This document shows, one piece after another, positions 1 to 64,000 of a DNA stretch of 64,000 nt (position 1 is the first letter of the stretch; the number at the start of each line of letters is the position of its first letter). The notes below the pieces were generated by a model. The model was not told the DNA's origin. It did no database searches and was given only the letters and a program-made list of their open reading frames with translations. The DNA lies in contig NZ_JAAVUY010000004.1 in assembly GCF_018449695.1 (NCBI RefSeq), forward strand, positions 1-64,000, in the 5' to 3' direction. Both the position numbers and the translations under genes were made by a program. Origin of the DNA: Bradyrhizobium sp. dw_411. GTDB taxonomy: Bacteria; Pseudomonadota; Alphaproteobacteria; Rhizobiales; Xanthobacteraceae.

Positions 1-555
1 GCCGGCGCGCCCGCTCTTGCTGCCATTCGCAACGGCCAACCCGATCCAATCATTGCTGCGATCGAGCGATATCGCGCTGCGGCGAAGGTTGAGAATGACG
101 CTGAAGCCGATTTCATTCGTCGCGAAAAACTGTTGCTCGACACGGTCGGACAGCGTGAACCGTCAATTGGAGTGTTTAATTTAGCGGGTTCGGCGCAAGG
201 TCCCGCGTATGGCCAACAATGCACGGCATATTCGCACGACCAGATCGATGCTCTCTGTCCACCGGATCGGTTCGGGGAAATGAACCGATCGCACCATGAG
301 TTCTTCGAGGGCTTTGTGAAGCGTCATGAAGAGATCATGGGAGACGCAGAGCGAGTTCGACAGGATGCCTCGGAACCTCGGTTCGATGCGCTTGCAGATC
401 TCGTCGAAACAGTTCCGACAACGATGGCGGGTGTTTTCGCGCTTATCGAATGGCAACGGGATACGATCGACCTCGATGGCCAAGCACTGCACACCCGCCA
501 CTATTCGATTTTGTGTGACACGATCGGTGATGCGTTGCGCAGGCTGCGCTCCTGA
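1..555 (+). CDS. Hypothetical protein, 5' end outside window
   Basis: The reading frame is open from the first base and ends at TGA 553-555, giving about 184 visible residues. The first in-frame start-like codon is near 133, but good coding character upstream means the gene is cut by the window edge. The protein is soluble, has no signal peptide, and contains charged helical stretches. I do not recognise a domain. A GC-rich hairpin-like sequence (GCCGGCGGGT region) follows the stop. Function unknown. Confidence 0.6.
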   Translation, partial: AGAPALAAIRNGQPDPIIAAIERYRAAAKVENDAEADFIRREKLLLDTVGQREPSIGVFNLAGSAQGPAYGQQCTAYSHDQIDALCPPDRFGEMNRSHHEFFEGFVKRHEEIMGDAERVRQDASEPRFDALADLVETVPTTMAGVFALIEWQRDTIDLDGQALHTRHYSILCDTIGDALRRLRS

Positions 556-621
556 ACCACAGAGACCCCGCCGGTTTTAGCGCCGGCGGGTGTCTTGCCC
601 TGTGGAAAAGCCGCGGACGAA

Positions 622-1113
622 TCAGGCCGCTTCATGATCGGCAGACGACGGCGCCGCAAGGGCCGGAGAGTTGATCGTCGCCTTATGACCAGCAACAAAA
701 AACCTAATATTCTGAAATGTTTCTCGCGTTTGTAAGAGCGTCGTTAGATGAGTTCGCGCGAATTCACTGTCTTGAATTAGCCGAAATACGCCAACGAGAT
801 AATACTCCAGCACGTCCTTTGAATTTCCGAAGAATACGCCGTCCCGGAAAACGGCACACGCGATCTCGAGGGCGTTGGCGAGATCAGCGAATGCGTGACG
901 CCGCTCCGACTCTCCTGGTGCCGCTAGGAAAGCGTTCCAATTTTGCCGGAAGGTCTCGCTCAGCGCCATCAAAGAAGCGCCAGACCCAGCCTTCCGGGCG
1001 AGGGAGAGTTGACGGGCTGCGTACACGATCGCGCAGATTCCGAGTGGCAGCGCAAAAAGGGCCGCCAAACCAGACCAATACTGGATCGTCTCGGCCAGAG
1101 GCCAATCCATCAT
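622..1113 (-). CDS. Membrane-anchored hypothetical protein
   Basis: The 163-residue product has one clear N-terminal membrane span (about residues 12-33), then a basic, helical cytoplasmic part of about 125 residues. This layout resembles small Rhizobiales proteins with a single N-terminal helix and a helical domain of unknown role. Its ATG overlaps the TGA of the upstream gene 1110-1346 by 4 nt, so the two are translationally coupled. No enzyme motif is visible. Confidence 0.6.
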   Translation of the reverse strand: MMDWPLAETIQYWSGLAALFALPLGICAIVYAARQLSLARKAGSGASLMALSETFRQNWNAFLAAPGESERRHAFADLANALEIACAVFRDGVFFGNSKDVLEYYLVGVFRLIQDSEFARTHLTTLLQTRETFQNIRFFVAGHKATINSPALAAPSSADHEAA

Positions 1114-1346
1114 TTCTTCTGTTCAGACGGAGCGGGAGCCGGCGCCGGAGCATCTGCGCCCGAAGTCTGTTGAGCCTGCCCAGATTGAGGCTGTGTATTT
1201 AAACGATCCCGGAGATGTGCGGTCGTCTGGTGTCTTTGGACGGGCACTTGTTCGCCCGCAGGTCGCAGATCCGCGAGCTTTTCGCGAAGATGCGAGACAG
1301 TCATGTGATCATGGGCGTGCGTCGGATTAGATTTCTTATCAGGCAT
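1110..1346 (-). CDS. Small hydrophilic protein, Ala/Pro-rich C-terminus
   Basis: This 78-residue protein is rich in His, Gln and Arg and ends in an Ala-Pro tract (about residues 63-74). It contains two similar segments of the form HLR(E/D)(K/R)L at about residues 19-24 and 45-50, suggesting a short internal duplication. It is the first gene of a two-gene unit and overlaps the membrane protein gene by 4 nt. Function unknown. Confidence 0.5.
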   Translation of the reverse strand: MPDKKSNPTHAHDHMTVSHLREKLADLRPAGEQVPVQRHQTTAHLRDRLNTQPQSGQAQQTSGADAPAPAPAPSEQKK

Positions 1347-1439
1347 CGATCATCCTCTAATGCAAGTGTGCGTTGGATTGTGCGTAGATACCGAGATAAA
1401 ACATAAAACTGAACATTATCAGCGACTTAATTAAATAAC

Positions 1440-1453
1440 TGGCGGAAGGGGTG
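1440..1453. other. Candidate left attachment site (tRNA-Ser 3' end copy)
   Basis: TGGCGGAAGGGGTG is identical to 32773-32786, the last 14 nt of the tRNA-Ser gene including the encoded CCA, and has the same orientation. A chance match of one given 14-mer in 64 kb is unlikely. The flanks diverge at once on both sides. Confidence 0.45.
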
Positions 1454-1524
1454 TCAACCGAAGGGCACTGGAAAAGCTACGGTATTTCCGATTTTCGGGT
1501 TTGACCCCACGAACTATCCCACGG
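1447..1524. repeat. 78-bp direct repeat, copy 1
   Basis: This segment matches 14118-14195 in the same orientation with only a few differences. It begins with the AGGGGTG that ends the candidate att core and closes with ACTATCCCACGG. The second copy lies 12.7 kb away at a module boundary, which suggests repeated integration or duplication of a junction. Confidence 0.75.
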
Positions 1525-1797
1525 CGTGAAAGTATGCCCGTCCCTAAGCAAGTATGAGCGGCCGCACTTGATGGGCGGGCCTTTGCTGATAGTGGCGATG
1601 TCGGGAGACCCATTTTTGGGGGTTTAGCTCGGTTGCGGCGCTTGATCCGGGTGCGATATAATCCCCGCGAATTCAGGGTTCAGCCGTAGTGGGACCCGCG
1701 ATTCACTGGGATGCCGAAGTGGCGTGGCACGCTCACCTGAGGGTCTCCGCGAAGGTCGAAGGAAATCTAATCCTAGGCTCAACCGGAGGAATGAAAG

Positions 1798-1896
1798 ATG
1801 AAGGCAACGTCCATAAAAATGCAAACAACCATCCAAAAAATGCGCGCGCGCATTCTAAAAGGCTTCGCAATACTCACGGTTCTGGGGACCCTGTAA
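1798..1896 (+). CDS. Candidate 32-residue basic/hydrophobic peptide
   Basis: A 33-codon frame is preceded by GGAGGAATGAAAG, a good ribosome-binding site at about 8 nt. The N-terminal two thirds are basic and Met/Thr-rich, and the last 11 residues are hydrophobic. A strong factor-independent terminator lies about 80 nt downstream. This could be a small membrane-active peptide or a leader, but such a short frame can arise by chance. Confidence 0.35.
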   Translation: MKATSIKMQTTIQKMRARILKGFAILTVLGTL

Positions 1897-1977
1897 GGGG
1901 GAGACGTTGCTGCGCCAACTTCTACCGTTAGTGAAGACCGGTACCACATAGCTGGAAGAACCGTTCCCCGCCAGATT

Positions 1978-2010
1978 AGGCCTCGGCAAAAGCCGGGGCC
2001 TTTTCATTTT
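1978..2010 (+). terminator. Rho-independent terminator
   Basis: GGCCTCGGC, an AAAA loop and GCCGGGGCC form a 9-bp stem with one wobble pair, followed by TTTTCATTTT. It would end a transcript coming from the 1.5-1.9 kb region, where the only candidate gene is the 32-residue peptide. Confidence 0.75.
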
Positions 2011-2598
2011 CAGATAAGTAAGTTGGCAGTCCAGACTGACACGGGGCCGTGAAAAGCCACAGAGATTCTGATTTTCGATTCGCTGTCAATCGCTCGCTGT
2101 GATTTGTAATCTAGCGTTCTCGATGACTTCATTTATCGGAACGAGTCCGTTCGTCATCTGTGTATAGCGGGTGTTGTCCACATGGAAAAAATGCGGATTC
2201 GGCTGTCATCCACAGGCTAAGCTGATGATTCCATTCTAGGAATCGCATAAAAACTAGGGTTGTGCACAGCCACACGCAACGCTTGCGCGGATTCCGCAAA
2301 TCAATCACCTAGTAGGGGAGCCAGATGGCGTTCTTGCAAAACACCACCTGGCGCCTGGAGCCGAGTCGAAACTCACTTCCGCAACGCTGAGGGTTTTCTC
2401 TCATCTCCAGGCACCCTGTCAACATTTGCGCGATGTCATTTTCGCGCCACGGTGAGGCTTGCCTGATGTTTAAGAAAACTAATTGGACGGCGCGCGCTCG
2501 CCGTTTTCTGAATCGTAACTGGAAGTTTTTGATGCAGAGCGGCATCAACATACTCAGCATCCTGCATAAGTAGTTAGTGCTGGAACTGAGCATTCGAA
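2011..2598. other. Intergenic stretch with only very short frames
   Basis: No convincing gene is visible. Two short frames have plausible starts: ATG 2325 (21 codons, preceded by GGGGAG) and ATG 2466 to TAG 2571-2573 (35 residues, basic then hydrophobic). Both are below what can be supported. The stretch is less GC-rich than the chromosome zone. Confidence 0.4.
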
Positions 2599-2649
2599 TT
2601 GACACTCTGCAACTTGGGCGCGAGTATTTCGGCCATTTTGGGGGCTGCG

Positions 2650-3150
2650 ATGTTCACAGCGAAAATTACTGGCGTGATTCCGAAGGGGATGAACATAACG
2701 TCTGCCCCGGTCGAAACCCGCGAGTTCGACAACATTACTGCGGCCAAGCAGTGGCTTTTGGGGGAGGCCCTGAGCAATCTTCCAACACCCGTAAGTACGG
2801 TTGAGGTCTTTTCAGGGGGCCAATCCATCTGGCGTGAATGGCACTGGAGCCATGACGCCTTGAAGTCCAAGAACGAGCTTTGGTGGGACGCGAAAGACCC
2901 AAGCCGTCACGAGCGCGAAGCGGCGCAGGTTGAGCGTAAGCGTCAGGTGGAATCAGGCCAGATACCCTATAGCCAGCTTTCATTGAAAGAGCAGTTCGAG
3001 AGAGCCAACCCTCGTTGGCTCGGGCCTTACTTTGCGTGGCTTCCGACCAGCACAATGGACGCCGGGACCATCTGGATGAGCGAATACTGGGTACGCGCGA
3101 CCCTGGGCGTGAAGTACAAGAGCAAATCGTTCTTTTTCGACAACGATTAG
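2650..3150 (+). CDS. Hypothetical protein
   Basis: The 166-residue product from ATG 2650 is preceded by a GGGGG run at 5-6 nt spacing. A TTG at 2599 would add 17 mostly hydrophobic residues and cannot be excluded. The protein is Trp- and charge-rich in the middle (about residues 60-120) with no recognisable catalytic motif. A membrane protein gene follows 10 nt downstream, so the two probably form an operon. Confidence 0.55.
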   Translation: MFTAKITGVIPKGMNITSAPVETREFDNITAAKQWLLGEALSNLPTPVSTVEVFSGGQSIWREWHWSHDALKSKNELWWDAKDPSRHEREAAQVERKRQVESGQIPYSQLSLKEQFERANPRWLGPYFAWLPTSTMDAGTIWMSEYWVRATLGVKYKSKSFFFDND

Positions 3151-3160
3151 GTGTCTTGGA

Positions 3161-3508
3161 ATGGCGACGTTTATCGGTCTGGCTATACTCTTTTTATTTT
3201 CGGGTGGATTCGTCGCCTTCGGATGTGACAGAGGATACGACTACATCGCGAAGGTCCAAGAGAATCCCAACGAAGTGGCGATACGATTAGCGAGGCTTGA
3301 CCTTATTTCGTACCTGCTCACGAGTGTGCCGCTCATGGGCGGGTTGATGATCATACTAGGCAGGGACCCGGATTTTATCGTTCAGCTCCCGCTGCCAAGC
3401 GCCTGGAACGACTACACCACCGGCTCGCTTTGCTTGATCGCATCCATTGGAATTGGTTTAGGTGTCGCCCGCCGACGTTGGACGCTAAAAACGTTGGCCA
3501 AGCGGTAA
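3161..3508 (+). CDS. Small integral membrane protein (three predicted spans)
   Basis: This 115-residue protein has an N-terminal hydrophobic segment (about residues 4-21), a second span (about 49-67) and a third (about 88-104), ending in a basic tail. The start is 10 nt after the preceding stop. Together with 3580-3795 and 3792-4136 it forms a run of small genes on one strand. Family not recognised. Confidence 0.55.
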   Translation: MATFIGLAILFLFSGGFVAFGCDRGYDYIAKVQENPNEVAIRLARLDLISYLLTSVPLMGGLMIILGRDPDFIVQLPLPSAWNDYTTGSLCLIASIGIGLGVARRRWTLKTLAKR

Positions 3509-3579
3509 GGTATTGCCCTGCTGCAATCTTGGAGATTGCTCTGTGCATCCCCATCTGAGGTTGAGCGAGAGGGGTTCAA

Positions 3580-3795
3580 ATGATGACAGACCTGACCGAC
3601 GAAGATATTCGAGTTTTGCAGTATATCGCAGACCGCGGCGACGCCGGTATCACGACCGATCGGGCGCTGCTCCGTTATCGTGCCTTGGCAAAAACTGGTC
3701 TGTTGCAACATCGGGCAGTCAGCCTGGACGCCGAGTGGTTCGGGTTGTCGGAGCAGGGCCGCGAAGCGTTAGAGCAGGCGACCGCCGCCACATGA
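3580..3795 (+). CDS. Small protein, winged-helix-like
   Basis: The 71-residue product has the helix-turn-helix-strand look of a small winged-helix domain: an N-terminal helix (about 5-18), a second helical stretch (about 26-40) and an L-S-x-x-G-R-x-A-L segment typical of the wing and last helix. A GAGAGG ribosome-binding site precedes the ATG. Its stop overlaps the next ATG by 4 nt. DNA binding is a guess from shape only. Confidence 0.5.
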   Translation: MMTDLTDEDIRVLQYIADRGDAGITTDRALLRYRALAKTGLLQHRAVSLDAEWFGLSEQGREALEQATAAT

Positions 3796-4136
3796 CTACG
3801 AACGAAACCATCCCGGCAGATCAAACTCCAAACGCCAATCGGCCGCCACTTCACTTTCTTCAAAAATGGGGCGCTATCGCCGCCATGGGAAGCTTCTTCG
3901 TTGGCGCCACGATACTGACTCTCACGTACATCAACTTTCAATCGCCTGAAACAAAGCGGCAGGAAGCTATTCTGAGAGAGCTGTCATACGACTTCTTCGC
4001 TTCCGAGGGATCGATTCCCCTCAATTCCCAAGACTATCGAGACGCGGCTGCCCCCTACATTAACAGGCGCTTGGCGGAGATGAATGAAACTTGGCGGTTC
4101 GATCCTAAAACGGACCGAAGAGTCCCGTTTCGTTGA
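3792..4136 (+). CDS. Single-span membrane protein, hypothetical
   Basis: This 114-residue product starts in a 4-nt overlap with the gene before it. A hydrophilic N-terminus (about 25 residues) leads into one membrane span (about 27-47), then a soluble C-terminal part. No family is recognised. Coupling to the winged-helix-like gene suggests a regulator and membrane partner arrangement. Confidence 0.5.
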   Translation: MTTNETIPADQTPNANRPPLHFLQKWGAIAAMGSFFVGATILTLTYINFQSPETKRQEAILRELSYDFFASEGSIPLNSQDYRDAAAPYINRRLAEMNETWRFDPKTDRRVPFR

Positions 4137-4234
4137 TTGCGACCCACTGAGACGGCCCATAGCGTGAAAAAGACAAATGCGCCGATCAGCACGGCAACGG
4201 AAAAAGGTAATAAGGGCGAGGAAAACTTGGCCAT
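4055..4234 (-). CDS. Doubtful small membrane peptide
   Basis: ATG 4234 opens a 59-residue frame with one strong hydrophobic span (about residues 8-29) followed by a basic tail. It overlaps the 3' end of the opposite-strand gene 3792-4136 and lacks a clear ribosome-binding site, so it may be a shadow frame. It is listed because the span is well defined. Confidence 0.25.
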   Translation of the reverse strand: MAKFSSPLLPFSVAVLIGAFVFFTLWAVSVGRNQRNGTLRSVLGSNRQVSFISAKRLLM

Positions 4235-4334
4235 GCAGACCAAGAGCACGTTGGCTGTTTTGTCGGCCCCACTTCGGCTGAATTATCTGTCTGGCCTTAA
4301 GAACGCCAGTGTGGGCAATTGAGGGAATTTATTC

Positions 4335-4562
4335 ATGGATGATTCCAAAGTTAAGTGGCGACCGATAGCTACCGCGCCGCGGGATTTAGCAGTCGTCCGC
4401 TTGCGGCTCGAAAATGGCGTCGGCCCCAATCGCGAACCGATCGAAACTATCGGTTACCATGTTGGTGGCGGAGCGTGGGTTCAATCGCCCAACGGCGGTA
4501 CGATGCTCCCAACACATTGGGCACCTCTTGAAGACGCATCCGATAGCGAAACCCCGAGCTGA
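4335..4562 (+). CDS. Small DUF551-like protein
   Basis: The 75-residue product begins with a W-R-P-I-A-T-A-P-R-D segment and ends with a T-H-W-A-P-L segment. These are the two hallmarks of the short DUF551-type proteins found in phages and islands. It stands alone, with no coupled neighbour. Function of the family is unknown. Confidence 0.55.
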   Translation: MDDSKVKWRPIATAPRDLAVVRLRLENGVGPNREPIETIGYHVGGGAWVQSPNGGTMLPTHWAPLEDASDSETPS

Positions 4563-4834
4563 TATCTCACTTTCGCGACGGGCGATATTTTAGAAAAAGG
4601 CAGAAGAGCTTTTTCTGGCCGCTGATCGGTACATCAAAAATTTATTCATGTTGCAAGCGCAGCACGCTTGCTGGATCATTCACGCGGCCATCTTCCGCTG
4701 AATCAATCACACCTATCCCGGATTCTGGTAATAAATGGATCGGCCGACTAAAGCCGGCCATCATGTCATTGTTTGATCTTAGTCTCGTCCTTGAACCCAC
4801 GCGCCTCGCACGCTTCATTTGCGTGCAGGCCTAT

Positions 4835-5112
4835 CGACACCGCCTCGGCTGAGGGCGTCCACCGATAGCTTGTTGAAGTTATCCAGATCAGCGCGGCGCT
4901 TGGGTGCCGAAGTAAAGCGTGATAGACACCTCGATATCACCCTCTAGCGGCTTCCTTTTCCATTGGCTTTTAGCTTCGCACTGGTACTGCTCTTTGAGAG
5001 CTTTGCCCTCGGGCGTCATGTAGGTAGTTGAAAAGCCGTTCCGGCAAGTGTTGCGGTAAATATGCTGGGTAGACTTTGGCTCACCCTTAGGTACGATAGT
5101 GGCCGCTTCCAC
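4835..5112 (-). pseudogene. rusA: RusA-type Holliday junction resolvase, frameshifted
   Basis: The first 74 codons read as the N-terminal part of RusA-family resolvases (G-E-P-K-S-T-Q-H-I-Y-R near the start, then the E-V-S-I-T-L-Y-F-G strand). The frame then hits a stop. In a neighbouring frame the sequence continues K-R-R-A-D-L-D-N-F-N-K-L, the Asp-rich catalytic loop of RusA, so a single-base frameshift lies near 4905. The C-terminal third beyond about 4840 no longer matches. This is a decayed phage recombination gene. Confidence 0.75.
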
Positions 5113-5126
5113 TACCTAAGCGTACC

Positions 5127-5816
5127 ATGCCCATATTCCTGCTGACGTATCCCTTTGCCGCGAACACAGCCGAGTCATCACCTATGAGCTGGCTGCAATT
5201 TACTGACTCGATGTTTGGTCACCTTGTATGGCCCGCTGTGGTGATCTTTATTATTTTCATGCTGCGACCTCACTTGGGACCGCTTCTTGCTCGTTTAAGC
5301 GAATTTGGCTTTGGCGGAGCGACCTTAAAATTTGATCGGTTGCTTTCAAAGGGTAGGGAAATCATCGCCGAAGCTGACGCGCCGGAGGAGACTGAACCAG
5401 AACAAAAGCCGACAATTAGAGATGCTGAAAAGGTCTCGTCTCAACAAAGAGAGTTGCAGCGCAAGCTGGAACGAACGAAGCGCACACTCAATCTGTTAAA
5501 AGCATGGCGGGTAACTGGCACTCCTGTTCCTCACGCATTCTCCGAAGTCGAAACCGAACTGGAGAAAATTGGCGAGCAATTAAACGTAAAAGCCAGAAAT
5601 GGGATGCTCGTCAGAATGCTAGTCACTAGGGGGCTGCTTATGCCCGAGTTGCAAGAACTTTACGATACGCTTCGCAAAGGGCGTGACGCCGCTGTGCACG
5701 GTGAATTAGATCCGACTATCACGCAATACAAAGAATACACTAATCAAGCGGCCTTCCTCGTTGGCTTTCTCAAGGGGGTGTCGGCGAAGCTAGAAGAGAA
5801 TAAACCCCGCGGTTAA
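5127..5816 (+). CDS. Membrane-anchored protein with coiled coil and HEPN-like end
   Basis: The 229-residue protein has one membrane span (about 33-50), a Glu/Lys-rich probable coiled coil (about 80-125) and a C-terminal helical part. That part contains L-R-K-G-R-D-A-A-V-H-G at about residues 190-200, an Arg with a His a few positions later as in HEPN/DUF4145-type domains. An internal ATG at 5187 is an alternative start. HEPN assignment is tentative. A weak hairpin covers the stop codon. Confidence 0.55.
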   Translation: MPIFLLTYPFAANTAESSPMSWLQFTDSMFGHLVWPAVVIFIIFMLRPHLGPLLARLSEFGFGGATLKFDRLLSKGREIIAEADAPEETEPEQKPTIRDAEKVSSQQRELQRKLERTKRTLNLLKAWRVTGTPVPHAFSEVETELEKIGEQLNVKARNGMLVRMLVTRGLLMPELQELYDTLRKGRDAAVHGELDPTITQYKEYTNQAAFLVGFLKGVSAKLEENKPRG

Positions 5817-6043
5817 GCGGGGTAGAAGGTTTCATTGCGGGTCATCAGCTCTCGACGCGGCTTTCTAAGTCCCTTACCGCGCCAGCGTGCCTAACCGCTG
5901 CTCTGGGAAGAATCGCACGAAGCTAAGCGAGTTGTTCAGGGGCTCATGGTCGTGCGTAGTTTAGCAATCTCTGCGCGGACTAGTTTCAGGCACTGAATGC
6001 AGTGCGTTCCAAGGCCGGTCAATGTGAACATCTGAAATTAATT

Positions 6044-6388
6044 TCAGTAGATTGGCTTGGCGTGGGTCCGGCAATCGAACGGGCCGTCTTTGCCTGAGCC
6101 CTTGATGTTGGCGTTGTAGTACTGGCCCATCGACGACGCATTGAGGAAGGCGTCATAGCTCAAGGCGGGCAGTTCACAGTAGGGGTAGTAGGTGCCTTTG
6201 AGCTGTACCACCATGAACTGCTTGGCCTTGTCGTAGCAGGCGCGGTTGATGAAGCTGCTTCTGGTGACATCGGTGCAGGCGAAGGTCTTAAGGTCGAGCG
6301 AGCCGTAATACTTCACGTCGATGGTCTCGGCTTCGGCCCAGGTCGCATTGGTGATGATTGAAATGAGAAGTGTGAGAATGCGCAGCAT
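6044..6388 (-). CDS. Exported KTSC-like protein
   Basis: The 114-residue product has a signal peptide of about 20 residues and a C-terminal segment resembling the KTSC fold: V-Q-L-K-G-T-Y-Y-P-Y-C near the middle and N-A-S-S-M-G-Q-Y-Y-N-A-N-I-K towards the end. Six Cys residues in the mature part could form disulfides. The start at 6388 removes a poor 14-residue extension. It lies 23 nt after 6412-6909 and may be co-transcribed with it. Confidence 0.6.
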   Translation of the reverse strand: MLRILTLLISIITNATWAEAETIDVKYYGSLDLKTFACTDVTRSSFINRACYDKAKQFMVVQLKGTYYPYCELPALSYDAFLNASSMGQYYNANIKGSGKDGPFDCRTHAKPIY

Positions 6389-6411
6389 TGAAATTTCCCA
6401 AGGCCTCGTGG

Positions 6412-6909
6412 CTACCAACGGCCAAACCAACCTTTTTTCTGCTCTTCTAGATTTGAGCCGCCATCTGCTTTTTCAATTTGCTGGCGATAGATAATTGGAA
6501 ATTCGTCATCGTTGTAAAATGGCATATCGACAAGCTCCAGCCCCTGAAAAACTGCAAACTTCAAATGTTGGCCGGTGAGCAACGCGATGAGCTGACGTTG
6601 AATTCCTTGTGAAGTCCGGGGCGACATGAGTGCGCCTTTTCCACCATCGACGGATTTTACATCCACGCCCACCGGCATAGAGCGGTCGGCACCCATTGGG
6701 ACGAGTGAAACACCCAAGTCGAGGCCGTCCACAACCGCGAATGGTGCGAACCTGTACGAAAGGGTCGTTGCCGTGGAGCCTTTTTCGATCTTGCAGGTAA
6801 AAATGATGATGGCGACGTGCTGTTTCGTCCGGGAGTCCGTATAGTCCATGCGGCGTTTCATCTCGCCGTCTTCAACCGACCACGCGCTGTAATCCACGCC
6901 TACTGCCAT
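6412..6909 (-). CDS. Hypothetical soluble protein
   Basis: ATG 6909 is preceded by GGAGGACACC, an excellent ribosome-binding site, so this start is well supported over the longer frame to 6948. The 165-residue product is mixed alpha/beta without signal peptide or membrane span and ends in a basic, Trp-containing tail. It is upstream of the KTSC-like gene on the same strand. Family not recognised. Confidence 0.55.
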   Translation of the reverse strand: MAVGVDYSAWSVEDGEMKRRMDYTDSRTKQHVAIIIFTCKIEKGSTATTLSYRFAPFAVVDGLDLGVSLVPMGADRSMPVGVDVKSVDGGKGALMSPRTSQGIQRQLIALLTGQHLKFAVFQGLELVDMPFYNDDEFPIIYRQQIEKADGGSNLEEQKKGWFGRW

Positions 6910-7823
6910 GGTGTCCTCCTGCCGGGTACTCAGATTCGCACTAGACACGGGTCGATTGCAAGTCCCGTTTAGGGGTGCTGCAAGTGGCAGCTGGGAAAAT
7001 CTGAAATTGTTTGACGATCGGGACTGGTCGGCTCACGATTCCAGCGTGCAAACAATCCAAACCAAGAAGCGGGGCGGGCGCCGCGTCGGCAGCGCGGTAC
7101 TGGCCGGTTTGGAGAACCGACACTACGCGTTCCCGTGCGCCGTTCGACGACTGGCTCATTGATATCCGGCAACGCCAGCGGATTAAACGGCTCGACCTGC
7201 AGCGCCGCGTATCGGAGTTGCTGCGAGATAACGGCCAAAGCCCACAAGCGCATCATCTTCGAACATCAGAACTGGTACGCGCGCGACATCCGCTATGTGC
7301 CGGCGGGGCAGGAGACCTGGGGGCGCTACCTTCGCCACGGCGGCGGTGTTGGTAATGCAGGTCGGGCATATGGCTGAGTCGTCCGGGACGGGGCCTCGGC
7401 ATGTTGCGGCTGTGGCTGATGGTCGGAAGTTCCGCTTGCTGGCTGAGGAGCCTTACTCGGCTCAGTGACGGGTGGTTGCAGTTCTGTACGGCGCGTCGAT
7501 TCACGAATTGTCAGATAGAACGAAACCGCCATGATGGCTGCAGAAGGCCGTGACTGATTTGCCGAAACGGCGTCATCGGCATCCAGTACGGCAAGCGGCC
7601 AGTTCGATCTCGCGATGTCACGGCGCCATAAAGCACTGAATTGACAGGGGTAATCTGAATTACCCTTTCATTTAGTATCAGATTGAGGAACCGCTGATAC
7701 CTCAGCGGAAGGCGGTGCGTCGCTGCGGTTGGCGACTGGCCGTCGCGCTACCGTGCGAGTGCGTTGCGGTTTTTGCCCAGTCCCACACGGTCGAAACAGG
7801 GCGTCGCAAGACAGGAGGTCGGC
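6910..7823. other. 914-bp stretch without a well-supported gene
   Basis: Several overlapping frames exist on both strands, none clearly coding. A minus-strand frame 7326-7532 (68 residues, Pro/Gln-rich after a short hydrophobic start) is the most gene-like but has no ribosome-binding site or family. Sequence around 6990-7330 looks like decayed coding DNA with frameshifts. Confidence 0.35.
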
Positions 7824-8042
7824 GTGTCAGATCAGGATGCGAAATACTCAGATTTGGTGGAGATCGCCAAATGCAGCGGCGATTTCAAGAAGAATTATGG
7901 GGCGGCCGGCGGGGGTCTGCTCATGGCTTGGTTCTCGTGGCTTGCTCACCTTGCCAACCGTCCTCGACCTGTTTTGCGGCTCGGGTGGCTTTTCGCTGGG
8001 GCCAGTGCCTACTACGGTGCCTGGAAGCTGTGGTTGTCCTGA
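7824..8042 (+). CDS. Small membrane protein
   Basis: GTG 7824 is preceded by AGGAGGTCGGC, a strong ribosome-binding site, so this start is chosen over a longer unsupported frame. The 72-residue product has a soluble N-terminus and two short hydrophobic stretches (about 28-43 and 50-70). It lies 21 nt upstream of the DUF5677-like gene and probably begins that operon. Confidence 0.5.
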   Translation: MSDQDAKYSDLVEIAKCSGDFKKNYGAAGGGLLMAWFSWLAHLANRPRPVLRLGWLFAGASAYYGAWKLWLS

Positions 8043-8063
8043 CCGAAACCTTAGGGTTGCGCA

Positions 8064-8840
8064 ATGGGTTTGCTGGAAGACTGGTTATCCTTCACGGATA
8101 GGCTGCTCGCAACGGGAGTCTCCGTCATATCAACCGGGGTGGTTGACCTGGCCGAGGAGAGCCGTGCCGACCCCAAGGTGCTGTGCCTCCTGCTTCTGAC
8201 CCGCACGATGTCCCACGTCAAAGCGGTGAGGGCACTGGCAAAGGTAGGCAGGACACTGGAAGCCCGCATCCTTGCCCGCAATTGCTTCGAGAACAGCTTC
8301 TATGTCGCCCGGCTGGCCAAGGACGGCAACAAGTTCGTCATGGAAATGCTGGAAGACGAGAAGAAGCGCAGGGTGGCACGGGGCCAGCTCCTGTTTGAAC
8401 ACCAGCTCGTCATGGAGGACGAAACGGAATCGAAGTTCCGCCAGTGGATGAAAGACCACAAGGGCTGGGCGAAGGGGGAGACCCTAAGCCCCAAGGGGAT
8501 CGTCAGAAAAACGTCGATCGAGAAAAGCTACGTCTTCTATTCGGAGCTGTCCGTCGATGCCCATCCGTCAACCGATACGCTTTCCCGCTACCTTCTGCCG
8601 GCGGACGAACAGGGCCGTCCCGGAATCGACCTTGAGCCGCCGTTGAACCCGGAGGAACTGGTCGATACGCTGAACCTCAATGCCTGCGCGGTTCTTGGCG
8701 TGCTGTTCGGCGTTAATGAGGTGATGGAAGCCGAAGCGTCGCACCTTCTGACCGATCTCGCGAACGAGTATCAGGAGCTGGAGAGGCGCGGCAGGGAACG
8801 AACCGACAAGCGAGAGGGCGGCGAACGTGGCGTACAGTGA
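8064..8840 (+). CDS. DUF5677-like helical protein
   Basis: The 258-residue all-helical protein has an L-E-A-R-I-L-A-R-N-C-F-E-N-S-F-Y-V-A-R-L helix at about residues 67-87. It resembles the R-x-x-x-E helix of DUF5677 and related HEPN-fold proteins. A later conserved-looking V-D-A-H-P-S segment (about 165-170) supplies a His. The Glu/Arg-rich C-terminus overlaps the next gene by 14 nt. Similar proteins often occur in defence islands, but no function is established here. Family assignment is tentative. Confidence 0.55.
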   Translation: MGLLEDWLSFTDRLLATGVSVISTGVVDLAEESRADPKVLCLLLLTRTMSHVKAVRALAKVGRTLEARILARNCFENSFYVARLAKDGNKFVMEMLEDEKKRRVARGQLLFEHQLVMEDETESKFRQWMKDHKGWAKGETLSPKGIVRKTSIEKSYVFYSELSVDAHPSTDTLSRYLLPADEQGRPGIDLEPPLNPEELVDTLNLNACAVLGVLFGVNEVMEAEASHLLTDLANEYQELERRGRERTDKREGGERGVQ

Positions 8841-9192
8841 AGCCTACTTGGGTGAGAGCTTGAATGATCGGGCCAACGATGCTGCGAGAGAAGGTGCGGC
8901 CGCATTAAACGCTGTAATGCGGCAAAACGCTGCCCTTGGACGGCTGGCCAGCGGAAACACGTTGATCGGGTTTGGGAATAAGGTGTGTAGGGTCTTCGGC
9001 GAGCAATTCGATAGCGCTGCTAAGTTCACCTTCAGCGTGACGGGCGGCAACGCGCCCGAGACCATCAAACCACTGGATTACTTCGCCGGACGGGTAGTGG
9101 AAATGCTCTGCCAAAAGCTTGTCGAGTTTGGTCCGCAAACAGGGCTTGACGAAAGGACTTGGGCTCGGGAGCTAAACCTTACCCGCCAATGA
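8827..9192 (+). CDS. GRLASG-motif protein, short paralogue
   Basis: The 121-residue product starts at GTG 8827 inside the end of the preceding gene. Residues about 15-100 align without large gaps to the N-terminus of the protein at 21037-21813. Shared features are an A-A-L-N-x-V-M-R helix, a G-R-L-A-S-G-x-T-L motif and a V-x-x-V-F segment. It lacks the C-terminal extension of that paralogue. Both are partnered with a helical, HEPN-like gene. Function unknown. Confidence 0.6.
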   Translation: MAYSEAYLGESLNDRANDAAREGAAALNAVMRQNAALGRLASGNTLIGFGNKVCRVFGEQFDSAAKFTFSVTGGNAPETIKPLDYFAGRVVEMLCQKLVEFGPQTGLDERTWARELNLTRQ

Positions 9193-9212
9193 TCCGTGTG
9201 CTCGATCAAGGT

Positions 9213-9446
9213 TTATCTGAACCCGGGAATTGAATCATGAAGTTGCATGCTGATCGCGTGTATCGCATCAGCAAGATTGTGCGGATCGCCAGCTTGTCGA
9301 TGAGTGATCGCAGTCTCTTGCAGTGTCTGAACAAAATTTGCAGCATCCAGGGCGCCCCTCTTATCTAGCTCAATCACAAGGGTACGTAGCACCGACAGCA
9401 TGCCTAGGACTAAACGGTCTCCCGGAATTTTCTGTTCATTTGCCAT
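9213..9446 (-). CDS. Small hypothetical helical protein
   Basis: The 77-residue product is predicted to be two or three helices and has no known motif. It ends 21 nt after the convergent gene 8827-9192 and its start faces mcrB at 9598, so the 150-bp gap at 9447-9597 probably holds divergent promoters. It could be an accessory or regulator for the McrBC system, from position only. Confidence 0.5.
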   Translation of the reverse strand: MANEQKIPGDRLVLGMLSVLRTLVIELDKRGALDAANFVQTLQETAITHRQAGDPHNLADAIHAISMQLHDSIPGFR

Positions 9447-9597
9447 TTTTGCCGACTCCAGTTTGCGGAAAATAACATCTTCCCTTACGCGTAGGTTTGG
9501 GCCTAATTATTTCACTTCGTCTCTCGTTCTTCTTCTTCCCTAAAATAGCACTCTCTGGCATGTATGCCCGATCTGGCTCATTGAAGAGAATTGCAAA

Positions 9598-12500
9598 TTG
9601 GGTCACGCTTCGTCGGTGACCACTTTTTTGGGTGACCGTATGGCAAGACTCGCAGGATTTCCGGCAGAGACGTTTTTTGCGATGCAGCGCATCCGCGAAA
9701 CGGCGCTTGTGAAATTTGATAGCCTTTTCTCACCCGATAGAAACATCTGGACTCTCGAATCGCTTCGACAATTTCACTCGTTGTTCGTCGATCGATTCGA
9801 CGATGGCCAAGGTAACTTCCTTGAAAAATTCAAAAAGCAACTTGAAGGAGCTAACAATGATATTGTGCAGCTTGCCGCCGAACTTCTCTATGTTCAACAG
9901 TTCTTCACAAGTCTCACCGGACCAGACAAAAAACTGGAAAACGTAACGACGATCCTTAGCTGGGGCGCGCATTCGCCGCAAATTCCACGTTGGGCGGTTG
10001 AAGGTGTGCAGCACAAAATTGCCGCCGACCAGAGCTTCAATCAGCACCGTCCGTTTCATCTCGCCTGGCTGAGTGAATTCTTAATTCATTGGCAGGAGTT
10101 GCAAGCGGTGACGAGAGATAAACTACTTAGCGATCCATTTGGCTTTGCCAAAGATGTGCGCAGCATAGAATTTGAGCGCGGAGCCTTCCAGCCGATGCAG
10201 GAGGCGTGGCTGCACATCGCGTTCCCAGAAACGTTCGAAAGCATCTCGTCAAGAAATGATAAGAAACAGATACGTGACGCCTTTTATGACCGCCTTACCA
10301 AGGGTCCTTCCGAGAATATTGATGCAGATCTTTTAGAAATTCGCAACAAATTGACAGAGCAAGCAGGAGCGGGATTTCATTTTTACAGATCGCCAATCGT
10401 TGAACAATGGAAAGAAGCAAACCTTTATGAGCACGACATTGATTTAATTCGGCAAAGCCGATCTCGTGAGAAATACGCGGATTTTTCTGCGGAGGAAAAA
10501 GCAGCACACAAGCGGGTGCACGAGGCACTTCTAAGGCTCGGTCAGGTTGCGCTTGATGAACTCGGTGGGCCCAGAAACTATGTTCTCAAACGCACTTCAG
10601 GATTCCATCCCGAGTCTGGAATTCGCGGGGGAAAGCCAAAAGACCTTTGGTTTGGGATCTATCGTAAGGAAAATGAAGACAAATTTCTTGGTAACCCTCA
10701 AATCTTTATGATTGTCTCAGGCCGAGGAATCGAATGGGGATTTTCTCCCTTGACGCACCCGGATGATTTTTCAAATCAAGAGATGCGACGGCGTACACGG
10801 GAGATTGCCAAGGCCGTACTCGAGCAACTTCCTGTCGCTGGCTCGCTCGAAGCCCAAGAGCTGGCCTCCCAGCTTTCGGAATCAGGCAACTGGCACTTTA
10901 GACGAAAACAGCGTCTTGACCCAAAGCAGTCGGAGTTTGCCTCTCTGGCGGATTGGCTTTCGTTTCTGCATACAGATGAGGGCGCAAAGAACGCCGGTGG
11001 GGGGATTACTCGATATGCACTGGGCAAAGAAATTGACGGGCTAGAGCTTGTAGAGGAAGTCAAACAAATGACGCAACTCTTCAAACCGCTCATGGAGCGG
11101 ATAATAGCGGAGTCGCCACCGACCGCCGCCGCATTCAAAGAGCCCGAACCTATTGAATCAGTCAGCCCCGTTGCGCTCACGCCTTTCGGCGAGCTCCTGC
11201 GAGCCTTCCTTCAGGAACTTAGCCTTGTACGAGGCGGGCCCTTCCAGAAGACGGATCCTCTCTGGAATGCAATGTCGGCCGTGAAAAATCGACTGGAACA
11301 GTTTGAGCCGGTTCAAAGCCGTCCCAATTTTCAGGTAAATATTAGTGTTGGCCAAGGTAACTGGGCGACCGTGCCGTGGATAGCAATCCTGAACACCAAC
11401 GTTACAAAGTCAACCCAGGAAGGTGTCTATATTGTTTTTCTTATTTCCAAAGAACTGAACCGCATTTTTCTGACTTTGAATCAAGGTACGACGAATCTCG
11501 TTCAAGAACTAGGCCAACGCGAGGCACAAAAACAGATGCTTGACGTTGCTAGCAAGACGCGGAGTGTCGTTTCAGAACTCGCATCAGCAGGATTTATTTT
11601 AGACAATGAAATTGAATTGGGCGGCGGAGGTTGGCTTGCGAAAAACTATGAGATTGGAACCATAGCGCACATCGATTTTGGGACAGACAACTATCCAAAT
11701 GATGAACATATGAATGCGTTGCTCGAGGCATTGATCAAAGCCTACGACCGAGCAGTTGACGAAACGCCATCAGAGACTCTTCCGACAAAAGACAGTTCCC
11801 TAGAGACGCAAGCAATTGAAGCGGAGGCATACAGGATAGAAGATGCTCTCTCAGAACTGTTCCTGGAGCAGGCACAGCTCGAGCACCTTTTGACGATCTG
11901 GGACGCAAAGAAGAATATTATCCTACAGGGAGCGCCTGGCGTCGGTAAAAGCTTCGTAGCTAAACGTCTCGCCTACCTCATACTTGGGCAGAAAGATTCC
12001 AGCCGGATCGAAACAGTTCAATTTCACCAGTCTTACAGCTACGAAGACTTCGTTCAAGGATATCGTCCCAATGGAAAAGGGGGCTTCACGCTTCGCGATG
12101 GCGTCTTTCACAGATTCTGTGAAAAGGCGAGACTTTCGCCGGGCCGAAAACACGTGTTCATTATAGATGAAATTAATCGAGGCAATCTTTCGAAGATATT
12201 GGGCGAGCTCATGCTGCTTGTTGAGCCCGACAAAAGAGGTCCGGCGTGGGCCACGAGTCTGACTTATGCTCAGCCCGACGAGCCGCGATTTTTCGTGCCC
12301 AAAAACGTTTACCTGCTGGGTATGATGAATACTGCCGATCGATCACTATCGATGGTTGATTACGCGCTTCGTAGACGGTTCTCGTTTATATCACTTGAGC
12401 CGATGTTTGGGAGCAGTAAATTCAGATCGCTCCTTGCCGACAATGGCATCCCTCAGCCGATGATCGATCTTATCGTTTCACGCATGATTGAACTGAATGT

Positions 12501-12711
12501 GGCGATTGGCGAAGACCGCGCAAATCTCGGACCAGGCTACCGAATAGGACACAGCTTCTTCGTGCCGATTGAAGACTTTGAATATGATTCCGGTTGGTAC
12601 CGACGTGTAATTGAAACAGAAGTGCACCCACTACTTGAAGAGTACTGGTTCGACGACCCCGATAAAGCTCAGGGCTGGCTTCAAAAGCTTCTTGAAGGCA
12701 GCGCGATATGA
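9598..12711 (+). CDS. mcrB: McrB-type AAA+ GTPase of type IV restriction, long form
   Basis: The 1037-residue protein has three parts. Residues about 1-470 are an N-terminal extension that resembles the unnamed N-terminal regions of long McrB homologues. About 525-720 is an MrcB_N/DUF3578-type domain (W-A-T-V-P-W-I-A-I-L, L-N-Q-G-T-T). About 765-1030 is the AAA+ motor, with Walker A G-A-P-G-V-G-K-S near 780, Walker B F-I-I-D-E-I-N-R-G near 855 and the M-N-T-A-D-R-S motif typical of McrB GTPases near 910. It drives McrC cleavage of modified DNA. The start is TTG 9598 after GAAGAG; ATG 9640 is an alternative. The stop overlaps mcrC. Confidence 0.92.
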   Translation: MGHASSVTTFLGDRMARLAGFPAETFFAMQRIRETALVKFDSLFSPDRNIWTLESLRQFHSLFVDRFDDGQGNFLEKFKKQLEGANNDIVQLAAELLYVQQFFTSLTGPDKKLENVTTILSWGAHSPQIPRWAVEGVQHKIAADQSFNQHRPFHLAWLSEFLIHWQELQAVTRDKLLSDPFGFAKDVRSIEFERGAFQPMQEAWLHIAFPETFESISSRNDKKQIRDAFYDRLTKGPSENIDADLLEIRNKLTEQAGAGFHFYRSPIVEQWKEANLYEHDIDLIRQSRSREKYADFSAEEKAAHKRVHEALLRLGQVALDELGGPRNYVLKRTSGFHPESGIRGGKPKDLWFGIYRKENEDKFLGNPQIFMIVSGRGIEWGFSPLTHPDDFSNQEMRRRTREIAKAVLEQLPVAGSLEAQELASQLSESGNWHFRRKQRLDPKQSEFASLADWLSFLHTDEGAKNAGGGITRYALGKEIDGLELVEEVKQMTQLFKPLMERIIAESPPTAAAFKEPEPIESVSPVALTPFGELLRAFLQELSLVRGGPFQKTDPLWNAMSAVKNRLEQFEPVQSRPNFQVNISVGQGNWATVPWIAILNTNVTKSTQEGVYIVFLISKELNRIFLTLNQGTTNLVQELGQREAQKQMLDVASKTRSVVSELASAGFILDNEIELGGGGWLAKNYEIGTIAHIDFGTDNYPNDEHMNALLEALIKAYDRAVDETPSETLPTKDSSLETQAIEAEAYRIEDALSELFLEQAQLEHLLTIWDAKKNIILQGAPGVGKSFVAKRLAYLILGQKDSSRIETVQFHQSYSYEDFVQGYRPNGKGGFTLRDGVFHRFCEKARLSPGRKHVFIIDEINRGNLSKILGELMLLVEPDKRGPAWATSLTYAQPDEPRFFVPKNVYLLGMMNTADRSLSMVDYALRRRFSFISLEPMFGSSKFRSLLADNGIPQPMIDLIVSRMIELNVAIGEDRANLGPGYRIGHSFFVPIEDFEYDSGWYRRVIETEVHPLLEEYWFDDPDKAQGWLQKLLEGSAI

Positions 12712-13796
12712 AGATTCCAATTCGGAATCTTTACTATTTGTTTCTCTATGCCTGGGCTCAATTCCCCGACGGTGCTATGGGGGAAGCTGGAATTGACGAA
12801 AGCCCCGATCTTCCAAACCTATTTGCCAAGATGCTCGCGGCGGGGACACGCAGAATGTTGAGGCGGGGTCTCGATCGAGGCTACAAAACATTTACCCACG
12901 AAGTAGTCGGTCCGCGCGGTCGTCTTCGCTTGGATCGCATGATCAAAGAGGCAACCCAGCTTCGAGGCACGGCAATCTGCGATCTCGATGAACTGACCCA
13001 CGATGTTCTGCACAATCAAGTTTTGAAAGCAACACTGGCGAGCCTTGCAATTTGTCAGGACGTTGAAAAGGCAGCAAGGCATGACCTCCGAGCCCTGGGG
13101 AAACTCTTTTACGACGTCGAAGACATACGCCTTTCGGCGAGTGATTTCCGTCGGATCGCTGTATCGCGAAATAATCGTCAGTACGTTTTTCTCATGCGAC
13201 TGTGCGAATTCGTCTACTGGTCTTTAATGCCTGATGAGCGCGGAGCGAGATCGCGATTTCAGCACGTACTCGACGACGAAGTGCGCATGTCGGCTGTTTT
13301 TGAGACGTTTCTCAGGAATTTCTTTCAATTTCATCGAACCGAGTATCGCGTCCGCGCCGAATCGCCGACGTGGCACGTCACTGATGCTACCCAAGATGAC
13401 CTTGCATTGTTGCCACGAATGATCACGGATATCACACTCCGCCAATCAGATCATACGATCATTATCGACGCAAAATATTATAAAACGACATTAGCAAAGG
13501 GACTTTACGGGGAGAGAGTAAAATCAGACAACCTTTATCAGCTGATCACCTATCTTCAGCACGAGCGCAATAGTCAAAAGGACAGAGCTCTCTCGGGCAT
13601 GTTGTTATACCCAGATGTAGGCCGGTCGCTTCACTTAAAATATCGACTGCTCGATATTCCAGTTCTTGTTGCCACAGTTGACTTAGCCCAAGAGTGGCGA
13701 GCCATCGAGAAGCAACTGCATGGTCTGTTGGAAGATTGCGCCGCAGCTGCACGCTCGACAAATGGCCAGAAAAGTTCGCCTCCGGGCATTTTATAG
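12708..13796 (+). CDS. mcrC: McrC endonuclease subunit
   Basis: The 362-residue protein begins with the I-P-I-R-N-L-Y-Y-L segment typical of McrC. Near residues 240-260 it carries the PD-(D/E)XK nuclease core, seen as M-I-T-D-I-T-L followed by I-I-I-D-A-K-Y-Y (catalytic Asp, Asp-Ala-Lys). The ATG overlaps the mcrB stop by 4 nt, so the subunits are translationally coupled. The catalytic residues are intact, so the system may be active against methylated or otherwise modified DNA. Confidence 0.9.
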   Translation: MKIPIRNLYYLFLYAWAQFPDGAMGEAGIDESPDLPNLFAKMLAAGTRRMLRRGLDRGYKTFTHEVVGPRGRLRLDRMIKEATQLRGTAICDLDELTHDVLHNQVLKATLASLAICQDVEKAARHDLRALGKLFYDVEDIRLSASDFRRIAVSRNNRQYVFLMRLCEFVYWSLMPDERGARSRFQHVLDDEVRMSAVFETFLRNFFQFHRTEYRVRAESPTWHVTDATQDDLALLPRMITDITLRQSDHTIIIDAKYYKTTLAKGLYGERVKSDNLYQLITYLQHERNSQKDRALSGMLLYPDVGRSLHLKYRLLDIPVLVATVDLAQEWRAIEKQLHGLLEDCAAAARSTNGQKSSPPGIL

Positions 13797-13896
13797 CTCG
13801 CGTCATGTCGAAGCCCGTGTCTGTTGGAGAAGCACTGAACTGACCCAGCCATCGGGTGGCCTCGGGGTTCAATAGCGCCTCGGCGGGGCTCAGAAT

Positions 13897-14000
13897 GAAT
13901 TAGCCGGAGCAATCTCTCGCTTCAGGGCCGCAATCCGCTTGGCGGCTTCCTTACTGGTCAGGTTCTCGGCGAACAGCTTGGACTGCTCGGGCTACTGTTA
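13897..14000 (-). pseudogene. DUF3072-like C-terminal fragment
   Basis: The minus strand encodes an ending of the form L-T-S-K-E-A-A-K-R-I-A-A-L-K, close to the conserved C-terminus of DUF3072 proteins (N-L-T-K-x-E-A-x-x-R-I-x-x-L). Nothing upstream continues the gene. It is a remnant at a module boundary between mcrC and the repeats at 14.05-14.2 kb. Confidence 0.5.
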
Positions 14001-14054
14001 CCAGTACGTCTATTGCAAACTTACCGACGTACCGTGGATCAATCTCGCGACTCA

Positions 14055-14103
14055 CCGAATTTGAAAGCAAGATCAATAACCCTCGGCGGAGGGTAGATCC
14101 GCC
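14055..14103 (+). repeat. Dispersed repeat, copy C (short)
   Basis: These 49 nt match the right part of the repeats at 22696-22786 and 28508-28598 at roughly three quarters of positions. They include the terminal hairpin GGCGGA, 7-nt loop, TCCGCC, here lengthened by CTC/GAG. Translation in one frame gives N-L-K-A-R-S-I-T-L-G-G, matching the other copies. Confidence 0.6.
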
Positions 14104-14117
14104 GAGACTGAGCGGGC

Positions 14118-14195
14118 AGGGGTGTCAACCGAGGAGCGCTGAAAAAGCTACGGTATTTCCGATTTTCGGGTTTGATCCCACGAACTATCCCACGG
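14118..14195. repeat. 78-bp direct repeat, copy 2
   Basis: Nearly identical to 1447-1524 in the same orientation. It starts 15 nt after dispersed repeat C, so two kinds of repeat meet here. It lacks the TGGCGGA part of the att core that precedes copy 1. This is a likely internal junction of the island. Confidence 0.75.
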
Positions 14196-14336
14196 TGAAA
14201 AAGCATGTGGGATGATGCCAGCCTGGGCGAAAGCCAAGGGCGATACGCTGGAGAGCTACAGAGTGTAAGTGCCCCGTATGGTGGGGCTGACCTTTAGAGC
14301 GAGGCCCTTGGGCTGCGACCGACGATTCTCCTGCTT

Positions 14337-14570
14337 TTGCCTTTAACTTGCAAACTATGCCGTTTGCCATGCAGCGGTTTCACAGAGGGTCACCAGGATT
14401 TCAGATTTATCGTCAAACTCAAAAGAGCCGGCATTAACGCCGCCTCGGCCGCGCTTTTGCTGGGACGGATGCTGGCCACAATAGAGACCCTTTGTGCGGA
14501 GCGGGACCCGCTGAGGAAGGAGCAGGGCGGCCCCGTGAAAGGGAAAGCTTTGGGCGGGAGGTCTTCGTGA
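14337..14570 (+). CDS. Small hypothetical protein, uncertain start
   Basis: The last 50 codons of this frame look coding (helical, charged, K-L-K-R-A-G-I-N-A-A-S-A-A-L-L-L). The TGA overlaps the GTG of the next gene by 4 nt, as in phage-like operons. The N-terminal part is doubtful because no ribosome-binding site is seen at the first start codon. Confidence 0.4.
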   Translation: MPLTCKLCRLPCSGFTEGHQDFRFIVKLKRAGINAASAALLLGRMLATIETLCAERDPLRKEQGGPVKGKALGGRSS

Positions 14571-14803
14571 GCATTCCCCGATACTTTTCCGACGAGCCGG
14601 CTCTGTCGCCGTTCCTCGAAGCCCTGAACGAGGTTCGCCACTTGGCCACTCGGGGAGGATGGTGCTGGCAACATGTCCAGGCCATCACAGTAGCGATCAA
14701 CGAGTACGCTGAAGCCGCGACAGGAAATCGGGAGTATTTTCTCAATAGCCGCACTCAATTGGTGGTGGTAGGACGGCTGGAGACATTCCGTAGGGCTACA
14801 TGA
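14567..14803 (+). CDS. Phage/island-type small protein, end possibly frameshifted
   Basis: GTG 14567 follows GGGAGGTCTTC, a good ribosome-binding site. The 78-residue product (P-R-Y-F-S-D-E-P-A-L-S-P-F-L-E-A-L-N-E-V-R near the start, then an N-R-E-Y-F-L-N segment) recalls a short family in Bradyrhizobium prophages. The neighbouring frame after codon 64 reads P-H-S-I-G-G-G-R, which is the ending I would expect, so one base may be missing near 14749. Function unknown. Confidence 0.5.
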   Translation: MSIPRYFSDEPALSPFLEALNEVRHLATRGGWCWQHVQAITVAINEYAEAATGNREYFLNSRTQLVVVGRLETFRRAT

Positions 14804-15426
14804 TGGCCGCCGAGGCACCGCCGCCGAGCGATATCCCAAATGTATTCGGCATGAACGAGCCGCAGCACATGCTGACGAAGCTCTATGTCGAGATACATGA
14901 CCTTTCCAATTCGCTTTCGGTGTGGACGAAGAGCGAGTCTTTTCCACGGCCGCTGTTCATCGTCTGGAATACCGCGATGACTGCGTGGCACATCACCGAC
15001 TGGCTGTGGGCGTCAAAGCAGACCACCCGCGACATGCTCTCCAAAAAGTTCGGGTTCGATTACATTGAAGATACGATAAGCGGCCGCGAAAAGGGTCTTT
15101 CGAAATTTCAGAACTCCGTTCGCGAAGCTTTTCGAGAGCTGCACGTTTGTCGTGAACTTGCGAACGCCTCAAAGCATATGCGCCTGAAATCAAATGACCC
15201 GGACATTCGCGCCGAAGTTGAGTGGCACGAAGCGAAAGAGGCAGTTGGTGAAGTCAAGGTCGGAGACCTCATCATGAACCTGTTTGTATTCGACAAGGGA
15301 GAAAAGACCGACGTTCAACTGATACTCATCGAGGCGGCCGGTTACTGGGAAAAACTTCTCAGGGATGAAGGCCTTCTCTCGAAAGACGCTGTGCTGCCGT
15401 CGAAGGTTATTCCAGCTAACCAGTGA
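14800..15426 (+). CDS. Hypothetical protein of the HxxDW-xn-ANxSKH type
   Basis: The 208-residue helical protein has A-W-H-I-T-D-W-L-W at about 62-70 and A-N-A-S-K-H at about 121-126. The same two motifs, with similar spacing, occur in the protein at 27022-27513, so they are paralogues in one island. Asn-x-x-Lys-His late in a helical domain recalls HEPN and Abi-like folds, but no family is confirmed. The gene overlaps the end of the preceding one. ATG 14803 is an alternative start. Confidence 0.55.
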   Translation: MMAAEAPPPSDIPNVFGMNEPQHMLTKLYVEIHDLSNSLSVWTKSESFPRPLFIVWNTAMTAWHITDWLWASKQTTRDMLSKKFGFDYIEDTISGREKGLSKFQNSVREAFRELHVCRELANASKHMRLKSNDPDIRAEVEWHEAKEAVGEVKVGDLIMNLFVFDKGEKTDVQLILIEAAGYWEKLLRDEGLLSKDAVLPSKVIPANQ

Positions 15427-16044
15427 ACATCACCAGACATTCTGAGTGTCCGACAAACCATGCCCGCGCCCTTGCAAGTGGTGCAATTTGCGGAATGCGT
15501 GACCCAGCCGTTTTTTGCAGCCCTTCAGTTGCTCTTTTCGGATACGTGACAGGGTTCTTTAGCTGATGACCGGCAAGCAGGTATTCGGCCTTATCATTAT
15601 TTGGCTAGCCGGAAGTGAAGGCGCTCCGATGGGGCGCCTTTTGTATTTCTGAAAACAGAAATTAGGTCTAGCCCCGTCGGGCAAATCATTGGTCTAACTA
15701 TTTGATCGCGAAACGGGCACAAACTACAAAAGCGCCGCGTTAATGATCGTTTTTCGCCGGATTACGCGAGCCGTTTTGGCTATCGCCCAATTAGTTAGAT
15801 GATTATATTTGGCTGTCGGCGTACCCCCATGGGTTCGAGTCCTTACAACATTGGGGTTTGGAACAAAACTGGAACATTTGATCTGCTGTGCTAGCTAAGT
15901 TTGGCTAAGCTGCAACATCGGATAACTAAACGCGTTGATGGAAGTAGAAGTTATCGCTGTGTGGCAGGCACTTCTAACGTCCTGGATAGATGTCTAGGAC
16001 CATTGTTGAGTCACTGAATCAAACCCCTTTATGAGGGCAGGTAA
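15427..16044. other. 618-bp stretch without a gene
   Basis: Apart from the terminator at 15618-15644 no gene or RNA is recognised. The segment near 15826-15845 contains GGGTTCGAGTCC, which looks like a tRNA T-arm loop, but no matching stem or remaining tRNA body is present. AT-rich DNA at 15760-15990 could hold the promoter of the next gene. Confidence 0.45.
15618..15644 (+). terminator. Rho-independent terminator
   Basis: AAGGCGC, a 9-nt loop and GCGCCTT form a 7-bp stem followed by TTG and a T-rich stretch. It is placed about 190 nt after the gene 14800-15426 and would end that transcript. Confidence 0.6.
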
Positions 16045-16473
16045 ATGGCGAGTATTAAACCACCCAAAAAGGTGGACGATGTTCTGCGCCCGAAATTTGG
16101 TAGCATGGCAAGCATCTTGGCTCAATCACCCGCCGTCGCTGATTCATTTGGGCGCTGGCCAGGCTTCGCTTTAATGGTTTTGGCCATGATGGTTATGCTG
16201 ATTATTGGTCTTGCTGGGGTTGCTGCCTTAGCAAAGGGAATTTCGATTGTCGTTCCTCACTACTCACTGTCGGTGTCATCGTTGTTTTGGGTTTGAGAAA
16301 CCACCACGTTTCAAAAGCGGGAGCCACTGGCCAAGGTTGAGGTGCGGGTGCGGGAATCGACGCCGTCCGAAAAGCCTGAAGCAGCCGACAGCGCCACGAT
16401 GCTCAAGTTGTTGCGGCAAAACCCCGGCAAGTCAGAAGCGGAAATCGCCGCTATAATGCAGCAGACGGTTTGA
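16045..16473 (+). pseudogene. Membrane protein gene interrupted by an in-frame TGA
   Basis: ATG 16045 starts an 83-codon frame with a membrane span (about residues 44-66) that ends at TGA 16294. The same frame continues without interruption for 59 codons to TGA 16471. That part looks coding (a charged linker, then M-L-K-L-L-R-Q-N-P-G-K-S-E-A-E-I-A-A-I) with a small helical domain. A point nonsense mutation is the simplest reading. Two separate short proteins are possible. Confidence 0.5.
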
Positions 16474-16484
16474 CGAAGGGAAAA

Positions 16485-17027
16485 ATGCAAGACGATGTTT
16501 TCGTTGAAGGTCTCGCCAGAGCTGAGGAGGTGCGAATTGCCCTCACAGATCGGTTCGAATGGTTCACGCACGACACAGGGTTTTCGCACCTGACTCAGGT
16601 TAGAGATAGTGGGCTGCCAACAAGGGAATATGAGCCTTGGGAGATTCCTGTCGATGTAAAGGAGGCTAGAGGCGGTGAGGCAAATTGTCGTATTTTATGC
16701 TTTCATCCGCTCGGCGCGAAATTGCGACCACCTAGCAGCAAAGAGCGCCCGCATATTCGGCTTGCAGTTGCGGGCGCGGATTTGCCAAAGCTCGTCGGCC
16801 TGGACTGGACATACGAGCAGAAATTAGTGCGATCGAGGAGACGGGCTCGTGCATCTGCGCCGATTGAAGATGTAAGCGTAGAAATAGCTAACGAACTCGG
16901 GTCGGTATCGGTCTACGAACCCATTAAGCCAGAGTTGCTTAGAGTGTGGACGATAGGAGCTTCGGATGATCCGGCAGCATGGCCGTGGTTAAACGACACG
17001 AAAAATGATGAAATAATGAAGTTTTGA
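16485..17027 (+). CDS. Hypothetical soluble protein
   Basis: ATG 16485 is preceded by GAAGGGAAAA. The 180-residue product is mixed alpha/beta, acidic at the start and basic in the middle (R-S-R-R-R-A-R-A near 122-129), and ends in a Trp- and Asp-rich tail. No domain is recognised. It directly follows the interrupted membrane gene and may once have formed an operon with it. Confidence 0.5.
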   Translation: MQDDVFVEGLARAEEVRIALTDRFEWFTHDTGFSHLTQVRDSGLPTREYEPWEIPVDVKEARGGEANCRILCFHPLGAKLRPPSSKERPHIRLAVAGADLPKLVGLDWTYEQKLVRSRRRARASAPIEDVSVEIANELGSVSVYEPIKPELLRVWTIGASDDPAAWPWLNDTKNDEIMKF

Positions 17028-17033
17028 GCAAGC

Positions 17034-17285
17034 CAAGCGCCGCTGAACTCCACCATCCACTGGGGGGGATTCTGGGAGACTGGGAAGGGTCTGAAGGCTC
17101 ACGACTGGTTCGTCATCCCCCTGACGCTGCGTGTGCACCGCCTGTATCACTCTTTGGGGCGAGACTCGTGGGAGCGCCGGTTCGGCACCCACCAAGCCCT
17201 TTTAAAGCGGTTCTGGGAGGAGGCCGGATTCGTGCCTGGAGATTTCATGACCGTGGGGATGGCGCCGAAGCGGTTGAATGGCTGA
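17034..17285 (+). pseudogene. C-terminal fragment of a Ref/DUF968-like phage nuclease
   Basis: One frame reads through L-K-A-H-D-W-F-V-I-P-L-T followed by H-R-L-Y-H-S-L-G-R-D, F-G-T-H-Q-A-L-L-K-R-F and a final G-M-A-P-K-R-L-N-G before TGA 17283-17285. This pattern resembles the end of Ref/DUF968-type HNH proteins of phages. There is no start codon or N-terminal half, so it is a remnant. Family assignment is from memory. Confidence 0.5.
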
Positions 17286-17570
17286 AACGAGTATTGGCTA
17301 GATTGCTGTAAAATAGGCAAATGCCTACTGAGTATGATGAATTATGTGGCATATGTATTGCATTGCTCTCTGTGAAGGTCATTGAACATGGAATCCCGGC
17401 TGACGGCTCTCGGGTTTCCAAACGGAGAGCTGCGTCATGGGCTATCTGTTCACAGATGGATATGAGTCGTGTAGGAGCGGCGACGGTGCGTTGCGCCGCT
17501 CTCGAATCTCTGATCCCATACCCTTTGCTGATTCGAAGGTTCTCCAAGATATTAAATGGAGGACCATGTC

Positions 17571-17771
17571 GTGAGCCCCCCCGAGCTAATCGTTAAGTTC
17601 TGGCCGCCCAGCATTACAGCCAAGGGAGTGGTGGCGATTAACGCTATCCGCCGACCGCTGGCCTTTGCGGTGTACGCGCGGCCGGTTGTGGCTATTATTA
17701 TTGGCCTAGCCCTACTGTTTGAGGGGCACCAATATCTCCCTTGGGCGTTGAGACTGCTTAGGTTCTGGTAG
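17571..17771 (+). CDS. Small membrane peptide
   Basis: GTG 17571 lies 8 nt after GGAGG. ATG 17556 is an alternative. The 66-residue product has one hydrophobic span (about 38-52) and a basic, Trp-containing tail. It stands just upstream of the decayed DNA ligase gene. No family is recognised. Confidence 0.35.
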   Translation: MSPPELIVKFWPPSITAKGVVAINAIRRPLAFAVYARPVVAIIIGLALLFEGHQYLPWALRLLRFW

Positions 17772-17780
17772 GTAGCGTTT

Positions 17781-18695
17781 GTGAGTAAAGTAGTGAAATC
17801 GCGCGTGTGCGCTGCGTCAGCGGCGATGCCTGGATTCATCAAACCCCAGCTAGCCACCCTGAAGGCCAAAGCTCCCTCTGGAAGCCAGTGGCTCCATGAA
17901 ATCAAATTCGACGGCTAACGGTACAGGTTCACGTCAACTCAGGTCGGAAGAAGGTCTACACCCGCAACGGCCTGGACTGGACGAAGAGGTTTTCACTCAT
18001 TGCCGGCGCCCTGGATATTCCTGGTCAGGTCATCATCGACGGGGAAGTTCGTGAAAGACGGCCGGACGAATTTCTCTGAACTCCAGGCTGAACTTTCCAA
18101 GGGCCATCAAGATAACCTGATCTATTACGCCTTCGACCTTCTGTGGAGGGACGGGGATCTGCGCAAACTCCCCCAGATCGAACGTAAGCAACGTTCGTCC
18201 GATCTGCTTGGTGAAAACGACATCGGCATGCCCATTATCTATTCCGAACACCTGATCGGTGACGGGCAGGAGATGTTTGAGCACGCCGCCAAACAGAACT
18301 TTGAAGGAATCGTTTCAAAGCGTGCCGACGCCCCTTACCGATCGGAGCGTAACCAAGGCTGGATAAAAATCAAAACCGTTCAGAAAGGGGAATTCCCGGT
18401 CATCGGATTCGTGAAGGACCCAACCGGTGTCGCCGCTCTTTTCCTCGGTAAAAACGAAGGGAAAGACCTCGTCTACATGGGCAAGGTCGGTACCGGCTAG
18501 TCCCGAACGGTCTCCAGCAAGATTCGGAAGCAGCTCGATACCGTGGTGAGCCCGAAATCCACACTGACGAAACAGGTCAAAATACCGAAGGCGACGTGGG
18601 TTGACCCAGTCTTCGTGGCAGATGTGGAATTCAGGGATATCACGTCGGAAGGGCTCTTAAGGCAGTCCTCTTTCAAAGGACTATCTAAAAAATAG
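17781..18695 (+). pseudogene. ligD: ATP-dependent DNA ligase (LigD ligase domain), decayed
   Basis: The frame opens at GTG 17781 with P-G-F-I-K-P-Q-L-A-T-L and reaches the adenylation motif E-I-K-F-D-G (Lys nucleophile), then breaks near 17917. It resumes in other frames with I-I-D-G-E-V, F-E-G-I-V-S-K-R and W-I-K-I-K, and again after a TAG at 18498 up to F-K-G-L-S-K-K. All the ligase motifs are traceable, but at least two frameshifts and a stop make it inactive. It is the stand-alone LigD ligase type common in rhizobia (about 305 codons). Confidence 0.85.
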
Positions 18696-18823
18696 ACCCA
18701 CCGTTTTGATGGTGATTGTTGCGGACCTCGCCTTAGTTGCTAAGTCGGCCTACCGCAACTACTCTTGATCTTGAGCACTTCCTCGTTAGAAATCTGCATT
18801 GGTTCAAAGTCGGGTGGAATTTG

Positions 18824-19246
18824 ATGTCGAATCCATTTGTTTCCGCCGTATTGGGCGCGATCGGCACTGCTCTCGGGGCGTGGTTAGTTTCATTGATACC
18901 CGGCGTGAGAAAGTGGGTGGCCGGGCAGTTTAAAGAACGGCCGCAGGCATCTATCATTATTCTTAGTGGGCTTATTGCGACCGCGATCTCGATAGTGACA
19001 CTATATGCCTACGAGAAGCGCCTGATTTTCGCAGGGTCTGCAACGGAGGTTTATCAATGTCCTAGAGCTGGAGACCTTGAGGGTGAGGGCTCTTTTGCTT
19101 GGGCATCGTTCGGTTGTGTTGGTCAGGTGTCCTCTCTCCCAGAATGTCAAAACGCTGGGTGGAATATCAAGCAGAACGCTGCAACTTATAAAGCGCATAG
19201 CTGCAAGAGGATCGGAGAGCTAAAGTACGATACATCCGACAAGTGA
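18824..19246 (+). CDS. Two-span membrane protein
   Basis: The 140-residue product from ATG 18824 has hydrophobic stretches at about 6-24 and 43-62 and then a soluble Cys-containing region (Cys residues near 83, 101, 108 and 127) that could lie in the periplasm. A perfect 13-bp terminator hairpin follows 12 nt after the stop. It is a single-gene unit of unknown function. Confidence 0.5.
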   Translation: MSNPFVSAVLGAIGTALGAWLVSLIPGVRKWVAGQFKERPQASIIILSGLIATAISIVTLYAYEKRLIFAGSATEVYQCPRAGDLEGEGSFAWASFGCVGQVSSLPECQNAGWNIKQNAATYKAHSCKRIGELKYDTSDK

Positions 19247-19258
19247 GGGTCGTCTCAA

Positions 19259-19287
19259 GATTCAAAGCCCCCGAGGGGCTTTGAATC
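19259..19287. terminator. Perfect 13-bp hairpin terminator
   Basis: GATTCAAAGCCCC, loop CGA and GGGGCTTTGAATC are exactly complementary. The hairpin is symmetrical, so it may act in both directions, but there is no gene reading into it from the right. Confidence 0.75.
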
Positions 19288-19747
19288 ATTCCCTTACTGT
19301 TTTCCGCTAGCTTGAGTGAGTGCGCTTAAACTAAAGCCGGGTGCCTTCTTGCTCAAGAGGTGAAGCGATGTTTGAATTTCCCGCCCACCTCCGTTAGCGA
19401 CAAGGCGGAACGTGATGGCGGCTCCATCAACCCACCGCAGCGGCATTGATAGCGCATGGTGTCGCAAGCGGTCTAGCCGCGGAGCTCCGCCAAAAGAAAT
19501 GGACTGTTGGGAAGTTGAAGCAAGCCGGTGAAGCGAAGCTGCACGAGCTCAGGCTGCCTGCTTTCGCGATCGATGTTTTGCTGAAAGGACGCGCGGCCTG
19601 AGATTCCGTTCAAGAACCTTACAGGAGCCCTCTTCGCCAACCATTTCGCATGCTGCGTCTGCCGTGATCCGAGGAAGAACAGCAAGCTCAGTCCGACGCC
19701 AAAACCCTCGTGGGGGTAGCGCTCTTGCAGCCGCCTGTGGTCGTCAA
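19288..19747. other. 460-bp stretch without a supported gene
   Basis: A short plus-strand frame ending with TGA at 19599-19601 reads E-L-R-Q-K-K-W-T-V-G-K-L-K-Q-A and may be the tail of a decayed gene, but it lacks a start. The rest looks like scrambled coding DNA. Confidence 0.4.
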
Positions 19748-20941
19748 CTAGCCGCAATCCGTAAGATCGGTCGTCGGCAGGGGTACATTGTACAGGTCGA
19801 TGGCTTCGCCGCGGGCGCGGGCGCGGTACTGTTCCTCGGTGTAGAGAATGGTCGATGTAGCGGCCTCGATGTTTGACTGAGGCCACCTAAAATCCATTCT
19901 ATCTGAGACGAACGCAGCAAACGCCGTGGCGTCGTCTTGCGATGGGATATCTCGCTTGAACCGCAAATCCAAGAATCCAGTGAGTGCCAACCGGTAAAGC
20001 GGGGCAGCGTAGATGTAGAGCGACCTTTGGGACGGTCGAACAGCCAGACGTTCCCTTGTCACTGGATTGCCGTGGAGGAAGTCATTCCGGGCTTTGTAGA
20101 GTTCGCCGTAAATCCAGCAGGGCAGAATGTCCTTGGTCTGGGTCGTCTTGAACCCATGAGCCTCATAGATCGGCGTACTCAAGGCTGGTAGGCCAAACTC
20201 CACGGTTTTGAGGTTGTCATAAACCTTAAAGAAAGCCGATGACTTGGCCGGTGAAAGGATCTCGAACGCACTGACCCAGAGAGAAACCTGTCGGCCGATA
20301 TCGTACATCGTTACTTCGACGCCGGCAGGCATGAGAGCTGCGAAGTTGGCCATGTTCAAAGACCTGAATAGTGCCACGTCGTCGTGTTCTGGTGTTTCCG
20401 TTCGGTAGCACCGCTGCCAACGCGTCAACAGCTCCTTCAGCAGGATTTTATCGATAAAGCCATGGTCAAGGTGTCGGGGCGAAATCCCTGGCGAGGATTG
20501 ACCACGTAAACGAGTCACTTCGTCCATTCCACTGGTCGCCATGGTCATCGACAGGAGATGTTCGTAATTCTTGTCGAGCATCCATGGGTAAATTGAAAAC
20601 CAATTGGAATAGTGGATACCCATACCACCGTGCCCGAACCTGAGAGACTTGGCCCAGCTCAGTGGGATTACAGACATTGAAACGCTGTCACGGAATGCGG
20701 CCAGAGCTTCCACACCCCGGAAAGCTGGTGGGGCGTCCTTGTGAGCCAGCACAAAGCTTGGGGCCAATGAACGGCCGAACTCGGTCTTGAAACTGCCGAT
20801 GTAGGTTTGAAAGGCTGGATGGGCCGAGGCAATTTCGCCAATCCTCGGGTCGGCGGTCGAAACCAGCGCCACATCTTCGGATTCAATAGCTTCGGTGAGG
20901 GCGATGTTCGGCAGGGTGAACATCGGTATCCAGTCGGCCAT
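19748..20941 (-). CDS. ApeA-like HEPN protein (tentative)
   Basis: The 397-residue soluble protein carries W-V-S-A-F-E-I-L at about 225-232 and, about 70 residues later, K-A-R-N-D-F-L-H-G-N. This Arg-Asn-x-x-x-His-Gly arrangement is the catalytic signature of ApeA-type HEPN RNase-like domains. Only the C-terminal half is recognised. It faces away from the GRLASG/HEPN-like pair at 21037-22389 with 95 bp between starts, which suggests one divergent module. Confidence 0.6.
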   Translation of the reverse strand: MADWIPMFTLPNIALTEAIESEDVALVSTADPRIGEIASAHPAFQTYIGSFKTEFGRSLAPSFVLAHKDAPPAFRGVEALAAFRDSVSMSVIPLSWAKSLRFGHGGMGIHYSNWFSIYPWMLDKNYEHLLSMTMATSGMDEVTRLRGQSSPGISPRHLDHGFIDKILLKELLTRWQRCYRTETPEHDDVALFRSLNMANFAALMPAGVEVTMYDIGRQVSLWVSAFEILSPAKSSAFFKVYDNLKTVEFGLPALSTPIYEAHGFKTTQTKDILPCWIYGELYKARNDFLHGNPVTRERLAVRPSQRSLYIYAAPLYRLALTGFLDLRFKRDIPSQDDATAFAAFVSDRMDFRWPQSNIEAATSTILYTEEQYRARARGEAIDLYNVPLPTTDLTDCG

Positions 20942-21036
20942 CCGAAACTCCGTTGAAAAGCGTGAGACTGCACAGTTTCCCGTTCCCGTTGTAGCGGCGA
21001 TTACTGTATTCTGGGTCGGGAATATGGCGGGTGACT

Positions 21037-21813
21037 ATGGAAAAAGAGTACTTTGAGAGAGCGCTTAGACAGCGTGTCGTCGCAGCTCGTGGAGAGTGCG
21101 CGACCGCGTTGGACGGGATCATGCGACGACACGCTGCCGCGGGCAGGTTGGCCAGTGGGGCGACCCTGAAGGCGTTTACCGACGAAACGGTAGGCGTCTT
21201 TAAGGCGTCATACCTCGAAGCCCAGCGTTTCTCGTTTGAACTGGCAGGCTCAAATGAAGAGGTCGATCGGCTTAGCCGGTTTGCCTCGGAGATGATTGAT
21301 GCCTTCATGGCTGAGGTCACTGAACGGTCTAACAGGACGGGGATTCAAGGGACCGTCGTCCCAAACCAGCTCGGGGTGCTGCGCCGGTTTCTCGAAGACC
21401 TGAGGACGGGTCTGACTGACGATTACCAGCACGGCATGCAGGGAAATCAGCGCTTAAAGAAAGACCCCATCGTGAACGTCATCAATAACCAGACCAACAG
21501 CCCAGGCGCCATCCAGCAGGTCGGGATAGGAGATAATTTCTCCCAGCAGGCGTTCGCGCAAAACCATCAGGAACTGGTGAACGCTATCGACCGGGCCTTG
21601 GCATCTGACGCATTTGCGCAACTCTCGCCTGACAGAAAAGAGGCGTTTAGCGACACGGCCCTAGTCGTGAAGGAAGAGGCGGCGAAGGCGCAACCTGATG
21701 TCGGCAAGTTGAAACGGTGGGGAAGACGGCTGGTCGATCTCGGCAAGGATCTCGGGATAAAGGTGGCAACGGCTGAAATCGTGCACCTTCTGGCCAAGAT
21801 GTTCGGGGCGTAA
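21037..21813 (+). CDS. GRLASG-motif protein, long paralogue
   Basis: The 258-residue protein starts at ATG 21037 after GGCGGG; GTG 21031 is an alternative. Residues about 8-95 match the protein at 8827-9192. They are followed by a N-S-P-G-A-I-Q-Q-V-G-I-G-D-N segment (about 153-166), similar to the Gly/Gln/Asn turn seen in several Abi-like and signalling proteins, and by a helical C-terminus with a final hydrophobic helix. Its TAA is immediately followed by the ATG of 21814-22389, so the two are made together. Confidence 0.6.
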   Translation: MEKEYFERALRQRVVAARGECATALDGIMRRHAAAGRLASGATLKAFTDETVGVFKASYLEAQRFSFELAGSNEEVDRLSRFASEMIDAFMAEVTERSNRTGIQGTVVPNQLGVLRRFLEDLRTGLTDDYQHGMQGNQRLKKDPIVNVINNQTNSPGAIQQVGIGDNFSQQAFAQNHQELVNAIDRALASDAFAQLSPDRKEAFSDTALVVKEEAAKAQPDVGKLKRWGRRLVDLGKDLGIKVATAEIVHLLAKMFGA

Positions 21814-22389
21814 ATGGCCGCTACGTACGATGAACTGCTCGACCTGTCAGAGTTTGATGGCCAATCGCTACTGGCTAAATACATCCACCACGGCGGCGAC
21901 ATCAATAACTTCGCGACAACATGGGAATATGTCTCGTTCACGTATAGCCTCGCGTTCGACGAGCTTGCGCGAAAGGCATATGAACCCGGTCACTGCGTCA
22001 GTAACCTGAGCATTCCGCTTTTCTTTCTCGCCCGCCATTCGATCGAGCTGGCGCTCAAGACCGCTATTCTCGAATACGCAGAAACGGACGATACCACGCC
22101 CAAGTCGGATGGTCATGACCTTGTTGTTCTGTGGAAGGAACTTTCAGGTTGTATGGAGCGATGGGGATGCCCGGCGACAGATGATTGGGGCGTTATCGTA
22201 GCCAAGCAGATAGCCGATATCCAAGAGGTTGACCCAAAGGGGGATCGCTTTCGATACCCGACCGATATCAAGGGCAAACGGTTCGAACTGACCCACGTAG
22301 AGCTTGAGGGGCTTGTGAGGGCGCACAACAGCATAACGACGTATCTCGATGCGTGTGCGAATATGCACTCGGATGGCTACCGCGGTTGA
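21814..22389 (+). CDS. HEPN-like protein
   Basis: The 191-residue helical protein has L-A-R-H-S-I-E-L-A-L-K-T-A-I at about 70-83, the R-H-x-x-E-L-x-L-K helix typical of HEPN-fold proteins. H-D-L-V-V-L-W-K-E-L follows at about 99-108 and F-R-Y-P-T-D near 145. It begins directly after the stop of the GRLASG protein, with no gap. By family analogy it could bind or cut RNA or act as the toxin half of a pair, but no catalytic activity can be claimed. Confidence 0.6.
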   Translation: MAATYDELLDLSEFDGQSLLAKYIHHGGDINNFATTWEYVSFTYSLAFDELARKAYEPGHCVSNLSIPLFFLARHSIELALKTAILEYAETDDTTPKSDGHDLVVLWKELSGCMERWGCPATDDWGVIVAKQIADIQEVDPKGDRFRYPTDIKGKRFELTHVELEGLVRAHNSITTYLDACANMHSDGYRG

Positions 22390-22539
22390 CGCTTTGGCGA
22401 AGTAGACTGCCTCTGTCGAAGAGACCCTAGGCGGGGCTCTCACTGCTTTCACGATGAGCAGGTTGCGACATCAATCCAAAATCTCTAACCTATTCTACAG
22501 GGCTGGATTATCTGGCTGAGCCGGATTTGTGCCGCATGA

Positions 22540-22606
22540 GCGCGTTTGCAGGCAGGCCGACAATGCCTTTATCGAACTCTTTAATCGTCGGGCACAATTC
22601 AGTCAG
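22540..22606 (+). pseudogene. IS3-family transposase fragment
   Basis: One frame reads R-Q-A-D-N-A-F-I-E-L-F-N-R-R, very close to the x-P-T-D-N-A-F-I-E-S-F-N segment around the last catalytic Glu of IS3-family DDE transposases. Nothing else of the transposase is recognisable nearby. Confidence 0.5.
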
Positions 22607-22695
22607 CCGCTGCAATGCGGGTGAGATTCCCGAATAAGCTTAAGCACTTCGAGCCGGGCCAGAGCGGCAATGCCTAGCATCGCGCCCTACCGTGT

Positions 22696-22786
22696 GACGC
22701 AGCGTGGATGATGGTGTCGGTCAAATCGACGAAGCGCCGAATCTAAACGCTAAATCAATGACAGTCGGCGGAAAGTACATCCGCCT
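22696..22786 (+). repeat. Dispersed repeat, copy A (91 nt)
   Basis: It aligns without gaps to 28508-28598; the first 16 nt are identical (GACGCAGCGTGGATGA) and most of the rest agrees. It ends in a hairpin GGCGGA, 7-nt loop, TCCGCC. In one frame both copies encode R-S-V-D-D-x-V-G-Q-I and N-L-N-A-K-S, so this may be a duplicated gene end. The pair flanks the DGQHR/GHKL cassette. Confidence 0.75.
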
Positions 22787-22911
22787 AGCAATACGCCGAA
22801 GCAGCGACGGGGAATCGCGAATAGTTTTGGACCAAGCCACAGTCGGTTGGTGGTAGTAGGAGGGGAGATATTTGCTACCTGAAGCGATCAGCTATTGCCC
22901 AAGCGGGTTTG

Positions 22912-24729
22912 CTAAACAACCGCATCCTCGAGATCCTGACGTCCGACACGTAGAGCCTGTCCCATCCTTCTACGGGCATTCTGCAAGGCGTCGTAAAAGT
23001 CATCAGCCGCCAGGCTTAGACTTTCTGGAGATTGGGCTCGAGCCATGTCCTCCGTGGACCATTCTCGGTTCAATTGTTTCGCCAGCGCAAACACGACGGC
23101 ACGGCCAACCTTAAGCGTCATCGTACGCTCTGCAAGGTCGTGCGCCATGCGACGCATAATCTCCGGATCCGGGGACGCCGCATATTCCGTCTCTAAAACA
23201 GATTTCATTTCATTTACGGATGGGTAGTTCATGTTCACGAACAACTGCCCCGACTCCCGATAGAACTTAGCGGCTTTTCCTTTAATGCCTTTCTCTTCAA
23301 TCGCAGCATCATCATGTAACGGTATGATTTCGGGGGCCCTCTCGGCATTCAGCGAGACGGTAGCCCGCTTAGCACCGGTGGGAGCAGCGAGGACGTCGTC
23401 CTGGATGCCGCGCGGGTTCTTTCCGGATGACGCTCCATTCCCGTCACCCTGTTGATTTCCCCGCACGCCAATCCCTTGATTGCGATCGACAAGTATGTCG
23501 CCTTGGAGTGTGACTCGCGGTGTTTCGGAGCGAATACGCAAGGCGTTTAGAAGTTTTTGTAATTCATTACGAATCTCTCCAGCACTTTCGGAATCCGCTG
23601 GCGACAGGGAGGAGATGATTTTCAAGAGCCATTCGGGTCGCTTTTCTCTAACCAAGTTGGCAAAATCCTCAGCCTCAACCTGTCTTTGATCATCTTCTTT
23701 GTACCGTAAAAACTGTCGATATGCTTCAGGACGCACGGCAAAATCATCCGGCAACTCTATGTGCACGGAGATGTGTTTGGCTCCGAACGCTATCCCAAAA
23801 ATCGGCGCGTCAAGCGTCCACTGTCGCCCGCGCTTCAAGTCGTACATTTCATTCTTGTGAACAATTGCGCAGGTGCTCACGTCAGTTGTCATAGCCCCGC
23901 TTACAGAGGCATTGTGGCTGGTGCTCTTGAGCGGAGGATCATAGAAATAATGGATAGTGATTCCCGTGGAACTCGACACACTTTCGGAGTGACCTAGTTG
24001 ATAGGCGCGGCTAGGGATGGTTTTGAAAACCCGCGTTCCGTCCAACTTGTGTGCACCAGGTGCAAATCGCACCAACAAGCCCTCGGGAAGTCTGTAGAAC
24101 CGGTGATAAAGCGTGTCGGCAATCCATTGTTTTTGGACTGACGGATTGCCATCGTATGGATCACGCACGGTATCTTGGTCGGCGCGATTTCCGAAGAGTA
24201 CTACTTCGGTCCAGTCTCGTGCGAGATCGTAGCTGCCTTCTGATTTGCATGCTTCTGTCACATCGACCACCTCCTCGATGGTGCCAGTTTCCGAAAGCTC
24301 CCGCCTGTAGCGACCGTACACGCCATCGCGTTCGCACAAGATGACTTCGCTAACCACTCCTTGTTTACAAGATCGGTATCTAAGGCCGTAGCGATTGGAG
24401 GGCAGGGAAGCTACTTTGGCACCCATCCCAAAGTTCTCATCCAGGCCTTTGTCTTTTCCTAGCGATGCAGCCAAGTCACATACGCCGTGCAGTTCTTCAC
24501 TGGACATACCTGCTCCCGTATTCCAAATGCACAACTTCTGAACGCCCCCGATCTCCTTGACCTTGATCTCGATTACTTTCGATCCATCAACTGTTGACAT
24601 CGCCGATTCTTCGGCATTCTTGAAAAGCTCTCTGATCATCATCGTTTTTGGGCACCGCTCGATCAGGCTGGCGATCAAGAACGCTTCATCTGCGACGTGC
24701 AGCGGGGCAACCTTGGTGGTTTCAAACAT
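22912..24729 (-). CDS. GHKL-type ATPase (Hsp90/MutL/histidine-kinase fold)
   Basis: The 605-residue protein shows the Bergerat ATP-binding motifs: N-box R-E-L-F-K-N-A-E-E at 33-41, G1 W-N-T-G-A-G-M at 69-75 and G2 N-F-G-M-G-A-K-V-A at 99-107. The rest (about 200-605) is not recognised and contains a low-complexity Gly/Asn-rich linker near 420-440, separating a middle domain from a helical C-terminus. No His-kinase dimerisation helix or toprim domain is visible. It is the second gene after the DGQHR gene (69-nt gap with a hairpin). A role as the motor or effector of a defence cassette is inferred. Confidence 0.8.
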   Translation of the reverse strand: MFETTKVAPLHVADEAFLIASLIERCPKTMMIRELFKNAEESAMSTVDGSKVIEIKVKEIGGVQKLCIWNTGAGMSSEELHGVCDLAASLGKDKGLDENFGMGAKVASLPSNRYGLRYRSCKQGVVSEVILCERDGVYGRYRRELSETGTIEEVVDVTEACKSEGSYDLARDWTEVVLFGNRADQDTVRDPYDGNPSVQKQWIADTLYHRFYRLPEGLLVRFAPGAHKLDGTRVFKTIPSRAYQLGHSESVSSSTGITIHYFYDPPLKSTSHNASVSGAMTTDVSTCAIVHKNEMYDLKRGRQWTLDAPIFGIAFGAKHISVHIELPDDFAVRPEAYRQFLRYKEDDQRQVEAEDFANLVREKRPEWLLKIISSLSPADSESAGEIRNELQKLLNALRIRSETPRVTLQGDILVDRNQGIGVRGNQQGDGNGASSGKNPRGIQDDVLAAPTGAKRATVSLNAERAPEIIPLHDDAAIEEKGIKGKAAKFYRESGQLFVNMNYPSVNEMKSVLETEYAASPDPEIMRRMAHDLAERTMTLKVGRAVVFALAKQLNREWSTEDMARAQSPESLSLAADDFYDALQNARRRMGQALRVGRQDLEDAVV

Positions 24730-24759
24730 GCGATAGGACTTTCAATTGAAGGGAAAATT

Positions 24760-24788
24760 GAACCTCGCCCTAAACTAGGACGAGGTTC
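24760..24788 (-). terminator. Intergenic hairpin between the DGQHR and GHKL genes
   Basis: On the minus strand GAACCTCG-T-CCTA, loop GTT and TAGG-G-CGAGGTTC make a 13-bp stem with one wobble pair, followed by AATTTTCCC. It could partly terminate transcription and lower the amount of GHKL ATPase relative to the DGQHR protein, or protect the upstream mRNA. Confidence 0.55.
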
Positions 24789-24798
24789 ACTGGCATTC

Positions 24799-26259
24799 TC
24801 ACTTTTGATGGCGGTTCGGTAATTTTAGGCGCCACCGGATCATGTCTGAAAGGATCGGGAAGATGTCATTGTGCTTTGCGCCGAAACGCATGAGCCCACC
24901 CTGGAATGATCCCAGATCGCGGTTCGCATCGCCGGTAATCTCGCCGCCGGCGGGAAGATATGCGGCGAGCCCGGCTAATCCCATGTCACTTCGTTCGGTT
25001 TCGCCGAGTTCGTAGTAGCGCCACATTGGATTGTTGTGGCTGAAGTCCAGCGAATTCAATCGCGAAAAGAATGTATCCAAAAGCGTGTCCCCGTTGTCGG
25101 GACGACGATTCGAGAAAGCTAGATCAAAGACCACTTTCGCAATTGCTTTCAACACGACCGGTTGAGCGGCGACCGTTTTGAGCTTTGCGCCCGGTTTCCC
25201 ATAATCTTTGATCCTAAGAATTGAACTCCACATACGCGACACAGTTTCGACGCGCGGCTCAACAATTGCCGGCGTAGCACCAGCGACATTACCTTTGTTG
25301 AGAAACGCGGTGGCGTTTACGGCGACGATATCTCGACGAGAAAGGGCGCCGTCGTCATTGTTCCAATCGGTCTGTTCGCTTTCGCAATCCTTCAACTTAA
25401 GCTCGTTGATGAGGACATCTTCGATGAACTTGGTAATTGGGTTCGAGCCATCGAATTTGAGCGATAGGGATCGGGTGACCTTCTTTCCGAGATTGTTGAG
25501 ATCGTGGAACAATTGCCTTTCTTGGTCGATCGAGAGGCCAAGATGCAATTCGACCTGGACCGTCGCGAACGATCGGGCGCATTCGAGTGCTTCCATCCAT
25601 ACGGCCATGTCTTCCGGCGCGACCTTGCCCCTAGCAGTGTAAAGATTATTGCGAGCCGGATAGCTTCCAGTCTTCGTGACAGTTTCAAGGAATTCCCTGG
25701 TGATCTGCCCTCCTGCCAAGCGATGCTGGCCATCAATCATCCACCATCGATAGTGCCGGGGCAGGTAGACCTGAAATCCGCGTGTCTCATTGTTGGTGGA
25801 GAGAATGCGATCAGCCCGGACGGACGGCTTGTCGGGCTGAATGTCGCGGATGTTCGCGACAAACGGCTGAAGCGAAAAATAGGGCTGTGATCCCAATTGA
25901 TGCAGCACAGTGCCGAACGTCTCAGGGATTTCTTTGCCTTGGAGGTGCTTCCTGGCCATGGCTGCGTTTACTAGCCCTTTCAGCATGTAAACCGCCAAGC
26001 CGCGGGCATGGTTCATGTCCAGCGGCCGCTGAGCAACTTCCCCTTTTTCAGGATCGTTCGCGACCGATGACCATTCGATCAACTTCATCAGCGTCACATC
26101 CGCCGCCCACGTCATCCGGCCGAGATTGTAACCCACCAGTACCGTGAACGGCTCTTCGTCAGAGCTTGTGAAGGTCATCATCTCGTCCAGGCTGCCTGAG
26201 GTGATTAGCGCCTCATCGACCGCCATCGGCTTCGGCATACCCTGCGTATTTCCAAACAT
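24799..26259 (-). CDS. DGQHR-motif protein (DndB/DpdB-like)
   Basis: The 486-residue protein has R-W-W-M-I-D-G-Q-H-R-L-A-G at 171-183, the DGQHR signature shared by DndB (phosphorothioate systems), DpdB (deazaguanine systems) and stand-alone relatives. L-F-H-D-L-N-N-L-G-K-K-V follows near 250-262, the usual downstream motif of the family. ATG 26259 is preceded by GGGAGGTG and preferred over TTG 26328. No dndACDE or dpd genes are nearby; the only partner is the GHKL ATPase. A strong promoter with an operator-like inverted repeat precedes it. DNA-modification sensing is inferred from the family. Confidence 0.8.
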   Translation of the reverse strand: MFGNTQGMPKPMAVDEALITSGSLDEMMTFTSSDEEPFTVLVGYNLGRMTWAADVTLMKLIEWSSVANDPEKGEVAQRPLDMNHARGLAVYMLKGLVNAAMARKHLQGKEIPETFGTVLHQLGSQPYFSLQPFVANIRDIQPDKPSVRADRILSTNNETRGFQVYLPRHYRWWMIDGQHRLAGGQITREFLETVTKTGSYPARNNLYTARGKVAPEDMAVWMEALECARSFATVQVELHLGLSIDQERQLFHDLNNLGKKVTRSLSLKFDGSNPITKFIEDVLINELKLKDCESEQTDWNNDDGALSRRDIVAVNATAFLNKGNVAGATPAIVEPRVETVSRMWSSILRIKDYGKPGAKLKTVAAQPVVLKAIAKVVFDLAFSNRRPDNGDTLLDTFFSRLNSLDFSHNNPMWRYYELGETERSDMGLAGLAAYLPAGGEITGDANRDLGSFQGGLMRFGAKHNDIFPILSDMIRWRLKLPNRHQK

Positions 26260-26298
26260 AAGCACCTCCCGCAAATCGGCAAAATTACCGTCCTGGCC

Positions 26299-26365
26299 TC
26301 TATAAATATTATCCCAGGAAGAAGTCAAATCTTTTTTTTCGGCTTCGATAACATTCCTGGGATAA
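26299..26365 (-). promoter_or_regulatory. Promoter with 12-bp inverted-repeat operator
   Basis: On the minus strand TTGACT (26328-26323) and TATAGA (26304-26299) are separated by 18 nt. The half-sites TTATCCCAGGAA (26309-26320) and TTCCTGGGATAA (26354-26365) are perfect inverted copies, 33 nt apart. One lies inside the promoter spacer and one upstream. A repressor or looping protein binding here would control the DGQHR/GHKL operon. Confidence 0.65.
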
Positions 26366-26558
26366 AATATAATTCACCTGGATGATTGTGCTGGCCGGCT
26401 TGGCGCTAGTCTTTGGAGCGGAAATAATCGACAAACCAACAACTTAGAGAAGAGCATGCTAAGTTACTCAATTTTACCCCGAGGGTCTGTCACAGCTGAG
26501 GGCGAGCCAAAATGACTAAAAGCTATTTTGTCGAATCGGTCTTTGAGAGCCGCAGTGA

Positions 26559-26999
26559 TTGGGCTGCAAATTCATCCTCGGCTTGGGTCTCAGAACGACC
26601 CTCGGCGTTGGTAGGGTGTTCGTAGATGGAGGATTGGATGGCCAGACACTTCGGTTTCAAAGCACCATCTGCTGCCGCACCGTCGGGGTCCATAAGTTCT
26701 TCCAGCGCTACGCCGGACCTGACTGCCTCGGCGTCTGCATCGAAGAACCATTCTCAGGGCAGTTCTCCAGCGGCAAGGCTCTCTTCCCCACGCTCGGTGC
26801 TGCCATCCTCGCCTCCGAGCTGGCGAGGCTCCCATGGTCGGTGATCCGTCTCAGCAAACTGAAAGTCCACGCCACCGGCAAAGGCAACGCCAAGAAGCCC
26901 GACATGCAGGCCGCCGCCAAGGCACTTTGGGGAAAGATCTGGGCGACGACGAAGCGGATGCTGCCTGGGCGGGCGCGTATGCGTTAGACTGCGGACTCT
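26559..26999 (+). pseudogene. RuvC-like Holliday junction resolvase, frameshifted
   Basis: The frame contains I-L-G-L-G-L-R-T-T-L-G (RuvC-like first strand, but Gly where the catalytic Asp is expected), V-C-I-E-E-P-F-S-G (Glu strand) and A-T-G-K-G-N-A-K-K-P-D-M, a hallmark of phage RuvC-type resolvases. The last part G-D-D-E-A-D-A-A-W, with the final catalytic acids, is in another frame starting near 26928. A frameshift and a lost first Asp mean it is inactive. Confidence 0.65.
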
Positions 27000-27021
27000 T
27001 CCACTAACGCCGCAGGTCGGA

Positions 27022-27513
27022 ATGTTCGATATTCGGAATTCAGCCGATTTCTATCGCAAGTGTTTGGACGATTATTCGTCGTTGCTTTTCAACCCGTCCT
27101 ACGCCGGCTTCGCCATAAACTGCGCTATGTCCTCCTACCATTTGGCTGAATGGATTTGGGGCGACTGGCTCAAGACCGACCATGTCCTGAAGGCTCGGCT
27201 GAAGGTGAAGAGTTGCGACGATTTCAAAGGGTGGGTTGAGGCTCAATGCCCATTCTTTAAAACCGTTCAATCGATCGCCAATGGCTCGAAACATTTCAAC
27301 CGTAACGTTTCAGGAAACACTGCAAAAATGGAAGGCGTTGCGGAGGACGAGGGCTTTGAGCGGGATCACTTGGTCGTACTGACGGACGATAACACCATGC
27401 GCAGTATCGAGGATATGATTCAGGTACTGCTCACCTTCTGGCATGATTTCCTTGAAGAACACTCGATCTACAAGGACTTAAAGAGTCCCGACGAGGTGGG
27501 AAACGAGTCTTAG
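27022..27513 (+). CDS. Hypothetical protein of the HxxEW-xn-ANxSKH type
   Basis: The 163-residue product has Y-H-L-A-E-W-I-W at about 39-46 and I-A-N-G-S-K-H-F at about 90-97, the same pair of motifs as the 208-residue protein at 14800-15426. It is shorter and lacks that protein's N-terminal extension. It sits between the RuvC-like remnant and the nuclease remnant. Helical, soluble, function unknown. Confidence 0.55.
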   Translation: MFDIRNSADFYRKCLDDYSSLLFNPSYAGFAINCAMSSYHLAEWIWGDWLKTDHVLKARLKVKSCDDFKGWVEAQCPFFKTVQSIANGSKHFNRNVSGNTAKMEGVAEDEGFERDHLVVLTDDNTMRSIEDMIQVLLTFWHDFLEEHSIYKDLKSPDEVGNES

Positions 27514-27645
27514 CGCGCTTTCAGCATTTCGACTTTGGCTTCCGCCTTGCGTATGTCAGCAGCCTTAATGTAGGTGCTGTCGGCTTGGAAATTCTTCAGC
27601 CGGGTCGCGGTGTAATGGTGGCAACGCTCGCGCGTCGCGGTAACC

Positions 27646-28421
27646 GTGATGCTCCACAGCTTGGCTATCGATCGTGTCGTTTCGCATAACGCGAAGCTGC
27701 GCGCGGTCGTTAACAAGATGATTGCGAACATCACCAAGGCGACAATAGGGGAGAAAAAGCGTGCGTTGAAAGCAATTGCCACAAGCTCGGCGAATAATTT
27801 TCAGGCGCTGTTCAACGACTTGCTGGTAAACCCGCGGGGATACGATTTCGATCGGGACAAGAAGAGCATCGAGGCGCTTCGTCACCTGCTGACCTCAACG
27901 TCGCAACAGTTCCCACTCACGATCGCCAAGCCTGCTGCGGCCAATGGTGCCGAATTGAAGAGGGTGGTTGATGCGGTGACGGCCCAATTCAAGCAACTCG
28001 TCGAATACAACGACCTATCGCGGCTGCTGTGGGACGGCTCTACTCCTAAATCGGAGAAGGCCGCACAGCTCTTTTATTTCGGCGTGGCGGACTCGTACTG
28101 TAAGGCGAACAACATCGACATCTGGCCGGAAGTCCACTCAGGCGGCGGTCCCGTCGATTTCAAGTTTTCCACCGGGTACAACGGCTCTCCAAGGGGACGG
28201 TGGAGCACGGTTACAAAGAGCAGCTCGAAACCTACAAGACTGCCGCCCAGACCGACGAGGGTCTGTTTCTAGTCATCAACGTGGGCCGGATGGGTAGCAA
28301 GCTCACGAAAATTAATAAATTGAGGAAGGAACGGATTGAAAAGGGCGAGCGCGCCTCAGACATCGTCGTCGTTGACGCCACGCGGAAACTGTCGGCCAGC
28401 AAGCGCACTAAGGGAACTTGA
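27646..28421 (+). pseudogene. PD-(D/E)XK-like nuclease with internal deletion
   Basis: The first frame (from GTG 27646) reaches E-V-H-S-G-G-G-P-V-D-F-K-F-S near 170-183, the E...D start of a restriction-type nuclease core. Shortly afterwards it slips into nonsense. A second frame (from about 28180) resumes with L-S-K-G-T-V-E-H-G-Y-K-E-Q-L-E. The strand that would carry the catalytic Glu-x-Lys seems to be missing at the junction near 28175. The 5' end may also be truncated. A decayed nuclease is the best reading. Confidence 0.55.
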
Positions 28422-28507
28422 TGCGCAAAATCACTCTCGCCAACCTTCATCAAATGCATCAACAGAGAGAGTGATAACGGCATACGGGGAGCGCTCGCCG
28501 ACCGAGC

Positions 28508-28598
28508 GACGCAGCGTGGATGACGACGTGGGTCAAATCCACGAATCGTCGAATCTAAACGCAAAATCAACAACCATAGGCGGAGAGTGCATCCGCCT
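28508..28598 (+). repeat. Dispersed repeat, copy B (91 nt)
   Basis: A gap-free match to 22696-22786, ending in AGGCGGA, 7-nt loop, TCCGCCT. The stem bases outside GGCGGA/TCCGCC differ between copies A, B and C while still pairing in B and C, which supports a real hairpin or a conserved coding end. Confidence 0.75.
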
Positions 28599-28703
28599 CA
28601 GCGTGACCGACTGAGGAATGATCAACATCGCCAGTGCGTTTTTCCTTGTCTATGCTTGCCGGCTACCGTCGGTTGTGGCTGAATGCCGACGGGGGGAATG
28701 GTC

Positions 28704-29063
28704 ATGCTTCGGTGCCTTTTGCTTTGTGTTGCGGCGGTTAGCCTTTCCGCTTGCGACCTGACGTCCGGCAATTCATTCGCATCTCCATCAGGGGCTATCG
28801 TCAATACGACAAAATGTAACCGCTCATCAGACGCCTGCTTTCAAAAAGCGGCGGCGATATGCGGGGGACCGTATCAGGTTATAGATAGCGACAGCCATCC
28901 GGGCGGAGCTTTCACTGACGGAACGGCTGGCCCCGTCGTTTGGTACAACATGACTTATCAATGCGGCCCATCGGATGGCAAAATGCCAGCATTCCCCTTC
29001 AGAGTTGGCGGAGGGCCGCCGCCGACTACGGTCAATGCAAACGTGAGCATCCAACAACGCTAG
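28704..29063 (+). CDS. Small lipoprotein
   Basis: ATG 28704 follows a G-run at about 8 nt; ATG 28698 is also possible. The first 18 residues are a lipoprotein signal with the lipobox L-S-A-C. The mature part of about 100 residues has four further Cys and a Gly/Pro-rich middle (G-G-G-P-P-P near the end). It is a single gene between remnants. Function unknown. Confidence 0.6.
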   Translation: MLRCLLLCVAAVSLSACDLTSGNSFASPSGAIVNTTKCNRSSDACFQKAAAICGGPYQVIDSDSHPGGAFTDGTAGPVVWYNMTYQCGPSDGKMPAFPFRVGGGPPPTTVNANVSIQQR

Positions 29064-29442
29064 GTGGGGCTGAAACCTCCGACAACGCCGTGAGCGTGTC
29101 GTGGCTGCTAGCATCCACTCGGCTCGCGGCGCGATCGAGCCGCATCGAAAAATTGCGCTTAGCGAACGGGCGATTCAATGAATGTTTCCCCAGGGTCGCA
29201 GTCGCCTTGGTTCAATTACGTGTTGAATCTCCGCGACACCTTCGCGCGCCCGCGCGTACTGCGGATCATGACCACTTATCACCGCGAATTCTTCATGCCG
29301 TTCCATCGTTTGATCTCTCAACAAGTTATTTGCGATGAGACGCGGTCACTCGATTCAAACGCTGCGTTGTGACGCATCGCTGAGTGTTTTCCATGGTTGG
29401 ATGCTTTCGTTGGTTTCGCCAATTAAGTCTTTGAAATTTCAG
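29064..29442. other. 379-bp stretch without a gene
   Basis: No supported reading frame, RNA gene or terminator is seen. It lies between the lipoprotein gene and the repeat region that ends the AAA ATPase gene. Confidence 0.4.
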
Positions 29443-29529
29443 CCTCACACCTCACATCACCCTCACATCGCCTCACAAATGTGATGTCACAAATCCTCAC
29501 ATCACATCACACACCCCTTTAGGGGTGTG
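29443..29529. repeat. CCTCACA repeats and 20-nt palindrome (possible origin or control site)
   Basis: CCTCACA occurs five times (29443, 29450, 29461, 29471, 29495), followed by CACACCCCT-TT-AGGGGTGTG at 29510-29529. It overlaps the 3' end of the RepA-like gene 29519-30736. A comparable repeat-plus-palindrome block follows the RepA-like gene of the second element (37085-37200). Iterons of a replication origin are a possible explanation. Confidence 0.55.
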
Positions 29530-30736
29530 AGTGTGAGGGGAGTGCGAGAGGAATTGGTGGGGGCGGAATTTTAAGCCGTACTTGGCCATCCATTTCAATT
29601 ATCTGTTGAGTCAAAGCGTCCTTGATGCGCTTGAAGGGCTGCCATGGATTTTTGGCGTCGGATTTCAGTAGACCAGCCTTGGTCAATTCCTCTTTCCAAT
29701 AATCGACATGGACAGCGCCGTCCTGGCCATGCGAGGCGATCACACACTTGAGCGCGTCGAGAGCTTGCGTCTGTTTAGGGGTCAATCTGGAATCGGCTGG
29801 ACGGGCTTCTGTGGCCGTCTGATCGGGCTTGTGGGGCGATAGGATCGAGACCGTAAAAGACCTTTCCGGTATGGTACGCTCTCCCACGACGAAGGCCGGG
29901 CGCGTAACCGTAAAGTCTTCCGGCTCGAATGTCGCAAGCTCTCCCACGGGCACGTCGTTGGCCTTGACGATCTCCGCCGTCCCCTTGTTGATATAGACAG
30001 CCAAGTCCATATGGGCGCGCTTAGCGCTGTTGCCGCGCTCTTCCTTCTTTCCGTCCTTGCCTGAGTGACCAACCGTTAAGAAGTGATAGTTGCTGCTACT
30101 GTACCGATCTCGGATTTTTCCAAGATGCGCGCAGGCATAGGTTTGTGTTGCGGCTAGATTTTCGTCACAGCCCCCCATCGCTTTCGCCCAACTATCGAAT
30201 ACTACCAAGCCAACGGCACACCGATTTTGACGTTCGAATTCAAAAATCGTGTCCGAAACGCTTTCGACACAAGCTGGGTCGCAAAGATTTACGGGGTCAG
30301 GGCAGACCGCGATAGGAAGATCATCCGGAAGACTGTCCCGCTTTTTATATGCCTCTAATCGGCGCCGATGTAGGGCCGCACGCTCTGTTGCGAAAATGAG
30401 AACCCCGTTCGGTATTTCTTCGTTCGGTTCGGAACCCGGAGCGAATTTGTAACCACGCCAGTCACGTTTGCTCGCAATGTGAATTGCTATATCATCGATA
30501 ACGGTTGACTTGCCTTGACCGTCTCTGCCGAACCAAGTCGAGTCCTCGTTGAGCGCAATCACGCCTTCAATTAGCCAGTCCTTGGGCTCCTGATTGCCGA
30601 AGTCCGCGAAGGTCGCGAAGTTGAGGCTCTTGAATATGACTATTTCATCGTCTTCGTCGTAAGTGATCCCGTGCTCGACGGTGGTCTTAGTAAGCTTGCC
30701 GTTTTTGTAAACTTTTCCATCTCGAATGAAATGCAT
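29519..30736 (-). CDS. RepA/DnaB-like AAA ATPase (AAA_25 type)
   Basis: The 405-residue protein has Walker A G-R-D-G-Q-G-K-S-T at about 70-78, Walker B V-V-F-D-S-W near 175-180 and a V-G-H-S-G-K-D-G segment near 218-225, as in RepA-type replicative helicases and phage DnaB-like ATPases. The C-terminus (about 315-400) looks like a winged-helix tail and ends in a Pro/Ser/His-rich stretch encoded by the CCTCACA repeats. With the upstream HTH protein and the integrase it forms the island's mobility module. Confidence 0.75.
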   Translation of the reverse strand: MHFIRDGKVYKNGKLTKTTVEHGITYDEDDEIVIFKSLNFATFADFGNQEPKDWLIEGVIALNEDSTWFGRDGQGKSTVIDDIAIHIASKRDWRGYKFAPGSEPNEEIPNGVLIFATERAALHRRRLEAYKKRDSLPDDLPIAVCPDPVNLCDPACVESVSDTIFEFERQNRCAVGLVVFDSWAKAMGGCDENLAATQTYACAHLGKIRDRYSSSNYHFLTVGHSGKDGKKEERGNSAKRAHMDLAVYINKGTAEIVKANDVPVGELATFEPEDFTVTRPAFVVGERTIPERSFTVSILSPHKPDQTATEARPADSRLTPKQTQALDALKCVIASHGQDGAVHVDYWKEELTKAGLLKSDAKNPWQPFKRIKDALTQQIIEMDGQVRLKIPPPPIPLALPSHSHP

Positions 30737-30857
30737 CGTTTAGGGTTTCTGTCGGCACGGACGTGCGGACGGTCATAACCCCCCGATGCGAAACGCTTGA
30801 CCTTTTGGACCGGTTGCGATATGAAACTAGTTGTCAAGCCAATTCCAATGCAATCAG

Positions 30858-30890
30858 CCCCGGTCGCGCGCTAACGCGGTCGGGGTTTTT
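30858..30890 (+). terminator. GC-rich terminator-like hairpin
   Basis: CCCCGGTCGCG, a 6-nt loop and CGCGGTCGGGG pair along 11 positions with two G-U wobbles, followed by TTTTT on the plus strand. It lies between two minus-strand genes, so it would block transcription entering from the left. On the minus strand there is no T-run. Confidence 0.5.
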
Positions 30891-30894
30891 GCGT

Positions 30895-31083
30895 TTAGGC
30901 GGCTTGGGACGTTCCGGCTTCGCGAGCGGCGCGCCAGGTGATGTATGCATCACGGCTTATGCGGCGAGTGCTGCCAAGGGGGTATGTCCGTGGCGCCTTA
31001 CCTTGTGAATCAAGTTTGTAGAAAAAGCTCCGCGAGATTTTCTCGGCGGCGCAAAACTCGTTGATGGTGAAAGACTCGTCCAT
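30895..31083 (-). CDS. AlpA/excisionase-like HTH protein
   Basis: ATG 31083 starts a 62-residue protein: F-T-I-N-E-F-C-A-A-E-K-I-S-R-S-F-F-Y-K-L forms the helix-turn-helix and R-R-I-S-R-D-A-Y follows as in AlpA/Xis-type regulators. The longer frame to 31299 has no support. It lies between integrase and ATPase genes on the same strand and probably controls excision or replication of the island. Confidence 0.7.
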   Translation of the reverse strand: MDESFTINEFCAAEKISRSFFYKLDSQGKAPRTYPLGSTRRISRDAYITWRAAREAGTSQAA

Positions 31084-31443
31084 GACAGGGCTCCGATTTG
31101 AGCGCTCGCCAAGGCAATAAAAAGCCGAGGGCGAGCACAAGATTGATTTGTGCTGTTCGCTCTCGGCGCGGATACTCTGCCCACGTCGTTCGGGGTTTCG
31201 CCAGACTGATCCTGCCAGTCCATCCACTACACCATGTGCCCTCACGAACACATCGTTTGCGCAACCAAGTGCGCAATGGCCCCTAGAAACTGTCCCCATG
31301 TATACACGCTTTTCGCCAAAAATCTACCAACGAGAAGTTAACGGTGCGCGGCGGGAATTGCAGCTATGCGAGCATCAACGGGAATTTGCGTGGCACTCCG
31401 GTGTTTCCTTATTCAGACAGCTACAGTCAGCAGATATTTGCAC
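31084..31443. other. 360-bp control region between HTH gene and integrase
   Basis: No gene is seen. Near the integrase end GTCAGCAGATATTTGCACTCACGCA (31425-31449) and AACAGATATTTGCACTAACGCA (31464-31485) repeat the CAGATATTTGCACT motif twice with 40-nt spacing, so the second copy falls inside the 3' end of the integrase gene. These could be arm-type integrase or Xis sites. Confidence 0.45.
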
Positions 31444-32601
31444 TCACGCAACGCTGCGATGTAAACAGATATTTGCACTAACGCAGTAGTCGGCCCATTC
31501 ATTCATAAGAGCGCGCCGCTTCGCGAGCGCCGTTGAGCGGCGATAGGCAACTTCCGTTTCGTCCCCGACAGCATGCGCCAGCGCCATTTCGGCAATCTCG
31601 CGCGGAAACGTCGTACAGTCGCCGGCCCAATCTCGGAACGTCGATCGCATGCCGTGCGTCGTGGCCGGAGAGTTAGTGTGGCGCGCAATGCAGTTTGACA
31701 ACGTGACATCCGACACGGGCCGGAACGGAATTTGAGCCAAGGCTAGGTTCGCTAGCGGCACCTTGTGCTCACGCTCTGCTTTCATGCGAACGGCCGGAAT
31801 CGTCCAAAGGTCTCCCTTTACCTCGCCGGCCGGGTTCATCGCGTCGGCCTCGTTGAACCGACATGCGGTCAGGATGATCCAGCGAAGCATCCGAGCGGCG
31901 TGGCTCGTGTCGCCTGCCAGTGAGCGCCAGAACTGCGGCATTTCTTCATAGGGCAGGGCCGGGTGGTGCTGCACGTCGGACTTACGGCGTCGCGCCAGGA
32001 ACTGATCCAGATGGCCGCGCCACAGCGCGGGATTTTCGCCAGTTCGTAGACCTTCGGCCTTTGCGCCATTCAAGATCGCTTCAACGCGTCCGCGCACCCG
32101 CCGCGCCGTTTCTTTCTTCTCGTTCCATATCGGGTCGAGCACTTTGCGAACGGCTGCGGTATCGACGTCACAGACCCGCAAATGCCCAATGTGCGGATGG
32201 GCGTAATCGCGCAAGCTATTTGACCACTGTTGGCGATGCTTATCGTTTTTCCAGCCGGCCTCTTTGCCCGCGATGTACCGCTTTGCATAGGCTTCGAACG
32301 TGATCGCCCCCGTGGCGTCGGCCTTGACCTTGGCTCGCTCGGCTATGCGGTGCTCAATGGGATCGACGCTATTCCGCACAAGGGAGCGCGCCGCACTGGC
32401 GGCCTCGCGTGCCGCGGCCAAGCCAACGTCCCGCATGGGACCTAGGCCCATGAACCTCTCTTTGCCGGTAACGGGCGATTTGAACCGGAAAACCCAACTC
32501 GCGTTTCCGTTCTTATCGACGTCGAGCCGTAGCCCGTCACCGTCAGCCAGTTTGTCGCCAGGCTTGGCATTCTTCACTGCCAATGCGGTTAGAGTTCCCA
32601 T
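31444..32601 (-). CDS. P4-type tyrosine integrase (DUF4102-type N-terminus)
   Basis: ATG 32601 follows GGAGGGATTAGCG, preferred over TTG 32616. The 385-residue protein has the N-terminal D-G-D-G-L-R-L-D-V segment of P4-like integrases and the catalytic set: Arg in L-T-A-C-R-F-N-E-A, H-x-x-R in T-H-G-M-R-S-T-F-R-D-W, and His/Tyr in L-A-H-A-V-G-D-E-T-E-V-A-Y-R-R. It lies 172 nt from the 3' end of tRNA-Ser, the usual target of this family. It probably inserted the left-hand island. Confidence 0.88.
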   Translation of the reverse strand: MGTLTALAVKNAKPGDKLADGDGLRLDVDKNGNASWVFRFKSPVTGKERFMGLGPMRDVGLAAAREAASAARSLVRNSVDPIEHRIAERAKVKADATGAITFEAYAKRYIAGKEAGWKNDKHRQQWSNSLRDYAHPHIGHLRVCDVDTAAVRKVLDPIWNEKKETARRVRGRVEAILNGAKAEGLRTGENPALWRGHLDQFLARRRKSDVQHHPALPYEEMPQFWRSLAGDTSHAARMLRWIILTACRFNEADAMNPAGEVKGDLWTIPAVRMKAEREHKVPLANLALAQIPFRPVSDVTLSNCIARHTNSPATTHGMRSTFRDWAGDCTTFPREIAEMALAHAVGDETEVAYRRSTALAKRRALMNEWADYCVSANICLHRSVA

Positions 32602-32772
32602 CGCTAATCCCTCCAAAGTGTCCGCCTAAACCCACGTCCTCACCCACGTCTGAAACGCGGATACGGGTTGACACGCGGAGACATTGAAACATGCGAAACT
32701 TAATTTTCGCGTTAAATTTCAATGGTTTGGGTGTCAGGTATGGACGTGTAAAGACACGTATGGATTAGCAGG

Positions 32773-32862
32773 TGGCGGAAGGGGTGGGATTCGAACCCAC
32801 GGTACCCTTGCAGGCACGCCGGTTTTCAAGACCGGTGCCTTAAACCACTCGGCCACCCTTCC
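32773..32862 (-). tRNA. tRNA-Ser (anticodon UGA)
   Basis: Read on the minus strand the gene starts GGAAGGGTGGCCGAG, has an anticodon loop CTTGAAA (UGA, Ser), a long variable arm as in class II tRNAs, the GGTTCGAATCC T-loop and an encoded CCA end. The acceptor stem pairs GGAAGGG with CCCTTCC. Both halves are used by mobile elements: the 3' end by the left island, the 5' half by the right element. Confidence 0.95.
32824..32862. other. Attachment site, left copy (inside tRNA-Ser)
   Basis: These 39 nt (tRNA 5' end to the anticodon loop) are identical to 48438-48476. The element supplies this half of the tRNA, so the gene stays complete after insertion. Confidence 0.85.
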
Positions 32863-32945
32863 AAACCAGTAATATCAAGCACTTAACTTAGGGTGCCTGA
32901 GAACGCAACCCGAACGACTGTCCCAAGATTGTCCCAAACGCCATT

Positions 32946-34100
32946 TCAGGTGCCCAGGACCGCGTTGATCGCAGCCGCCGCCTTGCTATCGTCCTTCCTA
33001 AACAGGTGCGCGTAGATCCGCAACGTGATGTCCGGCTTACTGTGACCGAGCCGCTTCGAAATGGTGACGATATCCACCCCTAGATCGATCAATTGGCTGG
33101 CATGGGTATGGCGCAGGTTGTGGAAACCTACGTCAGGCATCTCGATCTGATCCGCGAAGTCGCTCCATGCTTTGCTGATGCGCTTCTGAGAAGGCAAAGC
33201 ACCGTCGACCCCAACGAAAAGCAGCATCCCGGGTGCCAGCTTGCCTGCCCCTAATTTGATGCGCAGTTCCAATTGAGCCTTGCGGAAATCGCGCAGCGTA
33301 TCGACCAGCTGATCGGGCAGGGTGACGTCACGGCGCCCGGCTTTGGTTTTCGGTGCTTTGAATCGGATCCCTTGCGTTTTGGTCTCCTCCAGCGCCTCAC
33401 GGACCTCGATCACCTTGCGCTCCAGATCGACGCGACCCCATCGCAGCGCGAGGACTTCACCAATGCGCATGCCTGTGAACAGCGAGATCATGGCCGGTAC
33501 AAATAGGCGGTGAGGGCGCAAGCGCTCGATAAACGCCGGCAGGTCTTTCACGATCACCATTTCTTCGTCACCAACCTTCGGCGGCGACTGCGCGGCAACT
33601 ACGTTTTTAACGGTGACTTCGTTTCGGACGGCATCGCTGAGAGCTTTGCCAAGGACGCGGTGCGCGTGACCGATCGTTCGGGGTGCAAGGCCGCCTTTGC
33701 CGTCCGCTCTGCCACTATTCCGCAATGTGGTGTGCCACTCCTCGATGTCGAGCGGTCGCAGCTTCTGGACAAGCTTCGTGCCCAGGTGCGGGGCGATCTG
33801 ATTTTCGACAAGCTCGCGATACCTGTCCGCGGTGCGGGCGGTGATTTCGCCGGACGCTTCCCAATGCTCCACACGCGAACGAACGAAATCAGCGACCACG
33901 ATCTTACTCGGTTCGACGAATTGTCCCTTGTCGGCTGAGCCAAGCAGATCGCGGATCTTCGCTTCTGCTTCTTCCTTCGTGCCGTCGAACATCTGGGTGT
34001 GCCGCTTGCCCTTCACCCGGTACCGGATGCGGAATTTGTTCTGCCCGAATTGTTGAAGGCCACCGGTACGACCTGTCCGCTTGCGCTTGGCTCTAGTCAT
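32946..34100 (-). CDS. Phage-type tyrosine integrase
   Basis: ATG 34100 overlaps the stop of the upstream RHH gene by 8 nt; the longer frame to 34424 is rejected. The 384-residue protein has an N-terminal arm-binding region, a core-binding SAM-like domain (about 70-170) and the catalytic set: Arg in F-T-G-M-R-I-G-E-V, H-x-x-R in F-H-N-L-R-H-T-H-A-S, and His/Tyr in L-G-H-S-K-P-D-I-T-L-R-I-Y-A-H. It lies 83 nt from the 5' end of tRNA-Ser and matches the 39-bp att repeat. Confidence 0.92.
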   Translation of the reverse strand: MTRAKRKRTGRTGGLQQFGQNKFRIRYRVKGKRHTQMFDGTKEEAEAKIRDLLGSADKGQFVEPSKIVVADFVRSRVEHWEASGEITARTADRYRELVENQIAPHLGTKLVQKLRPLDIEEWHTTLRNSGRADGKGGLAPRTIGHAHRVLGKALSDAVRNEVTVKNVVAAQSPPKVGDEEMVIVKDLPAFIERLRPHRLFVPAMISLFTGMRIGEVLALRWGRVDLERKVIEVREALEETKTQGIRFKAPKTKAGRRDVTLPDQLVDTLRDFRKAQLELRIKLGAGKLAPGMLLFVGVDGALPSQKRISKAWSDFADQIEMPDVGFHNLRHTHASQLIDLGVDIVTISKRLGHSKPDITLRIYAHLFRKDDSKAAAAINAVLGT

Positions 34101-34611
34101 TGCCTTCACCCTTTCGATTGCCGTGGATACGCTCGATTTCCTGCAAGGTTTCTCTGTTGATGGCGCGTACGCGATCGCGAGCTGCGCGATCACGATTTTG
34201 CAGCACGTTGTCAGCCAATGCGGTCCCCACGTCGTCAGCGTTATTGAAGGGGACGCTTGCAAGCGGCCTGTCCCGAAACGGTGCCACCTTGACGTCGTCG
34301 AACAGGTTGTCGTTGTAATCGGCAGGCCGCCATTTTGAGATTGCGCGTAGCAGCATGCGCCGGAAGGTTCGATGCGCAATGCCGTCGCTGTGCCATTGAG
34401 TGCCAAGCTCAAGCTCGACCTCACGTGCTAGCTCGAAGATCAGGTGCGAGAATTCTCTAGTCGGTTCGTCCGCCTCGTCTTCCAGGGCAACGAGATCAAG
34501 TCCGCGCTTGATGGCGTCGGTGATGCTCTCATCGCGCTTACGCAGCCGATCATAGGTTTCGCGCGGCAGACGAATTGCCGTCTGCACAGATTCTTTCTCC
34601 GGTTTTTTCAC
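34093..34611 (-). CDS. Ribbon-helix-helix regulator-like protein
   Basis: The 172-residue product starts at GTG 34611. Residues about 8-40 (V-Q-T-A-I-R-L-P-R-E-T-Y-D-R-L, then I-T-D-A-I-K-R-G-L) fit a ribbon-helix-helix DNA-binding domain. The remaining helical part may mediate oligomerisation. It is coupled to the integrase gene and faces the HTH gene at 34731, so it may repress one or both operons through the TTATACAA repeats between them. Confidence 0.65.
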   Translation of the reverse strand: MKKPEKESVQTAIRLPRETYDRLRKRDESITDAIKRGLDLVALEDEADEPTREFSHLIFELAREVELELGTQWHSDGIAHRTFRRMLLRAISKWRPADYNDNLFDDVKVAPFRDRPLASVPFNNADDVGTALADNVLQNRDRAARDRVRAINRETLQEIERIHGNRKGEGND

Positions 34612-34635
34612 AACCCGCGTTCTCCTATTGCCAAG

Positions 34636-34666
34636 TTATACAAATCAGGAATATGTGTTTATACAA
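34636..34666. promoter_or_regulatory. Direct TTATACAA repeats in a divergent promoter region
   Basis: TTATACAA occurs at 34636-34643 and 34659-34666, 23 bp apart (about two helical turns), between the divergent RHH/integrase operon and the HTH operon. The repeats resemble -10 boxes and could be both promoter elements and regulator sites. Confidence 0.45.
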
Positions 34667-34730
34667 TCCGAGTGATTTGGTCAAACAAATTCGGACGTTT
34701 ATGGATACTGCAAGACGGAGAGCGACGAGC

Positions 34731-34958
34731 ATGTCGAACGCATTAAAAGGAAAAACTGCGGAAAATCAGGCGGTTATTGACCGACTTCGCGACGAATCAT
34801 GTGAGGTTTTGTCGGTAGAAGAAGCTGGTCGGAAGCTCGGTTTGGGCCGGGCAGCCGCCTATGCACACGCCAAAGCGGGCCATCTGCCGATCATCCGGTT
34901 GGGCAACCGCATGCTGGTGCCGAAGGCGGCCTTCGCGAAGCTGTTGGCATCGGCCTGA
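34731..34958 (+). CDS. AlpA/MerR-like HTH protein
   Basis: ATG 34731 (GGAG about 12 nt upstream) gives 75 residues: V-L-S-V-E-E-A-G-R-K-L-G-L-G-R-A-A-A-Y is a helix-turn-helix and I-I-R-L-G-N-R-M-L-V-P follows as the wing, as in excisionase/AlpA proteins. An ATG at 34701 is an alternative. It is first in a long plus-strand operon and the likely excisionase or early regulator of the element. Confidence 0.7.
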   Translation: MSNALKGKTAENQAVIDRLRDESCEVLSVEEAGRKLGLGRAAAYAHAKAGHLPIIRLGNRMLVPKAAFAKLLASA

Positions 34959-34968
34959 GGTTTGCAAC

Positions 34969-35247
34969 ATGGGTGCACGCCGGCCTGAGCTGACCGAGCC
35001 TGTTGTCGTCGATCAGTGGTGGGCCAACCGGCGCCACGACGCGATCGTCTTCACGCTTCAGAGCTATCTCGGTCACAACCTAATCGATCTGCGCAAGCAC
35101 GCGATGGGGCGCGATGGCGTGCTGAAACCGACGTCAAAGGGCATCACCATCAAGGTGACCAGACTGAGGGACCTGCGCCAGGCAATCGAGAAGGCGATCA
35201 AGAAGGCCGAGGAGCTTGGACTTGTCGACGCGGAGGGCGCCGAGTGA
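34969..35247 (+). CDS. Small hypothetical protein
   Basis: The 92-residue basic protein starts 10 nt after the HTH gene and overlaps the next gene by 4 nt. It has Y-L-G-H-N-L-I-D-L-R-K-H in the middle and a Lys/Ala/Glu-rich C-terminal helix. No family is recognised. Its place between the HTH protein and the replication ATPase suggests an early function. Confidence 0.65.
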   Translation: MGARRPELTEPVVVDQWWANRRHDAIVFTLQSYLGHNLIDLRKHAMGRDGVLKPTSKGITIKVTRLRDLRQAIEKAIKKAEELGLVDAEGAE

Positions 35248-35744
35248 ACGCCCCGGTCCGATTAGAACCCGAACTTGAGGACCTCACGCAAGAATTCGCG
35301 GAGTGCTGCGCCATTCAAGCATGGTTCCTGAACGAAGGCTGGATTTCGAAGCAGCAGGCAGTCGATAACCTGCAGCACCTCGTTGAGAGCCTTAACGTGC
35401 CAGTCGAGGACCGAGACGCGGCTCAGGCCATCATGGCCGAGGCCTTCAGACCCCGCGACGAGGCCGAGGAAGAAGACCTGCCTTCGGACTATGCTGCGCA
35501 GATCGTTCGGCAGTGGGAATTAGCTGACGCGCGGGATCGATGGCAGCACACCGGTGAACCGCCGCCGGTGCCAGGCACAACACCTTTTGGCAATTCCCGG
35601 ACGACTGATCGCGTTCCGCAGTCGACGATTGATGCGCTCAAATTCGTCGTCAGTCTCGGTGATGCAGAATATCTCGCCAAGTGGCTGCGGGATCACTCCA
35701 ACGTCGCGCCGGCGCTCCTCGAGCAAATGCGGGAGGCCGCTTGA
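35244..35744 (+). CDS. Hypothetical acidic protein
   Basis: GTG 35244 overlaps the previous stop by 4 nt, and its own stop overlaps the ATG of the ATPase gene. The 166-residue product is acidic, helical at both ends and has a Pro-rich linker near 110-120. It may act with the ATPase (loader or primase-like partner), which is position-based inference. Confidence 0.65.
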   Translation: MNAPVRLEPELEDLTQEFAECCAIQAWFLNEGWISKQQAVDNLQHLVESLNVPVEDRDAAQAIMAEAFRPRDEAEEEDLPSDYAAQIVRQWELADARDRWQHTGEPPPVPGTTPFGNSRTTDRVPQSTIDALKFVVSLGDAEYLAKWLRDHSNVAPALLEQMREAA

Positions 35745-37084
35745 TGGTATCGCCAGCAAACCTTGCAATGGCTCGACGCGTTTTCGCGGACCTCGGATAT
35801 ACGTCGGCACCTCAGGATGACGGTCCGCCGGATGATGGATATGAGGGGCCGATCGAGCTCCCAGAATCTGCCGACACCGAGCCCCACGACGTGTCGCTGG
35901 CCACTGAGACATCGCCGCGCAAGACTTCTGAGGAGAAGTCGAAAACGCTGCACCCTACGGCATTTCGATTGCGCGATCCTGCGACAATCCCGCCGAGGGA
36001 TTCATTGTACGGCAACCACTACATGCGGGGATACGTTAGCGGCACCGTCGCGCCCGGTGGGTTGGGCAAGTCGAGCCTTGCTTTGCTTGAGGCCACGGCG
36101 ATGTGCTCGGCGCGCAGTCTCCTTGGCTATCCCGTCAGGCAACCGCTCCGAGTCTGGTATTGGGGCGGAGAGGATCCGGTAGAAGAAACCGAGCGCCGGC
36201 TGGGCGCTATTCGCCTCCACTACGACATTCGGGACGAAGAGATCGATGGGCGGCTTTTCTGCGATAGTGGCCGCGACATGTCCATCCGGATCGCCGCGAT
36301 GGTGCGCCAGCAGGCCGTAGTAGACGACAAGCTCGTCGACGAAATTATCGCAGCTCTCAAGTCGGTCGATGCGGATGTTATGATCGTCGACCCGTTTGTC
36401 GCCTCGCACGGTCTGCCCGAGAACGACAACACGGCGACCGACTGGATGATGAAGCGCGGTTGGGTCAGGATCGCGGCCGAGGCCAACGTTGCCGTGGATC
36501 TTGTCCACCACGTCAGGAAGAACGGCGGGCAGGGCGACACGACTGTTGAGGACGCCCGCGGCGCCTCGGCCACGCTCGCCGCGCTTCGTTCAGCCCGGGT
36601 GCTCAACATCATGTCGCCCGAGGACGCCAGGACGGCCGCGGTTCCGGCTGACGAACGCTGGCGGCATTTCAACGTTCAGGTGGGCAAGGCCAACATGTCG
36701 CCCCGAACCGGGAAGCCGAAATGGTATCGGCTGGCTTCAGTCAGCCTCGGCAACGGCACCGAAACGCGGCCGGAGGATTACGTCGGCGTGGTGACCGCGT
36801 GGACGATGCCGGGTGCCCTCGATGACGTTCAGGTTGGGGACCTCGTGAAGGTCCAAGAATCCATCCGGGACGGCGCGTGGGGCTCCAGTAGGCAGGCAGG
36901 CGATTGGGCCGGCTACGCCATCGGCCAAGCGCTGGACATCAACACCGGCACTGACGACGGCAAGGCGAAGGTCAACAGCATGCTCTCAGCGTGGCTCAAG
37001 TCAGGCGCCTTGAGGGAGGAAAGCCGGCACGACCACAAGAAGGGACGGGCCCGCCCGTTCATCGTCGTAGGGGTGCAATCATGA
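35744..37084 (+). CDS. RepA/DnaB-like AAA ATPase (AAA_25 type)
   Basis: The 446-residue protein has Walker A A-P-G-G-L-G-K-S-S at about 105-113, W-Y-W-G-G-E-D-P near 136-143 (typical Glu-Asp of RepA-like ATPases), Walker B D-V-M-I-V-D-P-F near 211-218 and a V-H-H-V-R-K-N-G segment near 255-262. The C-terminal part looks like a winged-helix tail. It is the functional counterpart of the ATPase at 29519-30736 in the neighbouring island. It is likely the replication helicase of the element. Confidence 0.8.
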   Translation: MVSPANLAMARRVFADLGYTSAPQDDGPPDDGYEGPIELPESADTEPHDVSLATETSPRKTSEEKSKTLHPTAFRLRDPATIPPRDSLYGNHYMRGYVSGTVAPGGLGKSSLALLEATAMCSARSLLGYPVRQPLRVWYWGGEDPVEETERRLGAIRLHYDIRDEEIDGRLFCDSGRDMSIRIAAMVRQQAVVDDKLVDEIIAALKSVDADVMIVDPFVASHGLPENDNTATDWMMKRGWVRIAAEANVAVDLVHHVRKNGGQGDTTVEDARGASATLAALRSARVLNIMSPEDARTAAVPADERWRHFNVQVGKANMSPRTGKPKWYRLASVSLGNGTETRPEDYVGVVTAWTMPGALDDVQVGDLVKVQESIRDGAWGSSRQAGDWAGYAIGQALDINTGTDDGKAKVNSMLSAWLKSGALREESRHDHKKGRARPFIVVGVQS

Positions 37085-37200
37085 CGGTCTCGCACTTTCG
37101 CACTTGTGGTGCGAGTGGACTGCGAGAAGTGCAAGAAACACCCTCGCACCCCACCTCTATAGGGGTGTGGGGTGTGGTGGGAGAGTTCGCACTGGGGTGC
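37085..37200. repeat. TCGCAC repeats with palindrome after the ATPase gene
   Basis: TCGCAC or its complement recurs many times, and CACCCCAC-CTCTATAGGGGTG-TGGGGTG forms an imperfect palindrome centred near 37163. The same kind of block (different repeat unit, similar CCCCT-TA-GGGG core) lies at the end of the other ATPase gene. Candidate origin of replication or control site. Confidence 0.5.
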
Positions 37201-37436
37201 GTGAACAACCTCATCAGCCTGCATAGCGACGTAACTCCGCAACTGCCTGGCGCTGGCGCTGGATATATGCAGGCACCTCGCCGAGCTAGTAACGCGTTAC
37301 TTCGAAGCTTGGGACAGCTGCTGGGACACGACAAGCCTTGCGACGATTGCGAAGCGCTGATCCTGCTCGACAATTTTCCTCGCCATCACCGGTCTTCGTA
37401 TTCGGTGCAGTGCTCCGGGCCGGAGGAAACCTAGAA

Positions 37437-37595
37437 ATGGCGCGATATCTGGGGGATGGGCCGGCAGCAAGGGGGGGCGTACGGGGGGTGGCCGGCGATC
37501 CTGGCGCTCTCGGCATAGTCGACATCTCTCGTCTGGTTCGCGCCGTCTCCGAAAATTTTGGGCGGCCGTCTAAAGAAAACCTCGTCAACAAATGA
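37437..37595 (+). CDS. Small 52-residue protein
   Basis: ATG 37437 follows GGAGGAAACCTAGAA, a strong ribosome-binding site, and the stop overlaps the next ATG by 4 nt. The Gly-rich N-terminal half is followed by a short helix with basic ends. The coupling and ribosome-binding site support it as real; function unknown. Confidence 0.55.
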   Translation: MARYLGDGPAARGGVRGVAGDPGALGIVDISRLVRAVSENFGRPSKENLVNK

Positions 37596-37978
37596 CAGCA
37601 AAGGTCATCACCTCGATGCCCGGGCTTCTCGACGCCATTCGAGCGCGACGGGATGAACTGAACATCAGCAACGAGACTATCGACGAAATCGCGGGGCTGC
37701 CGGCGCGCTACACGAGCAAGCTGCTGTCACCCATACCGGTGCGCGGAATCAGCCACATGTCCCTGACGGCGATCCTGGGGGCGCTGGGTATCGGTTTGGT
37801 GGTCGTCGAGGACACCGGCCAGCGGGAGAAGGTGGCGGGCCGCTGGCAGCCGCGCAAGCGCGCTCCCAACCGCAAACTCTCGGGTGCGTTGTTAGAGCCA
37901 GCAATCCAGCCGATGTTGTCGTCAACGAACGGAGGTCCCGATGTCCAAACCACTTTTGAGTTTCCGGCCGAAGCCTGA
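37592..37978 (+). CDS. Hypothetical DNA-binding-like protein
   Basis: The 128-residue product has an N-terminal helical region (L-L-D-A-I-R-A-R-R-D-E-L, then E-T-I-D-E-I-A-G-L-P-A-R-Y-T-S-K-L-L) that looks like a Cro-type helix-turn-helix, followed by a basic, disordered C-terminus. It overlaps the preceding and following genes, within one operon. A phage-type regulator is a reasonable guess. Confidence 0.6.
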   Translation: MTAKVITSMPGLLDAIRARRDELNISNETIDEIAGLPARYTSKLLSPIPVRGISHMSLTAILGALGIGLVVVEDTGQREKVAGRWQPRKRAPNRKLSGALLEPAIQPMLSSTNGGPDVQTTFEFPAEA

Positions 37979-38102
37979 ACTTGCCGAGCAGATCAAGGCG
38001 GCGGCCTCGGAAGACCGTCGGCCGGTAAGCCAGTTTATCTCCAATCTGATCGAGGATGCGCTGGCTGCACGGCGACCCGGTGATCAAAGGACGGCCGCAT
38101 GA
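37941..38102 (+). CDS. CopG-like ribbon-helix-helix protein
   Basis: ATG 37941 follows GGAGGTCCCG. The 53-residue product, L-S-F-R-P-K-P-E-L-A-E-Q-I-K then V-S-Q-F-I-S-N-L-I-E-D-A-L, fits the beta strand plus two helices of small RHH proteins. It begins inside the end of the previous gene in another frame and overlaps the next ATG. Probably a DNA-binding regulator. Confidence 0.6.
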   Translation: MSKPLLSFRPKPELAEQIKAAASEDRRPVSQFISNLIEDALAARRPGDQRTAA

Positions 38103-38824
38103 CCGATGTAGCTCAACTCCGCGCGCCGGCGATTGCCGAGAAACTTGAGGCCGCCCGCGCGTTGCTTGCTGCCCACAGCGGCGAAGTGGCACAGACCGTG
38201 CTCGACGCGGTCGAGAATGTGCCCGGGGCATTGAAGCGGTTGACCGACCTTCGCACGCGCATTTCGACCGGCGAACTCGCCGTGGCGGAGCTCGAAAAGG
38301 CCTATGATCTGGCCGGTCAGATTGACCGGCAGGCCAGCGTCGCCGCGGCGACGAAAATGCGGGGCGAACAGCTTGTCGCGTTCCGCAAGGAATTCGAGGC
38401 ACGGCAGACGGCGATGGCGGCTGTTCTCAAAGCTGCCGCGGCCATGGCATCTGCATACGGCGAGTATTCGGAAGCAACGTTGCGGGCCGCGGCGGTGATC
38501 CCATCGGGCACCACCGTGCCACCGATCGCCATCGGTGGAGAGGGTATGTATGGCGCGGCGTTTGGACCGTGCGAACGGTTGATCCTGGCTGAGCTCTACC
38601 GGTTGGCGCCCGAGCGGGCGGACGGGATAGGCCGGTTTGTGTTGCCTTTCGCAAAGCCGCCATCGGAGCGGTTCCGCGGCAATCACCCCGCGATTCCGGC
38701 CGGCATCGAAGAATTGCGCGCTGCTGACGCCGCAATCCTCGCCGATGTCTCCCAACAAATCGAGAACCTGAACGAGGCGGCCATGCGCTTCGCGCTCGCC
38801 CCTGAACGAAAGGACGCGGCATGA
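38099..38824 (+). CDS. Hypothetical helical protein
   Basis: This 241-residue Ala/Glu/Arg-rich protein is almost wholly helical, with likely coiled coil at about 12-60 and 85-120. A Gly/Pro-rich segment follows near 140-160. There is no enzyme motif. The 4-nt overlaps on both sides place it in a phage-like operon. A structural or scaffold-like role is possible but unproven. Confidence 0.6.
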   Translation: MTDVAQLRAPAIAEKLEAARALLAAHSGEVAQTVLDAVENVPGALKRLTDLRTRISTGELAVAELEKAYDLAGQIDRQASVAAATKMRGEQLVAFRKEFEARQTAMAAVLKAAAAMASAYGEYSEATLRAAAVIPSGTTVPPIAIGGEGMYGAAFGPCERLILAELYRLAPERADGIGRFVLPFAKPPSERFRGNHPAIPAGIEELRAADAAILADVSQQIENLNEAAMRFALAPERKDAA

Positions 38825-39030
38825 ACAAGTTGGCAGGACTGACGAAAGTTGATTGCGCAATCGGCTGCACCGCTGAGGGATGCGTCATAGCCGATGGCCG
38901 GCCGCACTGCATGCACCCCTGCAAATCTGGCGTGCCCTTCTCCTTCAAGGAGGATCCCGCGATCCAGAAAATCTATGCCGATGCCTGCACCGTACTGGGC
39001 GTCCAGAACAAACATCTGGTGGAGCAATGA
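38821..39030 (+). CDS. Small Cys-rich protein
   Basis: The 69-residue product has six Cys, four of them arranged C-x3-C-x4-C-x8-C, with His close to the last, in its first 35 residues. This suggests a small metal-binding fold. It overlaps both neighbours by 4 nt. Zn binding is inferred from Cys/His spacing only. Confidence 0.6.
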   Translation: MNKLAGLTKVDCAIGCTAEGCVIADGRPHCMHPCKSGVPFSFKEDPAIQKIYADACTVLGVQNKHLVEQ

Positions 39031-39524
39031 CCGATCAGGCCCATATCCCCGAGACGGCCGTCGCGGCCAGTGAAAAACTCGCAACCCTGCAGGCGGATAA
39101 GGATTGGACCGGCAAACTGCTCGCCGGCGATGCTGCCGTGACGCAGGAATGGAACGGACTGCACGAGCGCGTTCACCGCGGCGACGACGAGGCCAAGGAG
39201 GCGAAGTCGCTCGCGGATCGCGTAGCCGCCGCCATGACCGGGGATCAGCGGAGCCTGTCCGATCCGGAAGCCAAGCAGATGAACTCCACCGCTGCGATGC
39301 TTCGCGAACTCGGCATCCGCGATGAGGTCGTGACGCAGACGCTATCCGGCCGCGACGTCACCCAGGCCGAATTCGACGCCGTGATGAACTGGCAGACCCG
39401 CGTGATGCGATCCGCCGAATTCACCAAGCGATATCTCAGCGGCGATCCGGAGGCCTGTCAAAAGATGACGCTCGCCGCGATCGTGCTTTCCAGCAACATA
39501 AAAACCGAACTGAGGAGTTCCTGA
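39027..39524 (+). CDS. Hypothetical helical protein
   Basis: The 165-residue product from ATG 39027 is helical throughout, acidic, without membrane span or signal. The last third (A-E-F-D-A-V-M-N-W-Q) is amphipathic. It sits in the run of coupled small genes. No family recognised. Confidence 0.6.
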   Translation: MTDQAHIPETAVAASEKLATLQADKDWTGKLLAGDAAVTQEWNGLHERVHRGDDEAKEAKSLADRVAAAMTGDQRSLSDPEAKQMNSTAAMLRELGIRDEVVTQTLSGRDVTQAEFDAVMNWQTRVMRSAEFTKRYLSGDPEACQKMTLAAIVLSSNIKTELRSS

Positions 39525-39525
39525 C

Positions 39526-39750
39526 ATGCGGCTCAAATGTGAATTTCGCCATCTCAAGACCGACGACGAGAAAGAGATCGTTGTCACGCTCAACGGCGCC
39601 GAGTGCCAATCGGTCGAAAGCCTGCGCAAGCACAAGGGTACGGAAACGGCCGATCTTCACGCACAAGCCTACGCACTGCGCCATGCCTATGGCGAGATAC
39701 CGGACGGCTGGCGACACACGAAGCCGCCGACGCTTCTTCCTGTCTCCTGA
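39526..39750 (+). CDS. Small hypothetical protein
   Basis: The 74-residue protein begins one base after the preceding stop, following GAGGAG in that gene's end. It is mixed strand and helix (L-K-C-E-F-R-H-L then E-I-V-V-T-L-N-G-A). Function unknown. Confidence 0.55.
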   Translation: MRLKCEFRHLKTDDEKEIVVTLNGAECQSVESLRKHKGTETADLHAQAYALRHAYGEIPDGWRHTKPPTLLPVS

Positions 39751-39767
39751 TCATTGGAGAAAACCAG

Positions 39768-40022
39768 ATGTCTATCGGTCCCCCAACCACAAGCGCAACT
39801 CACGACGCCACCGGCAACGCGAGCGAAGCCACCAGGCAGGCCGCCGACGCCGCAGCACTTGCGACGTTTAAAGCTGGCGGCACCTCGGCGGCGTATCAAA
39901 CGACACTGAATGCGAACGCGGCAGCCGACTTTCGCCGGCGCATCGCCAGCGCGGTCGGAAATGGCATTGATCCAGCGGTCTTTCGCCAAGGCCTTTGGGA
40001 ACTGACGGGAAGCTTCACCTGA
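39768..40022 (+). CDS. Small Ala/Thr-rich hypothetical protein
   Basis: ATG 39768 follows TTGGAGAAAACCAG. The 84-residue product is low complexity in the first half (Ala, Thr, Asn) and helical in the second. Its TGA overlaps the ATG of the fibre-like gene, so it may be a partner or chaperone of that protein. Confidence 0.55.
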   Translation: MSIGPPTTSATHDATGNASEATRQAADAAALATFKAGGTSAAYQTTLNANAAADFRRRIASAVGNGIDPAVFRQGLWELTGSFT

Positions 40023-41530
40023 TGTCCGGCAAGAACGACATTCAAACTCGTCGACGTAAAATTATGAAACACAAACTCAATGCCTTCCTGGGTCTGCTTG
40101 CCGCCGGCTTGCTCCTCTACGCCGCGCCTGCGCTTGCCCAGACGCTTCCATACACGCTTCCGGGAAATACTGTCGTCGGGCGCCCCAACATCGGCACGGG
40201 CGAGGCAACCGCGATGCAGTTCGATCAGTTCGCATCGAGCCTCCGCGCTTCCGGCTTGCTCGCTGGAGTCTCCGTCGGCGGCAGCGTAGCCGATGGTGAT
40301 TTCGTATTCTTTGATGGGTCAACGGGCGGGACGATCAAGGACGGCGGTGCGGTTCTTCCAAATAACAGGCTCGCCAACATGCCGGCCGCGACGTTCAAGT
40401 GCAATCCGACCAACGCCACCGCGGCCATTCAGGACTGCACGATTCCGGGCCTGATTGCCCGAGGTGCCCCGGATGCCAACAACGACAAAATTCTGATCTA
40501 CGACAGCGCTGCTGGAATGCTCAAATACGTGACGCCGGGACAGATCGCATCGCCAGCGACGGCTGGCGTATCTTCCTTCAATGGGCAAACCGGCGCCATC
40601 AATCTGTATGGCCCGCCCCAAGGCCGCCTGACGCTCACTAGCGGCACGGCAATCCCGATTTCGAGCGTTGCCGGTGCGACAACCCTGTATTATACGCCGG
40701 CGGGCGGACAATTCGTGCCGATCTACAATGGCACTCAATTTGTGATGACCGATATCGGCGGCGAGCTCTCGCAGGCTACGACAGACACCACCAAATCGCC
40801 ATCCGCCGTCGCCCCTTCTCAAGTATACGATATCTTCGTATGGAACGATTCCGGGACCAGCCGGGCGACGCGCGGGCCGGCTTGGTCGGCGGGCACAGGC
40901 GGATCGAACACGGTACGAGGCACAGGCGCAGGATCGACTGCGCTCACGCTTCTCAAAGGGTTCTTAGTGAACGCCAATGCGATCACAAACGGCCCTCCTG
41001 CCAACCAGGGAACCTATGTCGGAACCGTCATGTCTGACGCTGCGTCGGCGTTGGATATGACGTTCGGCGGATCATCAGCGGGCGGCACGGCGGCCGTTCT
41101 CGGCGTCTGGAACGCCTATAATCGCGTGCATGTCACAGCGAAGGTCAACGATAACACGGCCAGTTGGACCTATTCCGGCGGGGGACAGTCGGTCGATGCC
41201 AGTACGAATAACCGCGTGAGTTTTGTTTCCGGTCTTCAGACGGATTCCATTATTGCAGACTACTACGTCACGGCGATCACGGCCGCCACTTCAGGCTCAT
41301 TCTGCTTTGTCGGACCCGCACTCGATTCTGCGGCCACATCCAACAGCCGCTCCGGTACGCAAACTACCGCAGCCGTTGCAATGGATGTGTGGGCAAATGC
41401 ACACAAGATATATCCTCCGCAAGTTGGGTCTCATTTTGTCCAAGCCACTGAAGCCGCTGACGGGACGCATCCCTGCACGTTCCTCGGCGGAGCGACGCCG
41501 CAGGCCCTCGAATTCCAAATGCAGATGTGA
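40022..41530 (+). CDS. Exported phage-fibre-like protein
   Basis: The product has 502 residues (488 if ATG 40064 is used) and begins with a signal peptide ending A-P-A-L-A-Q. A linker follows, then a region rich in Gly, Ser and Thr. From about residue 200 it shows the pattern of phage receptor-binding or fibre tips: G-R-L-T-L-T-S-G-T, Y-Y-T-P, V-W-N-D-S-G-T, R-G-T-G-A-G-S-T and W-N-A-Y-N-R-V. A Sec signal on a fibre-like protein is unusual, since phage tails are normally assembled in the cytoplasm. Its stop overlaps the esterase ATG. Confidence 0.7.
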   Translation: MSGKNDIQTRRRKIMKHKLNAFLGLLAAGLLLYAAPALAQTLPYTLPGNTVVGRPNIGTGEATAMQFDQFASSLRASGLLAGVSVGGSVADGDFVFFDGSTGGTIKDGGAVLPNNRLANMPAATFKCNPTNATAAIQDCTIPGLIARGAPDANNDKILIYDSAAGMLKYVTPGQIASPATAGVSSFNGQTGAINLYGPPQGRLTLTSGTAIPISSVAGATTLYYTPAGGQFVPIYNGTQFVMTDIGGELSQATTDTTKSPSAVAPSQVYDIFVWNDSGTSRATRGPAWSAGTGGSNTVRGTGAGSTALTLLKGFLVNANAITNGPPANQGTYVGTVMSDAASALDMTFGGSSAGGTAAVLGVWNAYNRVHVTAKVNDNTASWTYSGGGQSVDASTNNRVSFVSGLQTDSIIADYYVTAITAATSGSFCFVGPALDSAATSNSRSGTQTTAAVAMDVWANAHKIYPPQVGSHFVQATEAADGTHPCTFLGGATPQALEFQMQM

Positions 41531-42438
41531 TGAAAATGCTCTTGAAAATTGTTCTCGCAGTGCTGCTGGCGCTTGCTGCGCCCGTCGCTAACGCCTTTGA
41601 AGGGAATGCCCTCTCTGGGCCTGATCCATTTCTCTATACGACGCCGGGGCCGGGCTTTTGCTGCGGCAATTCCGTTTCGTCGAAGACGATGACTTCCCAG
41701 ATCATCAACACCGGTGTTCGCAATCTCGTCATCGTGCTCGCCGGGCAGAGCAACGTTTGCGACAATCACGGCGCGGCCTATACGCCGACAAATGCCAGCA
41801 AGATCGACAACATGTACCCCTATGGTGGGGGGATTTACGCGGCGTCCGATCCTATTTTGGGCACGTCAGCCGACAGCGCGGCGTTGGGGCCGGGCAATTT
41901 CGTTCTGCGGCTTGCGGACAACCTGATCACCGCAGGGCTGTTCGATCGGGTCATCATTTTCGCGATCGGTATTGGCGGCACGTCGATCGCCGACTGGGAC
42001 ACCGGGGTTGCTACCGGGCGTTGGCAACCGACCTTCAATCGCCTCAAGGCGAAGGGGATCATGCCGGGGCTAGCAAACACCACGATTGCAATCATCTGGG
42101 GGCAGGGCGAACAGGATGCCAGTCTCGGAACGTCTCAAGCTGCATATGCAGCGGGCTTGAACAATGTCATCAACCAGGCGCGCGCTGCGGGCTTCTCGCA
42201 AAGCAATGTTCCATTTTTCGTTGCCGAGGAAACGTGGTTCGGCGGCACGACTTCAGCAAATGTGCAGAACGCACAAAGCGCCATCGTCAATCATGCCAGC
42301 AATATCTGGGCGGGTCCGAACGCTGACAGTTTGAATAGTTCCAATCGTCAGGATAACACCCATTTCAATCCGACCGGCGCGGCTGCCGTTGCGACGCTTT
42401 GGCAGGCCGCGCTGCATGCTTTCGGAGCGCCGTTTTGA
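41530..42438 (+). CDS. Exported SGNH/sialate-acetylesterase-like hydrolase
   Basis: The 302-residue product has a signal peptide (about 1-22, ending A-N-A). It then has V-L-A-G-Q-S-N (nucleophile Ser 74), G-I-G-G-T-S, W-G-Q-G-E-Q-D near 190-196 and D-N-T-H-F-N (Asp 275, His 278): the blocks of the SASA/SGNH carbohydrate esterase family, all catalytic residues present. Coupled to the fibre-like gene, it probably removes acyl groups from surface polysaccharide outside the cytoplasm. No downstream partner on this strand. Confidence 0.8.
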   Translation: MKMLLKIVLAVLLALAAPVANAFEGNALSGPDPFLYTTPGPGFCCGNSVSSKTMTSQIINTGVRNLVIVLAGQSNVCDNHGAAYTPTNASKIDNMYPYGGGIYAASDPILGTSADSAALGPGNFVLRLADNLITAGLFDRVIIFAIGIGGTSIADWDTGVATGRWQPTFNRLKAKGIMPGLANTTIAIIWGQGEQDASLGTSQAAYAAGLNNVINQARAAGFSQSNVPFFVAEETWFGGTTSANVQNAQSAIVNHASNIWAGPNADSLNSSNRQDNTHFNPTGAAAVATLWQAALHAFGAPF

Positions 42439-42648
42439 GGACCTTCCTACGTGCAGGCGACTGTTTTTTATTGACGAACGACGGCGGTAGCGGCGCCAAC
42501 AAGACGGTGCAGACAGGCTGCCCCTAACCGGTGCCCTCAGTGAGCATGTCGCCCGGGGACATGCCCTTCGACCCATTTAATGAGAGCCGGAGATCCTGCG
42601 ACCGACCCTGTCATCAGCCGGTCGCGGGTGTGGAAAAGTCAGTGGCGG

Positions 42649-43629
42649 TTAGTTAGATACTTTCGTCCAAACCCCCTTGGTGTCCTTCATGTCGCGATGG
42701 GTCTCCTTGGAATCCCAATCCATGCATGTGCGCACGTCGCCGAAATCATTGAATGTACAAAGCTCTCGTTCAACGATTTTGCCATCCAGATTCTCTCGAG
42801 TAAGTGCAATGGCATCAGTCCCATCGAGCTTGAACATCACCCCCGTGGCACAGGTCCGCTCCTCGGGTTGACAAGATCGAAGCGTTTTCGGGGTGCCACC
42901 GTTTTGCTGTCGGGACAATTCGAAAGCCTTATTCGTGAAGTCTTTCCAAGATACAGGCGCGGATGCCTTTGTTGCTTGTTGCAATTGCATCGGTGCGCCC
43001 GGTTGCGTTTGTGGGGCAAGAGGCCCTGCTGACGCAACGGGAAGCTGTATCGGCTTTCCGACCATCGTTGTTCCCATCGACTGGAGATCAGCGGGGCTTA
43101 GCCAAACCATCTCCGATGGTGGTGTGACGACCATGCGTCCAATAATGGCAGACGGAACACCTAATTCCTTCGCCATTTTGGCCATCGAGACTGTTGCTGC
43201 ATTGGATTGAACGGTCTCTGCGCCATTCTCGTCCGATGCGCCGTGCACGCCGATCTGCGCTGTATAATTCGCGAACTTTGTTTCACCTGCCGCGAAAACC
43301 AAAAAGCAAGCCGACGCGCAGGTGGCACCTTGGCCTACGTTTGTTGCCATTTTCGCAAATCTTACTGCATCGGCTATTTTTGCTCCCTCGAGAAGGTTTC
43401 CGCCGGGAGAATTTAGCCGGATTGAGGAAACAAACTTGCCGGCGTCATTAGCGACTTTGATTGCAGCCTTCAGCCCGTCAGAGTCGCCCGGGACTATCTC
43501 GCCCGAAATAGAAATTACTATGCGGCCATCCTTCAGTGCCGATGGTTTCATGTCTGCCGCTGATGCTCGATGCGTGCTCAAAAAAGCGATTGTAGCTCCC
43601 AAGGAGACGACCCAAAAGCCCCACCTCAT
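42649..43629 (-). CDS. Exported ClpP-like serine protease
   Basis: The 326-residue protein has a signal peptide (about 1-24), then a ClpP/crotonase-type core: I-R-L-N-S-P-G-G-N at 70-78, C-A-S-A-C-F-L-V with nucleophile Ser 106 and I-G-V-H-G with His 129. This is the pattern of small periplasmic ClpP-like proteins. The C-terminal 130 residues are Pro/Gln-rich linker plus a Cys-containing domain. It is a single gene in the element and convergent with the esterase. Confidence 0.7.
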   Translation of the reverse strand: MRWGFWVVSLGATIAFLSTHRASAADMKPSALKDGRIVISISGEIVPGDSDGLKAAIKVANDAGKFVSSIRLNSPGGNLLEGAKIADAVRFAKMATNVGQGATCASACFLVFAAGETKFANYTAQIGVHGASDENGAETVQSNAATVSMAKMAKELGVPSAIIGRMVVTPPSEMVWLSPADLQSMGTTMVGKPIQLPVASAGPLAPQTQPGAPMQLQQATKASAPVSWKDFTNKAFELSRQQNGGTPKTLRSCQPEERTCATGVMFKLDGTDAIALTRENLDGKIVERELCTFNDFGDVRTCMDWDSKETHRDMKDTKGVWTKVSN

Positions 43630-43887
43630 AACTCAACTCCCCTCAACAACCCATGGAATATTCACGCAACTGGGGCGCGAGCGCAATGGCAAACGCGCGA
43701 AAAGCCGCCCGTGAGGGCTTGGCAATTACATGCAGGGCGCTATCTATGATCCGTCTGGGTAGCTCAAAATCGTAGAGCAGCCGTCCGACAAGCCCTCGGG
43801 TACATGATCGAACGGATGATGGCGATGCCCCCAGATGCGCACGGACTTTGGGATTAGGCACGCCGAGGCCCGAAAGGGCCGGGCCGG

Positions 43888-44265
43888 TCAGGCTATGTCC
43901 GGCGCGTTGCGTTTCGGCAACCTAACCCTGCGTTTCGGCCGCGCTGCCTTTTCGGCGTCCTTTTTTCGCTTCTCTTCCTGACGTCGCAGGAGGCGGTCTT
44001 CATAAGTAACGCCGCCGATTTGTGACATCAGCCCGACGAGCCGAGCCCTGCCTTTCACGCCAGGGCCCAATCGGGCAGCCTCCAGTTCGCGCATGTGGGC
44101 GAGCATTCGTTCGATATCCGTCGCCGCGAATTTCTTGCTCCGCCCCATTCGGAGGTAGAACGGAACACCGGCGGCATCGACAGGATTTTCGGCCAGCCAG
44201 TATTCAAGCCAACGCCTTGAAACGCGAAGCTCGTTGGCGGCCTCGTTGATCGTGAGCACGGGCAT
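43888..44265 (-). CDS. HTH (AlpA/Xis-like) protein with basic tail
   Basis: The 125-residue protein begins L-T-I-N-E-A-A-N-E-L-R-V-S-R-R-W-L-E-Y-W-L, a clear excisionase-type helix-turn-helix, followed by a wing with M-G-R-S-K-K-F. The C-terminal third is Lys/Arg-rich and probably binds DNA non-specifically. It is the last of three minus-strand HTH-like genes running from the 45-kb control region. Confidence 0.65.
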   Translation of the reverse strand: MPVLTINEAANELRVSRRWLEYWLAENPVDAAGVPFYLRMGRSKKFAATDIERMLAHMRELEAARLGPGVKGRARLVGLMSQIGGVTYEDRLLRRQEEKRKKDAEKAARPKRRVRLPKRNAPDIA

Positions 44266-44296
44266 GGCGGGTGATCGAGTCAGAAAGGGGGGGCGG

Positions 44297-44638
44297 TTAG
44301 ACTTCGTCCTTCGGTTTGGATCTTGGCAATCGCCCTCTTGGCTGACGAGGTCGCTTCGTCTTTTCCGTCTGCTTTCGAAGCTTCAGAAGTCCCGCATAGC
44401 CGCCGCTCGGGAAAGGTGGCCCTGACCGCCCTAACTGGCGCGGTGAAAAAGCTGGCAACGGCTTTGGTCTGGTCGCCTCCAAAATCGCTTCAACATCCTG
44501 TTTCGTCAGCACCATACGGTTGCCGAGAATGCGGCATGCGCCGAGCTGTCGCGCCAGGTTTCGGACGCGCCTTGCAGACCAACCGCAGCGCTTCGCTAGC
44601 TCATCTGGCGTTGTAACTTCGGGCAAGTCCACGGCCAC
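44297..44638 (-). CDS. HTH (MerR-like) protein
   Basis: GTG 44638 starts 113 residues whose first 60 contain T-T-P-D-E-L-A-K-R-C-G-W-S-A-R-R-V and L-G-N-R-M-V-L-T-K-Q-D-V-E, a helix-turn-helix plus wing as in phage excisionases. The tail is basic and Pro-rich. GTG 44632 is an alternative start. It starts just beyond the stop of 44640-44882. Confidence 0.6.
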   Translation of the reverse strand: MAVDLPEVTTPDELAKRCGWSARRVRNLARQLGACRILGNRMVLTKQDVEAILEATRPKPLPAFSPRQLGRSGPPFPSGGYAGLLKLRKQTEKTKRPRQPRGRLPRSKPKDEV

Positions 44639-44639
44639 G

Positions 44640-44882
44640 TCAACGAGGGTTCGACGGGATCGGCAGCCCGTTGTGCTTATCCAGCCATGCTTTGACCGCC
44701 GGCCAGTACCGCCTCGAACCAAAGAGCGGCTGCTTCCTCGGAAAATTGTACTTGCTCTCAAGCCCCGGCAACATCGATCGCATGATCTTTTCGGGCACAC
44801 CAATGCGCCGGATCAACTCTGCATCGGTAAGATACAGCTTGTCCTTCTCGCGTTCGAGCGTTTCAGGCACTGGCGCAGTCAT
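44640..44882 (-). CDS. Small HTH-like phage protein
   Basis: ATG 44882 gives 80 residues: L-Y-L-T-D-A-E-L-I-R-R-I-G-V-P-E-K is a probable helix-turn-helix and F-G-S-R-R-Y-W-P-A-V-K-A-W-L-D resembles the end of excisionase-like proteins. The longer frame to 45017 is rejected. It is first in the leftward trio and faces the hairpin-rich region at 44.9-45.3 kb. Confidence 0.6.
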   Translation of the reverse strand: MTAPVPETLEREKDKLYLTDAELIRRIGVPEKIMRSMLPGLESKYNFPRKQPLFGSRRYWPAVKAWLDKHNGLPIPSNPR

Positions 44883-45030
44883 GATGCAGTCCTCCGATTG
44901 GGGACAGGCGATCATGCTAAGCGGCGCTTGGCGAATCCGAATGCGGCAACTTCCCCGCAATCCACCGGGCGGCGCGCGCAAAAGCCCCCCGTTGAGGGGA
45001 ATTGCTTTTTTAACCAAATCAGCGGAGCAT

Positions 45031-45061
45031 GGTCAGTGGGTGTAGAAACCCTGACCGAGAA
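45031..45061 (+). promoter_or_regulatory. GTAGAAA-loop hairpin, copy 1
   Basis: GGTCA-GT-GGGT, loop GTAGA, A-ACCC-TGACC, then GAGAA. It shares its loop and 3' flank with copies 2 and 3, while the stems differ but still pair. It lies between the divergent operons 44882 and 45329. Confidence 0.55.
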
Positions 45062-45125
45062 TATGGCCGCATTCCCTGCAAGGAATTGCCTTGTCGCCTG
45101 CAAGCGACGTGGCGGCGGCTGAACC

Positions 45126-45149
45126 GTATCTTCCCGAGAGGGAGGATAC
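45126..45149. other. 10-bp hairpin in the divergent control region
   Basis: GTATCTTCCC, loop GAGA and GGGAGGATAC pair along ten positions with one wobble. There is no T-run, so it is more likely a binding site or RNA structure than a terminator. Confidence 0.4.
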
Positions 45150-45246
45150 TCACGGACGCGCTTAGCGGCGCGGCACCGATCGGGCCATCATGGCCGGAGG
45201 GCGCCGTTCTGTCCAGCCTCGCAAGGGGTAAAAGCGTCGCACCTGT

Positions 45247-45278
45247 CTTCTCGGCAGGTTTCTACCCTCCGGCTGCCG
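45247..45278 (-). promoter_or_regulatory. GTAGAAA-loop hairpin, copy 3 (inverted)
   Basis: On the minus strand: CGGCAG-CCGG-AGG, GTAGAAA, CC-TGCCG, then AGAAG. Same loop and flank as copies 1 and 2, but reading towards the leftward operon. Confidence 0.5.
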
Positions 45279-45287
45279 GCCCGTTGC

Positions 45288-45319
45288 CGGTGACGGCTGT
45301 AGAAAGCCAAACCGAGAAG
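45288..45319 (+). promoter_or_regulatory. GTAGAAA-loop hairpin, copy 2, in the leader of 45329-45640
   Basis: CGGT-GAC-GGCT, loop GTAGA, A-AGCC-AA-ACCG, then AGAAG, ending about 10 nt before ATG 45329. The position in the leader suggests a role in translation or processing of the rightward mRNA. Confidence 0.55.
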
Positions 45320-45328
45320 TAAAATCCC

Positions 45329-45640
45329 ATGACCATCGAAAGACCCATGTTTCCGCCCCGTGCGGAGTCCGTGGATTCGTTTTCCCATCAACCCGCTACC
45401 GGACAACCCGAGAGCGGAAACCGCGCCAGTGACTCTCCCAACCCGTTTGGGGACGTCGACCTCGCGCTGCTGCGGTTTGTCCGATGCCTGATCCGGATCG
45501 GCCTGACCCTCGACCAGGTCGGCGCCGTTGTATCCGCCGAATTGGAGCGGGCCGAAGCCCTCGCATCGAAAAGGAGGCCACGCAGGTATTGGATCTCCGG
45601 ACCGTATCTGGTTTCCGGACCCGCAGAAGTGAGGGCCTGA
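45329..45640 (+). CDS. Small hypothetical protein
   Basis: The 103-residue product starts after GAGAAG in the hairpin leader. The first 40 residues are Pro/Ser-rich and probably disordered. The rest is helical (L-L-R-F-V-R-C-L-I-R-I-G-L-T). It leads a small operon with 45644-46138 (3-nt gap). Function unknown. Confidence 0.55.
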   Translation: MTIERPMFPPRAESVDSFSHQPATGQPESGNRASDSPNPFGDVDLALLRFVRCLIRIGLTLDQVGAVVSAELERAEALASKRRPRRYWISGPYLVSGPAEVRA

Positions 45641-45643
45641 ACC

Positions 45644-46138
45644 ATGTCAAGCAACGTCATCACGTTCCCCGAGGCGACCGGCCTTTTTCCCAAGCGAAAG
45701 GCCATCCCGATCAACAACGAGCCGGAGTACGAGGCTCCGATAGAGTCCGATTGGCGATCTCGCGAGTGCGTTCAGCGCGACATCGACGAGCACAAAGCTT
45801 CCCGGGACCGTTATGCGAAAGCAGTGGCCTGGGTGGCCGCGGCCGAATCTGAAAATCTCCCGCCAGCCAATATCGAAGCGGCACGGCAGGAGCAGGTACG
45901 GCTCTACGGGGAAATGCAGGCCTCGGCGCGCAACTTGTTGATCGTGATGCCAACCGATGCGAAGGCGCTGGTCGACCTGCTGCTGTATCTCGAGAGGAAT
46001 TTCAGCGTGCTGCCGCAGGAGATCATGCGGGGCGGTGGTGCCGGCGAGTCGCTGGCTTTCTACCTGCTCCGTACCGTGCGGCTCTCACTTCGCCCGATCG
46101 CGAGATACGGGAAAGGGAAGCACGGGCCGACGTCATGA
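45644..46138 (+). CDS. Hypothetical helical protein
   Basis: The 164-residue protein is helical, with probable coiled coil at about 45-85 and a Leu-rich segment near 95-115. It lacks known motifs. It is 3 nt downstream of the preceding gene and part of the rightward operon of the element's right arm. Confidence 0.55.
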   Translation: MSSNVITFPEATGLFPKRKAIPINNEPEYEAPIESDWRSRECVQRDIDEHKASRDRYAKAVAWVAAAESENLPPANIEAARQEQVRLYGEMQASARNLLIVMPTDAKALVDLLLYLERNFSVLPQEIMRGGGAGESLAFYLLRTVRLSLRPIARYGKGKHGPTS

Positions 46139-46253
46139 AGCGCCGGCAACGGTTGGCCGCGCACGCAAGACGGACGAAGCGATAGACGATATCTATCCCG
46201 GGCGCCCACGTACGAACGCTGGCGCCCGGACCCACGCTCGCGGAGGAAATAAC

Positions 46254-46559
46254 ATGCGAAATTTGATCGAAGACAGAAGAGTCCTCAAGATGCAATTCGA
46301 AGCCTTCGCACACTATGCGAGACATGAGAGCGGAAGGCCCGAATCCGCATATTGTTTCGATGCACTTGCGACCAGCGTTGACGACGTCTCGCCCGAACTG
46401 TTGGAGGCTTATGTGGAAATGTTCCAGAAGATCGAACACAGGCCAGTCGGCAGCGCCTTAAAGCAATCGATCCAGCAGGGATTATGGTCGCCCACAGATG
46501 CGACAGAATACATGGAGCGCTTCATTGCGTTTGCATCTGGAACAGGGGCGCCTTCCTGA
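46254..46559 (+). CDS. Small hypothetical protein
   Basis: ATG 46254 follows GGAGGAAATAAC, a strong ribosome-binding site. The 101-residue helical acidic protein has no recognised domain. A terminator lies 80 nt downstream, so it closes the rightward operon. Confidence 0.6.
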   Translation: MRNLIEDRRVLKMQFEAFAHYARHESGRPESAYCFDALATSVDDVSPELLEAYVEMFQKIEHRPVGSALKQSIQQGLWSPTDATEYMERFIAFASGTGAPS

Positions 46560-46640
46560 GCGTCGGCGCCGATCGGGCGGAAGCGCAACCGACAGCGGAC
46601 CACCGCGCATGCGAGGCGGCTGCTGCGATGAATTTAGGAG

Positions 46641-46669
46641 GGGCCGCCATTCACACTGGCGGCCCTTCT
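46641..46669 (+). terminator. Rho-independent terminator
   Basis: GGGCCGCCA, a 7-nt loop and TGGCGGCCC form a perfect 9-bp stem followed by TTCTG. It ends the operon 45329-46559. The T-run is weak. Confidence 0.6.
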
Positions 46670-46790
46670 GCGCGCCGTCCCGTGGCCTGACGGCCTTGGG
46701 GCGAGCACCAGCGTCATACAGCCGCAGCGTGTATGAGCCTAAAGCATGATAATTATCAGAGGTTGTAAATTATTTATTGGAGGTTTTAAG

Positions 46791-47129
46791 ATGAGTGATC
46801 AACATTCTTCTACTCCCTCGAAAAGCTCGTCAGACGGCGCCGGCGCATCGATGCCCGACGCAATGGTCGTCAAACAGGAACAAAAGCTAAGCGCAAACCC
46901 AAAACTGCTTGATGGAAACTGTCGATTTATTAACCGGTACAACGGGCGCTGCACAGTCTCAGTGTGGTACACTACCGGTGGTGTGAGCAACGCCACATTG
47001 CAAAATCAAGGCGACTATTGGGATCTCCGCGTCAGGGATGGCGATTGCTATTGCTGGGATCATAACGGCGCGTGCAACGCGAATTGCTCGTTACGTTGTT
47101 CTCCAGGCGGAACCTACTACGTGGGCTAA
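46791..47129 (+). CDS. Small Cys/Gly-rich protein, unknown
   Basis: ATG 46791 follows TTGGAGGTTTTAAG, an excellent ribosome-binding site in AT-rich DNA. The 112-residue protein has a Ser/Lys-rich N-terminus (about 45 residues) and a C-terminal part with a Cys-rich ending: C-Y-C-W-D, C-N-A-N-C and L-R-C near 85-103. No signal peptide is seen. It may be a metal-binding or secreted effector-like protein; the base composition of its leader differs from neighbours. Confidence 0.55.
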   Translation: MSDQHSSTPSKSSSDGAGASMPDAMVVKQEQKLSANPKLLDGNCRFINRYNGRCTVSVWYTTGGVSNATLQNQGDYWDLRVRDGDCYCWDHNGACNANCSLRCSPGGTYYVG

Positions 47130-47216
47130 GAGACGACCTTCCGAGAGGTAGCTGACATTGACCGGTTTGCACTGTGACCGGGCAGCCATGCCAGTAGACT
47201 GAACCAATGAAACCGA

Positions 47217-47248
47217 TGGGCCGCCGGAAAACAAAAGCCGGCGACCCA
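47217..47248. other. Long GC-rich hairpin
   Basis: TGGGCCGCCGG, loop AAAACAAAA and GCCGGCGACCCA pair with one mismatch. It lacks a T-run and lies between two small Cys-rich genes. It may terminate or stabilise the 46791 transcript. Confidence 0.45.
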
Positions 47249-47374
47249 TACGCGCGGAACGATTCTGGGTCGTTGCGGGTGGGAGAAGGGGTTCGGCGGC
47301 AAGGGGACGAGCGCAGGCCAAAACTGCATCGCTTATAATTTTAATGGCCTTAATTGTCGATCCGGGAGGGAAGA

Positions 47375-47695
47375 GTGATAAAACGCGCTCGAGCTTTGAC
47401 CTTCGTTTTGCTGCTGGGGACTTGCTTGCCGCAAGCTTCGACAGCTCAGTTTTTCAACCAGCCTGCGGTCAATCCGCCCACGATCGTTAATCCGCAATGT
47501 GGCCCATGTAGGGATAGATGTGTGGATACTAGGGTGGCTTGCAAAATGAACGTCTGCAGAAGGATGGGGGGACGAGTCGATAACGCCCAAAGCTGCAGTT
47601 ATGTGAAAAACCAGCGTGGTTTTGTTGATGAGCTTCGATTTTGCGAACAGCAAGAAACAGCCTGTTGGACGACTTGTGGTGATTGCCCTCCATAA
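47375..47695 (+). CDS. Exported small Cys-rich protein
   Basis: GTG 47375 follows GGAGGGAAGA and is preferred over the longer frame. The 106-residue product has a signal peptide (about 1-25) and a mature part with eleven Cys, including C-G-P-C, C-R-R-M and C-G-D-C, suggesting a disulfide-bonded periplasmic or secreted protein. It is the second Cys-rich small gene near the right att site. Function unknown. Confidence 0.6.
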   Translation: MIKRARALTFVLLLGTCLPQASTAQFFNQPAVNPPTIVNPQCGPCRDRCVDTRVACKMNVCRRMGGRVDNAQSCSYVKNQRGFVDELRFCEQQETACWTTCGDCPP

Positions 47696-47884
47696 GTCCC
47701 GTTACAACCTCCGGCGGAGGGGTAGTCCCACGTTGCGTTGCGGCGCTACCGAGCGCGCGCCGCCGTCGGTTCCCGCTTGCCGATCAACCAGGGCCAAGTC
47801 AGCCCGCCAATCCCGGACTCACCAGCGGGCTCTCCTAGAGTCGGGGAGGGGCTATCCAGTTTGCGGGCTCAGGTCCGCGCCTTT

Positions 47885-48277
47885 TTACACCGGCACGCGC
47901 ACGCTGACGGCATCCGCAAACGCTTGAAAATCTTCAATCGATCCCTCGTGTCGGATGAACGGATACATCTGGCTGGCACCTGACGGTGTGATATCAACAA
48001 GCGAGCCGTCTTCGATCTCCACGACGGCATGAGCGGCCACCTCCCAGTAGTACGTCAAAGGGGGGAGCGGGCGAAAAATCACATATCCCGGAACATGCTT
48101 GTGGTCAGGTTTGTGATGCACCCACGTCGCAACATTAGAGTGACAATTGGCGGGTCTTGGTCGCCATTCAGTGCCGTCAGCGCCCCGTATAAGTACCGTC
48201 CTCGTGACCGGTAGCGTGGCGGCATCAAGTCGAGCAATGATGGCGCGGGCCTTAGCGACGAGATCGTTCTCGATCAT
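47885..48277 (-). CDS. Possible Cys/His/Asp hydrolase-like protein
   Basis: The 130-residue protein contains C-H-S-N-V-A-T-W-V (about 45-53), V-P-G-Y-V-I-F (about 61-68), A-H-A-V-V-E-I-E-D-G (about 82-91) and L-V-D-I-T-P (about 93-98). This order of Cys, His and Asp is like papain/transglutaminase-type folds and recurs in a family of bacterial proteins I cannot name. It is the last gene before the right attachment site and is complete. Confidence 0.55.
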   Translation of the reverse strand: MIENDLVAKARAIIARLDAATLPVTRTVLIRGADGTEWRPRPANCHSNVATWVHHKPDHKHVPGYVIFRPLPPLTYYWEVAAHAVVEIEDGSLVDITPSGASQMYPFIRHEGSIEDFQAFADAVSVRVPV

Positions 48278-48437
48278 CGGGCAATACCTTGTCCCAACCC
48301 GTGTCCCAATTGGAGCAATACCGTGCCGGACTTAGCGAGACCGGCCAAGACGGCATACGGCAAAGTCTAAGCGGAAGTCCTTGCGTCAGTGGACTAAGCT
48401 AGACGCATATGGACCCCACTGAACAGATGCGGGTGTA

Positions 48438-48476
48438 TTTCAAGACCGGTGCCTTAAACCACTCGGCCACCCTTCC
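48438..48476. other. Attachment site, right copy (displaced tRNA-Ser 5' half)
   Basis: This is identical over 39 nt to 32824-32862. It is the original 5' half of the tRNA gene, cut off by insertion of the element. Its right flank marks the return to ordinary chromosome. No gene is seen in 48477-48735. Confidence 0.85.
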
Positions 48477-48735
48477 GTTGCTGCGACATCAATCACTTAG
48501 GATCAGCAGGGTCAAGAACGAGGTGTGAACAAACGCTCACTTGGCCCCAATTCGGCCCCAGCGGGTCTCACGGCTTGAGAAACCCGGCCGCAAAGGCGGC
48601 GATTGCGCTGGTCATTGTCGTCGGCCCCCTTGGTCCGCCGCCGCTTGGCACCCCCGGGAACCAGTATATAGGCCGGAGTTTCTTCAAAATCTCGTTAGGG
48701 TGTCGGTCGTCATCAAGTTCATTCCGTGAACTTGA

Positions 48736-49302
48736 TCTTCCCAATTTTATCCTGCGTTCCTATCGCAACCCGAATGGTTTCCCTGGAAGAACGTGCGTGA
48801 CAACGTCGCTTTTGGTCCAAAGATGCGGGGCCTGGGCAAGGTCGAGCGGTACCGTGCCGCCGATCAATTCCTGAAGCTGGTGGGCCTTTCGGGCTTCGAA
48901 CGGTTCTACCCGTCGCAGCTCTCCGGCGGGATGCAGCAGCGTGTCGAGATCGCGCGGGTTCTTATCAATCCGCCCCGGGTGCTCTTGATGGACGAACCCT
49001 TCAGCGCACTCGATGCGCAGACCCGCAGCATGATGCAGGAGGTTCTGCTCGACATCTGGAGCAAGATTCCGACTACAACCGTATTTGTAACCCACGATAT
49101 CGACGAGGCGCTGTTTCTTGCCGATCGGATCATCGTGATGAGCGCAAGGCCGGGACGCGTGATCGAAGACATAGTTCTGTCATTCGACAGGCCGCGCCAT
49201 CCGCAGCTTGTCACCGAAATCGAGTTCGTGCGCCTGAAACGTCATATCCTCGAGCTGTTGCGACGCCCGGATGAGTCATCGTTGCCGCGGCGTCTGGACT
49301 GA
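48736..49302 (+). pseudogene. NitT/TauT-type ABC transporter ATPase, N-terminus lost
   Basis: The frame is open from 48736 after two stops and reads Q-P-E-W-F-P-W (Q-loop), L-S-G-G-M-Q-Q-R signature, V-L-L-M-D-E-P-F Walker B and V-T-H-D-I-D-E-A. The N-terminal third with Walker A is missing, so it cannot bind ATP normally. It matches the SsuB/TauB-type ATPases for nitrate, sulfonate or taurine import. It is a truncated remnant on the chromosome side of the att site. Confidence 0.8.
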
Positions 49303-49368
49303 GACTGCTGCTGGAATTGCCTGCTTCCCGTTACGCGAAATCCTTGCGCAGGGGCGTCGCCTCCGGGT

Positions 49369-50214
49369 TTACTCGTTATCAAGAAAATGCAGCAGCGCGG
49401 CGTTGAAGAGCGCGGGATCCTGCAGGAATGCGAAGTGACTGGTATTGGGCAGGATCAAGAGGCCTGCGTTCGGGATCGTGGCGGCAATATATTCGGTATG
49501 CGCGCGCTTGATCGCCTCGTCGTGATCGCCGTCGACCACCAGGACTTGCGCGTGAATCGATTGTAACTGGGCGTCGGTCCAGTTGGGTTCGGTCTCCCAC
49601 ATCCTGGTGATCTGAGCGACGAAGGCATCATAGTCCTTCGGTGTCGCAGATAGCTTGGCGTATTCGCCTTTCGCGCGCTCGATAAATCGCGCAAACACCG
49701 GGGCCTTTTCAACACCTTCCTGGACACCTGACGTGATGGTGTTGGCGGCGAATGCAAACACTTTGCCTACCCGCTCCGGATGACGGATGGCGAGATCGAG
49801 GCCGAGGATGGCACCATCGCTCCAGCCCACTACATCGGCTTTCGCGATATGTAGCGTGTCGAGCAGCGCGACAACGTCATCGGCCATGAGATCGTAACCG
49901 TAAGGGCGGGTGTCACGCGTACTTCGCCCATGGCCGCGGCTGTCCATGACGATCACGGTGTGACGCCGGGCGAGAACCCTGACCTGATGGCCCCAATAGT
50001 TCGAATTCGAAAGTCCGCCGTGTAGAAGAACGACCGGGGAACCGTGGCCGATAGTTGCGTAGTAAAGGTTGATGCCGTTGACGTTGGCACGGCCGATATG
50101 TTGTCCGGGGACCGGCGCGGGTGTCGGGGGCAGTGTTTGCCAAAGCGGCTCAGCGTGGCCGGCCTGAAGAGGAAGCAGTAGCAGGAATATCAAAAGCAGG
50201 ATGCGCATCGGCAA
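49369..50214 (-). CDS. Exported alpha/beta hydrolase
   Basis: The 281-residue protein has a signal peptide (about 1-21), then an alpha/beta hydrolase fold: V-V-L-L-H-G-G (oxyanion), G-W-S-D-G with nucleophile Ser 132, V-D-G-D-H-D-E with the acid near 230-232 and N-T-S-H-F with His 260. The triad is complete. Substrate is not evident; esters or lactones are typical for the family. It stands alone, convergent with the decayed ATPase. Confidence 0.8.
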   Translation of the reverse strand: MPMRILLLIFLLLLPLQAGHAEPLWQTLPPTPAPVPGQHIGRANVNGINLYYATIGHGSPVVLLHGGLSNSNYWGHQVRVLARRHTVIVMDSRGHGRSTRDTRPYGYDLMADDVVALLDTLHIAKADVVGWSDGAILGLDLAIRHPERVGKVFAFAANTITSGVQEGVEKAPVFARFIERAKGEYAKLSATPKDYDAFVAQITRMWETEPNWTDAQLQSIHAQVLVVDGDHDEAIKRAHTEYIAATIPNAGLLILPNTSHFAFLQDPALFNAALLHFLDNE

Positions 50215-50706
50215 TTACCTTGATGGATTGCGGGATGGCGATGGCTCGGTACATTCCCAACCAAGCCTCTCATCATGGCTTCGTCAAGTTCTTCATTCGA
50301 ACGAACCTTCCTAGGTTATGCAGATGGGCCGCGGCTGCGACCATGATCTTTCCGGCGGGAGCTCCGAATGTAATGCGATTGTTGCAAGCTTGCGCAAACA
50401 ACGCTTGTTTCCTTTCATTGACTGGTAGACGTTTGTTCTTACGATTGATTGGATTGGCGGGCTAACCGCAATGATCAACCTGCCGTTTCAGAACTTGCTT
50501 GTCGCGTGGGTACGTGTCGAGTCCAGCAACCTCCATCGCGTAACCCACGCGACACGCCCTTTTTCTACCGCAGTCCAGGATTTGGCAGGAAGTTCGCCGC
50601 CGACGCCGCGATGTGTGGTGTTCGAACGATGCTCGCATGGCTCGCGACGCAGACTACATGATGCGCATCGTGGTGGCGGATATGGCGGATATGCAGAGCA
50701 TTATCT
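50215..50706. other. 492-bp stretch without a gene
   Basis: No supported gene or RNA. Frames on the plus strand here (50449-50818 region) run antisense into livF and are shadows. The left part may contain the promoter of the alpha/beta hydrolase gene. Confidence 0.45.
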
Positions 50707-51426
50707 TCATGCTGCGACTTCCGCCGAAGCACCGAGATATGCTTCCACAATGGCCGGCGACCGGGCCAGTTGCTCAGCCGGGCCTTCCAACACGATGCGG
50801 CCCCCTTCGAGGACATAGCCGCGCTTGGCAAGAGCCAGCGCTTTGCGTGCATTTTGTTCGACCAACAGCACAGTCAGGCCTTGCTTGTTCAGTTCGTCCA
50901 GCAGTGCGAATATCTCCGAGACTATTAGCGGTGCAAGGCCCATGGAGGGCTCGTCCAGCAGCAGTACCCGCGGCCCAGCCATCAGCGCACGGCCGATGGC
51001 GAGCATCTGTTGCTCACCGCCGGACAACAGGCCCGCCGGCTGGCGGCGGCGCTCTTTCAGACGGGGAAAGCGATCGTAGATTGCCGCGAGCGTGTCTGCG
51101 GAGCCGCCACCCTTGCGACCGTAAGCGCCGACGCGCAGGTTTTCCTCTACGCTGAGCGGCGCAATAACCTGTCGGCCCTCCGGCACAAGGGACAGGCCCG
51201 CACGGACGATCTTTTCGGTCGGGCGGCCGCTGATCGGCTCGCCGTCCAGTCGAACCACGCCGCCCAGCGGGCGCAGCAGTCCCGCTAACGTATTGAGCAG
51301 GGTGGTCTTGCCAGCGCCATTTGTACCGATGACCGTGACGATTTCACCTGCGCCGACATGCAGCGACACGTCCTTCAATACGGCAGGACCGCCATAGCCC
51401 GAGGAAAGGCCGACAACCTCAAGCAT
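50707..51426 (-). CDS. livF: Branched-chain amino acid-type ABC transporter ATPase LivF
   Basis: ATG 51426 gives 239 residues: Walker A G-T-N-G-A-G-K-T-T, signature L-S-G-G-E-Q-Q, Walker B V-L-L-L-D-E-P-S-M-G-L. The E-G-R-Q and S-M-G-L-A-P features are typical of LivF rather than LivG. It is the last gene of a five-gene leftward operon and overlaps livG by 8 nt. It supplies ATP hydrolysis with LivG at the inner membrane. Confidence 0.9.
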   Translation of the reverse strand: MLEVVGLSSGYGGPAVLKDVSLHVGAGEIVTVIGTNGAGKTTLLNTLAGLLRPLGGVVRLDGEPISGRPTEKIVRAGLSLVPEGRQVIAPLSVEENLRVGAYGRKGGGSADTLAAIYDRFPRLKERRRQPAGLLSGGEQQMLAIGRALMAGPRVLLLDEPSMGLAPLIVSEIFALLDELNKQGLTVLLVEQNARKALALAKRGYVLEGGRIVLEGPAEQLARSPAIVEAYLGASAEVAA

Positions 51427-52183
51427 CTTCGGCTCCCAGATAGGCTTCAATCACTTTCGGATCGGAGCGCACGGCCTCCGGCTTTCCGGACGCGATTGAA
51501 TTCCCCTGATTGAGCACATGAATTTCGTCACATACGCCCATCACAAGATCCATATCGTGTTCGACCAGCAGGACGGTGAGGCCACGCTCGGGCAGGCCTG
51601 CGATGAGATCTCGCAGGGAAGTCCGTTCGCTATGGGTCATACCGGCGGCCGGTTCATCGAGCAACAGAAGCCGCGGCTCGGACGCAAGTGCGCGGGCGAT
51701 TTCGATCCGCCGGCGGTCGCCATAAGACAAGCCGCCGGCGAGGGTGTCGGCGTGCTGACCGGCACCGACCTGATCAAGCAGCTTCAGGCCGCAGGCGCGG
51801 CGATCGCGTTCTATTCGTCCCAATCGCGGCAGGCGCAGCAAGATGTCCAATGCTCCCGCCGAAGGCGTCCGCAGCGCCAGCGTGACATTCTGCAGGGCTG
51901 TCAGGTCCGGAATCAGGCGAATATGCTGGAACGTGCGGGCGATGCCGCGCCGCGCCAGCAGGTTTGCGGGCAACCCTTGCACCGGCGCGCCGTCCAGCAA
52001 TATAGCGCCGTCAGTCGGCGCGTCGACGCCGCTGATCACATTCATCAGCGTGGTCTTGCCCGAGCCGTTCGGTCCAATGAGACCGATCACCGCACCGCGC
52101 GGCAACGAAAAAGAGACATTCGATAATGCCGCGACACCGCCGAAATGTCGCGAGACGCTCCGCAGTTCCAGAAGCGGAGTCAC
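51419..52183 (-). CDS. livG: Branched-chain amino acid-type ABC transporter ATPase LivG
   Basis: GTG 52183 overlaps the livM stop by 4 nt, so the longer frame to 52360 is rejected. The 254-residue protein has Walker A G-P-N-G-S-G-K-T-T, the signature L-S-Y-G-D-R-R and Walker B L-L-L-D-E-P-A-A-G, as in LivG. It ends with the usual Y-L-G tail. Confidence 0.9.
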   Translation of the reverse strand: MTPLLELRSVSRHFGGVAALSNVSFSLPRGAVIGLIGPNGSGKTTLMNVISGVDAPTDGAILLDGAPVQGLPANLLARRGIARTFQHIRLIPDLTALQNVTLALRTPSAGALDILLRLPRLGRIERDRRACGLKLLDQVGAGQHADTLAGGLSYGDRRRIEIARALASEPRLLLLDEPAAGMTHSERTSLRDLIAGLPERGLTVLLVEHDMDLVMGVCDEIHVLNQGNSIASGKPEAVRSDPKVIEAYLGAEDA

Positions 52184-53022
52184 GATGCCGCCCTCCGCCG
52201 TGACAATTTCGGCAGGCCAACCAGGCCAGCCGGCAGAAACAGCACGACCGCCAGCATCGTCACGCCGATAAGGATTTCTCGCATCTGGGCCGAGAAGCGC
52301 AAAGCCTCCGGCAGGACGACAAGAACACTCGCGCCGATCACGGGGCCGGCCAAGTTCCACACCCCGCCCAATACCGGCGCAATCACGGTATCCACGCTGC
52401 GCAGAAACCCAAAATCGCCGGGAGCAATGAACATATTGAGATGCGCCGCCAGTCCGCCACCTAACCCGGCGATGGCACCGGACGCCGTGAACAACGCAAG
52501 CTTGAAGCGCGCGACATCGTGGCCTGCGGTGGAGACAGCGAGTTCGTCAGCGGCAATGGCACGCATGCGCTCACCAACAGCCGAATGACGTACCGCCCAG
52601 ATGAGGTAGATGACCAGCGCAAGCAGCCCCGCAAGCTGCCATGTTTCGGTAAGCTGCGGGATACCGAAGACCCCGAGTGCACCGCCGGTCACCGAATCCC
52701 AGTTCAATGCAATGATCCGGACGACTTCCGTAAAAGCCAGTGTCGCCATGGTGAAGTAGTCACCGCGCAGCCGCAGCACCAGCGAGCCGAGGCCAAAAGC
52801 CGCGAGAGATGCCGCCACAAGGGCAGCCGTCAGTGCCGGCGCGAAGCTCCAGCCCTGCTGCATGGTAAGCCAGATCGAGAGGTAGGCCCCGATCGCCATC
52901 AGCCCACCCGTCGCCAGCGAGAAGAGATTGACGCCGAGCAGGATAAAGCAGCCGAACGCGAGCATGGAATTCAGCAGGCAGAGATCGATGACATTGTGAT
53001 AGGCATAAAAAAGATCGGTCAT
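52180..53022 (-). CDS. livM: Branched-chain amino acid-type ABC transporter permease LivM
   Basis: The 280-residue protein has about eight membrane spans and the G-D-Y-F-T-M-A-T-L-A-F loop typical of LivM permeases. It overlaps livH by 4 nt and livG by 4 nt. With LivH it forms the membrane channel of the transporter. Confidence 0.9.
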   Translation of the reverse strand: MTDLFYAYHNVIDLCLLNSMLAFGCFILLGVNLFSLATGGLMAIGAYLSIWLTMQQGWSFAPALTAALVAASLAAFGLGSLVLRLRGDYFTMATLAFTEVVRIIALNWDSVTGGALGVFGIPQLTETWQLAGLLALVIYLIWAVRHSAVGERMRAIAADELAVSTAGHDVARFKLALFTASGAIAGLGGGLAAHLNMFIAPGDFGFLRSVDTVIAPVLGGVWNLAGPVIGASVLVVLPEALRFSAQMREILIGVTMLAVVLFLPAGLVGLPKLSRRRAAS

Positions 53023-53900
53023 GCGCGCGTGGTCTCGCGCGTGGCGAACAAACCGGTCGGCCTGGTCAACAGGATCAGAAGGACGATACCGAACCCAACC
53101 GCATCGCGGTAACCCGAACCGACGACGACGACGCTTGCGACTTCGACCAGTCCGAGCAGCACGCCGCCCACAAGTGCGCCCACGATATTGCCAAGGCCTC
53201 CGAGGATCAACACTGTCAGGCCCTTGAGCAGGATGCCGTCACCCATGAAGGGTGAAACCGACTGGAACAGGAGCGACCACAATACGCCGGCGCCTCCGGC
53301 CAACGCACCGGAAACGAAAAAGGTCATCAGCCGGATTCGATCCACCGGCACGCCAACCAGACGGGCGACATTTTCACTGAATGCCACGGTCCGGATGGCG
53401 CGTCCGACATTGGTGTAGCGCAGCAACGCGGCAAGCGCGATCACCATCAAGAGCGCCGCGCCGATGGCGACAATCTGCAGAAGTTGCAGGCGGGCACCCA
53501 GCAGTTCCAGTGCGGCGCCCGCAAGCGCATTGTCCGGATAGCGCACGACCTGCGTGCCGAATATTTCCTGCGCGAGCCCGATCAGGATCCGGGCCAGCGC
53601 GAGGCCGCCGACCATGCCCATCCAGCGATGCGCACCACGCCGTTGCAACGGCCGGAACACCAGCACCTCGCTCAACACGCCAAGCAAGCCCGCGGCGGTC
53701 GCCGCAGCAAGGATGGCCAGAGGCAACGGCAACGCCAGGGTGCGAACGACTTCAAGCCCCACATACGCGCCCCACATGAAGACCGCGCCTTGCGACAGAT
53801 TGAGCACGTTCATGACGCCGAAGACGAGCGTGAAACCGATGGCAAAAACGGCGTAAATGGCGCCGAGCGAGACGCCATTCACAAGCTGCTGAACAAGCAC
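53019..53900 (-). CDS. livH: Branched-chain amino acid-type ABC transporter permease LivH
   Basis: The 293-residue permease begins Q-Q-L-V-N-G-V-S-L-G-A-I-Y-A, the standard LivH start, has about eight spans and the G-G-L-G-N-I-V-G-A-L-V-G-G loop. It follows the substrate-binding protein gene by 7 nt. Inner-membrane component of the same transporter. Confidence 0.9.
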   Translation of the reverse strand: MLVQQLVNGVSLGAIYAVFAIGFTLVFGVMNVLNLSQGAVFMWGAYVGLEVVRTLALPLPLAILAAATAAGLLGVLSEVLVFRPLQRRGAHRWMGMVGGLALARILIGLAQEIFGTQVVRYPDNALAGAALELLGARLQLLQIVAIGAALLMVIALAALLRYTNVGRAIRTVAFSENVARLVGVPVDRIRLMTFFVSGALAGGAGVLWSLLFQSVSPFMGDGILLKGLTVLILGGLGNIVGALVGGVLLGLVEVASVVVVGSGYRDAVGFGIVLLILLTRPTGLFATRETTRA

Positions 53901-53907
53901 GTCAGAC

Positions 53908-55065
53908 TCAGCTTGTCGCCGCCGCGACGAAGACTTTGCTCTTGCCGTCGCCGATCAGCACCTTGGGCTGCACCGTTGCGTCGCGATCCGCCGACCAGCC
54001 AAAACGCCCGAGCACGCCTTCGAAATCACTGATCGATGCGAGCTTGTCGCGCGTGAGCCGGCTGTTGGTCACATCGTCGGCGCGCCTGATAGCTTCGGCG
54101 AGCAGATAGGCCGCATCGTAGCCCTGGGCGGCATAAATGTCCGGCGATGAGCCGTAACGCTTCTGGTAGGCGGCAACGAATGCCTTGCTGCGCGGGCTGT
54201 CGTAACCTTCAAACCACGACGCGCCGACGATGATACCGTCGGCGGCCGGGCCCGCCAGATCAAACAATTTGGCCGAGATATTGGCGTTGCAGCCGATGAA
54301 AGTGATCTTGTCGTCGAAGCCGAGCTGGCGCGCCTGCCGCAAGATGGCGGCGGCTTCCTCGGCAAGCGTGCCAAGGATGACGGCGTCGGGCTTCTGTTCA
54401 CGGATTTTGGTGAGTTGCGCGGAGAAATCGACGTCGCCCCGCTGGTAGCTTTCGATGCCGACCTGTTCAAGGCCAAGTTCCGTTACGGCCTTTTTCTGCA
54501 CATCATGTGCCCCGCGCGTGAGCGCATCGTCGAGCCCGTAAATCAATGCCACCTTTTTGATGCCGCGCTTCTGTACGGCATAGCGCAACACGGTGGGAAA
54601 TACCTGGTCTTCCGGAATGCTGGTGCGAAAAATAAAGTCACCCATCTTGGTGAGATTCGGCGCCGTATTCGAACTCGCGATCACCGGTATGCCGGCCTGC
54701 TGGGCGATCGGATCGGCAGCGAAGGCAGAATTGGACAAGGTCGGTCCGAGAATGGCGACGACCTTGTCCTGGCGAATGAGCCGCTGGAAAATGTTGACGG
54801 TCTGGCCGCGATCCGCGCCATCGTCCGCATGGATCGCTTCCAGTTTGATGTCCTTGAGGGTATTCGCAGCATTGATTTCCGCAAAGGCCAGCTCGATCGC
54901 CTGCTTTTGCTGGATGCCATAGAGCGCGGCTGATCCGCCCGTCGTGGATTGCACCAGGCCGATCTTCGCGACACGCGTCGTTTGGGCGAACACCGCCGAG
55001 CCGGACAAAGCGACGGCGCCACCGATGGTCAACACCGCGCGGCGGGAAAGAGTAACGGAGGCCAT
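53908..55065 (-). CDS. Periplasmic substrate-binding protein of the Liv-type transporter
   Basis: ATG 55065 follows AGAGGATTAGAT. The 385-residue protein has a signal with S-R-R-A-V-L and a hydrophobic stretch ending V-F-A-Q, possibly Tat-type, then the type I periplasmic binding fold (I-G-L-V-Q-S-T-T-G-G, L-G-P-T-L-S-N, A-E-E-A-A-A-I-L). It heads the operon. Ligand is unknown; Liv-type proteins in this group also take up aromatic acids, amides and urea. Confidence 0.88.
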   Translation of the reverse strand: MASVTLSRRAVLTIGGAVALSGSAVFAQTTRVAKIGLVQSTTGGSAALYGIQQKQAIELAFAEINAANTLKDIKLEAIHADDGADRGQTVNIFQRLIRQDKVVAILGPTLSNSAFAADPIAQQAGIPVIASSNTAPNLTKMGDFIFRTSIPEDQVFPTVLRYAVQKRGIKKVALIYGLDDALTRGAHDVQKKAVTELGLEQVGIESYQRGDVDFSAQLTKIREQKPDAVILGTLAEEAAAILRQARQLGFDDKITFIGCNANISAKLFDLAGPAADGIIVGASWFEGYDSPRSKAFVAAYQKRYGSSPDIYAAQGYDAAYLLAEAIRRADDVTNSRLTRDKLASISDFEGVLGRFGWSADRDATVQPKVLIGDGKSKVFVAAATS

Positions 55066-55479
55066 ATCTAATCCTCTGCAAAGACCTGAATTGTTGTTTG
55101 AGAGTCTTTGTGTAGGAGGCGCAAAAGCTGAGTCAAGCAATTGAAATAAAACAAGAGGAAGTTCCAAATAGTCGGCGCGATTGAGAACGATCGAACTGAC
55201 CAGCGGGAATTTTATGCAAGTTTTGTTCGTCGTATACAAAGCGCGTAGACGCCAAAAATCCTTGTTATCCATGAAGCATAACGCCCTGAACGGCTATTGC
55301 ATTGTCGATGCACGTTTAGGTGATGCAGGGCAGATGATCCTGGATGTCAAACCAGAATCATTCCGTCAACGCTTCGGCACTTTTAGTGGTGCTTCGGGAA
55401 TGTTCGTTTCATTTGAAGTCAATACTGGAGAACAACGACGTCGTGTTAGTCCAATCAAGGCAAACTAAATGCGGAGGGT
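55066..55479. other. 414-bp divergent promoter region
   Basis: This stretch lies between the leftward Liv operon and the rightward amidohydrolase gene and is clearly poorer in GC than its neighbours. It probably carries both promoters. A short plus-strand frame (55271-55468, about 65 residues) is the only possible gene and is weak. Confidence 0.5.
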
Positions 55480-55536
55480 ATGCGCTATAGCAAAGCCATG
55501 TTTCTGCCAGATGCAGCCAAAGGCTTGGGGATTAAT

Positions 55537-56787
55537 ATGCGCAATCCGTCACGACGCGATTTATTGATTGGAACGACGGCGCTGGCCGGCGCCATCATAG
55601 CCGGCGAAGGTCCGACATTCGCCGCTGAGCCTTTCGACCTCGTGATCCGGGGCGGTGAAGTCATTGATCCCAGTCAAAACTTACGTGGCATTCGTGACGT
55701 CGGCATTCGATATGGTCAGATTGCCGCGGTCGAACCCACGATTGATCCGGCGCGTGCCAAGCGCTCTATCGACGCCAAGGGAAAACTGGTCACGCCCGGT
55801 CTGGTCGATCTGCATACGCATATTTATGCGTATGGATCCGCAATTGGCATTCCGCCCGATGAATTGGTGCCATTCTCCGGCACCACCACCTATGTAAGCG
55901 CCGGTGATGCCGGGGCTAATAACTTCTCGGCATTCAAGCGGGCCTTGGTGGCGCAATCCCGCAGCCGGGTTTTTGCTTTCGTGAACATCTCCACGATCGG
56001 ACTGGCCGGCTTCCCGGTCGGCGAGACCGAAAATATCAAATATGCCGATGCCGATGCGACCGCGCGGACCATCGCTGAAAATCAGGATATCGTGCTCGGC
56101 GCGAAGGTGCGGGAAACCCTGGCCATCGTCGGCAACAACGGGATCGAGCCGCTCAAGCGCGCCATCGAAGCCGTTGAACTCTCCGGCACCAAGGGCCGGG
56201 TAATGTGCCACATCGGAGATGCACCCGGTGATTTGCAGGTCCTGGTCAATACGCTGCGCCCGGGCGATATCCTGACGCACCCCTACAGCAGTCTTGGTAA
56301 TAACACCGTGCAGAACGGCAAGGTTCTGCCGGCACTGCTGGAAGCAAAAAAGCGCGGGGTACTTATCGACGTCGGGCACGGAGCAGGCAGTTTCAATTTC
56401 GATATCGCGGAGGCGGCAATCCAGCAGGGGCTGACCTTTGACACCATTTCCAGCGATGTGCATGTGGTTGCTGCAAACACGCCGAGCCAGCCCTATTTGC
56501 CCTGGGTCTTGAGCAAATTTCTGGCGCTGGGCTTCTCGCTCGAGGACGTTATCGCGGCTGCGACCATCAAACCCGCGACGATCATCGGGAAGGTGCCAAA
56601 ACTCGGCACGCTTCAGATCGGTGCACCCGGCGACGTATCAATTCTTGAGCTTATCGAGGGGCCGGTACAGTTGCTCGACACCTCGAACAATCCGCGTACC
56701 GGCAAGGCATATCTCAAGGCAGTGCAAACCGTGCGCGAAGGCGTGCCGTTCGGCCGTCCATATCAATTGCCATTTGCCGCGAACTAA
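55537..56787 (+). CDS. Tat-exported amidohydrolase/deacetylase
   Basis: ATG 55537 (55480 would add 19 residues) places P-S-R-R-D-L-L-I-G near the N-terminus, a twin-arginine signal, cleaved near T-F-A-A-E-P. The 416-residue protein then shows the amidohydrolase fold: V-D-L-H-T-H-I (two metal His), K-V-R-E-T (candidate carboxylated Lys), M-C-H-I-G, and S-S-D-V-H near the end as the catalytic Asp. It resembles the deacetylase branch related to dihydroorotases. It is divergent from the Liv operon, so it may act on a compound imported by that transporter. Confidence 0.8.
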   Translation: MRNPSRRDLLIGTTALAGAIIAGEGPTFAAEPFDLVIRGGEVIDPSQNLRGIRDVGIRYGQIAAVEPTIDPARAKRSIDAKGKLVTPGLVDLHTHIYAYGSAIGIPPDELVPFSGTTTYVSAGDAGANNFSAFKRALVAQSRSRVFAFVNISTIGLAGFPVGETENIKYADADATARTIAENQDIVLGAKVRETLAIVGNNGIEPLKRAIEAVELSGTKGRVMCHIGDAPGDLQVLVNTLRPGDILTHPYSSLGNNTVQNGKVLPALLEAKKRGVLIDVGHGAGSFNFDIAEAAIQQGLTFDTISSDVHVVAANTPSQPYLPWVLSKFLALGFSLEDVIAAATIKPATIIGKVPKLGTLQIGAPGDVSILELIEGPVQLLDTSNNPRTGKAYLKAVQTVREGVPFGRPYQLPFAAN

Positions 56788-57021
56788 TGGTCGTTGCGCG
56801 ACCGATTGACGGCGGTCGATCTGAGGGCACGCCGGTTTGCGGAATCGTCTCCGTGCCTTCTTCCTGAGCTTTTTGAGGGGGAACGCGGATGTCATTACCA
56901 CGGTCCGTCATCCGCACGCCGGTTCCATCCGAAGAATGGCCTTCTCTTTGTGATGGGAAAAACGAAATGGACGATTTTTCGCCGAGCGATAGTCTGGCGT
57001 TAGTCAATTAGCGAGCGGCGA

Positions 57022-57375
57022 ATGCCGAACGATAAACTCAGGGAAGTGAAACATACGTCCGAACTGCCCGGGCCTGAGCGCGCGCGAGCAACTGCCGCGC
57101 GGCCGCGGCGAGAATCTCCCGATCAATCCAGGCAACTTTCGGATCGGACTCGCTTGCAGAGCGGGCTTCGCAAGATCAAGGAACCGCGCAAGATCGAAAT
57201 AGACGATGTTATCCTTGAGACGTTCACGCTGCCACTAGAGGCAGCGCGGCTCGAAGTCCGCGCCATCATTGGCGATATCTCAAAGCGCGGATACCAGAAA
57301 ATCGTCGAACGCTGGCGGCAGCTTCCCGATGGGCAGATTCAGTTTACCTTGCGACGTTTGCCAGCCACGGAGTGA
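57022..57375 (+). CDS. Hypothetical protein upstream of ACP
   Basis: The 117-residue protein has a basic, Arg/Glu-rich disordered first half and a helical C-terminal half with I-E-I-D-D-V-I-L-E-T-F. It ends 47 nt before the acyl carrier protein gene on the same strand. No family is recognised; a link to the ACP is suggested by order only. Confidence 0.5.
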   Translation: MPNDKLREVKHTSELPGPERARATAARPRRESPDQSRQLSDRTRLQSGLRKIKEPRKIEIDDVILETFTLPLEAARLEVRAIIGDISKRGYQKIVERWRQLPDGQIQFTLRRLPATE

Positions 57376-57422
57376 AGGATCCAGTTTTTGCGGTGACATA
57401 ACGATCAATCGTGGAGGCTTGA

Positions 57423-57680
57423 ATGATGCTCGACGTTGCCGAACGCACTATTGCGGAACGCGTCAGAACAATCGTAGTCGACCAACTGATCGTCGATCCT
57501 GACGATGTCGTGGACACCGCCAATTTCATTGATGACCTTGGTGCCGACAGCCTGGATATGGTTGAAATGGCGATCAAGTTCGAACGGGAATTTGGTTTCG
57601 AGATTACCGACGATGCCGCGGAATTTATTTTGACCGTTGGCGATGCCGTCAAATTTCTGGAAAAACACGCGATCACCTAA
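57423..57680 (+). CDS. Acyl carrier protein
   Basis: The 85-residue protein has the ACP fold and the phosphopantetheine site [10 protein letters not shown] (Ser near 42). The ATG (57423) is preceded by GTGGAGGCTTGA. It stands outside any fab cluster, so it is probably a specialised ACP rather than the main fatty acid one. Confidence 0.88.
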
Positions 57681-57692
57681 TGTGCCGTAGAC

Positions 57693-57917
57693 CTATGTCG
57701 CGGCCAGCCAGCCGACCGCGTCAGCTCTGCGTGGATCTGCGGCCGAAACGATCTCTTCGACATAGACGCAGATCGTACAGCCAAACATGCGGTGTTCGAA
57801 TCCGACAGGCCCCACTGAAATCCGCAATGTCACTTCGCGCGCATTGCATAATTTGCAGCGTCGCCGGGTTGGCTGAGCGGCGACATTTCGCGCAGCGAAT
57901 GCCGAATCGCAGATCAT
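57693..57917 (-). CDS. Small zinc-ribbon protein
   Basis: This 74-residue protein contains C-K-L-C and, about 25 residues later, C-T-I-C, the two knuckles of a zinc ribbon. It ends D-A-V-G-W-L-A-A. Such proteins recur in Bradyrhizobium genomes. It is convergent with the ACP gene. DNA or protein binding is possible; function unknown. Confidence 0.65.
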   Translation of the reverse strand: MICDSAFAARNVAAQPTRRRCKLCNAREVTLRISVGPVGFEHRMFGCTICVYVEEIVSAADPRRADAVGWLAAT

Positions 57918-57921
57918 TTCA

Positions 57922-58128
57922 TCACATCAAACGATAGCCGAGCTTGGTTGCCATCGTGACGGTTGCATCAACCGGCCGCCTCAATGTTCGCGCAATTTTT
58001 CCGGCGGGGAGGGCTTGTTTGGCCATGCCCTTTAGCCTGAATTTATCGACGGCTGTCCATTCCCGCTCGGCGGGTCGGCGCTTCTTGTCGACAATATGTT
58101 GCTTGCTCGATCTCTGTTGCAGCATCAC
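57922..58128 (-). CDS. Small basic HTH-like protein
   Basis: This 68-residue basic product has W-T-A-V-D-K-F-R-L followed by A-G-K-I-A-R-T-L-R-R-P-V-D-A-T-V and a final K-L-G-Y-R, the pattern of small GcrA-/SANT-like helix-turn-helix proteins of rhizobia. It ends 4 nt before the zinc-ribbon gene start and may be co-transcribed with it. Confidence 0.6.
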   Translation of the reverse strand: MMLQQRSSKQHIVDKKRRPAEREWTAVDKFRLKGMAKQALPAGKIARTLRRPVDATVTMATKLGYRLM

Positions 58129-58140
58129 TTGCTAATTTCC

Positions 58141-58461
58141 TCACTGGCTTTGGTGTTGGACAGGATTCGTCGATTGCCGGATCGCAGCCGCGGTCGCGTG
58201 CTGCGGACTGGCAAACGACTTTCCATCCAGGACGTCAAATTCCCTGGTTGCGGAGAAAAACACAAAGCCAAGGCGATCCCTGACGACGAGGCCCGCCGCA
58301 CCATGGTGAGTCTCTATGATGTAATTATCGGACATATCGGAGCCTATCGGCGTGATTTGAAAACCAACGTCTGTTGGAGAGACCTGTAACGGAGCGACTT
58401 TGACTGATTGCTTGAGTGCGATCATGCAATCGAGCCACCGCATACCGGCTGCGTCAAGCAA
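58141..58461 (-). CDS. Small hypothetical protein
   Basis: The 106-residue product contains A-A-G-L-V-V-R-D-R-L-G-F-V-F-F-S-A and S-P-Q-H-A-T-A-A-A, a strand-rich core with a helical end that recurs in Bradyrhizobium small proteins. It lies 12 nt upstream of the HTH-like gene on the same strand. Function unknown. Confidence 0.55.
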   Translation of the reverse strand: MLDAAGMRWLDCMIALKQSVKVAPLQVSPTDVGFQITPIGSDMSDNYIIETHHGAAGLVVRDRLGFVFFSATREFDVLDGKSFASPQHATAAAIRQSTNPVQHQSQ

Positions 58462-58663
58462 GTTGAAAAAATAAGAGAATGTCTATCGTTCCCTAAATTT
58501 GCGGCCAATAGCCATCACCCGAGTTGAAACAATCGCGTAATAATCTTCTCGATGGTCCGGCCGACGCCGGCGAGAATCGCGAATGGCCGCAGCCAAGCAA
58601 CGCGCAACGTGTTGACGCTGCCCGGATTGCTTGCGGCGATATCTACCCTAAATCAGGCAATGC

Positions 58664-59089
58664 TTATGGGGTAAGATGCGGCGCAGTGTTTGGCTGCGGA
58701 GCGCCTTCGAGTTCGCTTTCCGAAGGCAATTTTTCGTCGTGAATCGGAAGCGATGTTCCGATCCAGAAGGGATCGTCGGCGTGATCCCTTCGCGGGTTCA
58801 CCGTATTGGGATGAACGAGGATACTCAGGCCGCCGTGGTTGAGCATCAGCCACGGTACCAATGTTGCGAAATGCTCTTTGGCAAAGGCGACTTGAAACAT
58901 CGCACCATCGTGAGGGCCGACGCGCACGTCATGCCAACGGCCAAGCTGCACCGGAAAACGTTCACCGATCCAGGTACGCAACTGTTCAGCCGTAGGTCTC
59001 GTGGTCGCTGGGTCATAATAGATATGAGCATGATAGCTCGATATTTCAGCGATTGGCCTTGGGATCGTCATAGCCGTTGTTTCGCTCAT
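58664..59089 (-). CDS. DOPA 4,5-dioxygenase-like protein
   Basis: ATG 59089 gives 141 residues: Y-H-A-H-I-Y-Y-D near the start, Q-L-G-R-W-H-D, V-G-P-H-D-G-A-M-F-Q-V-A-F and W-L-M-L-N-H-G-G-L, with S-I-L-V-H-P-N-T. This His-rich order is that of DOPA 4,5-dioxygenase family proteins. Iron ligands are likely the conserved His residues. Substrate in bacteria is uncertain. Confidence 0.8.
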   Translation of the reverse strand: MSETTAMTIPRPIAEISSYHAHIYYDPATTRPTAEQLRTWIGERFPVQLGRWHDVRVGPHDGAMFQVAFAKEHFATLVPWLMLNHGGLSILVHPNTVNPRRDHADDPFWIGTSLPIHDEKLPSESELEGAPQPNTAPHLTP

Positions 59090-59310
59090 TGGGATGCTGT
59101 CGCCGTTGGATCGATCAAATGAGTGTAGCACAGGAAGACGGTAGACGAAATTATGCCTTCGTCCCGGCGACGGATAGCCTGCGCGCCACATTCCTTTCGT
59201 AAAGAACTTGTTCCGGAGAACGGATGCGCCGCCCGGTCGAAGGTTTTGGAATTCAATATCGGCGGCGGGTACGACATTGTTTCGCAAGGCATATTCCAGA
59301 GGGTTTGGGG

Positions 59311-60267
59311 ATGAGTGTCGATACAGGGGTGCGTGGACCAGCGCAGTCAGTGAACGATCAAGGTGTCAACGTCGAGTCGCGGTGGCGTCTCGACCGTATT
59401 GTTGCGGAGTTGCGGAAGTCGCGCGACGTCCTGCACAATATCAGGCAGGATGGTCCGATCCGCCGGGCGCCGTCGCGTGAAGCGCTGGAAACCATAGTCG
59501 ACGGACTCGTGGAAGCAATATTTCCGCGGCACTATGGGAGATCCGACCTCGACACCGAGAATATCGATTATTTCGTTGGCAATGCGCTGAATATCGCGCT
59601 CAACGGACTTTTTGAACAGGTGCACCGCGGCAGCCTGTTTGTGTCCGATGGGCCGGCGTCCGATCAGGCCTTGCAAGACGCGATCGAGCTGACCCGAACG
59701 TTTGCGTCGACGCTGCCGGAAACCCGCGGTGTGCTCGTCAGCGATCTCCGCGCAGCGTTCGTCGGGGATCCCGCCGCGACCAGCTTTCCGGAGATCCTGA
59801 TCGGCTATCCCGGCATGACCGCTATCATCCATCATCGGATCGCCCATGTTCTGTATCGTCTGGGTGCAAGACTGGTGGCTCGCCTGATCGCCGAGATTGC
59901 GCATACCAAAACCGGCATCGACATTCATCCGGGTGCCGACATCGGTCCGAGTTTCTTCATCGATCACGGAACCGGGGTCGTGATCGGCGAGACCACGGTT
60001 ATTGGCGAACGGGTACGGATCTATCAAGCAGTCACGCTCGGAGCGCGGCATTTCCCAACTGACAATGAGGGAAATATCGTCAAGGGAGCCGCCCGGCATC
60101 CTGTCGTCGAAGACGACGTCATCATCTATGCGGGCGCGACCATCCTTGGCCGCATCGTGATCGGGCAGGGATCGACGATTGGCGGGAACGTCTGGCTGAC
60201 GGAAGACGTGCCTCCGAACAGTTTCGTTACGCAGGCGACAGTCCGTAGCAAGGCTGGTCCGCGATAA
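59311..60267 (+). CDS. cysE: Serine O-acetyltransferase
   Basis: ATG 59311 follows a G-run. The 318-residue protein has a long helical N-terminus and a left-handed beta-helix C-terminal part: I-D-I-H-P-G-A-D-I-G, F-I-D-H-G-T-G-V-V-I-G-E and A-V-T-L-G-A-R, with the catalytic His and Asp of serine acetyltransferases. It forms O-acetylserine for cysteine synthesis. The length matches the longer bacterial type. Confidence 0.85.
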   Translation: MSVDTGVRGPAQSVNDQGVNVESRWRLDRIVAELRKSRDVLHNIRQDGPIRRAPSREALETIVDGLVEAIFPRHYGRSDLDTENIDYFVGNALNIALNGLFEQVHRGSLFVSDGPASDQALQDAIELTRTFASTLPETRGVLVSDLRAAFVGDPAATSFPEILIGYPGMTAIIHHRIAHVLYRLGARLVARLIAEIAHTKTGIDIHPGADIGPSFFIDHGTGVVIGETTVIGERVRIYQAVTLGARHFPTDNEGNIVKGAARHPVVEDDVIIYAGATILGRIVIGQGSTIGGNVWLTEDVPPNSFVTQATVRSKAGPR

Positions 60268-60656
60268 CAGAGTTCACATGATGGTAAAGTTTCTTCCGGG
60301 CTTGCTGCGCTGGAAGGAATTTTCGGCTAACGCGCGAATTATACGATAGCTATCTTATTTTCGACGACCCATTGGCGGAACCACGGATCGGATGCAAATT
60401 TATTGGCGTCTTGGCTGTTGTGGATTCGGCTCTCCGTAATTGGGTGGTCGCTACATGCAACCTTTCTGGAAAGACGGGTGAAACATGCCGATATTCGTCA
60501 TCTGTATCTTGCTTAAAATATTAGAGCGGTCGCCTGCGAGTTCGATTGCGTCGCTGGCGGCAATCCGAAGCGCAACGTACTGATCGTAATTACCAGGTGC
60601 GGTCTCGATCGAGAATGAATCGACAGGCGCGGGGGCCGTAAGCGGAGATAGTCAAA
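60268..60656. other. 389-bp stretch without a gene
   Basis: No gene or terminator is clear. The sequence is less GC-rich at 60330-60480. Confidence 0.4.
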
Positions 60657-60941
60657 TTGACGGACCAGTTTCCAAAATTTGCGGCATTGCCATTTGTGGC
60701 TATTGACGATGACGTTGTCGTTGGTGCGCCGGTGCGCTGCATTAGCGAAAGCGCTGCGATCGCGTGCGCTCAGCGTCTTTTGACGGTTTTCGGAAATGTA
60801 GGATCCGTCGTCCTTCGCAGGTCGGCTGCTTCGAGCGATAAACTGGACGTCATTCAGATATTCGGCGAGGTGCCATGCTCAGATGATTTCGCAAGTACGC
60901 TGTTTGAGATCGCGGCAACGGCGCGTCAGGCCAGTCATTGA
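60657..60941 (+). CDS. Small hypothetical protein
   Basis: TTG 60657 starts a 94-residue frame with mixed strands and helices and a plausible C-terminal helix. The start is weak and no family is recognised. It is kept because the frame uses codons like the neighbouring genes. Confidence 0.4.
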   Translation: MTDQFPKFAALPFVAIDDDVVVGAPVRCISESAAIACAQRLLTVFGNVGSVVLRRSAASSDKLDVIQIFGEVPCSDDFASTLFEIAATARQASH

Positions 60942-61175
60942 GATGTGGCGGTTGTTATCGGCTGCGAAGAAGCACTTAAGTTGCTTGTGCATGTCGCGTT
61001 GATCAGAAAAGAATTCTTCGATGCGCGCCGTCGTTAAAAACATTCGGTTAAGTACGGACACGATCGAAGAATTACAGACTTAAGATTGCGCGGTTTGGAT
61101 TCTATAATTGACTGTAGCGGTGGATAGTAGTTACCAGCGGTGCTCAAACAATTTCGAGTGATAACGAGCAACGCC

Positions 61176-62408
61176 ATGCCACGAAGATTATCGATTGAGG
61201 CCGGCGCCGGAAATGTCTGGTCGCGTTCGATATTCGCGGTTCTCGCCGCAATCTTGTTTCTTGTGGAGCCCGCCGGCGCCGCAGATCAACCGCCTTATCG
61301 ATTGGGTTATCTGGTTGACGCGTCGGGTCCGCAGCAGACGACGATCAAGCCGGCTTATGATGCATTCCGGCTTTACGTCGACGAATTGAACAAGAAGGGT
61401 GGCGTCAACGGCAGGAAGGTGGAAATCCTCGCTCGGGATACGCAGAGCGATGTGCAGCGATCACTCGACGCGGTTCAAGATCTCGGTCGTCAGGAGGTGA
61501 TTGGCATTCTCGGCCTCGCCGCGACGAACGCGCATGCCGCTGTGTATGCGTCAGCCAAGAAGCTGGGCATCCCTGTTCTTGCCGGTTACCCGATCAATAT
61601 TCCAACTGTTCTGCCGCCAGCCAAGGAGGGCGCGTTCGGAGTTGGACTGGAGCTCTCGCTGGCAGGTACCGTCGGCGGCTATCTTGCACGACAGGTTAGT
61701 CCGCAGGGCAAAAGTACGATTTGCATTGCCTTTGAGGTGCCTGGCTCGATGCTGTCATGCCAGAAAATCGTAGATACGGCCAAGGCGCACGGCTTCACCC
61801 AGGCCGAGACTCTTACCGTCCCGATACAACAGCGGGATTTCCGCGCCGTCGTCGAACGGATCGTCAGGGCGAATCCCGATGTCGTGACCATGTGCCTTGG
61901 ACAGGCTCACGTTGCGTCGTTGCTGCCCGTGCTTGCTGGTTCCGGATATGGCGGCATCTTCCTGTCAATGGACACCGGTATTGGCGACGATACAGTGCGT
62001 GCGGCGACGCCACCCGACTCCAAGCTAACCGTGTACAGCTATGGACGCTACGTCAGTGTCCAGGACGGAAGCAGCCCCACATTGACGGCTCTTCGGGCTG
62101 CGCTGAAGGAGGGCGGACTGAATGACCAGACGTCCAGCTATCCCGGCGGATGGGCCCTGGGCCTGGTAATCACCGAAGCCCTGCGCAAATGCGACAGCGG
62201 CTGCGCGAAACCGTCAAATTTTGAATCCGCGCTTGAGAAGATCAACGTCGATACCGATGGGCTGACCGGTGTGCCCATCCAGCTCGCCGCCGACGATCAT
62301 TACGGTCCGAGTGCGTACCGGCTTTATAAATACGACAACAAGGCGCGCACGTTCAGCGCTGTCGGCGATTGGTTGCATATCGGGAGCAACGGCAAGATCA
62401 GCGAGTAG
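61176..62408 (+). CDS. Liv-type ABC transporter substrate-binding protein
   Basis: ATG 61176 (GTG 61140 adds 12 residues) gives 410 residues with a signal peptide ending P-A-G-A-A-D. The type I binding fold follows: Y-L-V-D-A-S-G-P-Q, a V-N-G-R-K-V-E-I-L segment, G-I-L-G-L-A and Y-P-G-G-W-A-L-G. Four Cys in the mature part may form disulfides. It opens a second Liv-type operon (next gene 4 nt away). Confidence 0.85.
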   Translation: MPRRLSIEAGAGNVWSRSIFAVLAAILFLVEPAGAADQPPYRLGYLVDASGPQQTTIKPAYDAFRLYVDELNKKGGVNGRKVEILARDTQSDVQRSLDAVQDLGRQEVIGILGLAATNAHAAVYASAKKLGIPVLAGYPINIPTVLPPAKEGAFGVGLELSLAGTVGGYLARQVSPQGKSTICIAFEVPGSMLSCQKIVDTAKAHGFTQAETLTVPIQQRDFRAVVERIVRANPDVVTMCLGQAHVASLLPVLAGSGYGGIFLSMDTGIGDDTVRAATPPDSKLTVYSYGRYVSVQDGSSPTLTALRAALKEGGLNDQTSSYPGGWALGLVITEALRKCDSGCAKPSNFESALEKINVDTDGLTGVPIQLAADDHYGPSAYRLYKYDNKARTFSAVGDWLHIGSNGKISE

Positions 62409-62412
62409 ACAT

Positions 62413-63285
62413 ATGACTGTCTTGCCGTATGCGATCAATACGCTGAGTACGGCTGTTGTTTATGCGCTGTTCGCGCTCGCGATCGTGTTTGCCTATCGGA
62501 CCAGCCGGATCCTGCTGTTTTGTGTAGGTGAGATCGGAGTGATGTCGGCCTATGTTCTTTCTGCAGTGTTACACTGGACGGGTACCACCGCGGGCGGCAT
62601 AGTCTTGGCTGTCGCCATGACGCTCCTGTTCGATACGGTGATCGGGATCGTGCTTTTCTTCGTGCTCGGACAAGAGAAGCAGGAAGATCCCTTCACCGGC
62701 ACAGCAATTACGATTGCGCTCGCCATCTTCTTCGCCGGCTGCATCAGCGTGATCTGGGGCGGACAGGTTGAGCAATTACCCTTTCCGAACGGAACGATAT
62801 CTGTTGCCGGCGCGTCGATCTCGATTATCAGCGTCATATCCATTGCGGTCGGCGCTATTGTGGCTCTTGCCATTCTTGCGCTGTTCTACAACACGTCCAT
62901 TGGGATCGAACTGCAGGCGTTGGCGAACAACCGCGAACTCGCCGTCCTTAACGGCATCCCCGTCAACTCCCGCATGTTGACTGTCTGGATTGCGGCTTCA
63001 ATTGTCAGCGGTCTGGCCGGTGTCTTGTCGGGTGCGATCTCATCCGTATCGGCCGGAGGGACGGCTGTAGGCTTTTCCGGTCTGGTGGCTGCCATCATCG
63101 GTGGGCTGACGAGCCCGGGCGGCGCCATTGCCGGCGCCATGCTGTTAGCGGCCGGCGAGAACATCACCAGTCTGTTCCTGGATGTTCGCTACAGCGCGGT
63201 CGTTCCTGTCGGCTTGCTCGTGGCGCTATTGGCCCTGCGGCCTTACGGCCTGAGTGCCCGAGTCGAGCGCATTGTACGGACCTAG
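62413..63285 (+). CDS. livH: Liv-type ABC transporter permease LivH
   Basis: The 290-residue permease has about eight spans and a LivH-like N-terminus (L-S-T-A-V-V-Y-A-L-F-A-L-A-I). The cytoplasmic loop L-A-N-N-R-E-L-A-V-L-N-G-I is typical. It is coupled to the binding-protein gene and to the next permease gene. Confidence 0.88.
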   Translation: MTVLPYAINTLSTAVVYALFALAIVFAYRTSRILLFCVGEIGVMSAYVLSAVLHWTGTTAGGIVLAVAMTLLFDTVIGIVLFFVLGQEKQEDPFTGTAITIALAIFFAGCISVIWGGQVEQLPFPNGTISVAGASISIISVISIAVGAIVALAILALFYNTSIGIELQALANNRELAVLNGIPVNSRMLTVWIAASIVSGLAGVLSGAISSVSAGGTAVGFSGLVAAIIGGLTSPGGAIAGAMLLAAGENITSLFLDVRYSAVVPVGLLVALLALRPYGLSARVERIVRT

Positions 63286-63286
63286 C

Positions 63287-64000
63287 ATGAGCCTGGAACA
63301 CGCAACGCGATCGCAGGATTGGCCGCGCAGAGAGCTGTATGGCGTTGCTGCTCTGGTCATTCTTGCCGCGGCTCCGTTTTATCTTGGCGCCTATGCGTTG
63401 CACTTGGCGGTGAGCGGCGGTCTGATGGCCGTGGGAGCGATGGCTCTGACGGTGATATCGGGTTCTGCCGGTTTGCCGTCGTTAGGGTCTGCGGCTTTCC
63501 TTGCGATCGGAGCGTTTACATCCGGCATTCTGGCTACGCAATTGGGTTTTGGCTTGCTGCCGTCGATGATCGTAAGTGCGGTCCTGGGACTTCTGGCCGG
63601 TGTTATCGTCGCGGCGCTGACGCTCCGCGTGTCGGGTCTTTATCTCGCGGTTGGTACCCTGGCGCTGCAAAATGTCGTGCATGTCGTCGCAACGGATCTG
63701 GATCTCAAGCTGACCTATGCCGCGGGTTTCATGCTCGAAGATCCCGTCTTGTTTGGTGTCACCATCAACACGCTGGTGCGATGGTGGGTCCTCGTGCTCA
63801 TTCTCATGGCCCTGACATTTTGCATCTTCCGCTTTCTTTTGCGCAGCCACATCGGTCGAGAATGGAGCTTGCTTCGCGTGCACCCGACGGCTGCCGCGGC
63901 GCTTGGCATTTTCGGCGCCGGTAGCCGGGTTCAGGTGTTCGCGCTGACCTCGGCGGTCATCGCAGTTGCCGGCGCATTGGGTGCCTATCATATCGGCAAT
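63287..64000 (+). CDS. livM: Liv-type ABC transporter permease LivM, 3' end outside window
   Basis: ATG 63287 starts 238 visible residues of a LivM-type permease: several spans, then L-R-V-S-G-L-Y-L-A-V-G-T-L-A-L (the LivM loop). The frame is open at the window edge, so the gene continues. ATPase genes are expected beyond. Confidence 0.85.
   Translation, partial: MSLEHATRSQDWPRRELYGVAALVILAAAPFYLGAYALHLAVSGGLMAVGAMALTVISGSAGLPSLGSAAFLAIGAFTSGILATQLGFGLLPSMIVSAVLGLLAGVIVAALTLRVSGLYLAVGTLALQNVVHVVATDLDLKLTYAAGFMLEDPVLFGVTINTLVRWWVLVLILMALTFCIFRFLLRSHIGREWSLLRVHPTAAAALGIFGAGSRVQVFALTSAVIAVAGALGAYHIGN

Follow-up and report, generated by a model that had tools for sequence, protein, structure and literature searches.

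DndB is known as the repressor of DNA-sulfur modification genes, and a 2019 paper by Xia et al. is said, by its title, to describe ATP-modulated DndB autoregulation. In the account given for Salmonella, DndB regulates dndCDE as well as its own gene through two promoter sites of the form TACGN10CGTA (He et al., 2015, PMC4507180). A 2025 survey (PMC12704722) states that a DndB-like protein binds ATP and GTP; the sections consulted deal broadly with orphan ParB homologues and with a single DndB-like protein. Our literature search covered titles and the beginnings of abstracts, with most subscription journals outside its scope, and among the matches listed it returned neither a CCWGG operator of DndB nor a stand-alone DndB controller. 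Here we describe a DndB relative found without the modification genes, at least in the genome that carries the window, the stretch of 64,000 nt from Bradyrhizobium sp. dw_411 analyzed in this work. The element upstream of this gene is quite probably an operator array, through which an orphan DndB-family gene would regulate itself and repress the genes co-transcribed with it. DndB autorepression is known, and what is new is the orphan family, the helically phased CCWGG array and the variable cargo. Many members of this family keep a different and precisely phased operator.

The initial annotation of the window had reported a perfect 12-bp inverted repeat with its halves 33 nt apart, one of them inside the spacer of a TTGACT/TATAGA promoter, and both observations were borne out. 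The arm TTATCCCAGGAA (26309-26320) and its exact inverted copy TTCCTGGGATAA (26354-26365) are separated by a gap of 33 nt, and with mismatches tolerated the arms extend to 18 nt with 89% complementarity (26303-26320 / 26354-26371). This 12-mer has two exact copies in the 7.3-Mb genome assembly, which are the two arms themselves. The inner arm is located in the 18-nt spacer between the predicted -35 and -10 elements on the minus strand. This promoter was absent from the output of an automated promoter scan of the window because the scan requires a T at the last -10 position. The DndB-like (DGQHR) gene starts at ATG 26259 and is preceded by GGAGG; therefore, both arms lie upstream of it. By itself, the repeat tells little about function since it is one of four distinct inverted repeats in the window that are perfect over 12 bp and have a gap of at most 60 nt (8 overlapping seeds); 30 single-base shuffles of the window gave a mean of 0.13 such seeds.

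The reported repeat corresponds to two boxes of a larger array of four CCWGG-core sites (Table 1). The cores begin at 26292, 26314, 26356 and 26377, which corresponds to -37, -59, -101 and -122 from the start codon. The boxes are near-palindromic, separated by A/T-rich spacers, and their distances of 22, 42 and 21 nt, or two and four helical turns, place all four on one face of the helix. Box 4 would cover the expected transcription start, as predicted from the -10 element. The window holds 105 CCWGG sites, which form a phased chain of at least three only at these boxes, and a chain of four under random placement of 105 sites had P = 0.00045 (20,000 placements) with a spacing set picked post hoc.

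Table 1. Features of the array, its predicted promoter and the genes downstream (window coordinates).
Feature	Position	Strand	Basis or remark
Box 1, core CCWGG 26377-26381, ATCCAGGTG on the minus strand	26375..26383	-	absent from the initial annotation
Box 2 (outer repeat arm), core 26356-26360	26354..26365	-	sequence
Predicted -35 (TTGACT)	26323..26328	-	consensus match only
Box 3 (inner repeat arm), core 26314-26318, in the 18-nt promoter spacer	26309..26320	-	sequence
Predicted -10 (TATAGA)	26299..26304	-	consensus match only
Box 4, core 26292-26296, GGCCAGGAC on the minus strand	26290..26298	-	absent from the initial annotation
Ribosome-binding site GGAGG	26265..26269	-	sequence
DndB-like (DGQHR) gene, 486 aa, presumed autorepressor; ParB/Srx-like N-terminal half and helical C-terminal half	24799..26259	-	
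Intergenic 14-bp hairpin (DndB-like/GHKL), T-run short and weak	24759..24789	-	z -4.19
GHKL-type ATPase gene, 605 aa, presumed downstream cargo	22912..24729	-	HATPase_c_3 and sacsin N-terminal domain, weak, both under cut-off

Relatives of the locus were retrieved from species genomes (7 loci), plasmids (12 records, 5 with a coverage of at least 80%), phages (21 records, all from Pseudomonas phages, of which 5 were taken for analysis) and IMG/VR (23 loci). Further genome searches found relatives in 2 of 197, 3 of 385 and 0 of 398 genomes besides the source genome, which was found each time. Plasmid searches with the proteins of loci L021 and L010 yielded no additional record, a viral scan with the L017 protein gave no match, and one with a protein alignment gave no additional contig. 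The upstream sample consisted of 30 regions of 200 nt, the window (W) counted. Left out of the counts were L014 (upstream region beyond the contig), the partial loci L011 and L032, the phage loci L041 and L043, the distant partial matches L046-L055 (all ten of which entered the wider scan for chains below), and L023 (Paenibacillus pPC02), in which the DndB-like gene is annotated in several pieces as a broken near-copy of that of L022, with the same boxes.

Half of the sampled regions, from Alphaproteobacteria to Bacillota, carried 2 to 6 CCWGG boxes (W, L010, L012, L013, L016, L017, L019, L020, L021, L022, L030, L031, L033, L034 and L035), with only two boxes each in L022 and L030. The other 15 regions had none within 200 nt. 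Eleven of these box-free loci belong to one clade of the Pseudomonas-phage type (L024-L028, L036-L040 and L042); the others are L015, L018 and the two closely similar viral contigs L044 and L045 (32% identity to the window protein). The check proposed in the initial annotation, a search for the same repeat upstream of homologous operons, thus succeeded in form but not letter for letter, as at least two CCWGG boxes were present in 14 of the 29 relatives. With the Pseudomonas-phage clade and L044/L045 set aside, 14 of the remaining 16 had them. The inverted, possibly looped geometry that the initial annotation had emphasized proved incidental. Indeed, the four boxes of L021 all read CCTGG in the same direction, and L031 carries three direct copies; hence, the two arms are near-palindromic boxes of an array rather than the halves of a palindrome or of a required loop.

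Two of the box-free loci showed features of their own. Upstream of position 5001 in L015, two CCATGG boxes lie 44 nt apart, one of them in a predicted promoter spacer; operator and protein could have changed together at this locus. L018 has a candidate CCWGG chain (317-414) that lies some 290-356 nt ahead of the start; in the leader behind it, repeated segments were seen by eye. As a control, 15 loci were taken from the canonical DndB model, of which 13 had a readable gene (6 of these 13 over the model cut-off), and none of these 13 canonical or distant DndB genes had two CCWGG in the 250 nt upstream. Partial DndB matches on Rhizobium/Bradyrhizobium plasmids (L082-L084) were short or broken genes with no phased boxes; a single CCAGG box was present near the DndB fragment of L084.

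The motif was first noticed in W, L012 and L013. Without these three, the remaining 27 regions contained 44 CCWGG versus 6.0 expected from base composition. In the 23 regions read after the motif had been fixed, 34 were counted versus 4.9 expected, all of them in 10 loci; L016 and L017, seen before that point, were excluded from this count, yet they are inside the following 14-region test. In the 14 regions outside the box-free phage group, the count was 44 versus 3.1 expected, a comparison that flatters the motif since the grouping was made post hoc by box presence (L033-L035 in, L044 and L045 put with the phages). CCAGG/CCTGG ranked first among the 512 strand-symmetric 5-mers in these 14 regions, and the next form of this type reached 1.75-fold.

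Spacing between neighbouring boxes was equally regular, with 40 of 42 spacings near whole turns of B-DNA. Using classes defined after the data had been seen, 29 were at 21-23 nt (21 nt eight times, 22 nt 18 times, 23 nt three times), 5 at 31-32 nt (31 nt three times, 32 nt twice) and 6 at 42-44 nt (43 nt four times, 42 and 44 nt once each), with two others (64 and 80 nt). In a larger set of 74 stretches (582 kb, 957 CCWGG), in which some phage loci and distant viral loci are near-copies of one another, we found 16 phased chains of at least three boxes, of which 13 were directly upstream of a DndB-like gene; the other three (L014, L018 and L068) were not in that position.

The boxes also kept a preferred place relative to the predicted promoters. 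At 10 of the 15 array loci, the predicted promoter with the best score had a box centre in its spacer (mean of 3.6 for rigidly shifted arrays, P = 0.0002), and at 12 of 15 it had one either there or just upstream of the -35 element (mean of 5.7, P = 0.0002), with a promoter matrix built from general knowledge and a search range narrowed after an earlier, wider run. Wider search settings also gave 10 of 15. The predicted spacer was empty of boxes in L012 and L021, and neither preferred position was occupied in L010, L022 and L031. We chose the start codons of L010, L020, L031 and L034 ourselves; with the first possible ATG, L010 has two boxes at -5 and +17.

To the array corresponds a single constant neighbour. 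Across 16 loci (the 15 array loci once each and L015, in stretches of 2.7 to 15 kb), the DndB-like family was the only family of ORFs of at least 70 aa common to all; two further ORF clusters, found in 4 to 6 loci, were on the opposite strand within the DndB-like gene. The family spans at least two phyla and occurs on plasmids, islands and phage-like contigs. The window protein passed the curated cut-off of the Pfam family PF14072 (DndB) with 76.6 bits versus 29.1. It reached only 16.6 bits (E 0.00076) with the PADLOC DndB model, and its 35.1 bits for the NCBIfam DGQHR domain TIGR03187 were under the cut-off of 58.85. The DGQHR pentapeptide (D176-R180) was invariant in the 14 aligned rows. In the source genome, no match was found to the DndB equivalog TIGR03233 at E 0.001, nor to dndC (TIGR03183) or dndD (TIGR03185). 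The TACGN10CGTA site was absent from the 200 nt upstream of the window gene and of its 29 relatives, its one copy in the window being elsewhere, at 55815. It was absent upstream of the 13 canonical or distant DndB genes too, suggesting that this operator may not be general.

The AlphaFold2 model of the whole protein had a mean pLDDT of 80.4 and a pTM of 0.49. In the structural comparison of the N-terminal half, the 14 top rows all had a ParB/Srx-type domain (Z 4.4-7.5, against 4.1 for the next unrelated row), with the best alignments to SspE, ParB, PadC, Noc, KorB, DndI and BrxU; three of the 14 had an rmsd of 7.6 to 13.6, and a Z below 8 may reflect a common arrangement only. Foldseek gave no match under E 0.001. 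We assign a ParB/Srx fold to this half with moderate confidence from the model. The C-terminal half, which is the possible DNA-binding part, was modeled confidently (pTM 0.89) and had no clear match in the structure search. Its best rows, for the plant NLR NRC2 (Z 5.1) and for NLRP3 (Z 3.0), were discarded as weak and possibly due to a common helical arrangement only. A sequence search of solved structures returned one match that was not credible (E 0.073). Based on its constant position behind the array, the DndB-like protein is most likely the one that binds the CCWGG boxes. The initial view of a repressor-controlled operon, possibly autoregulated by the DGQHR protein, is supported as regards a repressor-type site that overlaps the promoter and is probably bound by this protein.

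The genes behind the DndB-like gene were far less uniform. The initial annotation had placed it in an operon with the GHKL ATPase gene. This pair was recovered in the window and in L033, where the GHKL protein is 63% identical to that of the window, and in these two loci only was a GHKL gene directly behind the DndB-like gene. Moreover, the strong hairpin between the two window genes calls a simple two-gene operon into question; it is possibly a partial terminator or a processing site that could lower GHKL transcription and set the ratio of the two genes. In L017, a distant GHKL gene (26% identity) is on the opposite strand. In the Polymorphobacter plasmid L019, the DndB-like gene is followed by genes for a Cap15-type CBASS effector (PF18153, 1.2e-35) and an oligonucleotide cyclase (PADLOC PDLC00772, 1.5e-147), a pair located at 6472-8228, with C5-methyltransferase and Vsr genes further on. 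The upstream genes of L012 encode a Vsr protein, a C5-methyltransferase and a weak Eco29kI-like match under cut-off. A small ORF without assigned function is close behind the DndB-like gene in L013, L016 and L020; the next gene is on the opposite strand in L021, L034 and L035, and in L022 a co-directional gene without assigned function lies 418 nt on. The GHKL, C5-methyltransferase and Vsr families were each present in 3 of the 16 loci. Given this gene content, the controller seems to stay the same from locus to locus, with cargo that varies or is missing.

A GHKL gene as constant partner was rejected since the plasmid GHKL relatives L062-L065 had no annotated DndB-like gene in the stretch analyzed and no phased chains of two or more boxes. 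A GHKL search of the phages gave no match. In L063 and L064, the annotation behind the GHKL relatives lists an ATP-binding protein and a UvrD-type helicase, and in L064 a caspase-family gene is nearby; this gene set is possibly a separate defence operon. Related small methyltransferase-like genes (36% identity) occur in L017 (6801-7445) and L020 (3685-4302), in both cases convergent to the DndB-like gene. The window itself contains McrB-like and McrC-like genes (9598-13796), which form a defence neighbourhood. It also holds two integrase-type genes (31444-34424) by a tRNA-Ser gene (32773-32862, minus strand), likely marking the end of an integrated element.

To follow the array in the family, we used a tree of 30 proteins, on which the array label takes 4 changes, where shuffled labels take 10.3. 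The Pseudomonas phages group together in a single clade, and the join of this clade to the Bacillota rows (88/85) would point to loss of the array in the phages; this join was flagged as a long-branch meeting in a midpoint-rooted tree. Very long branches were also seen for L010, which has the array, and for L044/L045, which have none. The direction of array change is unsure for these reasons.

With the same kind of array upstream of many relatives, the element looks like a self-regulating switch for changing neighbour genes, some of them for defence. We infer that the DndB-like protein, with its ParB/Srx-like and presumably NTP-binding half, would bind the phased boxes cooperatively on one face of the DNA, where it would cover the -35/-10 spacer and the start site and block RNA polymerase. 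Its own transcription would be repressed together with everything in the same transcript, namely the GHKL ATPase gene here and the CBASS effector and cyclase genes in the plasmid relative. Release would come with a low level of the protein, as on entry of the element into a new cell, or with a change in the bound nucleotide.

An unlikely alternative is that the array serves as a centromere or as iterons, with the ParB-like protein and its sites acting in partition or replication of a plasmid or element, and autoregulation being secondary. Promoter overlap with secondary autoregulation is common in par loci, the N-terminal half resembles ParB, and five array loci are on plasmid records (including one near-copy). 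Integrase genes are annotated in L019 and L022 and are present in the window as well, and a ParA-type ATPase is encoded in the neighbourhoods of L012 and L021. However, a ParA-like gene is common to only 2 of the 16 loci, and the nine window proteins scanned near the array gave no ParA match. The window copy sits in a 450-kb contig of the 7.3-Mb genome, and the boxes keep a preferred register relative to the predicted promoters.

It is very unlikely that the boxes have a different reader, for example a host regulator or a cytosine methyltransferase. CCWGG is the Dcm site, and a C5-methyltransferase and a Vsr gene are found in L012, L019 and L061. On the other hand, 13 of the 16 loci lack that methyltransferase family in the compared stretch. 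Over the aligned parts, the linked enzymes share only about 25-27% identity with E. coli Dcm, and the best solved relative of the L012 enzyme is M.HaeIII. A Dcm methylation switch was rejected because these methyltransferases are not close to Dcm.

A role of the inverted repeat as RNA (a 5' leader hairpin or attenuator) or as an invertible DNA switch has next to no chance of being right. The arms could pair as RNA, but the fold had a z of only -1.70 and 11 of 200 shuffles were equally stable; transcription from the predicted promoter would begin beyond both arms, on their downstream side, and the one-directional and direct boxes of L021 and L031 indicate that pairing is not what is kept, which led us to reject the hairpin. 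A chance repeat near a promoter, for which the three other perfect 12-bp inverted repeats (gap of at most 60 nt) in the window could speak, is refuted by recurrence across species, together with phasing and place, and its probability is negligible.

An autoregulatory operator array thus being the preferred reading, a bolder extension can be offered tentatively. The orphan DndB gene and its phased CCWGG array may form a portable nucleotide-sensing cassette that mobile elements set in front of interchangeable cargo, CBASS and GHKL-ATPase genes among it. On this view, a ParB-like assembly in helical order would grow from the array across the promoter, and the cargo would be turned on when this assembly is released, on arrival in a new cell or during infection. 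If the operator reading is true, it would provide a testable system for repression by ParB-fold nucleotide switches. Phased CCWGG boxes would then be a signature by which further such controllers can be found, and the system could hint at the way in which some CBASS and GHKL-ATPase genes stay quiet until needed.

Three known systems invite comparison. Like the control (C) proteins of restriction-modification systems, the DndB-like protein would be an autoregulator on mobile elements, set ahead of cargo that could do harm. C proteins are small, recognize C-boxes and belong to the HTH type, whereas the window protein has 486 aa and is predicted to be of the ParB/Srx type. With KorB and the ParB-fold plasmid repressors, it shares a predicted ParB-type N-terminal half (KorB row Z 5.9, rmsd 8.3) and a presumed regulatory role on mobile elements. 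Unlike in KorB, no HTH was seen in the DndB-like protein, and the CCWGG array is presumably unlike KorB sites. The closest likeness is to Salmonella DndB/DptB, with the Pfam DndB family, the DGQHR motif and, in the account consulted, at least two sites in its own promoter (PMC4507180). Unlike the Salmonella dnd system, the source genome has no dndC or dndD match, and the cargo is another or none. Finally, where Salmonella DndB is described with two TACGN10CGTA sites (PMC4507180), the family described here has CCWGG boxes set 2, 3 or 4 helical turns apart.
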